Source: Candidatus Nezhaarchaeota archaeon (GTDB taxonomy: Archaea; Thermoproteota; Methanomethylicia; Nezhaarchaeales; B40-G2). From it: a DNA stretch of 48,830 bases. The translations under genes and the position numbers were made by a program. Positions within the stretch are counted from its first letter, which is position 1; the number at the start of each line of letters is the position of its first letter. Location: the NCBI GenBank assembly GCA_026413605.1, contig JAOAKM010000005.1:1-48830 (forward strand), in the 5' to 3' direction. Shown here in pieces: positions 1-48,830 of this stretch. The notes below the pieces were generated by a model. The model had not been told where the DNA came from. It saw nothing but the letters and a program-made list of their open reading frames with translations, and made no database searches.

Positions 1-220
1 GTCCTAGAGCTCAGCGTTAAGTTCCGAGAGACATAAATCTACCTGCGCAGTAGAGCACTACAGCCGCGATGAGTAAGAGTGAGCGCTGATTAGTGACGAG
101 TGACTCCAATGATGAGCGGCCACCGCGCACTGCTCTACCCACCGCCAAAAAGAGGCCGCGTATAGGATCGCGGCTAAGCCGCTGAGGTAATGGCCAATAA
201 GGGCCCGGTCTAAGTAGGAG

Positions 221-931
221 CTACTTGCTTAAGGCGCTCAGCGCGGTTTTAAATGAAGTATCTAGGATCTCAACTACCTTCCTCGCCCTAGACTCGCCCA
301 TCCCGCGGACTGCCGTGAGCTCGTCGAGGGTAGCCTTAAAGAACCTCCTAGGGGAGCCGAAGTGCTCTAAGAGGCGCTTAGCTAGCTCGAACCCTACACC
401 TGGGAGAGAGGAGAGGAGAGCTATCTGCGCCTCCCTCACCCCCACGCGCTTCTTCCTAATCCTCCTCAGCCTAAGCTTAAGTAGCGCTAGCCCCAGCTCC
501 TTAGAGTAAAGCTGCTCACGCTTAGCTAAGGAGCATATGAAGTAGGCTGTGTCGAGGGGGTTAGAGCACGGGGCTACGTAGACCCCCTGCTCAATAAAGT
601 AGGCCAAGGCACCCTGAACCTGCGCAGGGGTAAACTTGCGTCTAGCGTAGAGCTCACTTAGTGAGCCCTCGATAATTAAGACGGGGCGCTGAAACGCTTC
701 TACTAGGGCCTCGACCTGCTCGAAGACGCGGCCATCAGCTATGGAGGACGCTAGATCCATCACCGTCTTCCGCTCAATGCCCACGCGCTCTGATACTACA
801 TAGTCCGCTACCTCAAGCTTCTCAAACCTAACCTTCACGTTCATTGAGGCGAGGTGGCGTACTACCTCGCTCAGCTCTTCACGAGAGTCAGTTACCACGT
901 ATACGCTCATCTCCATGCCCGGCGTAAACAT
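221..931 (-). CDS. xpf: XPF/Mus81-family 3'-flap endonuclease (helicase-less archaeal XPF)
   Basis: Structure-specific nuclease that cuts flap, fork and nicked-junction DNA near the single/double-strand border during repair and fork processing. The ERCC4 nuclease fold fills residues 10-140: DSRE at 15-18, ADY at 42-44 (the family usually has GDY) and the catalytic ERKxxxD at 53-59. A double helix-hairpin-helix DNA-binding domain lies at about 170-225, with PGVG and RGMG hairpins. At 236 aa it is the short crenarchaeal form with no helicase domain. The C-terminus shows no clear PCNA-interacting box, which is often present in this type. Starts at internal ATG codons 6 and 8 (MEMSVYVV) fit the family equally well. 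It is divergent from tmcA. The family assignment is firm. Confidence 0.9.
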   Translation of the reverse strand: MFTPGMEMSVYVVTDSREELSEVVRHLASMNVKVRFEKLEVADYVVSERVGIERKTVMDLASSIADGRVFEQVEALVEAFQRPVLIIEGSLSELYARRKFTPAQVQGALAYFIEQGVYVAPCSNPLDTAYFICSLAKREQLYSKELGLALLKLRLRRIRKKRVGVREAQIALLSSLPGVGFELAKRLLEHFGSPRRFFKATLDELTAVRGMGESRARKVVEILDTSFKTALSALSK

Positions 932-1030
932 GGTTAGCTAAGCTAAATAGTTAACTTAGAGCTCGCTGAGGGCTTGCGTACGGCTAGCGGTACCGTGAGC
1001 TCGGCGTGAGAGAGGCGTCGGAACGATGCC

Positions 1031-1038
1031 TATAAGTG
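1031..1038 (+). promoter_or_regulatory. TATA-like box of tmcA
   Basis: TATAAGTG lies 34 nt upstream of the tmcA ATG. Archaeal transcription starts about 25-27 nt after the TATA box, so the transcript would begin almost at the start codon and be leaderless. No Shine-Dalgarno sequence is needed or seen. Confidence 0.5.
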
Positions 1039-1064
1039 CCCAGGGGCCTAGCTAGCTAGGCAAA

Positions 1065-3362
1065 ATGGAGGCAGACCTCATAAACATAGTGAAGGAGGCT
1101 ACAGCCTCTAATCAACGCAGGATGATAGTGCTGGCAGGGAAAGCTGTAGAGCTAGCTCCGCTCGTAGCGAAGATCTATGTTAGCGCTGCCCACTCGGCCA
1201 GGGTTTTATTTGCTGCAGATAGCCTCGAGGAGGGGTCGTTGTTTAAGGCGCTCACGAAGAGCTTCCCCCCAGAGCTATGCGTCCAAGGGCTACTGTTTGA
1301 AGAGACAGACGAGGTTCTAGGGACTACTTGGGACCTACTCTTCATGGATCTAACTGAGCAACTTAGGCCTAACGACTTAGGTAGGCTCGTAGAGCTCGTG
1401 AGGGGCGGAGGGATAGTGGTAATGCTCACCCCTCCTTTAAGCGAGTGGCCAAGTAGGTTAACGAAGTTTCAGCGAAAGCTCGTAGTGCCCCCCTACACTG
1501 AGGGGGACTTGAAGAAGAGGTTCGTGAAGAGGTTCGTGAAGAAGCTTCTAGAGCACCCGGGGATATACGTGGTTAACGGCGAGCCGCCAGGCACTTGGAA
1601 CCCCCCGCCGCCTTCTCCGCACCCTATGGCTAAGCCTACGCTACCAAGCCACTTCAGCTTTCCGAGGGAAATCTACGAGCTCGCCAAGACCCAGGACCAA
1701 GTAGAGGCGCTAAAGAGCTTCGAGGCCCTCTTAGAGGGAGGGCGTAGAACCCTAATTCTCACCGCCAATAGAGGTAGGGGGAAGTCGGCGGTACTGGGGC
1801 TAGGGGCCGCTGGGCTCATGTGCACAAGCAGGAGGGCGCTTTCGATTAAAGTCACGGCCCCTGAGCCCCGGAACGTAGAGACGGTCTTTGAGTTTGCCTC
1901 TAAGGCTTTAAGGGAGAGGGGCGTTAAGGTAAAGGTTAGGGAGGAGGACGGGTGCCCAGTACTACTTCAGTGTAAGCTCGGCACCCTAGAGTACCATAGC
2001 CCCTACGGGCTAATTCGCAGGAGCGCCGACCTAGCCATGGTGGACGAGGCGGCAGGAATCCCTCTACCGCTCCTCTTCAAGGTGCTTAGGAAGTTTAAGA
2101 AGACGGTCTACTCATCAACCATTCACGGGTACGAGGGCGCTGGGAGGGGCTTTGGGCTAAGGTTCCTTAAGGCCCTTAGTGAAGAAGGAGGCGTCGACGT
2201 AGAGCGCGTAGAGCTAAGGTACCCAATAAGGTACGCGCCTAACGACCCGGTGGAAGCATGGCTCTACGACGCGCTGTTCTTAGACGCTGAGCCCCCTAGG
2301 CTTGAAGAAGTAGAGAAAGCCGTTCAGCCAGACCGCTGTATCTATGAGGAGCCTGACCTAGATAAGTGGTTTCTAGAGGAGGAAGCTAGGCTCAAGGAGT
2401 TTATAGGGATCTACGTCTTCGCGCACTACCGCAATAGGCCTGACGACGTGGCCCTTCTAGGCGATGCTCCTCACCATCGGGCGAGGGTGCTTAGGCTGCC
2501 CGGGGGCAAGGTAGCAGTGGCTCTCCACTTAGCCGAGGAGGGCGCTATGCTAGACGAGGAGGTAGAGAAGCTCATAGGGGGCTACAAGCCGCCGGGTAAC
2601 GTAATCCCCGTGTGCGTAGCAAGGTATTACTTAGCGCTAAGTAAGTTCGCTAAGCTAAGGGGGCTAAGAGTAGTACGTATAGCCACCCACCCAGAGCTTA
2701 TGAACAGGGGGTTAGGGACGAGGGCTCTACTCGAGCTATGCCGTGAAGCTGAGCTGGCTGGCTACGACTGGGTGGGGGCTGGGTTTGGGGCTAGCTATGA
2801 GCTAGTAAACTTCTGGCTCCGCAACAGCTTCATCCCAGTTCACCTAAGCCCTACTAGAAACCTAGTATCGGGGGAGTTTAGCGTCGTCGTAGTGAGGCCG
2901 CTGAGCCAGGAGGCTAAGGAGGTTGTGGATAAGGTAAATAGGGAGTTCAAGGCGAGGCTCATAGAGGCCCTGGCCGACTCCTACTTTAACCTAGAGGCCT
3001 CGGTGGCTAGGCAGCTCTTAAACAACGTCACGAGCAGGCGTAGATTAAGGAGGCCTAGGCTAACTAAGTCCCAGCTATCGAGGCTAACGATGTACGTGCT
3101 AGGCACCTTGACCTACGAGGCGTCCTGCGACGCAATAAAAGAGCTCCTCAGAGCCCACTTCTTAAGCACGGGGCCAGCTAGAATGTCACTACCAGCGGCT
3201 AGCGAGACCTTGTTAATATCTAAGTGCCTTCAAGGAAAGCCCTGGAGTAGAGCTGCTTCAGCGAGTGGTATCGATCCGACCAAGGTTAAGAAGGAGCTTA
3301 GGGAAGTGGTTAGGGGTCTATACAAGTTTTACTTGGGGAAAGCTGAGCGGCACTCGAACTAA
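1065..3362 (+). CDS. tmcA: tRNA(Met) cytidine acetyltransferase TmcA
   Basis: Makes N4-acetylcytidine in RNA using acetyl-CoA and ATP; in archaea this family (TmcA/Nat10) acetylates tRNA and often many other RNA sites, which helps growth in heat. The 765-aa protein has an N-terminal TmcA domain (about 1-190), a RecA-like ATPase module with Walker A GRGKS near 237-241 and Walker B MVDEAA at 325-330, a GNAT acetyltransferase domain with the acetyl-CoA loop NRGLGT at 547-552, and a C-terminal tRNA-binding helical region. Length and domain order fit the family. A 12-bp tandem duplication (1515-1538) encodes KRFVKRFV in the N-terminal domain. The gene appears monocistronic with its own TATA box. 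Confidence 0.93.
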   Translation: MEADLINIVKEATASNQRRMIVLAGKAVELAPLVAKIYVSAAHSARVLFAADSLEEGSLFKALTKSFPPELCVQGLLFEETDEVLGTTWDLLFMDLTEQLRPNDLGRLVELVRGGGIVVMLTPPLSEWPSRLTKFQRKLVVPPYTEGDLKKRFVKRFVKKLLEHPGIYVVNGEPPGTWNPPPPSPHPMAKPTLPSHFSFPREIYELAKTQDQVEALKSFEALLEGGRRTLILTANRGRGKSAVLGLGAAGLMCTSRRALSIKVTAPEPRNVETVFEFASKALRERGVKVKVREEDGCPVLLQCKLGTLEYHSPYGLIRRSADLAMVDEAAGIPLPLLFKVLRKFKKTVYSSTIHGYEGAGRGFGLRFLKALSEEGGVDVERVELRYPIRYAPNDPVEAWLYDALFLDAEPPRLEEVEKAVQPDRCIYEEPDLDKWFLEEEARLKEFIGIYVFAHYRNRPDDVALLGDAPHHRARVLRLPGGKVAVALHLAEEGAMLDEEVEKLIGGYKPPGNVIPVCVARYYLALSKFAKLRGLRVVRIATHPELMNRGLGTRALLELCREAELAGYDWVGAGFGASYELVNFWLRNSFIPVHLSPTRNLVSGEFSVVVVRPLSQEAKEVVDKVNREFKARLIEALADSYFNLEASVARQLLNNVTSRRRLRRPRLTKSQLSRLTMYVLGTLTYEASCDAIKELLRAHFLSTGPARMSLPAASETLLISKCLQGKPWSRAASASGIDPTKVKKELREVVRGLYKFYLGKAERHSN
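1515..1538 (+). repeat. 12-bp in-frame tandem duplication inside tmcA
   Basis: AAGAGGTTCGTG occurs twice in direct succession and encodes KRFV-KRFV, followed by a further AAGAAG. It keeps the reading frame and lies in the poorly conserved end of the N-terminal domain, so it is probably a neutral slippage product. Confidence 0.7.
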
Positions 3363-3472
3363 GCGCATAGGGCCTTTCTCCAGGCGCTCTCAGGATAATC
3401 CTCTACGCTAGCTCAACTACTCAGCCCCGCAGCTTCTTTAGCTAGGGGGTGGGTGTTTGATCAGGTGGTGGG

Positions 3473-3610
3473 TTGGTCAAGAACCTACACGTTCAACTGG
3501 ACGACGAGCTGTTCAAGGAGCTTAAGGTAAAGTGCGCAGTGCAGGGGGTCAAGGTTAGCCAGGTAGTGAGGAAGCTAATTAAGCAATGGGTGGAGGATAG
3601 CAATGCTTAG
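3473..3610 (+). CDS. 45-aa ribbon-helix-helix (CopG/Arc-type) protein
   Basis: A very short gene read from TTG at 3473, preceded by a GGTGGTG ribosome-binding sequence; the frame is closed by TGA at 3458-3460, so no earlier start is possible. The product shows the RHH pattern: a short beta strand (KNLHVQLDDEL), helix A (FKELKVKCAVQG), and helix B (SQVVRKLIKQWVED). RHH proteins of this size bind DNA as dimers and act as local repressors or antitoxins. The stop overlaps the next gene, an ABC permease, by 8 nt, so the two are translationally coupled. I infer a regulator of this exporter operon. No toxin gene is adjacent. Confidence 0.72.
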   Translation: MVKNLHVQLDDELFKELKVKCAVQGVKVSQVVRKLIKQWVEDSNA

Positions 3611-4451
3611 AGCCTTAGCTGTTATAACTGCCGCTAGTCGAAGGTACTTAAAGCTGGACCTTAAGTATAGGTTTGAGCTAACGGTAAACGCCTCAATACT
3701 TATGGCCAACGTCGTGAGCTTCGGCATCATGGGCGGCTTCGTAGTCGCGAGCAATAGGGAGCTCGTTAGCTACCCCTACCACCTCTTCCTACTTACAGGG
3801 ATCTTCTACTGGACGGTGGTGGCCAACGGCCTTACGGCGAGCCTCTCAACGCTCTACGAGGAGACAGAGAGGGGGGCGATAGGGTTCTTCTTAAGCAACG
3901 GAGTGTCGCCAGCGGTAATCACGCTGAGCAGGATGGTGGTGACTACCATAGAGGCCCTCGGCCTGTCAATCATCACAGCCGTCCCGGCAATGCTAATCCT
4001 AAGCGGAGGCACCTGCCCAGCGTTCTCAGCGTCTCCATCATGGGCGCTGGGGGTACTGGTTTCGACGGCTCTCCCATGGTTATTCATGCTGTCCGTAGCC
4101 ATCTCCTTGACGGCCGTCCAGCTGGTATTTAAGCGAATAGGTGGGCTGGCCGGAGCAGTTCACTACGTGCTTGGAGTAGTCTCAGGGCTCTACTTCCCCC
4201 CTCAGGCAATACCGGTGGTAGGCGATGTGTTAGCTAAGCTACCTACCGCCGTAGGCTTAAGGGCCTTCAGAGAGCTATTAGTCTTTGGAGAGGCTAGGGG
4301 GCTTAAGCTAAGCCTCGAGGGGCTAGTTACCCCACTAACTGACGGGTGGATGCTCGTATTTACTACCTTAGCCTCCCTCGCCGCGTCGCTAGTCCTCTTA
4401 GCTAAGGTGGAGAGGCTGACTATGAAGTGGGGGACTATAGAGCAGTACTAG
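3603..4451 (+). CDS. ABC-2 type transporter permease
   Basis: Integral membrane subunit of an ABC exporter. The 282-aa protein has about six hydrophobic segments (roughly 27-50, 58-80, 110-135, 150-175, 185-205 and 248-270) and the general layout of the ABC-2 family, which exports drugs, polysaccharides or lipids. Its gene starts inside the RHH gene (ATG at 3603) and is followed by the ATPase gene, so RHH, permease and ATPase form one operon. The substrate cannot be read from the sequence. Confidence 0.82.
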   Translation: MLRALAVITAASRRYLKLDLKYRFELTVNASILMANVVSFGIMGGFVVASNRELVSYPYHLFLLTGIFYWTVVANGLTASLSTLYEETERGAIGFFLSNGVSPAVITLSRMVVTTIEALGLSIITAVPAMLILSGGTCPAFSASPSWALGVLVSTALPWLFMLSVAISLTAVQLVFKRIGGLAGAVHYVLGVVSGLYFPPQAIPVVGDVLAKLPTAVGLRAFRELLVFGEARGLKLSLEGLVTPLTDGWMLVFTTLASLAASLVLLAKVERLTMKWGTIEQY

Positions 4452-4462
4452 GGGGTGTCGTA

Positions 4463-5479
4463 GTGAAGGGAGAAAGGGAGCTACGCTTAGCGGGGTACGC
4501 AGTTATGGCGGATAAGCTAGTCAAGGAGGTGAGGCTTAAGGGGGGGCGGAGGCTTAGGGTGCTCGACGAAGTTAGCTTTAAAGTACCCCTGGAGGCCAAG
4601 GTGGCCATCGTAGGGCCTAGCGGCTGCGGTAAGACCGTGCTGCTTAAAGTAATCTCTACAATCTACATCCCAGATTCTGGGGAAGTAAGGGTCTTCGGCC
4701 TAGACGTAGTTAAGCAGGCGGGTAGAGTTAGGAGGTTATTGAGCTTCGTTTCACCTAGCCTAGATTTCCATAAGAAGTTGACGATCGACGAAACCCTCAG
4801 ATTCTTCTCTAAGGTCCAAGGCTCCAACCCTGAGCCTGCCTATCAATTCCTAGACTTCATTAAGATGGGGGGGCTGCGCGAACGCGCCATCGGGGGCCTA
4901 AGCGAGGGGCAGAAGGCAGCGGTAAGGCTAGCCATAGGCTTAATGAAGCGGCCTAAGCTCCTCCTCTTAGACGAGCCTACTGCTAACCTAGACGTGGCGA
5001 GGAAGGAGCTAGTAGTCGAGTACCTGAAGAAGAATGTTAGGGAGGCGACGGTGATGATGGTTGACCACGACCCTAAGGTAGTTACGAGGCTCTGCGACCA
5101 AGTAATATTGATGAGGACCGGGGGGAGGGTAATTAAGAGCTGTGGGATCGAGACGCTGCTAAATAGCTTCCCCTTTAAGTACCGGTTCAACATCAAGGTC
5201 TACTCTAAGTCGCAGCTTCCTAAGGAGGCCTTAAGTAAGCTAGGGTACCCCTTCCAGACAGTGGGAAACATAGTGCGCTTCCTACTTTCCAGCAGAGAGG
5301 AGGTCAAGGAGCTGATAGGCAAGCTAATTAGTAAGAGGGGCCTCCTCTCCTTCGAGGTCTCTCAAGTGAGCATGGAGGACGTCTACTACTGGATGACGCA
5401 GCACATTAAGGAGGCTGAGGAGGCTAAAGAGCTTAAGGAGGCTAGCGCTACGTCTAACGCCAGTAAAGGTAGTAGTTAA
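4463..5479 (+). CDS. ABC transporter ATP-binding protein (ABC-2/DrrA-like)
   Basis: Nucleotide-binding subunit that pairs with the permease upstream. Counting from an upstream GTG at 4427, Walker A is GPSGCGKT (63-70), the signature is LSEGQ instead of LSGGQ (158-162), Walker B is LLLLDEPTANLD (178-189) and the switch histidine is in MVDHD (214). The usual Q-loop glutamine appears replaced in FVSPSLDF (about 107-114). I chose GTG 4463, which follows GGGGGTG at 4451-4457 and clears the permease stop; the 4427 start would overlap the permease by 25 nt. The last 100 residues form a DrrA-like C-terminal extension. Family certain, substrate unknown. Confidence 0.88.
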   Translation: MKGERELRLAGYAVMADKLVKEVRLKGGRRLRVLDEVSFKVPLEAKVAIVGPSGCGKTVLLKVISTIYIPDSGEVRVFGLDVVKQAGRVRRLLSFVSPSLDFHKKLTIDETLRFFSKVQGSNPEPAYQFLDFIKMGGLRERAIGGLSEGQKAAVRLAIGLMKRPKLLLLDEPTANLDVARKELVVEYLKKNVREATVMMVDHDPKVVTRLCDQVILMRTGGRVIKSCGIETLLNSFPFKYRFNIKVYSKSQLPKEALSKLGYPFQTVGNIVRFLLSSREEVKELIGKLISKRGLLSFEVSQVSMEDVYYWMTQHIKEAEEAKELKEASATSNASKGSS

Positions 5480-5557
5480 CGTTGGAGCTAGCGTGCTGCT
5501 AGCTTAGTAGAGAGCGCGTACTAGCGCCGGCGCTCGACTTGCGAAGCCCGAGGCACT

Positions 5558-5565
5558 GTTAAAAG
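5558..5565 (+). promoter_or_regulatory. TATA-like box of the nucleotidyltransferase gene
   Basis: GTTAAAAG sits 34 nt upstream of the ATG at 5592, the same spacing as at tmcA and speB, again suggesting a leaderless mRNA. Confidence 0.4.
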
Positions 5566-5591
5566 CCTAGGCGCTTACTTAAGTCAGGTTG

Positions 5592-6635
5592 ATGCTGAGA
5601 GATAGAGACGCTGTAGAGGCGCCTGAGGGCATAGTCTTTAGGGTCTATGGCTACGACCACCCCCCCGAGGCCTACATCTGCGACGTTGAGTACGCTCGCG
5701 AAGACGCCTATAGGAGTATGGAGGCTAGGGCCGTGCGTGAAGGGCCCAGGGGGAGGTACTATAAGTTCTACGAGGACCAGGGGTTACGTTTCGTAAAGCA
5801 ACACTTCCCCCAGTACACCTTAGTTCATAGGGCGTTGAAGGAAAGCGTGGTCGCGGTTAGGAGAGGTATTGGGGAAGTGAGGAGGGCTGATGAGAGGCTC
5901 CGCGAAATAATTAGCGTAGCCGAGGACCCCTTAATTAAGAGCTTGCAGGAGCTCTTAGACCTGGTTCAAAGTCAAAGCTGGCTTAAGCTAGACGACTTCG
6001 GGGTCTTCGGCTCTCTTCAGCACGGCTTCCACCACCCGCTCTATAGCGACATAGACCTAGTGGTCTATGGGAGGAGGGCCTTGAGGGAGCTGAGGGAGCT
6101 CTTGAGCGAAGCTTACAGGAGGAGCCCAGTTCTACGAAATGAGTTTGAGGAGCCTTTAAAGCCTAGTAAGTGGAGGTTTCACCACTATTCCTTTGAGGAG
6201 TACGTTCAGCACCAGCGTAGAAAGCTCATCTACGGGCTATTTAAGCCTATGAGCCTAGAGAGGTGGATTAAGGTAGAGTTTGAGCCAGTTAGGTCGTGGG
6301 GCGAAGTGGTTAATGAGTACGAGCTATACAGCGACGTAGCCAGAGGGGGGATGGTAGCTATGGTGGCTAGGGTCGTAGACGACCAAGACTCAGGCTTCAT
6401 GCCCTCGATCTACTTAATCGAGGTGGAGGAGGTATTAGAGGGCCCTAGCGAGGCTTTTGAGGCTGAGCGCGTAGTGTCCTACGTCGAGGAGTTTAGGCTC
6501 CAGGCCTCTAGGGACGATAAGATCTTCGTAAAGGGATGGCTAGAGAGAGTTAGTGGGCGTCGAGAGCTAGTCCAAGTAGTATTGACGAGGAGGGAGAGGT
6601 ACTATGAGCAAGTATTGAAACTTAGCAAACTTTAA
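5592..6635 (+). CDS. Predicted archaeal nucleotidyltransferase (pol-beta superfamily, COG1665-like)
   Basis: The middle of the 347-aa protein carries a nucleotidyltransferase core: the GS motif FGSLQHGF near 139-146, then DIDLVVYG near 152-159, giving the two catalytic aspartates of the pol-beta fold. Around it are about 130 N-terminal residues and 190 C-terminal residues without a recognised domain, the latter rich in basic and aromatic residues and ending in a likely beta-rich RNA/DNA-binding part. Archaea keep a conserved family of this size whose substrate is not established. I prefer ATG 5592 over the adjacent TTG 5589. It stands alone between the ABC operon and a small unknown gene. Confidence 0.75.
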   Translation: MLRDRDAVEAPEGIVFRVYGYDHPPEAYICDVEYAREDAYRSMEARAVREGPRGRYYKFYEDQGLRFVKQHFPQYTLVHRALKESVVAVRRGIGEVRRADERLREIISVAEDPLIKSLQELLDLVQSQSWLKLDDFGVFGSLQHGFHHPLYSDIDLVVYGRRALRELRELLSEAYRRSPVLRNEFEEPLKPSKWRFHHYSFEEYVQHQRRKLIYGLFKPMSLERWIKVEFEPVRSWGEVVNEYELYSDVARGGMVAMVARVVDDQDSGFMPSIYLIEVEEVLEGPSEAFEAERVVSYVEEFRLQASRDDKIFVKGWLERVSGRRELVQVVLTRRERYYEQVLKLSKL

Positions 6636-6638
6636 GTG
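6631..6638 (+). promoter_or_regulatory. TATA-like box of the 106-aa protein gene
   Basis: TTTAAGTG overlaps the stop codon of the nucleotidyltransferase gene and lies 33 nt upstream of the GTG at 6664, suggesting a separate, probably leaderless, transcript. Confidence 0.35.
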
Positions 6639-6663
6639 TAATAGTTAGCGCGTATTTTAAACG

Positions 6664-6984
6664 GTGGCGGAGGTGACCTTTGGCTTTATAGTCTTCTACA
6701 AGGTTAGGCGCATGACGCGCGAGGAGGCAGAGAGGGCGAGGGAGGAGTGGTCTAAGTTTAGGAGGACTACTACTCGAGAAGAGCTAGTTGAGGAGCCGGG
6801 GGGAGGAGGAGTCAGGATTATAGGGGAGTACTCGCACTGCTGGGGGATGCCTTACTCAGGTTTTTTAGTTGTCGAGAGCGAGGACCTGAAGAGCTTCCAT
6901 GAGTGGTGGCACAAATTCAGGGAGCTAACTAGGTGGTACGTGGACGAAGTGCACACAGTGATCTCTCAGAAGGTCGAGTATTAA
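6664..6984 (+). CDS. Conserved hypothetical protein, possible dimeric alpha/beta-barrel fold
   Basis: I do not recognise a named family. The 106-aa soluble protein has an N-terminal strand (TFGFIVFYKV), an acidic-basic helix (residues 19-32), a central Gly-rich turn, then EYSHCWGMPYSGFLVVE, a Trp/His-rich helix (FHEWWHKFRE) and a final strand. This strand-helix-strand layout with a Trp/His cluster resembles ferredoxin-like dimeric barrels (EthD or ABM type), but that is inference from pattern only. It starts with GTG. The stop is followed by a T6 tract, and the gene is convergent with the 85-aa gene on the other strand. Confidence 0.6.
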   Translation: MAEVTFGFIVFYKVRRMTREEAERAREEWSKFRRTTTREELVEEPGGGGVRIIGEYSHCWGMPYSGFLVVESEDLKSFHEWWHKFRELTRWYVDEVHTVISQKVEY

Positions 6985-6991
6985 GGCCTCC

Positions 6992-6997
6992 TTTTTT
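6992..6997 (+). terminator. T-tract terminator after the 106-aa gene
   Basis: Six consecutive T lie 8 nt after the stop codon. Archaeal RNA polymerase terminates at short U-tracts. The tract overlaps the last codon of the convergent minus-strand gene. Confidence 0.4.
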
Positions 6998-7253
6998 ACT
7001 TGGCCCTGATCGTAGCTATGCTATTGTCAGCTATCCCCTTGCTCTTCGCCTCGACAGGATTTATCCACACTTCACTAGCTGGGACAGACTCGCTGGGAGT
7101 AGCTCTAAACGTAAGCCTCTTCTTACCCCCGACCACGGCCTCTAGCTGATCCTTGATGCCCAGGAGCTCCATAGTCCTAGGGTTAATTCTCGCCTCTCCT
7201 TCCTTGACTCCCTCCACCCTCCTAAGCCTAAGCCTCTTCTCTACCCTACTCAA
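6996..7253 (-). CDS. Conserved hypothetical 85-aa archaeal protein
   Basis: Small basic protein with no firm family name. It has the beta-rich pattern RLRLRRVEGV, INPRTMELLGI, LEAVVGGKKRLTFRA, EVWINPVEAKSKGIADNSIATIR. The repeated 'strand, NP-turn, helix-GI, strand' units resemble a double-psi beta-barrel such as the CDC48/FtsH N-domain or AbrB-like folds; this is a guess. The start lies 12 nt downstream of the glyS stop on the same strand, so it is probably co-transcribed with glycyl-tRNA synthetase. Confidence 0.6.
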   Translation of the reverse strand: MSRVEKRLRLRRVEGVKEGEARINPRTMELLGIKDQLEAVVGGKKRLTFRATPSESVPASEVWINPVEAKSKGIADNSIATIRAK

Positions 7254-7265
7254 ACCAAGCGCCTG

Positions 7266-9020
7266 CTAGCTTAAGCTCTTTTTAAAGCTCACCCCTAGCT
7301 CCTCGAAGGCTACCCTGCCAGACAGGTACATCTTAAGCTTCTCGGGTAGCTCATTAATAGAGGCCCTCACCTGTCTCCACGTATCGCGATTGCGCAGCGT
7401 AACTGTACCGTCCACTAAGGACTGGTAGTCTATGGTTACGGCTACGGGCACTCCTACTTCATCAGCCCTAGCGTACCGCCTACCTATCGAGCCCGACTCG
7501 TCATAGTCTACCCTCAGCCCTGAGTCAGCGAGCAGCCTGTAGACGCGCTGAGCTAGCTCAGGTAGGCCGTCTCGACTTAGAAGGGGCAAGACTACTACCT
7601 CGATAGGGGCTAAGTCTACGGGCAGGCTAAGCACGACCCTCCCATTGCGCTCAGTATAAGCGTACTCCATTACTACGTAGATAAGCCTCTCAGCTCCGAA
7701 GGAGGGCTCGGCTACGTGGGGTACGACGCACTTACTAGCCTTCTCCACCTCCTCCCTAACTAACAGGTGGCTAGAGGTGAGCTTAAGGCCGGCTACCTCT
7801 ACGTACCCCTTCGACCTCAAGTCTGCGTACGCGCGCTCAGGGCTTAAGCTAGAGAGCTCCTTTAATACTCGGGAGGCTTCACTACCGAAGGATTCCTTTA
7901 TAGCCTCGATCACGGGCTTTAGCGCCAGCCTCCTACTCTCTAGGCCGCCTGGCCCATAGTAAACGCTCAAGTCCTGGCCGCTCGCTTCCATGTGCCTCTT
8001 GAGGTCGTAGTCCGTCCGATAGGCATGGCCAGATACCTCAACCCACCCCCAGCGCTCAAGATTAACTAGCTGATCGTAGACTTGCACTGCGTAATGCGCC
8101 CTCTCGCCTGGAAGCTTAGCAACAAACATCTGCCTCTCGCTAGGCACGCCTAGGGACTCTAGGAAGCTCTTCGAGAGGGCCATGAAGTAGGCGTTCCACT
8201 CAGTCTTAATTAAGCCCTCCTCAACGGCCTCCCTGACCTTGACCCTCCTAGGGCTCTTACGCCCAGCTTCTACGTCCTCTTCGGTTAGAAGGGGGAGCTC
8301 TACGTCCTCGACGGCGCTAATAAAGGGACAGGAGGGGGCCTCGGGGTTAAAGAAGAGCTCAAGCTCCATTATAGTAAACTCCCTCAGCCTAATGGGGCCC
8401 TGTCTAGGGGAGACCTCGTTACGTAGTACTTTACCTACTTGAGCTATCCCTAGCGGGAGCTTCCCCCTCATGAGCCTAAACACCCTCGCGAAGTTCACGA
8501 ACATTCCTTGAGCTGCTTCAGGCCTAGCGTAGGCAACGTTCTCCGTGTAGGGGCCTATGAAGGTCCTAAACAGCAAGTTAAAGGTCTTAACTTCACTCAG
8601 CCTGCCGCCGCACTCAGGGCACTTAACGCCTCGCTCCTCTATTAGCTGAGAGAGCTCTCTTGGCGACAGCCTCTCTAAACCCCTCAGCCCAGTAGCCTCC
8701 TCCACCATGTGATCAGCTCTATACTTACGCCTACACTCAGTGCAATCAACGACGTAATCTGTGAAGTGCTCGACGTGGCCTGAGGCCTCGAACACCCTGC
8801 CTATCATGACGACCGGGGTCTCTATTTCAACTATGAGGTCCTGGTGCCTATGGACAAACCACCTACGCCACTTCTCCTCCACCTTCCTCTTCAATACGGC
8901 TCCCAGGGGGCCGAAGTCCAGGAAGCCTCCAACACCACCGTAGAGCTCAGTAGATGGCCAGAAGAAGCCTCTCCGCTGAGCAAGCTCCATTACCTTCTCC
9001 GCCTTAGCGCCACGCTCCAT
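7266..9020 (-). CDS. glyS: Glycyl-tRNA synthetase (class II, archaeal/eukaryotic alpha2 type)
   Basis: Attaches glycine to tRNA(Gly). The 584-aa protein is the homodimeric type. Visible are the class II motif 2 RNEVSPRQG (200-208) with REF at 213-215, an insertion with four zinc-type cysteines at C93, C96, C134 and C137, the motif 3 region around PSFGAERL, and a C-terminal anticodon-binding domain (DLAPIEVVVLPL through DTWRQVRAS). The gene is divergent from speB and precedes the 85-aa protein gene. Confidence 0.94.
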   Translation of the reverse strand: MERGAKAEKVMELAQRRGFFWPSTELYGGVGGFLDFGPLGAVLKRKVEEKWRRWFVHRHQDLIVEIETPVVMIGRVFEASGHVEHFTDYVVDCTECRRKYRADHMVEEATGLRGLERLSPRELSQLIEERGVKCPECGGRLSEVKTFNLLFRTFIGPYTENVAYARPEAAQGMFVNFARVFRLMRGKLPLGIAQVGKVLRNEVSPRQGPIRLREFTIMELELFFNPEAPSCPFISAVEDVELPLLTEEDVEAGRKSPRRVKVREAVEEGLIKTEWNAYFMALSKSFLESLGVPSERQMFVAKLPGERAHYAVQVYDQLVNLERWGWVEVSGHAYRTDYDLKRHMEASGQDLSVYYGPGGLESRRLALKPVIEAIKESFGSEASRVLKELSSLSPERAYADLRSKGYVEVAGLKLTSSHLLVREEVEKASKCVVPHVAEPSFGAERLIYVVMEYAYTERNGRVVLSLPVDLAPIEVVVLPLLSRDGLPELAQRVYRLLADSGLRVDYDESGSIGRRYARADEVGVPVAVTIDYQSLVDGTVTLRNRDTWRQVRASINELPEKLKMYLSGRVAFEELGVSFKKSLS

Positions 9021-9087
9021 ATTGCTCCGCTCAGTCAGTAGCTAAGTGAGCTTAAAGCTACTCCTTCCGTAAGAGGCTAGCCAGCTC

Positions 9088-9095
9088 TTTTAAAC
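9088..9095 (+). promoter_or_regulatory. TATA-like box of speB
   Basis: TTTTAAAC lies 34 nt upstream of the speB ATG, predicting a transcript that starts at or just before the start codon. Confidence 0.45.
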
Positions 9096-9121
9096 CGCCT
9101 GCCTCACTATAGCCGTTAGGG

Positions 9122-10021
9122 ATGGAGGAGCTGGACATATTCGTAAACCCATCTCCATACGTATTTAAGGGGGCCCAGGCCCCCTTTACTTCAGCCAAGG
9201 TGGTTATCCTAGGGGCTCCTTTCGACTCAACGTCGACCTATAGGCCAGGCTCTAGGTTCGCGCCATCAGCCATAAGGGAGGCTAGCGCTAACATTGAGGG
9301 CTATAGCTGGAGGGCTAAGATAGACTCTGAAGTCGTAGCGACTCACGATTTAGGGGACTTAGTGGTCGTCCAGGGAGATACTAGGGCGACTCTAAGTAGG
9401 CTAGAGAGGATAGCGCAGAGGCTGAGGGGGGCCGGGAAGCTTCCAATCATAGTGGGGGGAGAGCACACCATAGCCTACGGGGCCGTAGTGGGGCTAGGTA
9501 AGCCAGCCCTACTATGCTTCGATGCCCACTTAGATTTAAGGGACGAGTACCCGGCGGGGATTAAGCTGAGCCATGCTACAGTGGTTAGGAGGCTAATTGA
9601 AGTACTAGGCTGCGGCGCCGTGTTCATGGTGGGGGTTAGGGCTGCTTGCTTAGAGGAAGTTAAGTACGTCGAGGAGAAGGGGTTGAGGATACTTACCAGC
9701 TGGGAAGTAGAGGAACTAGGGCCAGTAGAGGTAGCTAGGAGAATAAGGGAGTGGGCGCTGAGGTTCGATAAGCTCTACGTCAGCATAGACCTCGACGCCC
9801 TGGACCCGTCGTACGCCCCGGGGGTAGCCAATCCCGAACCCGAGGGCTTAAGGCCGAGCTTGCTCCTAGACGTCTTAAACTTAACCTTAGATCAAAGAGT
9901 AGTAGGCCTAGACCTAGTCGAAGTATCCCCTCCCTACGATAACGGGCTCGCGTCAATCCACGCGGCCAAGATCCTGCTGGAGGCCGTTGCCTACCTCTCG
10001 AGGAGAGCTACAAGGCCTTAA
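9122..10021 (+). CDS. speB: Agmatinase (arginase/ureohydrolase family)
   Basis: Hydrolyses agmatine to putrescine and urea in polyamine synthesis; archaea need polyamines for tRNA and ribosome stability and for hypusine on aIF5A. The 299-aa protein has all ureohydrolase metal ligands: H115 in GGEHT, D134/H136/D138 in DAHLD and D223/D225 in SIDLDALDP, plus H151 in SHATV. Arginase and other ureohydrolases (for example guanidinobutyrase) are alternatives, but agmatinase is the usual archaeal assignment. Its last 14 nt overlap the convergent rpo12 gene. Confidence 0.85.
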   Translation: MEELDIFVNPSPYVFKGAQAPFTSAKVVILGAPFDSTSTYRPGSRFAPSAIREASANIEGYSWRAKIDSEVVATHDLGDLVVVQGDTRATLSRLERIAQRLRGAGKLPIIVGGEHTIAYGAVVGLGKPALLCFDAHLDLRDEYPAGIKLSHATVVRRLIEVLGCGAVFMVGVRAACLEEVKYVEEKGLRILTSWEVEELGPVEVARRIREWALRFDKLYVSIDLDALDPSYAPGVANPEPEGLRPSLLLDVLNLTLDQRVVGLDLVEVSPPYDNGLASIHAAKILLEAVAYLSRRATRP

Positions 10022-10151
10022 TCCTTTTAACCACAGGGGGCCTTACTTTGTATATAACTCTAGAGTCGCAATATGGGCACCTAACCCACGGTATCCTATC
10101 GAGCTCCTCTTTAGTGAATACTCTATTACACTTGCCACACCTATAGGGCAT
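10008..10151 (-). CDS. rpoP: DNA-directed RNA polymerase subunit Rpo12 (RpoP)
   Basis: A 47-aa gene read from ATG at 10151 to TAG at 10008. The protein starts MPYRCGKCNRVFT and contains the CxxC...CPYC zinc ribbon (C5, C8, C25, C28) followed by the conserved basic tail KVRPPVVKRI, which is diagnostic for archaeal Rpo12/eukaryotic Rpb12, a small zinc-binding subunit needed for polymerase assembly and promoter opening. A TATA-like TTAAGTAG lies about 32 nt upstream. The gene is convergent with speB and overlaps it by 14 nt, and is divergent from aIF1. Confidence 0.93.
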   Translation of the reverse strand: MPYRCGKCNRVFTKEELDRIPWVRCPYCDSRVIYKVRPPVVKRIKAL

Positions 10152-10175
10152 TGCGCTCCCCGCTAGCTCTCTAAG

Positions 10176-10183
10176 CTACTTAA
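10176..10183 (-). promoter_or_regulatory. TATA-like box of rpoP
   Basis: TTAAGTAG on the minus strand begins 32 nt before the rpoP ATG, the usual spacing for leaderless genes in this window. Confidence 0.4.
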
Positions 10184-10208
10184 GCTTAATTCGCCGGCTA
10201 GAAAAGCA

Positions 10209-10216
10209 TTAAATAG
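10209..10216 (+). promoter_or_regulatory. TATA-like box of the aIF1 gene
   Basis: TTAAATAG lies 40 nt before the ATG. This leaves a short leader, and AGGGACGG just before the ATG could serve as a weak ribosome-binding site. Confidence 0.4.
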
Positions 10217-10248
10217 CTCCGGAGGCTACTTACGCCTAGTAGGGACGG

Positions 10249-10557
10249 ATGAGCGGAACCTGCCCTATCTGCGGTCTTCCTAAGGACCTCTGTGTGTGTG
10301 AAGCGATAGCGAAGGAGCAGCAGATCATCAGGGTCTACGTAGAGAAGCGTAAGTGGAATAGGGATGTCACGATAATAGAGGGGATAGATGATAAAAGCCT
10401 CGATTTAAGGGGGATCGCGGGGAAGCTAAAGGCAGCCTGCGCCTGCGGGGGTACAGCTAAGAACGGTAGGATAGAGCTTCAGGGAGATCACAGGAGTAAG
10501 GTTAAGGACTTCCTAGTGGGGCTTGGCTTCCCAGCAGAAAATATAAGCGTAGAGTAA
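10249..10557 (+). CDS. Translation initiation factor aIF1 (SUI1 family)
   Basis: Small-subunit factor that controls start-codon fidelity. The 102-aa protein has an N-terminal zinc-binding knuckle CPICGLPKDLCVC (C5, C8, C14, C16), common in archaeal aIF1, then the SUI1 fold: VYVEKRKWNRDVTIIEGI, DLRGIAGKLKAACACGG and a C-terminal IELQGDHRSKVKDFLVGLGF. Length and motif order are typical. The gene is divergent from rpoP and convergent with hsp20. Confidence 0.93.
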   Translation: MSGTCPICGLPKDLCVCEAIAKEQQIIRVYVEKRKWNRDVTIIEGIDDKSLDLRGIAGKLKAACACGGTAKNGRIELQGDHRSKVKDFLVGLGFPAENISVE

Positions 10558-10569
10558 ATCCCCCTCTAC

Positions 10570-10574
10570 TTTTT
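10570..10574 (+). terminator. T-tract terminator after aIF1
   Basis: Five T (ACTTTTTCTC) follow the aIF1 stop by 12 nt, in the 33-nt gap before the convergent hsp20 gene. Confidence 0.3.
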
Positions 10575-10590
10575 CTCTAGCGCCCCGCCC

Positions 10591-11148
10591 TCACTCTACT
10601 TTAACCCGCTCTCCTCTAGGCCTCTCCTCGACCCTATTGAGTATGACCTCTAGGACGCCGTTCTTGTAAGTAGCCTTAGCTTGCTTAGGATCTACCTTGA
10701 AGGGCAGCTTCACCACCTTCTTATACTTGTACCTATCTGACTCAGCCTCTATGGTTAGCTCGTCCTCCGTGGCCTCGAGCTTAATACTATCCTTCTCCAC
10801 CCCCGGTATCTCAGCGACTACTTGAACTGCCTTATCGCTCGGGATCACATCGACTAGGGGCTCCCTCTCCCCCGTGGGCTTAAGGAGGCCCGCGAGGCCA
10901 GGTTTAAAGTTGCCAAACTCGCTGATTCTAGGCTTACCGTCAGGGCCTAGGGTGGCCACGTACCCGTACACCAAGGGCCCTAGGGTCCTAACCACGCTTC
11001 CATCAGGAAACTTGTGCTCGCGGTAGAGCTCCCTCGGAGCTGCTTCTACGATGTCCCTAAAGGTCTCCTCTATCATCCTGCCTAGCTCCTCAATCCAAGA
11101 GGAAAGCCACTGGCGCCTCCTCCTAAACCACTCATCCCAATAGCTCAC
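10591..11148 (-). CDS. hsp20: Hsp20/alpha-crystallin small heat-shock protein
   Basis: ATP-independent chaperone that holds unfolding proteins. The alpha-crystallin domain covers about residues 85-175 (VDVIPSDKAVQVVAEIPGV..., LPFKVDPKQAKATYKNGVLEV, with the conserved A-x-x-x-N-G-V-L motif), and the tail ends in VKVE, a possible I-x-I/V oligomer motif. The first 85 residues are longer than usual and contain a Trp/Arg-rich start (WDEWFRRRRQWLSSWIEEL) and a beta-rich insert, as in several archaeal members. The gene is divergent from the FrhB-like gene. Confidence 0.9.
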   Translation of the reverse strand: MSYWDEWFRRRRQWLSSWIEELGRMIEETFRDIVEAAPRELYREHKFPDGSVVRTLGPLVYGYVATLGPDGKPRISEFGNFKPGLAGLLKPTGEREPLVDVIPSDKAVQVVAEIPGVEKDSIKLEATEDELTIEAESDRYKYKKVVKLPFKVDPKQAKATYKNGVLEVILNRVEERPRGERVKVE

Positions 11149-11281
11149 ACTCCCACCGCCGAGATGATGCCTTCAAGGGCGGTAAAAAGATAACGCTGCC
11201 CTCAGCGACCATCTCCCCGGCCTCCTGGAGAAACAAAATGCTTTTTACCCTTTCTCGTCTAATGAGAGCCTGCCCTGAGGA

Positions 11282-12358
11282 ATGGAGGGGGTGGGCTTGT
11301 CGGCTAAGCCGAAGAAGAAGGTGTTTGCCACCCTGCTAACGGAGGTGGTTAAGCCTGGGCTCTGCTCTTCATGCGGAGGGTGCGTAGCAGCCTGTCCAGT
11401 CAACGCCCTAGTTATGGAAGGCGAGAGGCCGAAGATCGTAGGGCAGTGCGTGCTTTGTGAAGTATGCTACCACAGCTGTCCTCAGACAGAGGTTCCTTAT
11501 AGCGTTGTGGAGAGGAGCCTCTTTGGGAGAGAGCGTAGCTCTGAAGAGATAATTGGAGTCTATCGCGAAGCCTACTCCGCCAAGACGAAGCTTGAGGAGG
11601 TTAGCAAGGTAGCTCAAGACGGTGGGGTAGTCACTACAGTACTCATCCACGCCCTTAAGAGTGGCTTAGTAGAGGCTGCTGTAGTAGCTGGGACCAAGGG
11701 AGGGCCGTGGAGAGGCTGGCCGATGGTGGCACTGACTCCCGAGGAGGCAGTAAAGGGGGCTGGGACTAAGTATACCCCTAGCCCCAACTTAATCGGGCTG
11801 GCGGAGGCCGTTAAGGACTACGTGAAGAGCAGGGTGGCCTTCGTAGGCACCCCCTGCCAAGTTAGAGCAGTTAGACAGATGCAGTTTAACTCGAAGGGCT
11901 GCTTAAAGCTGGGCGAGAGGGTCGTCGTGGCAATAGGCCTATTCTGCATGGAGAGCTTCAACTACGAGAAGCTCATGGGGGAGTTCCTAAAGTCTAAGGG
12001 GTACTCGCCGAGCGACATAAGCAAGTTCGCGATAACTAAGGGGAAGTTCATAGCCTACTCAGCTGGGAAAGAGGTAGTTAACGTGCCGCTCGCTGAAGTT
12101 AAGGGCTGCGTCAGAGAGAGCTGCCACCACTGTCAAGACTTCACCTCTGAGCTAGCCGATCTCTCAGTGGGCTCGGTGGGGAGCCCTGATGGATGGAGCA
12201 CCGTCATAGTTAGGACCGAGGCGGGGGGGAGGCTGCTTAAGGAGGCTGTGGAGGGAGGCCTCTTAGAAGCAAAGCCGATATCAGAGGTAAAGCCAGGGCT
12301 AAGCTTAGTCCTAAAGCTATCCCAGAGAAAGAGAGAGCAGGCAGCTAAGGGTACGTAG
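11282..12358 (+). CDS. F420 hydrogenase/dehydrogenase beta-subunit family protein (FrhB-like) with 2x[4Fe-4S]
   Basis: A 358-aa flavo/iron-sulfur protein of the FrhB/FdhB/FpoF family, which moves electrons between coenzyme F420 and iron-sulfur partners. The N-terminus has two CxxCxxCxxxC sets (C28/C31/C34/C38 and C56/C59/C62/C66); the FrhB N-domain follows (QDGGVVTTVLIHAL) and then the C-domain (VAFVGTPCQVRAVRQMQ, CMESFNYEKL, CHHCQDFTSELADLSVGS). No hydrogenase or other F420 oxidoreductase genes are adjacent, so its partner is unknown; ferredoxin:F420 or sulfite-reductase-type roles are possible. It is convergent with nadM. Confidence 0.82.
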   Translation: MEGVGLSAKPKKKVFATLLTEVVKPGLCSSCGGCVAACPVNALVMEGERPKIVGQCVLCEVCYHSCPQTEVPYSVVERSLFGRERSSEEIIGVYREAYSAKTKLEEVSKVAQDGGVVTTVLIHALKSGLVEAAVVAGTKGGPWRGWPMVALTPEEAVKGAGTKYTPSPNLIGLAEAVKDYVKSRVAFVGTPCQVRAVRQMQFNSKGCLKLGERVVVAIGLFCMESFNYEKLMGEFLKSKGYSPSDISKFAITKGKFIAYSAGKEVVNVPLAEVKGCVRESCHHCQDFTSELADLSVGSVGSPDGWSTVIVRTEAGGRLLKEAVEGGLLEAKPISEVKPGLSLVLKLSQRKREQAAKGT

Positions 12359-12398
12359 AGCTAAGTTGCGCGCCCGAGGACTACTATGGGTAAGCAGG

Positions 12399-12932
12399 CT
12401 ACTTAGGGCCACTCTTCGTCTTATCGCTCTTAAGAAGGTCGCGGAGCCTCTCAACGCCGCCTATCTCCTTAATGAATGAGGCCACCTCGTCAGGTACGTA
12501 CCTCTCCCAATCCCCCCCTTCAGCCATAAGCTTCCTAATCCTAGTTGCGTCAAACTCCTCTCGTTTAAACTGAGGGATGGAGGAGGTCTTAAAGCCAGCC
12601 TCCACGAAGAGCCTCTTAGTCAACGGCTCGTTGGTAAATACCTCGTCAAACTTGGGGCAGTATTGGCGGACTACGCTGACCCATATTGAGTGCTGCCCTA
12701 CGTCAGGGATGGGGACCGTGAGGCATCTATCTAGAACCCCCTCCTTAACTAAAACCCTCCTAATCATCTCAATCCGCTCCCCGGCTGTAAATAAGTTGTC
12801 GAGCTGGTGGCTGAATTGAGCTGACCCGATGCCTATAATCACCTCGTCGCACTGGGAAAGTATCCACTTTAAAGCCTCAAGGTGTCCTTTGTGGAAGGGC
12901 TGGAAGCGCCCAATATACAGCCCCCTCTTCAA
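12399..12932 (-). CDS. nadM: Nicotinamide-nucleotide adenylyltransferase (archaeal NadM type)
   Basis: Makes NAD+ from NMN and ATP. The 177-aa protein has the nucleotidyltransferase start GLYIGRFQPFHKGH with HxGH at H14-H17, the NMN-binding IPDVGQHSIWVS stretch and the C-terminal TRIRKLM loop standing in for the ISTxxR motif. Length matches the archaeal family. It is divergent from the Trm9-like gene and convergent with the FrhB-like gene. Confidence 0.92.
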   Translation of the reverse strand: MKRGLYIGRFQPFHKGHLEALKWILSQCDEVIIGIGSAQFSHQLDNLFTAGERIEMIRRVLVKEGVLDRCLTVPIPDVGQHSIWVSVVRQYCPKFDEVFTNEPLTKRLFVEAGFKTSSIPQFKREEFDATRIRKLMAEGGDWERYVPDEVASFIKEIGGVERLRDLLKSDKTKSGPK

Positions 12933-12980
12933 GAGCCGCCACCTTAGCCACAGCCCTTAAAGGCGCTCAGGGATTAATAA

Positions 12981-13718
12981 GTGGAGTTGGCTAGTAGGCC
13001 TACGGATAGAGAGAGCCTAGTCATTAGGGAGGTCGCTAAGTGCTTCAACTCAATAGCTAGGGACTATGTGTCAAAGAGGAGGAGGCCCTGGGGCCAGCTA
13101 CTGGAGCCTCTTAAGGGGGCGGGGGTGTTCCTAGACGTTGGTAGTGGAGGGGGGCGCCACGCAGCATACATGGTTAAACAGGGGGCGGAGGGGGTCTGCT
13201 TAGACCTAGCTATCTCGATGCTGAAGCAAGCTAGGGAATTAGAGCCACGCCTACACTTAGTCAGAGGGGACATGAGGGAGCTACCGTTTAGAGAAGAGTG
13301 TTTTGACGCAGCCCTCTACATAGCCTCAATCCACCACGTCCCGACGAAGAGGCTTAGGCTAAAGGCTATGGCCGAGGCGAAGAGGGTGCTTAAGCCGCGT
13401 GGGCTCCTACTAGTCACCGCCTGGTCTAGGTGGCAGCTTAGCATGCTGGGAAGGATGCTTAAGGCCTGGCTCAGGGGCTCGCCGTGGTTCTTTGAGGCTG
13501 GAGACGTGGAGGTCCCATGGACGTACCGGGGGCGTAGGTACGTGAGGTTCTACCACCTATTTACTAAGCGTGAGCTAAGGCAGCTCGTCGAGGGGGTAGG
13601 CTTAAAGATCCACCTAGTTAAGGGCTTCTCGCCCAGGCCCTCGCTACTACCTCAGAACTACGTAGCCCTAGCCTCAAAGGAGGTAGGTGGGCATTCAGCG
13701 GCTGAGGAAGCCAGTTAG
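12981..13718 (+). CDS. Trm9/ALKBH8-like SAM-dependent tRNA wobble-uridine methyltransferase
   Basis: Class I methyltransferase of 245 aa (GTG start). SAM motif I is LDVGSGGGRHAAY (51-63), motif II VCLDLAISML, then GDMRELPFREECFDAALYIASIHH and the post-core VPWTYRGRRYVRFYHLFT. The IASIHH and VPW...RFYH blocks are characteristic of the Trm9/ALKBH8 family, which methylates the carboxymethyl group on wobble U34 made by Elongator. The gene overlaps elp3 by 32 nt, which strongly supports a shared cm5U/mcm5U pathway. The eukaryotic partner Trm112 is not visible in the window. Biochemical role inferred. Confidence 0.75.
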   Translation: MELASRPTDRESLVIREVAKCFNSIARDYVSKRRRPWGQLLEPLKGAGVFLDVGSGGGRHAAYMVKQGAEGVCLDLAISMLKQARELEPRLHLVRGDMRELPFREECFDAALYIASIHHVPTKRLRLKAMAEAKRVLKPRGLLLVTAWSRWQLSMLGRMLKAWLRGSPWFFEAGDVEVPWTYRGRRYVRFYHLFTKRELRQLVEGVGLKIHLVKGFSPRPSLLPQNYVALASKEVGGHSAAEEAS

Positions 13719-15114
13719 GGCGATGTCCGGCGTCACGGTAGTGGCAGTGATGTCTAAGCCCTGGCCATGCCCCCACGGCAAGTGCCTATACTGCTTCGGC
13801 GGGCCACCATACACCCCTCAAAGCTATGCGGGGGAGGAGCCTGCCTTAATGAGGGCCATAAGGTGCAACTTCGATCCATACTCTCAAGTACAGGCGAGGC
13901 TGAGGCAGTACGAGGCATTAAGCCACTGCCCGAGCAAGGTCGAGTTGATAATCATGGGCGGTACCTTCCCCGCCCTCCCCAGGGACTATCAAGAGTCGTT
14001 CGTGGCTAAGTGCATAGACGCCATGAACAGGTACCCTCAGCCGCCAGCGGGCGAAGTTGGCTTAGAGGAGGCTCAGTTAGCTAACGAAGCAGCCTTGATA
14101 CGATGCGTAGGCCTAACCCTAGAGACTAGGCCCGACTGGGCTAGGCCTAGCGACGTGGACTTCATGTTGAGGCTAGGAGCTACGAGGGTGGAGCTAGGGG
14201 TCCAAACAATCTACGACGAGGTCCTAGCGGCTGTTAAGAGGGGGCATGGGGTCGAGGAGGTGGTTGAAGCAACCAGGGTCTTAAAGGACGCCGGGGTAAA
14301 GGTGACGTACCACATGATGATAGGCCTGCCCGGCTGTACGCTAGACATGGACCTCAAGGCTTTCGAGGAGGTGTTCAAGAACCCAGACTTTAGGCCGGAT
14401 GGGTTGAAGATCTACCCGACGCTCGTCGTGCCAGGCTCAGAGCTTTACGAGGAGTGGAAGAAGGGGAACTACGCGCCCCCTAGCGAGGAGGGGGTGGTCG
14501 AGCTTCTATGCCGAGTGAAGGCAGCGCTACCGAGGTGGGTGAGGGTGATGAGGGTTCAGCGCGACGTCCCAGCACCCATGATAGCCGCCGGGGTTAAGAC
14601 GAGCAACCTTAGGGAGGTGGTGGCTAAGAGAATGGAGGAGCTCGGGCTAAGGTGCAACTGCATTAGATGTAGAGAGGTTGGCCTTACGCTACTTAAGCGA
14701 GGTGAGAGGCCTGACGTAAATAGGCTCAGGCTTAAGAGGGAGAGTTACGAAGCAAGCGGAGGGATTGAGGAGTTTATTTCCATTGAAGACGATGAGAAAG
14801 ACCTCCTCGTAGGCTTCATTAGGCTAAGGATCCCCTCGGAGAAAGCCCACAGGCCCGAAGTAGGGGCGGGGGCCGCGATAATAAGAGAGCTTCACGTCTA
14901 CGGCCCCCAAGTGCCTATAGGCACTAGGCTAGAGGAGGGGTGGCAGCATAGAGGGCTCGGCTCACAGCTAGTGAGGGAGGCTGAGGAAGTTGCTAAGGGG
15001 GAGTATGGTGCAAGGAGGGTCCTGGTCAACGCTGGCGTTGGCGCTAGACCCTACTATAGAAAGTTAGGTTACAGTAGGCTTAGCGGATCACCTTACCTGG
15101 TGAAGGAGCTCTAG
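13687..15114 (+). CDS. elp3: Elp3: tRNA uridine(34) acetyltransferase/radical SAM enzyme
   Basis: Catalytic Elongator enzyme that builds cm5U at wobble U34 using a 5'-deoxyadenosyl radical and acetyl-CoA. The radical SAM cluster is C28-x4-C33-xx-C36 (PCPHGKCLYC), the barrel continues through GGTFPALP, TLETRPDW and GVQTIYDEV, and the GNAT domain fills about 385-475 (RELHVYGPQVPIG, HRGLGSQLVREAE, ARPYYRKLGY). At 475 aa it lacks the roughly 60-70 residue N-terminal segment most archaeal Elp3 proteins have; TAG at 13684-13686 lies in frame directly before the GTG, so no longer start is possible. DphB follows after 4 nt. Confidence 0.95.
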   Translation: MGIQRLRKPVRAMSGVTVVAVMSKPWPCPHGKCLYCFGGPPYTPQSYAGEEPALMRAIRCNFDPYSQVQARLRQYEALSHCPSKVELIIMGGTFPALPRDYQESFVAKCIDAMNRYPQPPAGEVGLEEAQLANEAALIRCVGLTLETRPDWARPSDVDFMLRLGATRVELGVQTIYDEVLAAVKRGHGVEEVVEATRVLKDAGVKVTYHMMIGLPGCTLDMDLKAFEEVFKNPDFRPDGLKIYPTLVVPGSELYEEWKKGNYAPPSEEGVVELLCRVKAALPRWVRVMRVQRDVPAPMIAAGVKTSNLREVVAKRMEELGLRCNCIRCREVGLTLLKRGERPDVNRLRLKRESYEASGGIEEFISIEDDEKDLLVGFIRLRIPSEKAHRPEVGAGAAIIRELHVYGPQVPIGTRLEEGWQHRGLGSQLVREAEEVAKGEYGARRVLVNAGVGARPYYRKLGYSRLSGSPYLVKEL

Positions 15115-15118
15115 GGCC

Positions 15119-15964
15119 TTGACCCTCTACCTTATAGGCCTCGGGCTCTGCAGTGCTAAGAGCCTCTCTATCGAGGGCCTCAAGGCAGCTATGGCATGCG
15201 ACAAAGTGTACGTTGAGCTCTACACCAGCCTAATGCCACACCTCGAGCTAGATGAGCTGCGCAGCCTAATAGGTAAGGAGGTTAAGAAAGTGGGTAGGGA
15301 GGAGCTTGAGGGGAAGTGGGCGGGGAGGCTAGTTGAGGAGGCTAGAGACATAGATGTAGCCATCTTAACCCCGGGGGATCCCTTCATAGCCACTACCCAC
15401 GAGGCCCTCCGCCTCGAAGCGTTGAAGAGGGGGGTGAAGGTGAGGGTTATTCACGCGGCCTCCATAGCTTCGGCTATCTCAGGGGCTACGGGGCTCTCCT
15501 TCTACAAGTTCGGCCGGCCGGCCACTGTCGTCTACCCGGAGCCTGGCTATGTCTCAGAGGCAGCTTACGACGTAGTTAAGGAGAACTTGGAGAGGGGCCT
15601 CCACACGCTACTCCTCCTAGACTTAAAGGCAGAGAGGGGGATGTACATGACGGCTCGCGAGGCAATACACATACTCCTAAGTATAGATCGAGGGAGGCGC
15701 GAGGGCATACTGACCGAGAACTCCTTAGTCGTAGCAGTAGCAAGGGCTGGGTGTAGCGACGTAGCTGTAAGAGCCGGCCGAGCCGTTAAGGTAGCTGAGT
15801 ATGAGCTAGGACCGCCGCCTCACTCCCTAGTTGTCCCAGGGGCCCTCCACTTCATAGAGAAGGAGGCCTTAGTGTTGATGGCGGGCGCTTCTGGGGAGGA
15901 GATAATGGCCCACGAGGTCAAAATGGCGGAGGTGACGAAGAGGCTTAGAGGCTCTAGAGGCTGA
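15119..15964 (+). CDS. dphB: Diphthine synthase DphB
   Basis: SAM-dependent methyltransferase that trimethylates the amino group of the diphthamide precursor on the conserved histidine of elongation factor 2. The 281-aa TTG-start protein begins MTLYLIGLGL and shows the tetrapyrrole-methylase fold with TPGDPFIATTHEAL, HAASIASAISGATGLSFYKFG and ERGMYMTAREA, all diagnostic of Dph5/DphB. Third gene of the Trm9-like/elp3/dphB run; all three act on the decoding or translocation machinery. Confidence 0.94.
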   Translation: MTLYLIGLGLCSAKSLSIEGLKAAMACDKVYVELYTSLMPHLELDELRSLIGKEVKKVGREELEGKWAGRLVEEARDIDVAILTPGDPFIATTHEALRLEALKRGVKVRVIHAASIASAISGATGLSFYKFGRPATVVYPEPGYVSEAAYDVVKENLERGLHTLLLLDLKAERGMYMTAREAIHILLSIDRGRREGILTENSLVVAVARAGCSDVAVRAGRAVKVAEYELGPPPHSLVVPGALHFIEKEALVLMAGASGEEIMAHEVKMAEVTKRLRGSRG

Positions 15965-16019
15965 AGTGAGGCGGGCTGCTCCGCGTAGTTAGCCATAGCT
16001 TTAACTATCCGTAAGGAAG

Positions 16020-16025
16020 TATAAG
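16020..16025 (+). promoter_or_regulatory. TATA-like box of the radA-family operon
   Basis: TATAAG in AAGTATAAGCAG lies 31 nt upstream of the TTG start at 16051. It separates this operon from the dphB operon. Confidence 0.4.
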
Positions 16026-16050
16026 CAGGGAAAAGCTAGCCCTGTAAAAA

Positions 16051-16950
16051 TTGAAGAGGCCGGTCTTAGTAGAGGACCTAGACCTGCCGGCTCCGTGGAT
16101 CGAGGCGTTAAAGGACAATGGAATAAGGCTAGCCCCTCAACTCGCCCTCGCCCAGCCTAGCTCAATAGCTAGGATACTGGGAGCGAGCTTAGCTAGTGCT
16201 AGGGAGGTGGTTCGAGAAGCTGCTAGACGGCTCGGCCTTGAGAGGCAGTGGGTAGAAGAGGTCGAGGCCCACGGAGAGAAGGTAACTACCTGTAGCCTTA
16301 ACCTAGATAGGCTCCTCAACGGGGGGATCGAGGTGGGCTGGGTGACTGAGCTCTACGGCCCCTTCGCCTCAGGTAAGACGCAGCTATGCCACCAGCTCTG
16401 CGTTAATGCTCAGCTAGGCAAGAAGCAGGGAGGGCTTGGGTCTAAGGCGGCCTACATAGACACCGAGGGGTCCTTTAGGCCTGAGAGGGCTAGGGAGATG
16501 GCTGAGGCCCTAGGCCTAGATTTAGCAGAGGCCCTTCGAAACATAGTGGTCTTCAGGCCTAGCAGCGTTAAAGAACAGATGGCGGCGGTAAGCGAGCTTA
16601 AGCAAATGGCTAAGAAGGTGAGGCTAGTGGCCGTAGATACGGTGATAAACTTGTTTAGGGCCGAGTACAGCGAAGAAGTGATTGAGAGGCAGTGGAGGTT
16701 ACTGCTACACTTAAGACAGCTCCAGGAGCTAGCTGAGCTAGGGGTGGCCGTCGTAGTGGCTAACCACGTAGTGACTGAGCCGAGCGGAGTAGAGGTGCCG
16801 GCTGGAGGAGTAGTGTTAGACGCCGGTATAGTTAAGATTAAGCTTAGCAGGCACCGAGGGCTATGGAGGGCTGAGCTCGAAGCTAGCCCCTACCTACCTG
16901 AGGGGGAGGCGCTATTTAGGATAAGTAGGGAGGGAGTGAGAGATCCGTAG
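16051..16950 (+). CDS. radA: RadA/Rad51-family recombinase
   Basis: Strand-exchange ATPase of homologous recombination. The 299-aa protein has a short N-terminal helix-hairpin-helix-like domain (1-60), the linker, then the RecA core: Walker A GPFASGKT (103-110), catalytic glutamate in DTEG (139), Walker B LVAVD (192-196), the RadA-typical LFRAEYSEE...ERQ block and the C-terminal SPYLPEGEALFRIS. Two oddities: the L2 region reads ANHVVTEPSGVEVPAGG rather than the usual TNQV...GGH form and is several residues short, and the whole protein is 20-50 aa shorter than normal RadA. It may be this organism's RadA or a diverged paralogue; the rest of the genome would decide. Confidence 0.82.
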   Translation: MKRPVLVEDLDLPAPWIEALKDNGIRLAPQLALAQPSSIARILGASLASAREVVREAARRLGLERQWVEEVEAHGEKVTTCSLNLDRLLNGGIEVGWVTELYGPFASGKTQLCHQLCVNAQLGKKQGGLGSKAAYIDTEGSFRPERAREMAEALGLDLAEALRNIVVFRPSSVKEQMAAVSELKQMAKKVRLVAVDTVINLFRAEYSEEVIERQWRLLLHLRQLQELAELGVAVVVANHVVTEPSGVEVPAGGVVLDAGIVKIKLSRHRGLWRAELEASPYLPEGEALFRISREGVRDP

Positions 16951-16958
16951 GGGGGAGG

Positions 16959-17369
16959 TTGGCTTCTAAGATGATGGAGGAGAAAATTGAGCAGTACGTT
17001 AAGAGCCTATTTTTTGAGGCCTATGCTGAGGCAGCTAGGATCTTGGAGAGCCTCAGGCCTCTTAGAGAGAAAGGTGAGTACTCCGAGGGTAGGTACATGG
17101 CCCTCCACGGGCTACTCGCAGCAGCTCAGCGAGAAGATAGAGATGCATTATTCCTCAAGGTAAAGGCTGAGATGAAGCCTCAAGAAATAGAGGAGGTAAA
17201 GAGGCTACTGAAGGCTAGACTCTCCAGCCCAGTGATAGACGAGTTCGATAAGGGTTTCTTGGAGCAGTGGATTTACGTAATCGAGTTAGTAGCTAGCCTT
17301 AAGCAGGCACGCGGTGAGGAGGGAATTGATAAAGATAGCAATAGAGCACCTAGAGCCTCACCTAAGTAG
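16959..17369 (+). CDS. Hypothetical all-helical protein in the RadA operon
   Basis: A 136-aa protein I cannot name. It is predicted to be nearly all alpha-helical and charged, with helices around 5-30, 40-58, 60-72, 73-88 and 95-118 and a disordered basic tail. The TTG start at 16959 follows a GGGGGGAGG ribosome-binding sequence 8 nt after radA, and its end overlaps the next gene. ATG codons at residues 5 and 6 are alternative starts. The position suggests a function with RadA or with the downstream methyltransferase; nothing in the sequence shows which. Confidence 0.6.
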   Translation: MASKMMEEKIEQYVKSLFFEAYAEAARILESLRPLREKGEYSEGRYMALHGLLAAAQREDRDALFLKVKAEMKPQEIEEVKRLLKARLSSPVIDEFDKGFLEQWIYVIELVASLKQARGEEGIDKDSNRAPRASPK

Positions 17370-17952
17370 GTGGCTTTGGCTCGAGTACCGACACGCCGTA
17401 AAGCTGGCCGCGGGGAAGATCGAGTTTACTAACGTAAAGCGCGAAGACCACCTCCAAGCCCTCTCTAAGCTAGCTCCATCTCATCGCGAGGGGGTGCTGG
17501 AGCTCTACTCGCCAGACGCCCTCATAATACTAGACCCGCAGGCCCCCGTTAAGCTAAGCCCAGGGGACTTGGAGGGCGACGTAGTCGTAGTAGTAGGAGG
17601 CATACTTGGAGACCATCCGCCTAGGGGGAGGACGTACAAGCTACTAACGAGCAAGGCGAAGGGGGCTAGGGCTAGGAACATAGGGGCCCACCAGTTCTCA
17701 ATAGATGGAGCAGTCTACGTAGCGCTGAGGGTAGCTGAGGGGGTAAGGGTGGAAGAAGTGCCAGTTAAGGTGGGGATCACCGTAAAGGCCCCTCCGTTCA
17801 CCGTACACCTACCCTACGCCTACCCACTAAGAAGAGGCAGGCCGGTCGTATCGAGGGAGCTCATCGAGTACCTTAAGTCGGGCATAGTAGAGGATGAAGA
17901 GAGGTTGATTAGAGGGGACGTAGTAGAGGTCACCACGACGAGGGATGGATGA
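17326..17952 (+). CDS. SPOUT-fold SAM methyltransferase, Sfm1/PF04252 (DUF431) family
   Basis: The protein starts MIKIAIEHLEPHLSRWLWLE, matching the IEHMEE-FSEW-ILEY start of yeast Sfm1, and contains VVVGGILGDHPPRGRT and AHQFSIDGAVYVAL, which align with the Sfm1 GGILGDHPPRDRT and QMTTDTAI blocks forming the SPOUT trefoil-knot SAM site. Yeast Sfm1 methylates an arginine of ribosomal protein uS3; the archaeal substrate is not established. I chose TTG 17326 because GAGGAGGG lies just upstream; an upstream in-frame GTG at 17314 would add four residues. It overlaps the preceding gene by 44 nt and the convergent membrane protein gene by 23 nt. Confidence 0.82.
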   Translation: MIKIAIEHLEPHLSRWLWLEYRHAVKLAAGKIEFTNVKREDHLQALSKLAPSHREGVLELYSPDALIILDPQAPVKLSPGDLEGDVVVVVGGILGDHPPRGRTYKLLTSKAKGARARNIGAHQFSIDGAVYVALRVAEGVRVEEVPVKVGITVKAPPFTVHLPYAYPLRRGRPVVSRELIEYLKSGIVEDEERLIRGDVVEVTTTRDG

Positions 17953-18238
17953 GGAGGGAGGCGGTGAGGGACCACGAGGTCAGCCATAGGAAGATGAACG
18001 TGAAGAGGCCGCCCCTCTTAAGATAAGAGGGATTGTTTAAGTCCTCAGCCTTAACGCCCACAGCCTTAGCTAAGAATATGGAGAAGTAGTAGGCTGCGAA
18101 GGCTAAGGCTACGGAGGCTAGGCTAATTAGTTGGGAAGGAGCGAGTCCACGCAGACTAAAGGAGAGAAGGCCAGATAAGGCTCCAGCTAAGCAGCCTAAG
18201 AGGGCCCTCAAGTAGTAGACCTTCGACCCAGGCCTCAT
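17930..18238 (-). CDS. Small membrane protein, possibly EMC6-like
   Basis: A 102-aa protein with three hydrophobic segments (about 10-30, 35-57 and 75-97) and a conserved-looking loop DLNNPSYLKRGGLFTFIFLWLT. Three helices, the size and the 'YLKxGxFTFxxLWxxxW' end resemble archaeal homologues of the eukaryotic EMC6 membrane-insertase subunit, but I hold that assignment loosely. GGGGTAGG precedes the ATG as a ribosome-binding site. It is convergent with the SPOUT methyltransferase gene and divergent from rqcH. Confidence 0.62.
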   Translation of the reverse strand: MRPGSKVYYLRALLGCLAGALSGLLSFSLRGLAPSQLISLASVALAFAAYYFSIFLAKAVGVKAEDLNNPSYLKRGGLFTFIFLWLTSWSLTASLLIHPSSW

Positions 18239-18329
18239 TACCTACCCCGTTACTCATAATTATGGAGGTTTCTTAAATAGCCTGCCGAGCTCTACGTAGT
18301 GCTGAGGCTGAGGGCCCCTGAAGAGGCAG

Positions 18330-20261
18330 ATGACGGCGTTAGACGTAGCAGCCGCCGTAAGGGAGCTGAGGCAGTTAGTAGTAGGCGCCCTAGTAAGCAA
18401 CGTATACCAGGCGCTAGATGGATCTATAGTCTTAAAGCTAAGGAGGCGCGGAGAAAGCTTTACGCTCATAGGCGATGCGCTAGGTAGAATCGGGCTAACT
18501 TGGGTGGAGTACGCTAAGCCAAGCAGGCCTCCATCCTTCTGCGCCCTCCTGAGGAAGCATATTAGGGGGGGTAGGGTTGTCGAAGTAAAGCAGTTAGGCA
18601 TGGACAGGGTGGTCGCTATAGACATAGTTAAGGAGGGCTCGTCGCGCAGCCTAATTTTCGAGCTAGTTAGGGGCTTCAACGCCCTGCTCGTTGAAGACGG
18701 CGTAATAGTAGGGTGCCTACGCCCAAGAAGGATGAAGGATAGAGCCCTACTACCAAGGGAGAGCTACCGCCCTCCTCCTTGGAGGGGGCTAAACCCACTT
18801 CTCTGCAGCCCAGAGGAGTTCTTCAACGAGCTGAGGAAGCATAGAGGTAAGCTCGTGCCAGCCTTAGTTAAGGCGTTTAACGTATCTAGCGAGGAAGCCG
18901 AGGAGGCGTGTCTTAGAGCTAAGGTAGATAGGGAGGTTGAGGCTAGCGGCGTGAGCGTGGAGGTGGCTAGGGAGATACATAGGAGCCTAGTAGAGCTGTG
19001 GAGGAGGGTTACTGAAGGCGAGCTAAACCCTCACGTAGTACTTTTAAAGGGGGAGCCCGCCACCGTCCTCCCGATTAAGCTAGCCTCTATAGAGGGTGAA
19101 GAGGAGGGCTTCCCATTATTCAACGAGGCTTTAGATCGCTACTTCACCTGGCTAAGGGGGAGGCTGGAGGAGGAAGAGAGGTCAGCTAGGCTTAGGGAAG
19201 TAGAGGAGAGGCTTAAGGACACCTTAGAGCTGCAGAAGGCAAAGCTCGAGGAGCTGAAGAGAAGAGAGGCCCAGCTGAGAGCTGAAGCTGAGCTGATTAT
19301 GAGCCAGCTGCCTACTGCTCAGCGAGCCATAGAGGCCGCGGTCAAGGCCGTCGAAAGCGGGCTGAGAGGTAGAGAGGTGCTAGAGGCTGTGAGGAGGGAG
19401 GCCCCTGAAGTAGAGGAGGTGGACTTAGCGGCTAAGACGGTACGCGTTAAGCTCGACGGGCGAGAGGTAGTCCTTAGCTACTTGAGCACAGCGGCTCAAA
19501 ATGCCTCGAGGGTCTACGAGGAGGCAAAGGAGGCCGAGCGTAAGGCTAGGAGGGTCGAGGAGGCCATGAAGTCAACCCTAGAGCAGGCTTTAAAGGCTGA
19601 GCGTAAGGTCAAGGAGGAGGCCCCTAGCTTTAAGCGTAGGGCGTGGTATGAAGAATTTAGGTGGTTCTACACTTCAAACAGCCTCCTAGTCGTAGGTGGA
19701 AGGGACTCTTCGCAAAACGAGAAGCTAGTTAGGAAGTATTTGAGCGAGGGCGATGTCTTCCTCCACGCAGACATATACGGAGCGCCCGTGGTCGTAGTGA
19801 AGCAAGGGGTAAAGGCAGCCGAGGAAGATCTAAGGGAGGCAGCTCAATTCGCTGTAGCGTACTCAAGGGCGTGGAGGGAGGGGAGGCTTCAAGGAGACGC
19901 TTACTGGGTCTGGCCGAGCCAAGTATCTAAGACGCCTCCTTCGGGCGAGTACCTTCCAAGGGGAGCGTTCATGGTGAGGGGGGAGCGTAACTATTTGAGG
20001 GGAGTGCCCTTAGAGCTAGCCGTAGGCATAGATGGCGAAGGAAGGGTGATCGGGGGGCCCGCGGTCCCGGTGGCAAAGAGAGCTAAGAGGTACGTTGTGC
20101 TAGCCCCTGGCCACACCTCACCTTCAAGCTTAGCTAAGGAGGTAGCGGCTAAGCTAGAGCTACCTCAGAGCAGGGTTGAGGAGGTAAGTAGGTTTATGCC
20201 ACCGGGCCCTAGTAGGATTATTAAGGTAGTCAAGGAGGATACCAGTGAGGGAGCTAAATGA
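18330..20261 (+). CDS. rqcH: RqcH/Rqc2 (NFACT family) ribosome quality-control protein
   Basis: Binds split large ribosomal subunits carrying stalled peptidyl-tRNA and, in bacteria, drives alanine tailing. The 643-aa protein has the NFACT-N domain (1-180), a helix-hairpin-helix middle part (180-260), long coiled coils rich in Glu/Arg/Lys (about 270-340 and 390-430) and NFACT-R (about 440-560, WFYTSNSLLVVGGRDSSQNE and FLHADIYGAPVVVVK). The Asp-Arg pair needed for tailing in bacterial RqcH is present as D92-R93 (GMDRVV). ATG is preceded by GAAGAGGCAG. First gene of a five-gene operon; it overlaps the next gene by ATGA. Confidence 0.92.
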   Translation: MTALDVAAAVRELRQLVVGALVSNVYQALDGSIVLKLRRRGESFTLIGDALGRIGLTWVEYAKPSRPPSFCALLRKHIRGGRVVEVKQLGMDRVVAIDIVKEGSSRSLIFELVRGFNALLVEDGVIVGCLRPRRMKDRALLPRESYRPPPWRGLNPLLCSPEEFFNELRKHRGKLVPALVKAFNVSSEEAEEACLRAKVDREVEASGVSVEVAREIHRSLVELWRRVTEGELNPHVVLLKGEPATVLPIKLASIEGEEEGFPLFNEALDRYFTWLRGRLEEEERSARLREVEERLKDTLELQKAKLEELKRREAQLRAEAELIMSQLPTAQRAIEAAVKAVESGLRGREVLEAVRREAPEVEEVDLAAKTVRVKLDGREVVLSYLSTAAQNASRVYEEAKEAERKARRVEEAMKSTLEQALKAERKVKEEAPSFKRRAWYEEFRWFYTSNSLLVVGGRDSSQNEKLVRKYLSEGDVFLHADIYGAPVVVVKQGVKAAEEDLREAAQFAVAYSRAWREGRLQGDAYWVWPSQVSKTPPSGEYLPRGAFMVRGERNYLRGVPLELAVGIDGEGRVIGGPAVPVAKRAKRYVVLAPGHTSPSSLAKEVAAKLELPQSRVEEVSRFMPPGPSRIIKVVKEDTSEGAK

Positions 20262-20818
20262 GGGGGCTTAGGCTTAGCGTAGCAGACGTAGCCCACCCAA
20301 ACCCCCTCGTGGCGCCTTCGTCGATGACGGTTAAAGAAGGCGCCGCGCTCATGGCCTCCGAGGACGCCGGCTGCGTAGTAGTTACTGACGCCGAGGGAAG
20401 GCCCATTGGTATAGTTACGGAGGGGGATCTAGTATCTAGGGTACTCGCTAAGGGCCTAGATCCGTCAACAACAACCCTAGGGCAGGTAATGTCCAGCCCA
20501 CTAATAACGGTTAGGCCTAGCGATAGCATCATCGATGCCCTCAGGCTAATGTCTAAGATGAGGGTGCGCCACCTAGTCGTTATGGAGAGGGGGAAGGTGA
20601 GGGGGCTCGTAGTAGACAGGGACATAGTGAGGGTGGCCCCTATGCTCGTTGAGATCTTAGCTGAGAAGGCGTCGATAATCGTCGAGGAGCCCTTAGTTAA
20701 AGAGGGGCTGGCGGGGCATTGCGATAGCTGTGGCGAGTGGTCAGACAACTTAATGCAAGTGGACGGCCAGATGCTATGCGAAGAGTGTAGGCTTGAGTAC
20801 GGGATTGAGAGGGCATAA
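20258..20818 (+). CDS. Tandem CBS-domain protein with C-terminal zinc ribbon
   Basis: Two CBS domains (about 8-62 and 72-125) form a Bateman module that typically senses adenine nucleotides or SAM; typical pieces are VVVTDAEGRPIGIVTEGDLV and HLVVMERGKVRGLVVDRDIV. A four-cysteine zinc ribbon follows at about 153-178 (HCDSCGEW...MLCEEC). The 186-aa architecture occurs in archaea without a known specific job. It overlaps rqcH by 4 nt (ATGA), so it is translationally coupled to it and may report cell energy state to ribosome quality control; that link is inference. Confidence 0.88.
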   Translation: MRGLRLSVADVAHPNPLVAPSSMTVKEGAALMASEDAGCVVVTDAEGRPIGIVTEGDLVSRVLAKGLDPSTTTLGQVMSSPLITVRPSDSIIDALRLMSKMRVRHLVVMERGKVRGLVVDRDIVRVAPMLVEILAEKASIIVEEPLVKEGLAGHCDSCGEWSDNLMQVDGQMLCEECRLEYGIERA

Positions 20819-20824
20819 GTAGAG

Positions 20825-21346
20825 TTGAGAGGGGCGAGGCTGCTCGTAGACTCTATGTGTGGAAGGCTAACGAGGTGGCTTAGGATGCTAGGTATTGACA
20901 CAGCCTACTTAAGGGAGGGGGGAGACGAAGAGCTCTTGAGTAGAGCGAAGGACGAAGGGAGGGTGCTAGTGACTAGGGACGAGGAGCTGTACGAGAGGGC
21001 CGTTAGGGAGGGGGTCTCCACGATCCTAATTAAAAGCCACTACTTAGTAGAGCAGCTAGCCTACGTAGTAAGTAGGCTTGGGTATGAGCCTAGAGTAGTA
21101 CCTGACTATTCTAGATGCCCCAGCTGTAACTCACCGCTAAGGAGGGCCTTAGGAGAGGAAGTGAGCGGCCTAGTTCCTGAGGGATCCCTTAAGGCGCATA
21201 GAGAGTTTTGGAGGTGCACTGGGTGCGCAAAAGTATACTGGAAGGGGAGGCACTTTACGAACATAGAGAAGGTGCTGAGCCAAGTGAAGGAGGCCATGCC
21301 TAAGCTTAAGAGGCTAAGCATAAGGGGGAAAGGGATTGAAGCTTAG
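20825..21346 (+). CDS. Mut7-C family PIN-like ribonuclease with zinc ribbon
   Basis: Predicted endoribonuclease of the Mut7-C/DUF82 family, a branch of the PIN-like nuclease superfamily. Acidic active-site candidates are D9 (LLVDSMCGRLTRWLRMLG), D34/E35 and D52 (VTRDEELYERA). A zinc ribbon follows with C98, C101, C131 and C134. The 173-aa TTG-start protein matches the family's usual size. It lies 6 nt after the CBS gene and overlaps the AMMECR1 gene by 11 nt. Next to RqcH it could cleave mRNA or tRNA on stalled ribosomes; I infer this from position only. Confidence 0.88.
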   Translation: MRGARLLVDSMCGRLTRWLRMLGIDTAYLREGGDEELLSRAKDEGRVLVTRDEELYERAVREGVSTILIKSHYLVEQLAYVVSRLGYEPRVVPDYSRCPSCNSPLRRALGEEVSGLVPEGSLKAHREFWRCTGCAKVYWKGRHFTNIEKVLSQVKEAMPKLKRLSIRGKGIEA

Positions 21347-21965
21347 TGAAGGAGAGTTTCTTGTAAGGCTTGCTAGAAGAGCGGTGGAGGTCTACTTGGC
21401 TGAAGGTAAGCAGATAAGCCCCCCTGAAAATACCCCGGAGAGGCTTAAGGAGAGGCAGGGGGTGTTCGTAACCATTAATAGCTTCGAGCCCTTCGAGGGG
21501 AGGGTGTTTAAGAGGCTCAGGGGGTGCATAGGCTACCCGGAGCCCATACTTCCGCTCGTAGAGGCTACTATAGACGCTGCCATAAGCTCAGCCACTAGGG
21601 ATCCTAGGTTCCGCCCACTAACCCTTAAGGAACTGGGGAAAGTCGTTTTCGAGGTCAGCGTCCTATCGCCGCTAGAGCTAGTCGAGGCGCCGAGGGCCGT
21701 TGAGCTACCCAAGAGGATTAAAGTCGGGAGGGATGGGCTAGTTGTAGCGAGGGGGCCCTTTAAGGGGCTGCTCCTTCCACAAGTAGCTATAGAGTGGGGC
21801 TGGGACGAGGAAACCTTTCTCTCAGAGGCCTGTATGAAGGCAGGGCTATTCCCAGACGCGTGGCTACTAGAGGGGACGAAAGTCTATCGCTTTGAGGCAG
21901 AGGTCTTTGAGGAGCTAGAGCCAGGAGGTAAAGTAATTAAGAAGGAGCTCGCCGCCGCAAGGTAG
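21336..21965 (+). CDS. AMMECR1-domain protein
   Basis: A 209-aa member of the AMMECR1 family, conserved in archaea and eukaryotes, often near MEMO1-type proteins, with no settled biochemical role. Diagnostic are RLRGCIGYPEPILPLVEATI with the family's invariant RGCIG core, ATRDPRFRPLTLKEL and FEVSVLSPLELVE. The TTG start at 21336 lies inside the Mut7-C gene and gives MKLSEGEFLVRLARRAV, which fits the family N-terminus. Fourth gene of the rqcH run; no MEMO1 gene is visible nearby. Confidence 0.92.
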   Translation: MKLSEGEFLVRLARRAVEVYLAEGKQISPPENTPERLKERQGVFVTINSFEPFEGRVFKRLRGCIGYPEPILPLVEATIDAAISSATRDPRFRPLTLKELGKVVFEVSVLSPLELVEAPRAVELPKRIKVGRDGLVVARGPFKGLLLPQVAIEWGWDEETFLSEACMKAGLFPDAWLLEGTKVYRFEAEVFEELEPGGKVIKKELAAAR

Positions 21966-21970
21966 GCTTA

Positions 21971-23152
21971 ATGAAGCTGTATATAGCTGCGTGCGGGCTA
22001 GGGCTCGGACACGCCTCAAGGTGCCTAGCCCTAGCCGAAGAGGCCAAGCGCGAAGGACACGAAGTAGTGTTCTCGACTTATAGCGGCGAGGCCGCCCTCT
22101 TCATAAGGTCTAGGGGGTTCGAGGTCTACGAAACACCGAGCCTCTCCTATAAGCTAAGCAAGGAGGGGGACGTGGACTTTAGACTGACGCTAGCCAAAGG
22201 GCCCCTAGAAGTACGCAAGCTACCGATTCAAATAGCCCTGGAGCTTAAGTACCTAAGGCTCGCTAAGCCAGACGTAGCGCTCTCCGACTCTAGGCTCTCA
22301 ACGATAATCGCTGCCAACATCCTAGGCATACCGTCGGCCCTCCTCATAAACCAGCTCAAAGTGATAATCCCAAGGAGGAGGCCTATTAAGGGGCCGACGT
22401 TATCCCTGAAGAGCAGTATTGAGCGTCTAGGCTGCGAGCTCCTGGGGAGAGTGTGGGGATTAGCCTCAAAAATATTCATTCCGGACTTCCCCCCGCCATT
22501 AACCATATCTAGGGCAACCTTAGAGGTGCCTGAGAGGCTGAGGGGGAAAGTGAAGCTAGTAGGCCCATTACTAAGCAGAGAGCTTCTACAGCTTACCGAG
22601 GGGCTGAGCAAGAGAGATGCTAAGCTTAAGCTAGGGGCCTCCAGCCCCCTAGTGGTTGCGTCTATAGGTGGGCTTAGGGAGGAGAAAGTTAAGCTTCTCA
22701 GGGCGATGATGCGCGGCCTAGGCCACGTGGACGGCTTGAGGGTCATTGCCTCATTTAGCCTACCTGACCATAAGGAGCTGATCTTGAGGAGGGGGGGCCT
22801 AGAAGTACATAGCTGGCTTCCTAACTACTGGAGCCTACTAGCAGCTGCTGACGTCTGCATTAACCACGGCGGACACACCTCGATAGCGGAGGCTATCTAC
22901 GCAGCTACGCCCATGGTGCTAGCCCCTCTAAGAGGACACACTGAGCGCTACAGCAACTCAAAGTCAATGGAGCGCCTAGGGATAGCTCGCGTAGTGGATC
23001 TTGAAGATGAGGGGCCCGAGGGGCTTAGGGAGGCAGTGCTCAAGGTCCTAGAGGACCCTTCCTACGCTAAAAGAGCGGCCGCGGCCGCAAAGTTAGCCCG
23101 CCGTTTCTACACGGCTAGGGAAGTGGTAAGCGAAGTTGTCAAGCTTGCCTAG
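21971..23152 (+). CDS. GT-B fold glycosyltransferase (MurG/GT28-like)
   Basis: The 393-aa protein begins with MKLYIAACGLGLGHASRCL, the GxGHxxR donor/acceptor loop of MurG-type transferases, and in the C-terminal half has NHGGHTSIAEAIYAATPMVL followed by RGHTERYSNS, the nucleotide-sugar binding site of the GT-B fold. No membrane segments are seen. Likely transfers a sugar from UDP- or related donor to a lipid or protein acceptor; the acceptor is unknown. It is last in the rqcH operon, 5 nt after AMMECR1, and convergent with the radical SAM gene (18-nt gap). Confidence 0.85.
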   Translation: MKLYIAACGLGLGHASRCLALAEEAKREGHEVVFSTYSGEAALFIRSRGFEVYETPSLSYKLSKEGDVDFRLTLAKGPLEVRKLPIQIALELKYLRLAKPDVALSDSRLSTIIAANILGIPSALLINQLKVIIPRRRPIKGPTLSLKSSIERLGCELLGRVWGLASKIFIPDFPPPLTISRATLEVPERLRGKVKLVGPLLSRELLQLTEGLSKRDAKLKLGASSPLVVASIGGLREEKVKLLRAMMRGLGHVDGLRVIASFSLPDHKELILRRGGLEVHSWLPNYWSLLAAADVCINHGGHTSIAEAIYAATPMVLAPLRGHTERYSNSKSMERLGIARVVDLEDEGPEGLREAVLKVLEDPSYAKRAAAAAKLARRFYTAREVVSEVVKLA

Positions 23153-23170
23153 CTTACCTAGGCGAAGGCA

Positions 23171-23962
23171 TTAGTAGCAGAACACAGCCTCGATGCCCCT
23201 ATCCTTAGCGTGGGCGAAGATCTTAGCCTTAAGCTCTTCGTAATACTCGGGGCTCTTAGCCTTCTCAATAACCGGGAGGGGGTTTTTGAGAAAGGAGAGG
23301 GACTTAATTAAGGCCTGGACCATCCCCGGCCTGAGCCTAAGCTTATCGACGACCACCCTCCTGCATCCAGCCTCCACTACAGCATCGAGGATTAGGTCGA
23401 GCTCTAAATCGACAATAGTGGGTATGAGGGGGCCTAGGAAGACGAAGGTGTCTAGGCCCACCGTGGAGGCCTCTCTAATCGCACTCAGCCTCTCAGAGGG
23501 TGGTGGTGAGTTAGGCTCGAGCCACTGGTAGGCCTTCAGCGTAGTCACCGTGACCCCTACTTCGCAGTTTCTCAAGGAGCCTAGGGCGTCAAGGTCCCTC
23601 TTAAGCAGGCTCGACTTTGTCAGGACCACTACGTCGGCGTCCGCCCTCCTAAGAATTTCTAAGCAGGCCTTCGTCAAGCCTAACCTTGCCTCTAATGGTT
23701 GATAGGGGTCAGTTATGCTCCCTATCAGTACCTTGCATGGAGCTATGGACTTCAACTCCCTACCTAGGAGGGGGGCTAGATTAACCTTAGCCTTAACCAC
23801 CTTGCCCCACTCAGCCGGGGTGATGGCGCGGTAGCTATAGGGGACGTAACAATATACGCAGGCGTGCTGACAGCCAACGTACGGATTTAATGAGTAGTCT
23901 ACACCGTAAATCCCGCTTGGCGTTAACGCCCTCTTCGCCTTCACCTCAATGACCCTTACCAC
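23171..23962 (-). CDS. Radical SAM protein, SplB-like (COG1533 group)
   Basis: A 263-aa radical SAM enzyme with the [4Fe-4S] motif C31-x3-C35-xx-C38 in GCQHACVYCYV, then the group's conserved SITDPYQPLEARLGLTKACLE. This family resembles spore photoproduct lyase in sequence but has no experimentally fixed function in archaea. It is divergent from nreA with a 52-nt gap. Spore photoproduct repair is unlikely here, since archaea do not sporulate; RNA or small-molecule modification are alternatives. Confidence 0.85.
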   Translation of the reverse strand: MVRVIEVKAKRALTPSGIYGVDYSLNPYVGCQHACVYCYVPYSYRAITPAEWGKVVKAKVNLAPLLGRELKSIAPCKVLIGSITDPYQPLEARLGLTKACLEILRRADADVVVLTKSSLLKRDLDALGSLRNCEVGVTVTTLKAYQWLEPNSPPPSERLSAIREASTVGLDTFVFLGPLIPTIVDLELDLILDAVVEAGCRRVVVDKLRLRPGMVQALIKSLSFLKNPLPVIEKAKSPEYYEELKAKIFAHAKDRGIEAVFCY

Positions 23963-23982
23963 GACGTCCTCAAAGAAACACG

Positions 23983-23988
23983 TATAAG
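23983..23988 (+). promoter_or_regulatory. TATA-like box of nreA
   Basis: TATAAG lies 32 nt upstream of the nreA ATG. A second AT-rich stretch (GATATAGCTATATC, 23996-24009), which is itself a 14-nt perfect palindrome, lies between the box and the start codon. Confidence 0.4.
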
Positions 23989-24014
23989 CTAGGGTGATAT
24001 AGCTATATCGGCTA

Positions 24015-25370
24015 ATGGATAGGCCGCGGAAGTTCGTAAAGCTAGTGAAACGGAGGATCCCATGGCTAGAGCACGTTATCGAGAGCGAGGCAGACGCCCG
24101 AGACCTAGACCCTGGCGAAGGGCTACTGGCGAAGGTACCGAGGAGGAGCCCCTGTGTTCAGTGTAAGGCATCTAGGATGCTCTGCGGCAAGCCTAGCTGC
24201 CCAATAATTCTTAGGCTTAGGAGCTACGTGAAGCTAGCCCCTAAGCTAAGCGAGCTGCGCCTCTACGGCTCAAGCCCACCAGCGCTCTTCGTAGGCAGGC
24301 ATGGCTATCCGTACGTAAACATAGGCCCCCTAGTCCCGCCTACGCTCGGAGATACGAGCCTACTAGACTCGCCAGAGGAGTGGCTTGGTAGGGGGCTGGG
24401 GCTTGAAGACCTCGTAGACATGAGGATTAAGCTATTTAGGGGTAAGCATAGAGCCCACGTAAAGGAGGCCTCGGACCCCAAGGACATAGTAGCAGCAGTT
24501 CAAGAGCTCGCTATGTCTAGGTCCTCCGTCGATGCTGAAGTAGAGTTTGCCAAGAGGCCTATAGCGTCGCTGATCTTAGACGACGAAGTCCAGCCCATGG
24601 GGCCCTCAGGGACTATGAGCAGGTTAACGATAGGCTCCACGCCAACGCACAGTAGCTTAGAGGCTGTGTGCGCAGACCTAGACCTCGCCGCCGAGGAGGC
24701 GTTAATGAAGCTCTACTTAGACGGGGTCCCGGTATCTCAAATACAGAGGGCCTTTAGCTCCGGGATAATGGGGGTTAAGGCTAGGAGGAAGCTAGTCCCT
24801 ACTAGGTGGAGCATTACAGCTGTAGATAGCCTAATTTCGAGGAGGCTGAGGGACGAGATAGTGAAGAAGAGCCCTGAGATTAACGAGTACCGAGTGTACA
24901 CGCTCGAAGTTCTAGGCAACATATTCCTGGTGCTAATGATGCCCGGCCGCTGGAGCTATGAGTCAATAGAGGCTTGGTACCCAGGCTCAGCTTGGAACCC
25001 TGACGCTGAGAGCTTAGCCTTCTGCGGAGATTGGGAGCCATACTGGGGGAGGACTACCTACGCTTCGATGGGGGGATGCTACTATGCAGCTAGGCTAGCC
25101 GTAGTGGAGGCTTTAAGCAGAGAGCGTAGACAAGCCCAAGTATTAGTGTTGAGGGAGGCTAGGCCCAGCTACTTAATGCCAATGGGGGTGTGGATTGTGA
25201 GGGAGGCTGTCAGAAGAGCCTTAGGAGGTAAACCCGCCGTCTTCAACACGGCTGAAGAGGCCCTCGCCTACGTACCCTCTAGGCTGAAAATAAGCCTCGC
25301 TGAGTGGATTAAGGTAAGTAGGCTGTTAAGCGACTTAAAGAGGCAGGAGAAGATTACGAAATACCTATAG
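24015..25370 (+). CDS. nreA: Archaeal DNA repair protein NreA
   Basis: Member of the archaeal Nre family, linked by genetics in haloarchaea to repair of DNA damage together with PCNA. The 451-aa protein has an N-terminal zinc finger (C47, C50, C57, C62 in CVQCKASRMLCGKPSC), the conserved core (FVGRHGYPYVNIGPLVPP, GPSGTMSRLTIGSTPT, WEPYWGRTTYASMGGCYYAAR) and, as its last eight residues, QEKITKYL, which fits the PCNA-interacting consensus Qxx(I/L/M)xx(aromatic)(aromatic/Leu). A zinc-ribbon gene follows closely. Confidence 0.93.
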   Translation: MDRPRKFVKLVKRRIPWLEHVIESEADARDLDPGEGLLAKVPRRSPCVQCKASRMLCGKPSCPIILRLRSYVKLAPKLSELRLYGSSPPALFVGRHGYPYVNIGPLVPPTLGDTSLLDSPEEWLGRGLGLEDLVDMRIKLFRGKHRAHVKEASDPKDIVAAVQELAMSRSSVDAEVEFAKRPIASLILDDEVQPMGPSGTMSRLTIGSTPTHSSLEAVCADLDLAAEEALMKLYLDGVPVSQIQRAFSSGIMGVKARRKLVPTRWSITAVDSLISRRLRDEIVKKSPEINEYRVYTLEVLGNIFLVLMMPGRWSYESIEAWYPGSAWNPDAESLAFCGDWEPYWGRTTYASMGGCYYAARLAVVEALSRERRQAQVLVLREARPSYLMPMGVWIVREAVRRALGGKPAVFNTAEEALAYVPSRLKISLAEWIKVSRLLSDLKRQEKITKYL

Positions 25371-25402
25371 GGCCAGTGCCTCCTCAACAAGGAGAGAGGC
25401 CT

Positions 25403-25567
25403 ATGTCTTGCCCAGGCTGCCCGTCTTCGATCGACCTATGGCTCCAGCTAGAGTATTTTAAATGCCCGAAGTGCGGCAATGTATGGCTAGACCACCCCTC
25501 TGAGCCTGAGGCTTGGAGGTGTCCTAGCTGCGGCGCTGATGGAGAGTTAACTAAATCAGCAACCTAG
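25403..25567 (+). CDS. Small double zinc-ribbon protein
   Basis: A 54-aa protein with three Cys pairs: CPGC (C3, C6), CPKC (about 20-23) and CPSC (about 41-44), enough for one or two zinc sites in a rubredoxin-like or zinc-ribbon fold. I chose ATG 25403 because AAGGAGAG lies 6-8 nt upstream; an upstream in-frame GTG at 25376 would give 63 aa. It follows nreA by about 32 nt on the same strand and is probably co-transcribed. Function unknown; a partner of NreA is possible. Confidence 0.72.
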   Translation: MSCPGCPSSIDLWLQLEYFKCPKCGNVWLDHPSEPEAWRCPSCGADGELTKSAT

Positions 25568-25582
25568 CATTGTCCAGCCGCG

Positions 25583-25596
25583 TCTAGATATCTAGA
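25583..25596. promoter_or_regulatory. 14-bp perfect palindrome, possible operator
   Basis: TCTAGATATCTAGA reads the same on both strands. It stands in the 145-bp gap between the zinc-ribbon gene and the RHH regulator gene. RHH dimers bind short symmetric sites, so it could be an autoregulatory operator, but it lies about 117 nt before the RHH start, far from the probable TATA box near 25671. Confidence 0.35.
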
Positions 25597-25712
25597 CAGC
25601 TCTCTACGCATATCTACGTGGCAGCCTAATACGTCGAGAATAGCTTGAGAGCTCCTCTGTAGTACTTAGCTTTAAGCCGCTCGGCGAGCAGAAGAAAAAA
25701 CGGTGCGCATTA

Positions 25713-25907
25713 ATGAGCTCTAAGAATGAACTTAGAATACTCACTGTTCACCTACCAGAGGCTTACATAAGAGGGCTCGATGAGCTAGTAAGCAGGAGGC
25801 TCTACCCCAGTAGGAGCGAGGCAATTAGGGTGGCAGTTAGAGACCTCTTAAAAGCTGAGCTCTGGGAAGGGGGCTCTAGCCAGAGGGCGATGAAGATGTA
25901 CGGCTAA
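25713..25907 (+). CDS. Ribbon-helix-helix (CopG/NikR-type) DNA-binding protein
   Basis: The 64-aa protein has the textbook RHH layout: strand LRILTVHLPEAYI, helix A RGLDELVSRRLYP and helix B SRSEAIRVAVRDLLKAEL. Many archaea carry close relatives starting with 'RxLTVHLPE' that act as transcription regulators. It is probably monocistronic, with a palindrome upstream and a T-tract downstream. Targets are unknown; the neighbouring methyltransferase and its own gene are candidates. Confidence 0.88.
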   Translation: MSSKNELRILTVHLPEAYIRGLDELVSRRLYPSRSEAIRVAVRDLLKAELWEGGSSQRAMKMYG

Positions 25908-25937
25908 CGCAAAGCCGTTTAAGTACAACAGTAAAAA

Positions 25938-25944
25938 TTTTTTT
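25938..25944 (+). terminator. T7 tract after the RHH gene
   Basis: Seven T, preceded by A5, lie 31 nt after the RHH stop and 16 nt before the next gene's GTG start. It fits an archaeal U-tract terminator, although it would also lie in or near the leader of the next gene. Confidence 0.4.
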
Positions 25945-25959
25945 CCTGCCCAAAGTTCT

Positions 25960-26844
25960 GTGGCTGAGTTGAGGCTATACGGGTTTAAGAGCTTAAACAT
26001 GCCGGTGCTTACGAGTGAGGTAGCGCGTACAGCGCTTAAAGCATGGAGGGAGGGGCTTCGAACCATAACCCTCACCTACAACCTAGGCCTCTCCAGGGCC
26101 ATGGTCGAGTTGACCAGCGAGGGCATGGTCATCGAGGGTAGGACGGTGAGCTACGACGAGCTCCAGCTAGCCTTGAGGGACGAAGACGCCCTCTTCATAG
26201 TCGAGCCCCACGGTAGGCTGAGGAAGGCTATCCTCTATTCCGAAGGGAGGCTATATAAGCTAAAGAAGGTCGTTGAGGATGGAGCGCCGACTCTGGAAGT
26301 TAGTGGCGTGCCCATCCATAGGATTGAGGGGACTAAGCCTTGGGAAGACGCCATACAGAAGGTTAGCCTAGTGAAGGTTGAGAAAGGAGCTAGGGTCCTA
26401 GACCTATGCACAGGGCTAGGCTATACCGCGATAGCGTCGATGATAAGCGGGGCCTCTGAAGTATGGACTATAGAGAAGGATGCCAACGTCCTTAGGATGG
26501 CTGAGGCCAATCCGTGGTCAAGGGGGCTTGAAGACCCGCGGATAGTTAAGGTGCTGGGGGACGTCACAAAGGTCTTAGCTAATTTTAGCGAGGGGGAGTT
26601 TAAGGCCGTAATCCACGACCCGCCCTCCATAACTCAAGCCTCTGAGCTATACACCGTGGAGCTATACAGAGAGATACATAGGTTGCTGGAGGGAGGAGGG
26701 AGGCTCGCTCACTTCGTCGGCCCCACTGTCTCTAGAGCGAGGGGGATGGATCTTATGCAAGCCGTATCCAAGAGGCTAAAGTCTGTCGGCTTCATGGTGA
26801 AGGTGGACAAGGAGGCTATGGGGGTACTAGCAATTAAGGAGTGA
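25960..26844 (+). CDS. Predicted archaeal SAM-dependent methyltransferase (COG2521-like)
   Basis: A 294-aa GTG-start protein. The N-terminal 130 residues form a beta-rich domain; the C-terminal half is a class I methyltransferase with motif I RVLDLCTGLGYTAIA (about 146-160), motif II VWTIEKDANVL and a DPPS motif IV (HDPPSITQAS) of the kind used by N-methyltransferases acting on nucleic-acid bases. It ends with a FMVKVDKEAMGVLAIK strand. The substrate is not established; the N-terminal extension may bind RNA or DNA. It stands between an RHH regulator and a small Cys-containing protein. Confidence 0.78.
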   Translation: MAELRLYGFKSLNMPVLTSEVARTALKAWREGLRTITLTYNLGLSRAMVELTSEGMVIEGRTVSYDELQLALRDEDALFIVEPHGRLRKAILYSEGRLYKLKKVVEDGAPTLEVSGVPIHRIEGTKPWEDAIQKVSLVKVEKGARVLDLCTGLGYTAIASMISGASEVWTIEKDANVLRMAEANPWSRGLEDPRIVKVLGDVTKVLANFSEGEFKAVIHDPPSITQASELYTVELYREIHRLLEGGGRLAHFVGPTVSRARGMDLMQAVSKRLKSVGFMVKVDKEAMGVLAIKE

Positions 26845-26921
26845 AGCAGTTCGAACACTAGCAGCAACGCGCAGCCTCTGCAAGGTTAATAGGGCGCCTC
26901 TCGCGATAGTTAAGATGAGCC

Positions 26922-27272
26922 TTGCTGAGGGAAGTGAAGGTCTCTAGTGAAGCCCTCAAGGAGTTAGCTAAGAGGGGAGTTAAGGCTGTTAGAATAAGGC
27001 TGGTCAGCGAAGTACAGGAGTGGACTATGTGCTGCGTAGGTAGCGCTTGCGTAATCTCTCAAAAGGCAGTCGTAGAGGAAGGAAGGGGGGAAGGGGCTAG
27101 GTTTGAGGTAGGCGGAGTAGAAGTCTACGTGAGCGAGGATGTAAGCTCGAGGGCCAAGGAGGCCATAGAGCTCGTTCTAGAGCAAGGGGAACTAAGGGTT
27201 AGAGGGGTGGAGGTTGAAGATATCTACACAATTAAGCCAGCCTCTACATCAGAGCTCCCCGAGTGGACTTAG
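26922..27272 (+). CDS. Hypothetical protein with CC motif, weakly HesB/IscA-like
   Basis: A 116-aa TTG-start protein. The start LREVKVSSEALKELAKRGVKAVRIRL and the later GVEVYVSEDVSSRAKEAIELVL resemble the strand-helix layout of A-type iron-sulfur carriers, and an adjacent cysteine pair (TMCCVGSAC) could bind metal, but the normal CGCG motif of IscA is missing. I therefore do not assign a function. It is probably transcribed from its own TTAATAGG box near 26886 and is convergent with the Nudix gene (26-nt gap). Confidence 0.6.
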   Translation: MLREVKVSSEALKELAKRGVKAVRIRLVSEVQEWTMCCVGSACVISQKAVVEEGRGEGARFEVGGVEVYVSEDVSSRAKEAIELVLEQGELRVRGVEVEDIYTIKPASTSELPEWT

Positions 27273-27298
27273 GCGTGGGTCTCTTGAGGCCCCTAGGC

Positions 27299-27895
27299 CT
27301 AATGAGCTAGCCTGTCGAGGAGAGGCCTCATTCTACTTAAGAGCTCGCTAATTATCCTATACGTTAGACCCCACACCACCCATCCATCGACTAAGAAGGC
27401 GTCAACCTCCTCCTTGCCATCCTCCAGCTCTACGCATGCCCTACCGGCTCTAAGCAGCCTCAAGGAAAACCACCTGGCGGCTTCTACCTCTGGGCCTAGG
27501 GCTACCTCAGGCGGCCGATCTAGGTACGCTACGTAAGGCACCACTATAACCTCAGGCTTAACGACCGAGGCCTGAGGAGGCAGCGTGCCTAGCACGTCTC
27601 CCCTCCTCAGCTTCACGCCTACCTCTTCATAGAGCTCCCTTAGCGCAGCATTGAGCAGGCTTAAGTCGCTAGACAACATAAACCCGCCCGGCAGAGCTAC
27701 GTGGCCAGACCAAGGATCCCCCGCCCTCCTACGACGCTTAATTAATAGCACAGCTAGTCCATCAGCTCGAGAGAGAAGAGCGATTACAGCGGCCGTGGAG
27801 GGACTAAGAGGAGGCACGACCTCTACCGGGTCGAGGAGCTTCTTGAGCTCTCTCTTTAACCAGCCGCTTAAGCCAAGCCTCCGCATACGCAGCAA
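27299..27895 (-). CDS. Nudix hydrolase, CoA-pyrophosphatase (NudL)-like
   Basis: Cleaves a nucleoside diphosphate linked to another group; the closest pattern is the CoA-pyrophosphatase branch. The 198-aa protein has GDPWSGHVALPGGFMLSSDL then ALRELYEEVGV, matching the NudL spacing of LPGG to the REx2EExG core, in which an Asp replaces the first Glu of the generic Nudix box. It lies 73 nt downstream of the antiporter gene on the same strand. Substrate not provable from sequence. Confidence 0.85.
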   Translation of the reverse strand: MLRMRRLGLSGWLKRELKKLLDPVEVVPPLSPSTAAVIALLSRADGLAVLLIKRRRRAGDPWSGHVALPGGFMLSSDLSLLNAALRELYEEVGVKLRRGDVLGTLPPQASVVKPEVIVVPYVAYLDRPPEVALGPEVEAARWFSLRLLRAGRACVELEDGKEEVDAFLVDGWVVWGLTYRIISELLSRMRPLLDRLAH

Positions 27896-27968
27896 GGGCC
27901 CGAGGCTCTAGGATTTTAGGTATACATCGAGGGAGCCTCTATGAGAAGCTTCACGCCTCTCGCTTAAG

Positions 27969-29642
27969 CTACTTATGCGTTAGCGCAGGCTGCCTTAAGT
28001 ACTTGGTTACTTCATAGACCGTGGTGCCTATTATCGCAGCGACTGCCAATACTACGATAAAGTGCAGCGGCTCTAGTGGCGCGAGCTCGACGTACTCGTG
28101 GAGCAGTTGTATTTGCAGCACTACGGCTAGGCCGCCTACCACGGTGTCAAAAAGCTTCTCTAAGGGCTCAGCTCTCCCCGGGGTGAGCATGAAGCTCGCT
28201 ACTATCGGGGAGACGATCCTCTTAAGCGAAAGCAAGAACACTGCGAGCACGGCTGCTGAAGACGCCACCGTCGAGAAGGCGGCTACTAAGGCTGGTAAGT
28301 GGAGCATCTTAGCTAGGCCCACGACTGCGGTGTTCGCGTAGGATATAGTCAGCACCGCGGCTGCAAATACAGAGACCTTGGCTAGAGCTGATGACACTGC
28401 AGCTAACCTTCTCACATACTCCCGGGAGGCTGTTGACATGAACTGCGTGAACCCCCTTGGGAATAAGCCCTCTATCTTAGCTGCCCTAGGCTCTAGCCTC
28501 GGTACAGCTACGCTAAAGATTGCGAGCGAGGTAATGACTGCCGTGCACAGCGTATACATAGAGACCTCGGAGACGACGCCGTGCTCCGTTAATGCGTCTA
28601 GAAACACTATGCCTACCTCACTTAGTGGCGTGAGTGCCAACGCTAAGGCGACGCCGTTCCTTACGCTGAGCCCTGAGAGCAGCGATCCTACGAAAACCCC
28701 TACGGCCCTAGAGATAAACGCTAGTAGGCCGATCACTACCCCTGCGAATATCACTACGTGGGCTTCACCAATATGCCTAAGCCCTAGGTAGAACTGAAGC
28801 CCGAGGAACGTGAAGTATATGAGTAAGCCGAGGTCCCTCAGCCCATCAAGCTTCTCCCCTATGTCACCTACACTCGAGTAGAGGGCAAATGACGCGCCCG
28901 CTATAAAGGCGCCGATTAGTGGTGGTAAGCCTAACAAAGTTGCAACCGAGGCAAACAGCAGCGCCATAACTATAGAGGTGAAAAACTTGTTCTCCCTCAC
29001 GACCATCAACGGAGACCTGCTGAGAGCGCGAAGCACGAATTTCGAGAGGTATAGCATGATCACCACGAGGCCTCCGACCTTAACCAGATGAAAAGCTAGC
29101 CCCGCTGGCTGTAGGATCGCCATGCCCCCAGTGATGAGTAGTGTAAATAGTATGAACTGGGCCAAGTCTTCTACGTGCGTCTGGAAGTATGCAAACTCCT
29201 TAGTAGCTACGCCCATCTTAGCCGAGGTCCTTCCGAGGAAGACCACAGCTATGGATGAGCTGTTCACTAAGACGAAGAAGAGGGCTATTCTCGTCGATAG
29301 GTCTAAGCTTAGTGCTGAGGCGATGAAGCTAGCCGCGACCCACTGAACTAGATAGACGACTAGCTCTAAGGCTAAGACTCTGCTTAGAAAAACGCCGCCG
29401 AGCTCTATAGACGTGCCAATCCTAAAGGAGAAGAGCACGAGGCCTAGCCAGATCAGCGGCTCTATGAAGAGCCCCTTAGGCTCTAGGTCAGTACCAAGCA
29501 GGTCTAGGAGGAAGCCAAGCACTAGGCCTCCGGCGACGTAGCCTACAACGTCCACGAGGCCTAGTCTACGAAATAGCCATGCAAATAGTACGCCGGACGC
29601 CAGCACGGAGATGACGATAACATGCTCTACCTCGATCACCAT
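27969..29642 (-). CDS. CPA2-family cation:proton antiporter
   Basis: A 557-aa integral membrane protein with about 12 core helices plus an extra block of three or four near the C-terminus. The ion-site helices are recognisable: VNSSSIAVVFLGRTSAKMG and FQTHVEDLAQFILF, where the ED pair stands at the place of the conserved acidic pair of NapA/KefC-type exchangers. There is no C-terminal TrkA-N regulatory domain; instead residues from about 405 on are hydrophobic (YVRRLAAVSSAL onward). Exchanges Na+ or K+ for H+. Upstream on the same strand is the GPN GTPase gene (171-nt gap). Confidence 0.85.
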   Translation of the reverse strand: MVIEVEHVIVISVLASGVLFAWLFRRLGLVDVVGYVAGGLVLGFLLDLLGTDLEPKGLFIEPLIWLGLVLFSFRIGTSIELGGVFLSRVLALELVVYLVQWVAASFIASALSLDLSTRIALFFVLVNSSSIAVVFLGRTSAKMGVATKEFAYFQTHVEDLAQFILFTLLITGGMAILQPAGLAFHLVKVGGLVVIMLYLSKFVLRALSRSPLMVVRENKFFTSIVMALLFASVATLLGLPPLIGAFIAGASFALYSSVGDIGEKLDGLRDLGLLIYFTFLGLQFYLGLRHIGEAHVVIFAGVVIGLLAFISRAVGVFVGSLLSGLSVRNGVALALALTPLSEVGIVFLDALTEHGVVSEVSMYTLCTAVITSLAIFSVAVPRLEPRAAKIEGLFPRGFTQFMSTASREYVRRLAAVSSALAKVSVFAAAVLTISYANTAVVGLAKMLHLPALVAAFSTVASSAAVLAVFLLSLKRIVSPIVASFMLTPGRAEPLEKLFDTVVGGLAVVLQIQLLHEYVELAPLEPLHFIVVLAVAAIIGTTVYEVTKYLRQPALTHK

Positions 29643-29813
29643 AAACCACCGCGCTGCTTACTACGAAGCCTTAGTCGGCTCCTAGCTAATATCTTGAACC
29701 CAGTAGGGTCTACTATGGACGTACGCGTCGCTGCTCCGTGCCCACGTCCTACAGCCTAGCCTCTGTCCCTGCGCACATCGTAGGGACTTACTAGCCTAAG
29801 TCAAGCCAGCTGC

Positions 29814-30563
29814 TTAAGTTAAGTCTCCGCACACGCAGCGAGTCTCGAGAATTAGCTCGTATAAGTGGTCTAGGCCCTCGCTGGTCTTGGCCGATACCCT
29901 GACTAGCCTCGAGGCCTGCCTTAGCCTACTGAAGAGGCGTAGGCAGCCAAGCGCTAGGTCGGAAAAGGAGGTGCTAGACCTCTTGATAGAAGCGAGGAGC
30001 TTCCTATGATTAGAGAGCAGGTTCGCCACTAACTTACCTTCAGGCAGGTCGGATTTATTTAGTACCATGACGGTGGGGGAAGCCAGCCTGAGCTGAGAGG
30101 CTACGCCTAGCATTAGTGATACGACCAGCTCAGAAGGGTTGGCCACGAGTACTGGATCTATTAAGAACACGGAGACAGTGTAGCTCAGCTTCTTAAGGCC
30201 CTCAACTAGAGCTAAGCCAGCCCTCCTAAAGACAAAGATCTCCATCTGCCCAGGGGTATCTATTAGGTTCACGTCGCAGCCTAGAGCTCGAATGTTGCCG
30301 AGTATCTCGCCGGATCTCTCAACCATGAGCTCGGAGGCCCTTATCATGGCCCCGTTGGGCCCTAGTCCCTCGTTCTTCATGATGTCCTCTATGGTGAACA
30401 TAGACCTGATGTCGAACGAGGGCTCGTAAGGAGTGTCTTCGCAGCCCGGGTCGAGGTTAACATAGCCTACGCGCAGCTCAGCTACCTTGGTAAGCCACTC
30501 ACCGAAGCTCTTAGCGAGGAGGCTCTTACCGCAGCCAGCAGTGCCGATGAGGAGTATGTTCAA
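29814..30563 (-). CDS. GPN-loop GTPase (XAB1/Gpn family)
   Basis: Homodimeric GTPase whose eukaryotic relatives Gpn1-3 assist assembly and nuclear import of RNA polymerase II. The 249-aa protein has P-loop GTAGCGKS (7-14), the family-defining GPN insertion (68-70), switch motif DTPGQ (102-106) and the guanine-specificity motif NKSD. Size and motifs are typical for archaea. It is divergent from the eL33 gene. The archaeal role is not settled. Confidence 0.93.
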   Translation of the reverse strand: MNILLIGTAGCGKSLLAKSFGEWLTKVAELRVGYVNLDPGCEDTPYEPSFDIRSMFTIEDIMKNEGLGPNGAMIRASELMVERSGEILGNIRALGCDVNLIDTPGQMEIFVFRRAGLALVEGLKKLSYTVSVFLIDPVLVANPSELVVSLMLGVASQLRLASPTVMVLNKSDLPEGKLVANLLSNHRKLLASIKRSSTSFSDLALGCLRLFSRLRQASRLVRVSAKTSEGLDHLYELILETRCVCGDLT

Positions 30564-30663
30564 GGCCCTCGACTTCGACTTAGGTCAGCCTAATAGGTTT
30601 TGTCCTTGAGGCAGAGAATGAAGCGGCGGAGCCCTTAATGGCGAGTAGGGAGGGGGGCGTGCC

Positions 30664-30687
30664 GGCACCTTTATCTAGGGGGGTGCC
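30664..30687 (+). promoter_or_regulatory. TATA-like box of eL33 flanked by inverted repeat
   Basis: GGCACC (30664-30669) and GGTGCC (30682-30687) form a 6-bp inverted repeat around TTTATCTA (30670-30677), the TATA-like box 32 nt upstream of the ATG. GGAGGGGG stands just before the ATG. Inverted half-sites flanking a TATA box are a typical archaeal operator layout, so a DNA-binding regulator could block TBP here. Confidence 0.4.
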
Positions 30688-30701
30688 TCATCGGAGGGGG
30701 C

Positions 30702-30974
30702 ATGCTGACGGGGGTTGTGCTAGGCATTAGGAGGGGGCTAAATAGGCAGTACCAGCGAGAAGCGCTAGTTAAAGTAGAGGGTTACAGTAGTAAGTCGGAC
30801 GCGTCCAGATTAATAGGTTCAAGGGTAGAGTTGGTGTGGAGAAGCGGAGCAGTGTTTAAGGGAAAGGTCGTCGCCACCCATGGAGACAACGGAGTTGTAG
30901 TAGCTAGGTTTAGGAAGAGTCTTCCGGGCGGAGTTAACGGGGTTAAGGTGAAGCTGTTTAGAAAAACCTCTTGA
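30702..30974 (+). CDS. rpl35ae: Ribosomal protein eL33 (L35Ae)
   Basis: Large-subunit protein of the archaeal/eukaryotic ribosome. The 90-aa protein fits L35Ae throughout: a start MLTGVVLGIRRGLNRQY, GSRVELVW, the FKGKVVATHGDNGVVVARF core and the conserved end GVKVKLFR. It is transcribed towards galT and overlaps the galT 3' end by 17 nt. Confidence 0.92.
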   Translation: MLTGVVLGIRRGLNRQYQREALVKVEGYSSKSDASRLIGSRVELVWRSGAVFKGKVVATHGDNGVVVARFRKSLPGGVNGVKVKLFRKTS

Positions 30975-31998
30975 CTTCAGCTGCGTAATCCTCAGGAGCT
31001 TCGAAGACCTCGCTTTCATGTAGAAGGGCTGCTAGAGCCCAGAAATCGTTTAGGAAGGGCTCACTCAGCCCTAGCCTAGCGCACATTCTAAGTTGAGGGT
31101 TAAAGTGATCTTGAGCGCACCCCAGGGGTGGAAGTATGAGAGCCAGGTTGAAGCAAGTCACCTCCTTCTCCCGGTAGAAGCGTAGCACTCTAGGCACCCC
31201 ATTAGCAGCCTCCTCTAGGTGCTCAATACTTAGCTTCAGCGGGTCTATCGGTTCCTTAAACACCGCCCATACCTCGAAGAACCTTGAAGGGGCGTAGGGC
31301 GCTAGCCAGGCTAAGTAGCGCCCTTCTGCTATAAAGCGCCCTCCTTCCTTCTTTTCGCTCTCAATTAATTCCCGCCAGTAGTTCCTAGAAGTAGATAAGA
31401 GGTACTCGTAGCTCTTGGCCTCTAGTTGGCGTTGGAGGTTGAAGGGGGTGTTCGCCATAAGTACTTGCATGTGTGGATGTATAATGGTAGAGCCTGCGGG
31501 TGGTAAGTAGTTCATTATCAAGGCTCCATGGAGCAGGTCTCGCCTAGAGCTCCAAGTAAGCCTCATTACCTCAAGGCCCGCCTGGAAGGCTTCAGTGAGT
31601 AAGCTAGGCTCTAGATCCTCGGGGTAGGCTAAATGACGGGGGCCTAGGACCACTACCGCGTTTAAGTCTGAGTGCGCGTGTAAGCTTGGGAAAGCTACGC
31701 ACCTACCAACCCTGAGCCTCCCTTCCCTGCAGAGCTCCGGAGGGAACTTAGGTGTTGAGGACTCTACCCTCTCAGGGCAGAAGGGACAATTAGGCCTAGA
31801 GGCTTCAGCTAGCTTCTCAAGCAGCTCCCTATTAGTGTTAAAAAAGCGCTTCACGTACTGAAGCCTACCCTTAGCTACGAAGGTAGAGAGTCCCGTTAAG
31901 GGGTCAAAGCGGCGCTCAAGGATCTGTTCCTCTGGCCTATACCCATGGAGGGGGCTAAGCACTACCGCCTTTCTAACCTCTCCTCTAAATACTATCAA
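30958..31998 (-). CDS. galT: Galactose-1-phosphate uridylyltransferase (GalT-like)
   Basis: Transfers UMP between UDP-glucose and galactose-1-phosphate through a histidine intermediate. The 346-aa HIT-superfamily protein has the active-site motif HPHMQ (174-178, nucleophile H176), a CPFC zinc pair (C71, C74) with H107 as a possible further ligand, and YLPPAGSTI before the active site. No other galactose pathway genes are near, so it may instead serve sugar-nucleotide supply for surface glycans; a related nucleotidyl- or phosphorylase-type activity is possible. It lies 33 nt after the DNA ligase gene on the same strand. Confidence 0.83.
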   Translation of the reverse strand: MIVFRGEVRKAVVLSPLHGYRPEEQILERRFDPLTGLSTFVAKGRLQYVKRFFNTNRELLEKLAEASRPNCPFCPERVESSTPKFPPELCREGRLRVGRCVAFPSLHAHSDLNAVVVLGPRHLAYPEDLEPSLLTEAFQAGLEVMRLTWSSRRDLLHGALIMNYLPPAGSTIIHPHMQVLMANTPFNLQRQLEAKSYEYLLSTSRNYWRELIESEKKEGGRFIAEGRYLAWLAPYAPSRFFEVWAVFKEPIDPLKLSIEHLEEAANGVPRVLRFYREKEVTCFNLALILPPLGCAQDHFNPQLRMCARLGLSEPFLNDFWALAALLHESEVFEAPEDYAAEVKRFF

Positions 31999-32031
31999 GC
32001 TCTCAAGCCTCGAAGCCGCGCGGACATCCTC

Positions 32032-33873
32032 TTAAGGAGCCACGGCTTCAGTTTCCTCCACCTCTATCTTCTTTAGCTGCAACTTGTACATTTCGAGGAG
32101 CTCCTTAACCGTGGTCGCGTCCTCTGGCGACTTATCGTCCCTCCACCTAATAAAGCGAGGGAACCTTATCGACAGCCCCGCCCCCTCCTTGATCGCCCCC
32201 ATGGCGGCCGTGGCCATTGGCGAGAGCGTTATCTCGTCGCCCAAGACCTCGGCCACGAAGCTCGGGACGAACCATACGTCAGGCTTAGTCCTCGAGTCTA
32301 CTCTTGGATGCTGGTGGGGGGTCACGTATGGCTTAAAGAGCTCAGGCAGTCTCGCGAGCTCCTCGTCACTAAAGCCAGAGCCGCACTTACACACAGACTT
32401 AAATGTGTCGCTGTCTGGGTCGTAGGCAGCTAGTAGGAGAGCTCCGTAGGTCCCAGCCCTCTTCCCCCTGCCGTAGAAGGCGCCGATGGGCACGAGGTCA
32501 ACAGTGTCCCTCATCTTAGACTGGTATGACCTCTTAAGCTTAATCCAGAGCCATCCTCTAGCGCCAGCCTGGTAGATGGAGTTAGGTTGGAGAGACTTAC
32601 ATATCACCCCCTCGCAGCCGTCGGCCACGGCCTCCTCAAAGAACTTCTCTAGCTCCTCTGGGCCTTCTATGAGGCTGTACTTAGCAATTAAGACTCTGTC
32701 AGACTCCTCCACTATCTTGAGGAGGTAGTCTCTCCGCTCAGGGTAGGGGCTTAGCGTAAGGTCCTGGCCATCTACGTAGAGGACGTCGAAGACGAAGAGA
32801 GATATGGGGAAGAGCTTCATGGCCTCCTCTATGCCATACTTACGCCTGCGGTGCATAAGCTCCTGGAACGGCCTCAGCTCGCCAGTGTCAGGGTCTATGG
32901 CTACGCACTCGCACTCCACGATGGCCTCGCCAGCCTTAATAGAGGCCCTTAGTAGGTCGCAAGCATCTGGGTAGTGGTGAGTTATGTTCTCTAGCCGCCT
33001 AGAGAACAGAATTACCTCGTGGCCCTTCTTATGTGCCTGTACGCGCTCGCCGTCATACTTGTACTCAGCTATACACCTACCCCCTAGCTTAGCTAGCACT
33101 TCCTCTGGAGTAGATAGTCTCTCCGCGAGCATTGGCCTAATGGGCTTTCCGACCACCAGCTTAAACCTCCTCAAGCCTTCAACCCCCTCAGCCGCGGCTA
33201 CCTTGGCGACTAGGCCTAAGTCGCTAGATAGGTTGTAGGCCCTCTCAACGAGAGACCTAGCCTCCTTACCTCCGCAAAACGTGACCGCGAGCGCGTCGAG
33301 TATGGTCATGTCGGCTACTCCTAACCTAAGTTTCCCAGTCACTGTTCTAACGAGGTACTTAGCTTCTCTAGGCGAGGCTTCCTTAAGGAGGCCTGTGAGG
33401 AGAGATATTTTCGCGTCTTGAGCCCCCTCACCAGAGGCTCTAGCGATCTTATCGAGGGTCTCATAGACCTTCTGGATAGTCAAGGGCCCCCCCTTCCCCT
33501 CAGCACCCATGAAGGCGAGTAGGGAGGGGGCCCTCGGCTTGCTTAAGACCTTCTCCGCCGTCTTCCCAACGTCCCCCTCCCTCTTAAACTCCTCCTCAAC
33601 AGCCCTGACGGAAGTACCAGCCGCCTCAGCTATGCTCCTCAGCGCTAACTTCTCAGCAATCCCCAGCTCCACCCCCACAAAGTCTGGGTAGAGCTTCCCC
33701 TGGGTTAGGTATACTACCTTGTCGATTAAGCCGAGGGGGACCTTCTTAAGGAAGGAGGATAGGATATCAGTCATCTCAAGCCTCTTAGTCGTACGCTCCA
33801 GGCCCTCATAAACAGCTACTAGCTCAGAGTAGAGCAAATCACTAACCCCAAGAAGTAGGCCACTAGTCTTCAT
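32032..33873 (-). CDS. lig: ATP-dependent DNA ligase
   Basis: Replicative and repair ligase of archaea. In the 613-aa protein the N-terminal DNA-binding domain (about 10-240, starting LLYSELVAVYEGLERTTKRLEMT) precedes the adenylation domain with the AMP-accepting lysine K272 in EYKYDGER and motifs LFVFDVLYVDG, CEGVICKS and WIKLKRSY, then the OB-fold domain. The ATG at 33873 overlaps the TAA of the gene before it (TAATG), a coupled junction; a TTG 12 codons in, directly before LYSEL, is an alternative start. Downstream of the pilus genes in one uninterrupted run. Confidence 0.95.
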   Translation of the reverse strand: MKTSGLLLGVSDLLYSELVAVYEGLERTTKRLEMTDILSSFLKKVPLGLIDKVVYLTQGKLYPDFVGVELGIAEKLALRSIAEAAGTSVRAVEEEFKREGDVGKTAEKVLSKPRAPSLLAFMGAEGKGGPLTIQKVYETLDKIARASGEGAQDAKISLLTGLLKEASPREAKYLVRTVTGKLRLGVADMTILDALAVTFCGGKEARSLVERAYNLSSDLGLVAKVAAAEGVEGLRRFKLVVGKPIRPMLAERLSTPEEVLAKLGGRCIAEYKYDGERVQAHKKGHEVILFSRRLENITHHYPDACDLLRASIKAGEAIVECECVAIDPDTGELRPFQELMHRRRKYGIEEAMKLFPISLFVFDVLYVDGQDLTLSPYPERRDYLLKIVEESDRVLIAKYSLIEGPEELEKFFEEAVADGCEGVICKSLQPNSIYQAGARGWLWIKLKRSYQSKMRDTVDLVPIGAFYGRGKRAGTYGALLLAAYDPDSDTFKSVCKCGSGFSDEELARLPELFKPYVTPHQHPRVDSRTKPDVWFVPSFVAEVLGDEITLSPMATAAMGAIKEGAGLSIRFPRFIRWRDDKSPEDATTVKELLEMYKLQLKKIEVEETEAVAP

Positions 33874-34601
33874 TAAAGCTTTTCACACAAGCCAGCTTGA
33901 GCTAAAAGGCTAGAGGCTTCTCTAAATGTTCTACGAGCCTCCTCAACGCTAGCGACGCCTATGGCCATGGAGGGAGGGGGGCTGAGAGATAGAATAAAGC
34001 CCACCCCCTCAGCGGGGGATAGGAGGCCTGCCGCCAGCACCTTCATAGCCACGACGGGGACGCCGACCTTAGAAGCCAGCTCGTGTATCTTAGGGGGAGG
34101 GGCGTCCATAAAGACTCCGAGCTTATTGAGGGGGATCATTAGGAAGTCCACCTTTAACTTCGTCCTTAGCACCCAGTTTAAGCTACGGGCGGGGGTATGG
34201 AGAGCTAAGCCTGCCTTAAAGCCCTGCTCCTTAACTAAGCTCAGCTGCTCGCTTATCACCCTTAAGTTCATCGAGTCTACGACAGATCCGTGGACAGCGA
34301 TAGCCTTAGCGTCTACCTTAGCGAAGGAGGCAAGGGCTTCTTTAACCCCTCTCATAGGCAAGGAGGCCCATACTTCTACGTCCCAGCCCATAGACCTAAC
34401 TTTAGACACAGCCTCTACGATGTACCACTCAGAGAGGGCTTGGATAGCTTGAGCTCCGCTGCTCAGGGCCTCAGTAAGAACCTCGGCGACCCTCCACGGC
34501 CTACCGTAGAACACTTGAAGATACTCCAGGGCCCTACCTCCAAACTGCCCGGCCCCTATGAAGGGGCTAGTGCCTACCATAAGCCACGGGGGCTTCATCA
34601 C
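33873..34601 (-). CDS. Predicted TIM-barrel protein between pilus and ligase genes
   Basis: A 242-aa soluble protein without a family name I can give. Alternating strands and helices (WLMVGTSPFIGAGQFG, AQAIQALSEWYIVEAV, VEVWASLPM, AKAIAVHGSVVD, FKAGLALHTPA, VDFLMIPLN, VPVVAMKVLAAGLL and SMAIGVASVEEARRTF) suggest an eight-stranded TIM barrel; the phosphate-type Gly loop AIGVAS near the end and KVLAAGLL resemble aldo/keto reductases or metal-free aldolases. It overlaps the TadC-like gene by 4 nt and the DNA ligase gene by TAATG. Confidence 0.7.
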   Translation of the reverse strand: MMKPPWLMVGTSPFIGAGQFGGRALEYLQVFYGRPWRVAEVLTEALSSGAQAIQALSEWYIVEAVSKVRSMGWDVEVWASLPMRGVKEALASFAKVDAKAIAVHGSVVDSMNLRVISEQLSLVKEQGFKAGLALHTPARSLNWVLRTKLKVDFLMIPLNKLGVFMDAPPPKIHELASKVGVPVVAMKVLAAGLLSPAEGVGFILSLSPPPSMAIGVASVEEARRTFREASSLLAQAGLCEKL

Positions 34602-36244
34602 TTGATTAGGAGGGGGGCGAGCCTCATAGATATTGCTGCGACTAGCAGGCAGATTAGAGGGTGCCTTAGGCTTAAGAAGGTTAGGTCGTAGACCTTGGAG
34701 GCCATTACGCCTATTATGAATGAGGTCAGCACGGTCATGGACATTATGGACGACAGTACGTCTGCGACGAGGCGCTCGTTGAGCATTAGCGCAGCCTCGA
34801 CGTGTAGCTCAAGGGAGAGCGGTGAAGACACTTGGCGAGCTAATACTTCTATTAAGACTGCGCCGGCCACCATGAGGGCCGGGGCTATGTACCCTACGTA
34901 CAGCTGGAGCCTTACATTAGACTTGCTATTAAACTTAGCTGAGCAGTAGTCGTGGACGTGGTCGGTCAACATTTCGAGCGCCAATGGCCTAGCGAAGCCG
35001 CCCTCAGACACCTTAGCTAGGATGAAGAGAGAGGACCTAACAATCCATGAGGGGTGCTTAAGCCTCCTCACAGCTTCTTCCAAAGAGAGGCCCATGGACA
35101 CGCAGTTCCTTATGCGGAGAAGGACCTCGTCGAGGCTCTTGCCATAACTCCTCTGAATAGCTCTCTTCACAGATTCGCTCACGTCTAGGCCTAGCTTTAC
35201 TTGCTCAGTGACCTCCCTTAGGAAGTCTGGTAGAGCCCTCTCAGCTTGATCAGCCGCCTTAATTTGACGGTAGCTGCCGATAGCTAGCGGCAGTGAGGAA
35301 GAGGCTAGGGAAGTAAGGAGCACCTCGTGTAGCTCAAGGCTAGTTAGTTGCCTAAGCACCACGAACGAAAACGCCGCAGTAATTATTGCTACAGCCAAGT
35401 GTCTGTTGAGTTCATAGCTATTGAAGGTCCTAGGCTGCACTGAATGGATGAAGGTGGCAGAGAAGGTGGCCACGAGGGGCACTATTAGAAAGCTGTAGAT
35501 GTTATTAAACATCAAGCCGAGCTCGCTAGCAAAGACGAGGGAGGTTAAGGCTATTGAGAGGGGGCATATTAAGAAGAGGGCCAGCACAGCTTCACTTAGG
35601 ACGCTGGCAGTGCCTGCGTAACTGATCCATTTACGCTCAAGAGCCTTAAGAAAGCCTCTAGCCTTAGAGGCTAGGTATGTTGCTACGTCCCCTCCACTAC
35701 GAAGAATGCTCGTGTACCCAAAGATCCACTGCTTAAAGCTCTCTGATGGATGGTTACGGGCCAGTCCTTCAAGGGCCTCGAGGGGGCTTCTATTAAAGTA
35801 CATGGCGTCCCTCCTTAAGAGGGACGCTTCTTTAGACATGGCTGGGAAGAGGCCGTTCTCTAAGGCTACGTCAAAGCTCCTAATGAGAGACAGCCCCGAG
35901 ACTGCCATAACGGAGGCTAAGACGCTGAAGATAGGCAGCTCAGCTTCAACTTGAGCTTTCCGACTTCGAGCCGAATGGTACGGGAGGTACAGGCCTAAGG
36001 CTAAGGTTAGGGGCGAGAGCAGGGGGAGGAGGAGCACGATAGGATTGCTAGAGAAGGAGTATAACCATAGGCTAAGTGTAGATAGCGAGAGCCACGTGAT
36101 AAAGAAGGACCTGGCTAAAGTGAGGGCCATGGACCTCGGGCTCTTAAACCACAACCCAGCGGTGAGGAGGGTGGAGAGCTTAGGGATGAGGCGGCCGGTT
36201 AGCTTCAACAGCAGCCCGTCTATCCTCCTAGAGAGGCCTTTCAC
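34598..36244 (-). CDS. Type IV pilus/secretion platform protein, TadC/ArlJ (GspF) family
   Basis: Polytopic inner-membrane platform that couples the assembly ATPase to pilin extraction. The 548-aa protein has two T2SSF-type units, as in archaeal ArlJ/TadC: helix pairs near 45-90 and 210-265 and again near 280-330 and 455-540, with cytosolic helical segments between (for instance LPIFSVLASVMAVSGLS and LPDFLREVTEQVKLGLDVS). It follows the ATPase gene by 1 nt and overlaps the TIM-barrel gene by 4 nt. Confidence 0.85.
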   Translation of the reverse strand: MKGLSRRIDGLLLKLTGRLIPKLSTLLTAGLWFKSPRSMALTLARSFFITWLSLSTLSLWLYSFSSNPIVLLLPLLSPLTLALGLYLPYHSARSRKAQVEAELPIFSVLASVMAVSGLSLIRSFDVALENGLFPAMSKEASLLRRDAMYFNRSPLEALEGLARNHPSESFKQWIFGYTSILRSGGDVATYLASKARGFLKALERKWISYAGTASVLSEAVLALFLICPLSIALTSLVFASELGLMFNNIYSFLIVPLVATFSATFIHSVQPRTFNSYELNRHLAVAIITAAFSFVVLRQLTSLELHEVLLTSLASSSLPLAIGSYRQIKAADQAERALPDFLREVTEQVKLGLDVSESVKRAIQRSYGKSLDEVLLRIRNCVSMGLSLEEAVRRLKHPSWIVRSSLFILAKVSEGGFARPLALEMLTDHVHDYCSAKFNSKSNVRLQLYVGYIAPALMVAGAVLIEVLARQVSSPLSLELHVEAALMLNERLVADVLSSIMSMTVLTSFIIGVMASKVYDLTFLSLRHPLICLLVAAISMRLAPLLIK

Positions 36245-36245
36245 T

Positions 36246-37802
36246 TCAATAGGCCTCCGCGTAAAAGTTCCTTAGTTTAGCTACGACGTCGCTGTATGAA
36301 AGCACGTTGTCCTTAACGAGGGACTTTAGGAAGGAGGCGCGGCGCTTAACCTCCTCCTTTAACTGAGAGAGGCTCCACTCTGAGAGGCCAGCTATTTTGT
36401 TTAGTACTAGGCTCCGCTCAATTAGCTCCTCGACCGACAGAGGTAGGTGGACGTCGAGCTGAGGATCCCAGCGAAACAGCTCCCTCTCTTCCTTAACGTT
36501 AACTACCTCTGAGACCTTCACGACCCTCCTCGCCGGCTTATTGCCCAATGGCGCCACCCGCTTAACTATGACGACGTTGGTGATCAGGGGGATGAAGGAC
36601 GGGCTCACGTTAATCGGCGGTGAAGTGAGCCTCTGAACCATGGTCTCGAAGCTATCTCCATGGAAAGTGCACGCACACCCATGCCCTGAGGCCGCCGCCT
36701 GGACTAGGGCGTATGCTTCTTCACCTCTAACCTCGCCGACGATGATGAAGTCAGCCCTCTCTCTAAGGCTTAGCTTGACGAGGTCGAAGAGCTCGATCTC
36801 CGTCTTAGACTCACCGAGGGTGTAAGTGTGCCTAGCCACCAGAGGTTTCCAGCCTACGTGTGGCAAGTGGAGCTCCTGGTTATCCTCTATAGACACAACC
36901 TTCCAGTTCGGCTTAAGTAGAGTCGCTAGAGCGTTAAGTAGCGTCGTCTTGCCGCTGGCCATGGGGCCGACGATCATTATGAACATTTTGTGCTCTAGTA
37001 GTAGCCACCAGTAGGCGGCCATGAGCGGAGAGACCGTCCGCCACGCGATGAGGTGGCATATAGTCAAGGGCTCCTCTCTAAACTTCCTAATCGTCACCGA
37101 GGAGCCGAAGGGGGTGACTTCTCGAGAGTAAGTTACCGTTACCCTGTGTTTTTCAGGTAGAGCTATATCGGCTATTGGGAAGGCTGTGCTGACGTGCTTC
37201 CCAGCGGTGTGTACTAGCTTAACGACTATGTGGTCGATTGACTGTTCGTCGTGAAAACTAATGTTGGTGATTAGCCAGTCTAAGTCGTTAAAGGTCCTAT
37301 GGAAGACTCTAACCGGCCTACTGACCCCTTCGATAGAAATATCCTCTATCTTAGGATCCCTGATAAGGGGGTCTAGCGGCCCATAGCCCAGCGTGTCCCT
37401 CTTAATGTAGTATAGTATCTTCTCCTTCACCTCTTTACTCAAGGAGCTTAGCCCATACTCATCGCTGACCTTCTCTACGTAAGACTCTAAGTATCCTGCA
37501 GGGTCAGAGAGCATGAGCGGGGAGGGCTTAATCATGACTTTGAGGGCCTGCATAAGAGCTCCGTAGCATACAAGGTCAGCGTGGGAGAGTCGGGGCTCCT
37601 CAACGAAGTAATAGCCAGTACCCGCCTTAGCGCCTAAAATCACCTTCACGTGGCTACCGACACTGTACGTCTCCACTAGCTCTAGAGTTGAGAGCTCCCC
37701 AGGGTCCACGTGGCTAGAGATTAGGTTGACGTGGAGTAGGGGGTCGGGGTTCTTCTTCGTAGGGCTTAAGCGCCTCAACCTTGGCTTTAAGCTCAGCCTC
37801 AA
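36246..37802 (-). CDS. Type IV pilus/secretion ATPase, GspE/TadA/ArlI family
   Basis: Hexameric ATPase that powers pilin polymerisation or removal. The 518-aa protein has an N-terminal domain (1-250), Walker A GPMASGKTT (279-287), the Asp box near SIEDNQELHLP, Walker B DFIIVGEVRGEEA (351-363) and the His box CTFHGDS (about 378-384). It starts 4 nt after the 850-aa protein gene and is immediately followed by the platform gene, the usual ATPase-platform pair of archaeal pili. There are no archaellum accessory genes (arlCDEFGH), so this is a pilus or secretion system and not an archaellum. Confidence 0.92.
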   Translation of the reverse strand: MRLSLKPRLRRLSPTKKNPDPLLHVNLISSHVDPGELSTLELVETYSVGSHVKVILGAKAGTGYYFVEEPRLSHADLVCYGALMQALKVMIKPSPLMLSDPAGYLESYVEKVSDEYGLSSLSKEVKEKILYYIKRDTLGYGPLDPLIRDPKIEDISIEGVSRPVRVFHRTFNDLDWLITNISFHDEQSIDHIVVKLVHTAGKHVSTAFPIADIALPEKHRVTVTYSREVTPFGSSVTIRKFREEPLTICHLIAWRTVSPLMAAYWWLLLEHKMFIMIVGPMASGKTTLLNALATLLKPNWKVVSIEDNQELHLPHVGWKPLVARHTYTLGESKTEIELFDLVKLSLRERADFIIVGEVRGEEAYALVQAAASGHGCACTFHGDSFETMVQRLTSPPINVSPSFIPLITNVVIVKRVAPLGNKPARRVVKVSEVVNVKEERELFRWDPQLDVHLPLSVEELIERSLVLNKIAGLSEWSLSQLKEEVKRRASFLKSLVKDNVLSYSDVVAKLRNFYAEAY

Positions 37803-37806
37803 GGCT

Positions 37807-40359
37807 TCACCCTGTAAAGACTAGAATATCGCCTCCGTAGAGGAGGATGTTGGTGGTCCACGCTACACCGTTAACGGGGTATATTTCGATGGTGCAGTTT
37901 CGATAGGGCGATAGGGCCCGATCTGAGAGCGCTACTAGTATCTCCTCAGCCCCAGTGGCTTCAGCTCTACCAAGCAAGGAGCCCTCCGAGGAATAGACCT
38001 TAATAACTTGGCCGCTGCCCACCCCTTTAATCACGATCCTGTCCTTACTGTAGATTGTTAAGTAGTAGCCCGTAGGAAGTGAGGGTAGCCCTACTCCGCT
38101 TAACTTAATCCAGACGTTGCTCGTAGACGCTTCACGGCTTAGGCAAGCTAAGGCCAGCGCCACGAAGACCCTGCTGCCAGGACTTACTACGCCCTCTAGG
38201 CTTACCTGAACCTCCCTAAGCCCAAGGGTCCTACCGCCTAAATCCTCACGCCAGACAGTCTTCCAAGCTCCGTCCTTACACACCATGACTAAGGCCTCCC
38301 AGGCCCCTCTGGGGCCATCGTAGCCGTCCTCAATCCTAAAGGCGATGTACGGAGGGCCGGGGAGGTCTTTTGGCACATATACTTCATGAATTACTCCCCC
38401 CCACTCCCCGGCTAGTGGCGTAGAGGCCCTGTAGGAGATCACTACGTCGGCTAGGGCTTGAGAGCTGGTTCTTCGAGCCTCGAAGCGGTCTGAGGTTGAG
38501 AAGAATAGGTAGCTTGACGATGTAGCTAACGTGGAGGAGTATTTAACTAGAGTAGGTGCCGCCCTTACATCTAGCACTAAAAAGCTTCTGCTTAGCGCTC
38601 CCTTCTTCGCCTCCGCGACTACTTCAGCTATATACCTACCTTCAGAGGCCTTACCAGCTCGAATTATTAGCTCTGAATTAAGGGGGAGGGTTCCCGAGGG
38701 CCTAGAGAACTCATGGGACACCTTCTGAGGCTTACTTACGAGCTTAAGCGCTGCCTCGATAGCTGAGCCCGCCGACTGGGTGTGTACAAACACACGAATT
38801 TTCTGAGGAGGGCCTTCGCTTCTGAGCAGTACGTAGTTTCTGCTAACCTCCATGCTTACTTTAGGTAGCGACTTCGGAACGTGGGGGAGCTTAGTTAGCC
38901 TAAGGCTGCCCTCACATACGAAGGCCGCCTTCCCTAGCTTAGTGGCAACTACGGCTTCGCAGTTAGGGAGCTCCATTACCACCGACGAGTTAAGTAGCTT
39001 AGGCCTTGAGCCCTGGAAGAGGGCGAGGGACCATACCTTGAGGAGGTAGTCCCTAAACCACCCTGTCTCCTCTACCGGTGGCTCAGAGTAGCCGAAGCGG
39101 GCAACCAGCTCATTGAACACTACTCTCCCCTGAGGGTCTATGCACATGACGTGAAACTGACGATCGTACGAGCCTGAGGCTATAGTGAAGTAGAAGATGG
39201 CTATTCCTCCTTCAGTGAACTCTAGGTCTTGAGCGACGAAATAGTCCGATGCCACAGGTGGCTTTACTGAGATGATACCTATGCTATTAAAAGACAGGTC
39301 GTAGAGCTCAAGTCTAATTTCGCTATATACTCGAGAAGCTAAGGCCACAATGCCGCGGTCAGCGTCTACCCAGGCTGTAAAGTAACTTCCACCTAGTGAA
39401 GATAGCTGCTTACCTCTACTATACAAAGCCACCTGACTGCTCGTAGCTATGATCGTTAGCTCGCCGTCACTCCTTAAATAGGACCTCCGCCCGTCGTCGG
39501 TGATCCTAAGGAGAATGGAGCCGGTGTTAATATCGACTGCGTGAATGTGACTACGCCCTAAGGTATAGGTCTTAACGTAAATAGTCCCCGTCTCCTCGAC
39601 ACAAATGTATGGCCTAACCTCGCTACTAAAACCGGGGGTGCTCCATGCAAGCGTGCCGTCCCCCCTAACAGCCTTTAGGTGGTCGCCGTCTACGTAGATG
39701 ACGGTGCCCGAGAAGGCTACAAGACCCTGAACCCCCCGCTCCGCTCTCGTAGAAACCTTGGGGTAGCCGCTCCAGTCGTAAACTATGAGGAGGAGGCCAT
39801 CAGTCCAGGCGACTAATTCCTCACTTGCTGCCACTAGGTAACGCGAGGACTTTGTAGGTATGCTTATTGACGTGAACTCGGGCCATTCTCTAAGAAGCCA
39901 TTCCTGGCTTCGCGAACCTTGAGAGAAGTAGCGGTTATCTAGCTCCGCCGTGAATATGTTGCCTCTGCTTGTAACTAGGCTTACGGAAGAAGGTTGATTA
40001 TTCAAAGGTACACTTAGTATTGATGCGTTCAGCCCTGGGGGGATGGTGTAATTGACGCTAAATAATAAGGAGCTCCCGCCTGGCTGAGTAATAACGACGT
40101 ACGCCACCTGAATACTTAGAGGAGAGGGGTTAGTGGCAGTTACCACTAGCCTTTCCCCGTCCTTAGTGTAAAAAGCCCTGAGCTCCTCGGCGGCCTTAAA
40201 GGAGAGGGCGGCTTGAAACTCCCTCAAGGTATCAACGTAGGCCCTATGCTCCCTCTGAATAATCATTAAGCCGGTCACCATGGATATGAAGAGGAGCATT
40301 AGGACGAGGCCGCCAACAACACTGCTAACTGCCAAGTTATTCTTGAGCTGGCGTTTCAA
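37807..40359 (-). CDS. Large membrane-anchored multidomain protein of the pilus operon (possible tip adhesin)
   Basis: No named family. The 850-aa TTG-start protein opens KRQLKNNLAVSSVVGG, then a hydrophobic helix (about 9-32), the shape of an archaeal pilin N-terminus, although no clean KG/RG cleavage site is present. Next come a beta domain (50-140), a beta-propeller-like region (about 150-500) with blades such as GDHLKAVRGDGTLAWSTPG and GRSHIHAVDINTGSIL, an Ig-like beta domain (about 515-610), a jelly-roll/lectin-like region (about 630-760) and a C-terminal beta domain. It overlaps the third pilin gene by 23 nt and sits 4 nt before the ATPase gene. I infer a giant pilin-like subunit at the tip or surface. 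Confidence 0.72.
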   Translation of the reverse strand: MKRQLKNNLAVSSVVGGLVLMLLFISMVTGLMIIQREHRAYVDTLREFQAALSFKAAEELRAFYTKDGERLVVTATNPSPLSIQVAYVVITQPGGSSLLFSVNYTIPPGLNASILSVPLNNQPSSVSLVTSRGNIFTAELDNRYFSQGSRSQEWLLREWPEFTSISIPTKSSRYLVAASEELVAWTDGLLLIVYDWSGYPKVSTRAERGVQGLVAFSGTVIYVDGDHLKAVRGDGTLAWSTPGFSSEVRPYICVEETGTIYVKTYTLGRSHIHAVDINTGSILLRITDDGRRSYLRSDGELTIIATSSQVALYSRGKQLSSLGGSYFTAWVDADRGIVALASRVYSEIRLELYDLSFNSIGIISVKPPVASDYFVAQDLEFTEGGIAIFYFTIASGSYDRQFHVMCIDPQGRVVFNELVARFGYSEPPVEETGWFRDYLLKVWSLALFQGSRPKLLNSSVVMELPNCEAVVATKLGKAAFVCEGSLRLTKLPHVPKSLPKVSMEVSRNYVLLRSEGPPQKIRVFVHTQSAGSAIEAALKLVSKPQKVSHEFSRPSGTLPLNSELIIRAGKASEGRYIAEVVAEAKKGALSRSFLVLDVRAAPTLVKYSSTLATSSSYLFFSTSDRFEARRTSSQALADVVISYRASTPLAGEWGGVIHEVYVPKDLPGPPYIAFRIEDGYDGPRGAWEALVMVCKDGAWKTVWREDLGGRTLGLREVQVSLEGVVSPGSRVFVALALACLSREASTSNVWIKLSGVGLPSLPTGYYLTIYSKDRIVIKGVGSGQVIKVYSSEGSLLGRAEATGAEEILVALSDRALSPYRNCTIEIYPVNGVAWTTNILLYGGDILVFTG

Positions 40360-40771
40360 ATCTAAAGACCCCTCCGCTTGACGTGCGGACGATGAGCTCG
40401 TGCTTGAGCTTAGGGTTTAGAGGGATGTTGAGCTTAATTGGAAGCGCCTTGCCCGGGGGGATGGTAACCGCTGGGTTGAGTACCATCTTCGCGCCGTCGA
40501 CGTATACCTCCTCCACTTCAACACCGTACTGCCCAGCGTTAAATAGCCAAAGAGTGACTCCACCGCTAAAGTTGATGCTAATAAGTGCCACGTGCTCTAA
40601 TAAGCGCGCTCTATCGCGGCGCATGATAGCTATATAGCTCTCTAGCTCGTTCTTCGAAGACTGAGTAAACGCAGCTGCTATTACTGACATTAGCACTAGG
40701 ACTATGAAGCTTAGCGTTAAAGCGCTAATCACTTCTGAGGCCCCCCTCCTTATGCGCGTCGAAGCGTTCAT
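40337..40771 (-). CDS. Archaeal type IV pilin-like protein 3
   Basis: Small pilin-like protein (144 aa from ATG 40771; a TTG at 40789 would add six residues). It has a class III signal peptide: basic n-region TRIRRG, predicted prepilin-peptidase cut after RRG, then ASEVISALTLSFIVLVLMSV, the hydrophobic assembly helix. The E at +3 and the Ser at +2 fit archaeal pilins. The remainder is a beta sandwich (GGVTLWLFNAGQYGVEVEEVYVDG...). It overlaps the large protein gene by 23 nt. Confidence 0.8.
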   Translation of the reverse strand: MNASTRIRRGASEVISALTLSFIVLVLMSVIAAAFTQSSKNELESYIAIMRRDRARLLEHVALISINFSGGVTLWLFNAGQYGVEVEEVYVDGAKMVLNPAVTIPPGKALPIKLNIPLNPKLKHELIVRTSSGGVFRFETPAQE

Positions 40772-40776
40772 GGGCC

Positions 40777-41247
40777 CTACCCTTGACAAGTCACCATTGT
40801 AGAGTACACGGATAAAGAGCCGCCAGCCTCAACGAATACCCTCACTAAGTAAGACGAGCCTAGCTCGAAGTGGCTTGAGCTTAGCGTAAAGTAATTTCTC
40901 AGATCCTGCTCAGTAAGAGAGACTGTGCCGCCCGAGGCCACGGCAATCGAGAGGGCGCGGTTCGTTGAGTAGTACTTGTTAGGTGTATGTATGCCTACAT
41001 CAACAATTTTGACCGGAATAGTGCCGGTGTTTCTTAAGGTGATGTGGAAGTACACGCTATTACCAAGCTTAAGCACCCCCGCGTCCACTATTACCAAGCT
41101 GACTACGCGCGAGGAGGACGATAAGTAGGAGGTTAAGTAAAGCCCGACGAAGCCGCTGAGCGCTAGGGCAACGCCGACCATGAGTAGCACTGACACTATG
41201 TAAGATACGCCTCTACTATGCTGGAAAAAGAAGAGGCGCAGGGTCAA
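40777..41247 (-). CDS. Archaeal type IV pilin-like protein 2
   Basis: A 156-aa pilin-like protein from TTG 41247. The n-region is unusual (MTLRLFFFQHSRG, hydrophobic and only weakly basic), then the cut-site-like SRG-VSYIV and the helix SVLLMVGVALALSGFVGLYL. The ectodomain is beta-rich and contains FHITLRNTGTIPVKIVDVGI, a pattern common to archaeal pilins and archaellins. It lies 6 nt after pilin 1 and 5 nt before the chosen ATG of pilin 3. Confidence 0.76.
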   Translation of the reverse strand: MTLRLFFFQHSRGVSYIVSVLLMVGVALALSGFVGLYLTSYLSSSSRVVSLVIVDAGVLKLGNSVYFHITLRNTGTIPVKIVDVGIHTPNKYYSTNRALSIAVASGGTVSLTEQDLRNYFTLSSSHFELGSSYLVRVFVEAGGSLSVYSTMVTCQG

Positions 41248-41253
41248 TGTAGC

Positions 41254-41679
41254 TTAGCCCCCTACACACACTGCCGTAGAGGTAAAGTTGCCCACATTAG
41301 TCATGATAATGACGCTGTAGCTCTTGCCGGGCGTAAAGCTGAGCGAAGGGTGGTTTTTGCTATCAATGGTTATTGAGAACGTAGCGCCTGCTGCCAACGT
41401 CCTGTTAACCACAGTGCTTAACACGCCTTTCTCATGCCGCACCTCGAGCCTCTCTACTAGAATCGCGGTGTTTCCAAGGTTTTTCAGAGAAAGTTGTAGA
41501 ATACTACCCCCCGAACTGCTCATGGCGGTGGCGATTATGCCTAGTGATGCCTGCTGAGAAGTAGCTGTGACGAAGTTTGAGATATACCAGTAGGTGAAGG
41601 AGCCTATCGTGATCGTGGCGGCCACCATAATCAACGTCGCTATTATCGGTGAGACTCCACGCTTCACCATAAGCGTCAA
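41254..41679 (-). CDS. Archaeal type IV pilin-like protein 1
   Basis: First gene of the pilus run. The 141-aa protein has the clearest class III signal of the set: VKRG followed by VSPIIATLIMVAATITIGSF, matching the archaeal pilin N-terminal domain (DUF1628 type) with cleavage after KRG. The ectodomain is a beta sandwich with LSLKNLGNTAILVERLEV. TTG 41679 has a GGTGA ribosome-binding site 5 nt upstream; ATG 41670 is an alternative. It is probably a structural subunit or initiator of the pilus. Confidence 0.84.
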   Translation of the reverse strand: MTLMVKRGVSPIIATLIMVAATITIGSFTYWYISNFVTATSQQASLGIIATAMSSSGGSILQLSLKNLGNTAILVERLEVRHEKGVLSTVVNRTLAAGATFSITIDSKNHPSLSFTPGKSYSVIIMTNVGNFTSTAVCVGG

Positions 41680-41731
41680 CTATGTCACCGCCTACCTGCT
41701 CTAAGTGGGTCTTTTAACCCCTGCTAACGCG

Positions 41732-42259
41732 CTAGCGCTTCATACGGTCGAGCATTCGTTCAAAGGTCCACCTAATAGCGTTCCTAATCTCCCTTATCCT
41801 ACGCTCATCCACGACGTTCTTTACCACTATACACTTCAGCCTCTCGCCCTCAGTCTGTACTTGGTAGTCCATCACCCGCTCGGGGTCAAGAAGGCCCCTC
41901 TCGGCAGACTCCTTATCCCTAGCCTTCATCGCCTCTAGCACTTTATCAATGAAGAAGGCCTTGAACGGAGGGGTGTTCACGTCGAACGAGAGCTCAGGGG
42001 AGGGCTCGATTCTAATAGAGTCCAAGCCTATGAAGATTTTGCCTAAGACCCTGCCCTCCCTAGTCATCACTGACATCACCCCTTCCTCTACTCTTCGAGG
42101 CTCCAGCAGCTCAGCAGCCTGCTTGAAGCTATCTCTAGAAAGCGCCTCGTCAACTACCTTAGCTAGGGACTTTAGCACGTTAATCTCTCTTTGGAGACTA
42201 GAAATACGCTCTTCCAAGTATTTCTTTAGCTCAGCTAGCTCCTTAATCGGCTCGCTCAA
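41732..42259 (-). CDS. Conserved archaeal protein with N-terminal coiled coil
   Basis: A 175-aa protein I cannot name. Residues 1-45 form a coiled coil (ELKKYLEERISSLQREINVLKS), residues 60-95 a beta-rich segment (SVMTREGRVLGKIFIGLDSIRIEP), followed by a helical/beta C-terminus (FFIDKVLEAMKARD, LKCIVVKNVVDERRIREIRNAIRWTFERML). No membrane segment. It precedes the pilus operon on the same strand with a 52-nt gap and follows the nitroreductase by 39 nt, so it may belong to the same transcript. Confidence 0.65.
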   Translation of the reverse strand: MSEPIKELAELKKYLEERISSLQREINVLKSLAKVVDEALSRDSFKQAAELLEPRRVEEGVMSVMTREGRVLGKIFIGLDSIRIEPSPELSFDVNTPPFKAFFIDKVLEAMKARDKESAERGLLDPERVMDYQVQTEGERLKCIVVKNVVDERRIREIRNAIRWTFERMLDRMKR

Positions 42260-42298
42260 GAAGCCACGTCCCCCACAGTGAAAGTAGGAGAAAAAGCG

Positions 42299-42820
42299 CT
42301 AGAACTGATCAAAGTGCAGCACTTCGCTTAGCGGCCTTCGAGGAGGAGGAGCTGGGTGCTCAGCAGGCCTCCCTATGGGAAGTATGGCGATAGGCCTCAC
42401 TCCGCTCGGAAGTTTTAGCAGCCTAGCTACTCCCTCATCGTGAAAAGCCCCCACCCAGCAACTACCAAGCCCGCTTGCATGGGCTGCTAGGAGCAGGTTC
42501 TCTACGGCAGCTGATACATCGCATATACAGTACAGGCTCCTACCCCTAACGCCATAGATGCTAGAGGACCTCCTCTCGTTAGCACAGGCGACAACTACTA
42601 CAGGCGCTTCAGTTATCCACCACTGATGAAGGGCTTCGGCGGCTAATCTCTCCTTAATTTTCTCGTCTCTTACTATTACAAATTCCCAGGGCTGAAGGTT
42701 TCCAGCTGAAGGAGCCCATGAAGCTAATTCGAGCAGAGCCTCTAGCTCAGAGTCGCTAATCATAGAGGTGAAGTAAGATCTAATGCTCCTACGCGTCTTA
42801 ATGGCCTCAACTACATCCAT
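42299..42820 (-). CDS. Nitroreductase-family FMN oxidoreductase
   Basis: A 173-aa flavoprotein using FMN and NAD(P)H or a similar donor. It starts VVEAIKTRRSIRSYF, has the phosphate/FMN-binding ASWAPSAGNLQPWEF and ends with AILPIGRPAEHP, all typical of the nitroreductase superfamily. The short length and single domain are normal. Its natural substrate cannot be inferred. It is on the minus strand between the transglutaminase-like and coiled-coil genes. Confidence 0.9.
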   Translation of the reverse strand: MDVVEAIKTRRSIRSYFTSMISDSELEALLELASWAPSAGNLQPWEFVIVRDEKIKERLAAEALHQWWITEAPVVVVACANERRSSSIYGVRGRSLYCICDVSAAVENLLLAAHASGLGSCWVGAFHDEGVARLLKLPSGVRPIAILPIGRPAEHPAPPPRRPLSEVLHFDQF

Positions 42821-42871
42821 AGACTCTCTGGCTAACTAAGCCTGACACCCTTAATTAATTTTAGTAGCAGA

Positions 42872-43960
42872 CTACCGAGGCTTCAACACTTCGTAGTGCA
42901 CTAGGTAGGCATTATGCTCCTCCAGCATCCTAAATAAGCCTAAGGTAGAAGCTACGTAGTCCCTCGAGGTCACGTTACCTTCGACTATCACCCCTCCGAT
43001 CCTAACCGCCGCGCCTTTAATATGGTTCAGGGGGTCCGGGGTAGTAACGAAGAGTCTCCCATCCCTCCAGTACGAGCTTACTCCTTTAAAGAAGGTGAAA
43101 TCGACGGGAAGCCAGCCCCAAGGGGGGATGTATACCATTGCCCACCCGTGCCCACTTAAGCCACTTCCGAAGTATCTATACCTCCCGCCAGCGTGAACGT
43201 GCTCATAGCTACGACCAGGCTCATACACCACCCCGTACTGAAGGAAGCTTGGTATGCGCACTGCTCTACACATAGCTATGAAGAGGTTAGCCCTGTCGTC
43301 GCAATCACCTTCCAAGCTAACCAAGGTCTGGTTTAAGTATTGAGCGATAGCGTCTCGCCGCTCGAGCGGATAGGCTAAGTTATCATCTATCCACTTCACG
43401 AACGCTAAGACTAATTCGAGCGTCGAGCCCTCCTTCGACCCGACCTCCTCTACGAGCCTGCTCACTAAGGGGTTAGTAAAGTCCCATAGCGGTGTTGCTA
43501 AGCAGAACTTATCCCTTAATTCTTGCGGAATGCTATCTACAGGTAGGGAGGCGTCCAGGGCTATTTCGAGGGGGGGAGGGTCTTGATGAGCTAGGTCTAC
43601 ATGTATAGTTACCTCTAGCTCATACTTAGAGCTAGGCGCCAATTGCTCATAGGAGCCATTAAGCCTAATAATAAGGTTGCCCTCTTCAGTCCACAGGAGC
43701 TCGTAGCTACTCGATGAGAAGTTCCCCACAGCCCACTTGACGCTTAGAACCCGTGTCCTTTGCCCTGTGTGATTGGGGAAAATAGAGGCTTTAAGGAACG
43801 GCTCAAGCGGTAGGGGCTCTGACCCGTTGTTAATCAGCACGATCTTAAGCGAGTACTCAAGGAGGAGAGGCTTAGTCGAGGGAGGGTAGGATATAAGGAG
43901 AGCTAGGGCTAAGGCAGTCGTAAGCAGCATTAACAGCACGGGGCGGAGGAGCTTAGACAA
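42872..43960 (-). CDS. Membrane-anchored transglutaminase-like protein
   Basis: The 362-aa protein has an N-terminal hydrophobic anchor or signal (about 6-24, VLLMLLTTALALALLISY), a beta domain (30-150) and a transglutaminase-like cysteine-protease fold: catalytic Cys in LEGDCDDRANLFIAMCRA, His in GLSGHGWAMVYI and Asp in WLPVDFTFFKG. The protein would face outside the cell, where such folds act as peptidases or crosslinkers. First gene upstream of the nitroreductase and the pilus run. Confidence 0.85.
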   Translation of the reverse strand: MSKLLRPVLLMLLTTALALALLISYPPSTKPLLLEYSLKIVLINNGSEPLPLEPFLKASIFPNHTGQRTRVLSVKWAVGNFSSSSYELLWTEEGNLIIRLNGSYEQLAPSSKYELEVTIHVDLAHQDPPPLEIALDASLPVDSIPQELRDKFCLATPLWDFTNPLVSRLVEEVGSKEGSTLELVLAFVKWIDDNLAYPLERRDAIAQYLNQTLVSLEGDCDDRANLFIAMCRAVRIPSFLQYGVVYEPGRSYEHVHAGGRYRYFGSGLSGHGWAMVYIPPWGWLPVDFTFFKGVSSYWRDGRLFVTTPDPLNHIKGAAVRIGGVIVEGNVTSRDYVASTLGLFRMLEEHNAYLVHYEVLKPR

Positions 43961-44068
43961 GACACCCTAGTACTGAGCTGCTAGGATAAATTCATTAGCT
44001 CACGACGTCCCTATAGTTCTCGAGGGATTCCTGCGCGCTACTTGTCTAATTTCACCTCATCGAGTTTA

Positions 44069-44076
44069 TTAATAAA
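44069..44076 (+). promoter_or_regulatory. TATA-like box of the 99-aa membrane protein/NRAMP-like operon
   Basis: TTAATAAA, inside the AT-rich TTTATTAATAAAT, lies 34 nt upstream of the TTG at 44103, the spacing typical for this window. Confidence 0.4.
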
Positions 44077-44102
44077 TCAGCCGAGAGTCGATAGGGTCCT
44101 CA

Positions 44103-44402
44103 TTGCTTGAAGAGGTAGGCTTGCTAGTTACCTACATCACCATGGGCCTAGCCCCGATAACTTACAATTTCTTCTTAGCTAAGCGAGCCTTGCTTAAGAA
44201 GAGGCCGGGGGGGTCAGCTGGGCTTAAGGAGGGGGAGGAGAAGAAGATAGGCCAGGAAGCAAAAAGCTTCACGCTTACCATCCCCTGCGGAGTAGGCCCT
44301 GTGCTTCTAACTAACGACCACGGCGACGCTGTCTACCTAGGCGTTAACTCAGTGAGCACCTCGTACATTATTCACGTTAAGAGGGTGCTCAGTCAAGGAT
44401 AG
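44103..44402 (+). CDS. Small single-helix membrane protein upstream of the NRAMP-like gene
   Basis: A 99-aa TTG-start protein with one hydrophobic segment (about 5-26, VGLLVTYITMGLAPITYNFF), a strongly charged linker (residues 27-53) and a small beta-rich end (FTLTIPCGVGPVLLTNDHGDAV). I know no family for it. It is 9 nt upstream of the transporter gene, so it may be an accessory subunit or regulator of it. Confidence 0.55.
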   Translation: MLEEVGLLVTYITMGLAPITYNFFLAKRALLKKRPGGSAGLKEGEEKKIGQEAKSFTLTIPCGVGPVLLTNDHGDAVYLGVNSVSTSYIIHVKRVLSQG

Positions 44403-44411
44403 ACCTCGGGC

Positions 44412-45734
44412 GTGAGGAGGTTGGAGAGGAAGACCAGTGATACGCTCGAGCTATTTACCTCTGGAGTAGTGGCAGGGATATCGAATATAGATGCCTGTGC
44501 TATTCTATGCTTGCTCTCAATAAGCTCGATCTACGGCTTCTCGCTCCTGTGGGCGTTGATGCTAGGCCTGCTCATATACATTGTCGTTCTTCAGCTAACT
44601 TCTGAGCTCGCGTTAGTAACTGGGAAGGGGTTCGCCGAAAACCTTAAGAGCAATGCGTGCGCCCACAAGGTTTCGCTCATAGTGCTACTATCAGTAGCTG
44701 CTAATCTATCTCTCCTCTCAGTTCAAGTGAGCGGGATGGCTATCTCGCTGGCAAGCCTCTTCGACTTGCCGCTCACCATTGCTATTGCAGCCTCAGCCGC
44801 TATCATCTTCACGACTTCGAGCCTTAAGCCATGCAACTTAGTGGACAAGGTGCTAGTGGTCCTATGTGTCATCGCTTTCTCAGCGGTGGTACTTAAGGCG
44901 CCTCCAGACTACCGGGCTGTAGTAGCTGGGCTCGTATCTCCTGGGTTGTCAATAGAGGCTGAATACTGGGTGGCCGCGATAGCCATGATGGGCATCTCTG
45001 TAGGGCCCAACATTATCTTCTACGAGGCGAGCGATTTAGTCGAGAAGGGCATTAAGGAAGAGGCGCTGCTGAAGGCGCTAACCAGCATCATAGTAGGCGT
45101 TCTAGTCTGCTTAGTTATCTGCCTAGCGATTATGACCTATGGCGCTGCCCTGCCGCCGATTCCAGAAGACCTAACTACGGCCATTAAGGCCTCGATCTCC
45201 ACCTTTGGGCGAGCCTTTACCACGATCTTCCTAATAGGACTCCTCGCCTCCTCACTCCTAGCTGCAATTGTAACCCATCAGTCCACCGTAGCCTTGCTTT
45301 CAGAGGTATACGGATGGAGGGGGGTCGGGGCGCGGAGGGATAGTAAGGCTTGGGTGGTGTGGGTGGCCATTATAACCATCGCTAGCACCATCCCAGTGCT
45401 AGTGGTGTCTAAGTTAGTCAAGCTAGCCTTGGCCGCAGCCGTTATAAATAGCATCGCCGCCATTCCACTACTCAACTACCTAGTTAAGTTGTGCACAGAC
45501 CCCTCGTTAATGGGTGGTATAGAGGTTAAGAGGGGGATGAAAGTAACGTTACAAATAGCGGTGGGGACGTCCATAGCCGTAAACGCAGGAGGTATTTTGA
45601 TAATAGTAGCCAGTAGGCCTCTACTAGGCTACATCACCCTCCCCGCTGACTTACTCATCCTAGCCGCCGGAGCCGCTTTAACGGCACTGATCATTAAGAG
45701 GTTAAGCTTTATCAAGAAGGGTGGTGCTAGGTAG
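44412..45734 (+). CDS. NRAMP-superfamily transporter with non-canonical metal site
   Basis: A 440-aa membrane protein with about 11 helices. GFSLLWALMLGLLIYIVVLQL and LALVTGKGFAENLK match the TM2-TM3 region of NRAMP (MntH) metal transporters. However, the metal-binding TM1 motif DPGN is replaced by DACA (27-30) and the TM6 motif with MPH by SVGPNIIFYEAS, so the key Asn and Met ligands are missing. It may carry Mg2+, Al3+ or another substrate, or no metal. GTG start; the gene follows the 99-aa gene by 9 nt. Confidence 0.75.
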   Translation: MRRLERKTSDTLELFTSGVVAGISNIDACAILCLLSISSIYGFSLLWALMLGLLIYIVVLQLTSELALVTGKGFAENLKSNACAHKVSLIVLLSVAANLSLLSVQVSGMAISLASLFDLPLTIAIAASAAIIFTTSSLKPCNLVDKVLVVLCVIAFSAVVLKAPPDYRAVVAGLVSPGLSIEAEYWVAAIAMMGISVGPNIIFYEASDLVEKGIKEEALLKALTSIIVGVLVCLVICLAIMTYGAALPPIPEDLTTAIKASISTFGRAFTTIFLIGLLASSLLAAIVTHQSTVALLSEVYGWRGVGARRDSKAWVVWVAIITIASTIPVLVVSKLVKLALAAAVINSIAAIPLLNYLVKLCTDPSLMGGIEVKRGMKVTLQIAVGTSIAVNAGGILIIVASRPLLGYITLPADLLILAAGAALTALIIKRLSFIKKGGAR

Positions 45735-45742
45735 TTAGCGGC

Positions 45743-46507
45743 ATGTCGCTTAAGGTAGGCTGCTGTGGCTGGGCTGTCAAGGGGGGGATGGAGGCGTATT
45801 TTCGCGAGTTCTCGCTAATTGAGCTCCAAAGCACCTTCTATAGGCTGCCCGATCTATCAACCGCGATTAAGTGGAGGGAGATGGCTCCTAGCGGCTTCGA
45901 GTTCTCCTTAAAGAGCTGGCAGGCTATTACGCACCCAGTAACAAGCCCGACTTGGAGGAAGGCTAAGGTAAAGATAGACCCTAGCAAAGCTGAGCGCTAT
46001 GGGTACTTAAAGCCGACGAGCGAAAACTTCGAGGCATGGAGTAAGACGCTAGAAATCGCCCTAGCCCTAAGGGCTCGGGTAGTAGTCGTACAGCTACCTC
46101 CATCCATGGATGCATCGAACGAAAACGTTAGCAACCTAAGGGGCTTCTTCTCAACGATAGATCGCCGGGGCGTAACGATAGGAGTCGAGTTTAGGCATAG
46201 CTCTTGGAGGCCAGAGGTGGTCTCTAAGATATGCCGTGAGCTAGACGTAGTACATATAGTAGACCCATTCAAGGATGAGGCTGCTACGAAGGATAAGGAG
46301 CTAGTGTACTATAGGCTGCATGGCTTAGGTGAGCGCGTGTACGTGTACGATTATAGTGATGAGGAGCTAGCTAAGCTATGGGGTAACTGGGTTAAGCCGC
46401 TATTAGACCAGGAGAAGCAGGTCTATGTGCTCTTCAACAACACGGCGATGGCAAAAAATGCGAAAAGGCTACTAGAGCTCTGTATAGGGTCAGGAGCCGA
46501 TCGCTAG
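45743..46507 (+). CDS. DUF72 (YecE-like) TIM-barrel protein
   Basis: A 254-aa protein of the DUF72 family, widespread in archaea and bacteria but without a settled biochemical role. The family blocks are [71 protein letters not shown] and [16 protein letters not shown]. Start [11 protein letters not shown] is the usual one. It follows the NRAMP-like gene by 8 nt and overlaps the convergent thermosome gene by 4 nt. Confidence 0.93.
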
Positions 46508-48168
46508 TCAAGTTCGCTCTTAGTCTCTTCTTCCTCTTCCTTACCAGCCTTACTAGGAGCTTCACCGGCCTTAGTCTCTGACTTAGCGGCAGCTATGACG
46601 TCGTCAATCCTCAGTATCATAGTAGCTGCCTCTGTGGCTGACTTAATAGCCATCGTCTTGACGTTGAGGGGCTCAAGGACCCCTAAGCTAAACATGTCGC
46701 CGGGCTTGCCGGTGAAGACGTCAACTCCCATAGATTCATTGCCAGGCTTCTCGTGGAGGGCTCTGAGCTCCATGATTATGTCTAGGGGGTCTAGGCCAGC
46801 GTTCTCAGCCAGCGTCCTAGGTACAACCTCGATAGCGTTAGCGAAGGCCTCGATGGCGAGCTGCTCCTTACCGCCGACGCTAGGCGCGTACTTCCTTAGG
46901 CGCTTAGCGAGCTCCATTTCTATGGATCCTCCGCCAGCCACCATCTTACCGCATTCGATAGCGTCAGACACCACTGAGAGAGCATCAGTCAGCGCCCTCT
47001 CAGCTTCGTCGACGAACTTCTCCAGCCCTCCCCTTATCAAGATGGCAACGGCCCTAGGGTTCTTACAGCCCTCGATAAATATCATCTTCTCATCAGCAAT
47101 CTTACGCTCCTCAACAAGCTCAGCCTCGCCTAAGTCTGCGGGCGAAAGGTCGTCTATACTAGTCACTATCCTACCGCCAGTAGCTCTAGCGAGCTTCTCC
47201 ATGTCCGACTTCTTAACTCTCCTAGCGGCTAGGATTCCTTCCTTAGCTAAGTAGTGCTGTGCTACGTCATCAATACCCTTCTGGCAGAGCACTACATTAG
47301 CCCCGGTGGCCTTAATCTTATCAACCATGCTCTTCAGTATGCGCTCCTCCTCCGCGAGGAAGGCCTTCATCTGCTCGGGGGTAGATATCCTTATTTCAGC
47401 GTCCATCTCAGTCTTCTCGATCTCTAATGGGCAGTCCAGTAGAGCTATCTTAGCCTTCTCTACCCTCTTCGGCATGCCTGGATGAACAACCTCCTTATCA
47501 ACAACCACGCCGTTAATAAGCCTCGAATCTGCTAAGCTCGCCCCCTGTCTCTTAATGAGCTGTATGAAGTCGATGTCGGCAACTAGCTTATTGTCCCTCC
47601 TCTCGACTATTTGCTTAACCGCCCTTACGGCCATGTCAGCTAGCATCTCCTTAGATCCAGCCACAGACTTGGCCGACATAGACGTCATGGCTATCTTACG
47701 CAAGGTCTCTTCGTCATCCATAGAGACAGGCTTAGAGAGCTCTTCAAGTACCCTATTGCAAAAGTCCAGGGACTTGCTATACCCAGCTATAATTACCGTC
47801 GGGTGGATGTTCTTGGCCATGAGCTCTTCAGCGCGCTTCAGGAGCTCGCCGGCTAAGACTACTGCCGTCGTGGTTCCATCGCCAACTTCATCGTCCTGAG
47901 CCTTCGCCACCTCAACCATCATCTTAGCCGCTGGATGCTGAACCTCGATCTCATCTAGTATGGTGGCGCCGTCGTTAGTCACAGTGACGTCTCCTAAACT
48001 ATCTACTAACATTTTGTCCATGCCCCTAGGACCTAGCGTCGACCTAACGGCCTCAGCTACTGCCTTCGCCGCAGCTATGTTAGCTCGCTGAGCCTCCCTT
48101 CCAACAGTCCTAGTAGAACCTTCCTTTAAAATTAAGACGGGGACGCCGCCCAACTGAGCTACTGCCAT
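46504..48168 (-). CDS. ths: Thermosome subunit (group II chaperonin), complete
   Basis: ATP-driven folding machine subunit forming a double ring with a built-in lid. The 554-aa protein has the apical, intermediate and equatorial domains with [12 protein letters not shown] near 43-54, VTNDGATIL, the catalytic [15 protein letters not shown] and the C-terminal GAGLDP-type [13 protein letters not shown]. The tail is acidic ([11 protein letters not shown]) and lacks the Gly-Met repeat of many thermosomes. A GAGGTG ribosome-binding site precedes the ATG. It is transcribed in the same direction as a second thermosome gene located just upstream. Confidence 0.96.
47048..47124 (-). repeat. 77-bp segment identical to 48754-48830 (copy 1)
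   Basis: This stretch of the complete thermosome gene is identical at all 77 positions to the last 77 bases of the window, which lie in the second thermosome gene. The identity stops at a mismatch just outside (position 47047 A against 48753 G). It encodes the region [13 protein letters not shown] followed by [13 protein letters not shown]. Confidence 0.95.
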
Positions 48169-48202
48169 AACTACACCTCTTTGGGAGAGGGAGGGGGTGC
48201 TT

Positions 48203-48210
48203 CTATATAA
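48203..48210 (-). promoter_or_regulatory. TATA box of the thermosome gene
   Basis: On the minus strand TTATATAG begins 42 nt before the ATG, giving a short leader that contains the GAGGTG ribosome-binding site at about 48173-48178. It lies only 17 nt beyond the stop codon of the upstream thermosome gene. This is one of the strongest TATA matches in the window, as expected for a highly expressed chaperonin. Confidence 0.55.
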
Positions 48211-48227
48211 CTCTACCCCCTTACTTT

Positions 48228-48830
48228 CTAGAGCTCTCCGCCGAATTTAGATGGTTTTTCCTCCTTCTCTTTTTCTTTTTCCTTCTTGAGCGCTGAGGCA
48301 GCTATTATGTCGTCTATCTTCAATATCATTAAGGCGGCCTCGGTAGCAGACTTAATGGCTTGCTTCTTTACTAGCGCGGGCTCTATAACGTCCAGTGCAT
48401 ACATATCGGACACCGTGCCATCCTTGACATTGATGCCAGCGCTCACATTGCCCTTCTCGTGCTCAGTCCTCAGCTTTACTATTATGTCGATGGGGTCTAG
48501 GCCAGCGTTCTCAGCCAAGATAACCGGTATGGCTTCAAGGGCCTCAGCAAACTTCAACGCAGCGAGCTGTTCTCTACCAACTAGCGATCTAGCCCATTCC
48601 TTAAGCCTTAACGCCACCTCAGCCTCAATAGCTCCACCGCCAGGCACTATCTTAGGCTCCTGTACTACGTTCCTAACTACGCAGAGGGCGTCGTGAACTG
48701 ATCGCTCCGCCTCCTTAATCATCATATCACTGCTACCTCTAATAAGTATTGAGACGGCCCTAGGGTTCTTACAGCCCTCGATAAATATCATCTTCTCATC
48801 AGCAATCTTACGCTCCTCAACAAGCTCAGC
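48228..48830 (-). CDS. ths: Second thermosome subunit, C-terminal part (runs off the window)
   Basis: About 200 codons of a group II chaperonin gene whose 5' part lies beyond the window end. The reading frame stays open to base 48830 ([13 protein letters not shown] before MIFIEGC), so the ATG at 48791 is internal and is not a start. It carries the intermediate/equatorial end region: [32 protein letters not shown] and [14 protein letters not shown], and ends KPSKFGGEL. It is clearly a paralogue of the downstream subunit, with which it probably forms a hetero-oligomer. Confidence 0.93.
48754..48830 (-). repeat. 77-bp segment identical to 47048-47124 (copy 2)
   Basis: Identical to copy 1 in the first thermosome gene. 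It extends to the last base of the window, so its true length could be greater than 77 bp. Confidence 0.95.

Follow-up and report, generated by a model that had tools for sequence, protein, structure and literature searches.

Why a gene for RqcH, whose family handles the nascent chain and tRNA held by a stalled large ribosomal subunit, should head a tight run of apparently unrelated genes is the question raised by this locus from a Candidatus Nezhaarchaeota archaeon. The window, that is the whole stretch of DNA analysed, comprises 48,830 nucleotides of contig JAOAKM010000005.1. The original prediction, made from the sequence alone, was a ribosome-rescue module. A link to ribosomes is supported by what follows, while "rescue" is probably too narrow a term, as hibernation is indicated at least as strongly. 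The reading we favour, with a probability of roughly 60%, is that the run is transcribed as a unit and belongs to an archaeal programme that settles what happens to ribosomes when they are idle or stalled.

A five-gene run headed by rqcH

Open reading frames and profile searches place all five genes on the forward strand at the positions first proposed for them. The leading gene, rqcH (18,330–20,261), encodes an archaeal RqcH of the NFACT family, which scores 601.7 bits against the NCBIfam model RqcH_arch (NF041120; cut-off 400) and has NFACT-N and NFACT-R domains (PF05833 and PF05670) above their curated cut-offs. The D-R motif of NFACT-N, which is important in this family, is present as GMDRVV, and R96 is invariant in 22 aligned sequences. 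The protein is homologous to RqcH/Rqc2/NEMF of bacteria and eukaryotes (matches to 9gy4, 7aqc and 8aaf); unlike in this archaeal operon, we know of no Mut7-C, AMMECR1 or CBS partner for those systems.

The second gene (20,258–20,818) encodes CBS-Z, a proposed adenylate sensor with two CBS domains (PF00571, 86.9 bits) and a C-terminal CxxC...CxxC zinc ribbon. This is followed by a Mut7-C protein (20,825–21,346; PF01927), consisting of an alpha/beta N-terminal part and a Cys4 zinc finger, and by an AMMECR1 family protein (21,336–21,965; PF01871). The final gene (21,971–23,152) encodes a GT28/MJ1255-like glycosyltransferase, which matches PF04101, falls under the cut-off of TIGR00661 and keeps the same place in many relatives.

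From rqcH to the glycosyltransferase gene, successive spacings are -4, +6, -11 and +5 nucleotides. The overlaps or gaps of 4–6 nucleotides described earlier therefore hold for three junctions, but Mut7-C and AMMECR1 overlap by 11 nucleotides, provided that AMMECR1 starts at the TTG at 21,336. By-eye inspection found a TATA-like element, TTCTTAAATA (18,270–18,279, forward strand), upstream of rqcH; it is a candidate promoter from which the five genes may be co-transcribed. The divergent neighbour of rqcH, on the reverse strand at 17,930–18,238, encodes an EMC6-arch-like membrane protein (PF19094, 24.4 bits; cut-off 26.7).

Recurrence of the cluster in archaea

A survey of rqcH neighbourhoods had been proposed as a check, and in it the association recurs. 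In the host phylum, 88 of 151 genomes have rqcH and Mut7-C no more than 5 kb apart, a count that omits Mut7-C matches below about 70 bits, scores five genomes with weak Mut7-C matches as lacking it, and treats one genome with a weak, unlisted RqcH match (G007) as being without RqcH. The linked genomes are spread over 22 of the 38 families and 44 of the 79 genera, and in 72 of them Mut7-C is downstream of rqcH on the same strand. By rough estimate, two unrelated genes would fall this close by chance in about 0.8% of genomes of 1.6 Mb. Sulfolobus acidocaldarius, included as a control, has both RqcH and Mut7-C. The same linkage is found in 13 of 79 Asgard genomes and in none of the 100 genomes from the phylum of a Methanophagales genome, where both counts omit matches below about 50–57 bits and second fragments. 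Recurrence across families and in Asgard archaea rules out an artefact or a local accident as the origin of the cluster. The link is not obligatory, because the two genes are not within 5 kb in 63 of the 151 host-phylum genomes, many of which retain rqcH with Mut7-C elsewhere or missing, nor in any of the 100 genomes of the other phylum.

The linkage is kept through differing arrangements: the two genes may be directly adjacent, separated by a CBS gene or divergent, or Mut7-C may be inverted. Mut7-C and AMMECR1 are separated by a median of -4 nucleotides (42 loci), and all 11 loci with rqcH and Mut7-C directly adjacent have the genes overlapping or at most 20 nucleotides apart. RqcH, a CBS gene or AMMECR1 occurs within four genes of Mut7-C at 58 of the 63 host-phylum Mut7-C loci examined, a figure that leans towards linked loci because, of the 34 genus-level loci at which Mut7-C is apart from rqcH, 20 were included. 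The counts for spacing and arrangement, and those for the EMC6 neighbour given below, took loci L181, L208 and L193 as carrying Mut7-C and are therefore slightly high; the Asgard count came from Pfam matches and is unaffected. For L181 and L208, an apparent order of RqcH, CBS, amidohydrolase, aIF2-gamma and Mut7-C was rejected: the 416-residue gene is indeed aIF2-gamma, while the 143-residue "Mut7-C" reaches only 22–23 bits and is PIN_9/Fcf1-like.

A conserved neighbourhood is not in itself evidence of function, and the genes could be housekeeping neighbours held together by shared expression only. Consistent with this, several genes that have no obvious tie to the others are conserved here too: an EMC6 homologue adjoins rqcH divergently at 48 of 78 and 44 of 80 loci, a RadA-like gene is a regular neighbour, and a dihydroorotase-like amidohydrolase and the glycosyltransferase recur. 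However, Mut7-C, CBS and AMMECR1 stay together even where parted from rqcH and join it in varied orientations, some Asgard genomes place cluster genes beside ribosomal protein eS6 (a neighbour of Mut7-C at 10 of 34 Asgard Mut7-C loci, two of them checked with Pfam), and the proteins that occupy the CBS slot in relatives belong to ribosome-bound families. Mere shared expression is thus rather unlikely, though it is the strongest of the competing explanations.

The CBS slot and ribosome hibernation

The zinc-ribbon cysteines of CBS-Z (C155, C158, C174 and C177) are invariant in 18 sequences, and its AlphaFold2 model has a pLDDT of 86.5. The protein has two CBS domains and the ribbon only, and so differs from the four-CBS architecture of the CM-type hibernation factors. 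This counts against our reading, as the four-CBS module is missing from the operon itself. In relatives, the same slot contains up to four four-CBS proteins in tandem, with full-length matches to ribosome chains; the L181 protein, for example, has four CBS stretches. Each tandem protein has as its best match a distinct chain of the solved archaeal 70S ribosomes 9znf, 9zng and 9zni, which have one uL2 in common and the last of which is titled as the M. acetivorans 70S with SriC and SriD. A literature search on SriC returned nothing relevant.

These slot proteins resemble the Dri, HibA and Sri proteins and the CM-5/4/1/2 clusters, whereas the operon's own protein has two CBS domains and a zinc ribbon in place of four CBS domains. 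As described in the HibA paper (PMC13324472), the CM-5/4/1/2 gene cluster encodes likely hibernation factors, and AMP is bound by a CBS module. By our own reading, the tandem order in relatives fits that cluster. Our iterative HMMs assigned 162 of 164 CBS proteins to classes, and the correspondence of classes to CM numbers was inferred from gene order and a match to Dri. The host genome has one other four-CBS protein, which is not assignable.

The idea that the CBS protein is a nucleotide sensor, put forward in the original prediction, is a plausible one, and its slot-mates have ribosome-bound relatives. Alternatively, the CBS protein and the amidohydrolase could set a pyrimidine or adenylate response, to which RqcH would be incidental. 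In several families the amidohydrolase gene separates CBS from Mut7-C or adjoins Mut7-C, and it is near Mut7-C at 10 of 34 Asgard Mut7-C loci; it is, however, absent from this operon and from most other clusters, and the CBS modules that fill the slot belong to ribosome-bound families. Such a nucleotide-metabolism cluster is highly improbable.

Because the slot in relatives holds four-CBS proteins that match 70S chains, the cluster links the quality control of ribosomes with their hibernation, and for that reason both Mut7-C and AMMECR1 probably help to determine the fate of ribosomes. In the programme we propose, RqcH would handle the nascent chain and tRNA on the stalled large subunit and the CBS/zinc-ribbon protein would sense energy state through adenylates. 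Where relatives have CBS modules from the ribosome-bound hibernation families in the same slot, these modules would plug the ribosome. Mut7-C would bind RNA that idle or stalled ribosomes carry or have let go, and might also trim it, with AMMECR1 as its partner on the same substrate. The arrangement suggests that archaea, among them lineages related to eukaryotes, control the rescue of stalled and the storage of idle ribosomes jointly, from one operon with a sensor for nucleotides.

A wider and more tentative possibility is that, in the closest archaeal relatives of eukaryotes, a single genetic programme covers both quality control and hibernation of ribosomes. Here, RqcH, CBS plugs, Mut7-C and AMMECR1 would act jointly on the same ribosomes, whether idle or stalled, and the CBS sensor would choose between rescue and storage according to energy state. 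AMMECR1 would then be a ribosome-fate factor of ancient origin, with Mut7-C as the partner that binds RNA.

Mut7-C and AMMECR1

Mut7-C had been suggested as the archaeal counterpart of the eukaryotic no-go-decay endonucleases, that is, as a metal-dependent enzyme that cuts mRNA on ribosomes recognised by RqcH. The protein scores 151.5 bits against PF01927 (cut-off 23.3) and 26.3 bits against the PIN-like DUF5615 (PF18480; cut-off 23.8), and these were its only Pfam matches; an SMR domain, as in eukaryotic no-go-decay endonucleases, was not found. The acidic residues D9, D34 and D52 are kept, and all three are also retained by 50 of 61 RqcH-linked, 32 of 36 AMMECR1-linked and 59 of 62 unlinked members. 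They are candidate catalytic residues. Foldseek also gave a PIN protein, 1o4w, as the best match to the structural model (pLDDT 93.1), though at an E-value of 0.015; no PIN match reached 0.001, and no PIN chain was among the best 50 VIA matches.

The best whole-length structural match by VIA is instead the C-terminal domain of MUT-7 (8q66_A, Z 9.5 over 140 residues). This domain is reported, in a 2024 study (PMC11347159), to be TOPRIM-like rather than PIN in fold and to bind RNA. MUT-7/EXD3 carries the domain, which agrees with the operon protein in family and fold, joined to a 3'-5' exonuclease, whereas the protein encoded in the operon with rqcH stands alone. In addition, D34 and D52 are both lost in four operon-linked Asgard members and position 9 is asparagine in others. 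In contrast, R20 and the zinc cysteines are near-invariant, with C98, C101, C131 and C134 unchanged in 26 sequences. Equivalence to the no-go-decay endonucleases is thus not established, and the endonuclease reading is unlikely, less so than the nucleotide-metabolism cluster and slightly more so than shared expression. We propose that Mut7-C is an RNA-binding factor, and possibly a nuclease. Its tree, which is poorly resolved, did not indicate that the gene had recently moved from one phylum to another.

AMMECR1 is a human disease gene, and we know of no activity for its product. The earlier view that its company here is informative was right, although part of that company was on record: Table 1 of Makarova, Wolf and Koonin (2019; PMC6393860), in the portion available, links AMMECR1 to a PIN and Zn-ribbon protein, arCOG04290, which by its description is the operon's Mut7-C, with no tie there to RqcH, CBS modules or ribosomes. 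The Mut7-C/AMMECR1 link and the CBS-module clusters are thus already published. Our literature search, which covered journal papers, found no report tying either to RqcH and none on COG1656, and in the text of PMC13324472 no terms for RqcH/Rqc2/NEMF, quality control, Mut7, AMMECR1, operon or neighbourhood were found. Mut7-C and AMMECR1, both widespread and of unknown function, are here tied to two ribosome systems for which structures and assays exist, and their role is therefore directly testable. The operon's AMMECR1 is a clear family member (PF01871, 180.8 bits; cut-off 25), and it matches a solved structure, that of PH0010 (PDB 1vaj, 2.9e-72).

Gene order and surroundings of the cluster

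The original prediction described a run of five genes, and this is confirmed: the genes for RqcH, a protein with two CBS domains and a zinc ribbon (class Z, or CBS-Z), a Mut7-C protein, AMMECR1 and an MJ1255-like glycosyltransferase (GT) all lie on the + strand at positions 18330–23152. Going from rqcH to the glycosyltransferase gene, neighbours overlap by 4 nt, are 6 nt apart, overlap by 11 nt and are 5 nt apart, so that the claimed 4–6 nt applies to every junction except the 11-nt overlap. A TATA-like stretch was spotted by eye 5' of rqcH (18330–20261). The same side holds an EMC6-like gene in divergent orientation, as well as genes resembling SFM1 and RadA and one small gene.

The EMC6-like membrane protein gene (17930–18238) is directly upstream of rqcH, and the two form a conserved pair: one encodes a membrane-insertase relative, the other a factor for ribosome quality control. 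In many loci this pair is preceded by the same two genes as in the window, which encode a RadA-like recombinase and a protein of 136 aa that matches no Pfam family (16051–17369). Next to rqcH stands a divergent EMC6 gene at 48 of 78 loci in the genus-level set and at 44 of the 80 named ones, and because this is so frequent, conserved company alone proves little. It also speaks for the main rival explanation, a conserved neighbourhood whose genes have no joint function.

Recurrence and rearrangement of the linkage

Within the window's phylum, 151 genomes were searched, giving an RqcH match in 150 and a Mut7-C match in 144. The two genes are at most 5 kb apart in 88 genomes, with Mut7-C downstream on the same strand in 72, upstream on the other strand in 11 and downstream on the other strand in 5. 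The remainder comprises 6 genomes with a distance of 5–15 kb, 13 with the genes farther apart on the same contig, 30 with different contigs and 14 counted as having only one of the two. The original prediction proposed a survey for recurrence across archaea, and linkage indeed recurs, spanning 22 of the 38 families in this phylum (44 of its 79 genera) and 13 of 79 genomes (at ≤5 kb) of the Asgard phylum, that of the Freyarchaeota genome with locus L181; here, 42 genomes have the genes on different contigs and 18 are without one. In the phylum of the Methanophagales genome (locus L218), linkage was found in 0 of 100 genomes (51 with different contigs, 18 without one gene), and the genes are unlinked at the named loci examined in Thermococcus, Methanocaldococcus and Methanosphaera. 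These counts and loci point to an old association that is widespread in one part of the archaea and absent from another.

Gene orders were compared at 77 genus-level rqcH loci, 80 named loci and 20 loci where Mut7-C is separate from rqcH. They include RqcH>CBS>Mut7C>AMMECR1>GT, RqcH>Mut7C>AMMECR1, the divergent AMMECR1<Mut7C<EMC6<RqcH> and RqcH>CBS>Mut7C<amidohydrolase<AMMECR1>, and the persistence of linkage through such rearrangement argues for selection. Within four genes of Mut7-C at 63 loci from 34 families, a count biased towards linkage because it takes in 20 of the 34 genus-level loci without rqcH linkage, AMMECR1 occurs at 45, a CBS gene at 39, RqcH at 35 and none of these at 5. The 34 Asgard Mut7-C loci, which span only ~1.5 kb per side, hold AMMECR1 in 22, ribosomal protein eS6 in 10 (identity checked by Pfam in two), an amidohydrolase in 10 and RqcH in 5, and 30 loci of the Methanophagales phylum hold no AMMECR1, CBS, RqcH or eS6. 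Thus the translation genes that keep company with Mut7-C and AMMECR1 differ between lineages, which speaks against a neighbourhood without joint function. The Mut7-C/AMMECR1 pair itself is already in print (PMC6393860, Table 1).

In the ten Asgard loci where eS6 adjoins Mut7-C (L241, L242, L243, L249, L251, L295, L296, L302, L307 and L311), AMMECR1 and a glycosyltransferase often lie behind. Elsewhere, a dihydroorotase-like amidohydrolase (PF01979) is often located between the CBS gene and Mut7-C (L181, 8461–9810; L222, 5195–6559). The next gene in L181 is aIF2-gamma, and a close look-alike stands there in L206, L208 and L220.

The CBS slot and ribosome-bound relatives

Of 164 CBS proteins at these loci, 162 were assigned to class Z or to four four-CBS classes, A–D. 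The fullest cluster also holding Mut7-C (L223) has the order Z-C-D-A-B, followed by Mut7-C and AMMECR1. Comparison of one representative per four-CBS class with the PDB gave these matches: for class A, 9zni chain 6 (3.9e-30) and part of 9e6q chain 3; for class B, 9zng and 9zni chain 7 (2e-18); for class C, 9znf chain 4 (4.5e-35); and for class D, 9znf chain 5 (1.4e-33). Entry 9zni is titled 'Cryo-EM structure of the Methanosarcina acetivorans 70S ribosome in complex with SriC and SriD'; one uL2 sequence is common to 9znf, 9zng and 9zni, and uL2 is also present in 9e6q/9e7f. The paper on the hibernation protein HibA describes CBS-module families CM-1 to CM-6, reports a cluster of CM-5/4/1/2 and treats Dri as a fusion of CM-1 with CM-5 (PMC13324472). 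Judging by gene order and by the match to Dri, classes C, D, A and B probably correspond to CM-5, 4, 1 and 2, respectively.

Compared with the CM proteins, the window's CBS protein has two CBS domains and is therefore not one of them. Its genome encodes one further protein, with four CBS domains (G000:C3:54419-55243), which scores best with class A at 129.5 bits, against 127.7 for class D, and is left unassigned. As neither is assigned to CM or A–D, the hibernation link of this genome rests on the gene order it has in common with relatives, some of them from its own class (e.g. G004).

We consider it probable, at roughly 60%, that the cluster is a ribosome-fate operon uniting quality control and hibernation, in which CBS-Z would be the sensor and Mut7-C and AMMECR1 would be partners on the RNA side. 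This reading is placed above that of mere neighbourhood because the translation-gene partners vary and the slot-mates in relatives have a ribosome-bound identity. The CM clusters, like the Mut7-C/AMMECR1 pair, are already known; literature searches returned no report uniting either with RqcH. The text of PMC13324472 contains zero occurrences of rqch, rqc2, nemf, quality control, mut7, ammecr1, operon or neighbo, and passages of PMC6514570 discuss possible archaeal Rqc2 roles without Mut7-C, AMMECR1 or CBS partners.

The Mut7-C protein

The structure model of Mut7-C (pLDDT 93.1) has as its top structural match the C-terminal domain of C. elegans MUT-7 (8q66_A; Z 9.5, rmsd 2.8, 140 residues), with the next matches far below at Z 5.9. 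Foldseek gave no match at E 0.001, the top being the PIN protein 1o4w at 0.015. Across 159 aligned sequences, four zinc Cys, R20, W139 and G141 are almost invariant, and D9, D34 and D52 are retained in most. However, D34 and D52 are lost in four Asgard operon members and both changed in two others, and eight members across all groups have N at position 9. These losses and changes favour a general RNA-binding role with an optional nuclease role. As treated in PMC11347159, the animal domain binds RNA and the archaeal function is stated as not known.

The four Asgard members that lost two conserved acids (L290, L299, L303 and L305) form a clade with the window-like order RqcH-CBS-Mut7C-AMMECR1, and their Mut7-C, which is on a long branch, may be a non-catalytic form. 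In the Methanophagales phylum, Mut7-C lies inside longer open frames of ~280–590 codons at L245, L262, L265, L266 and L267, and these are possibly fusions.
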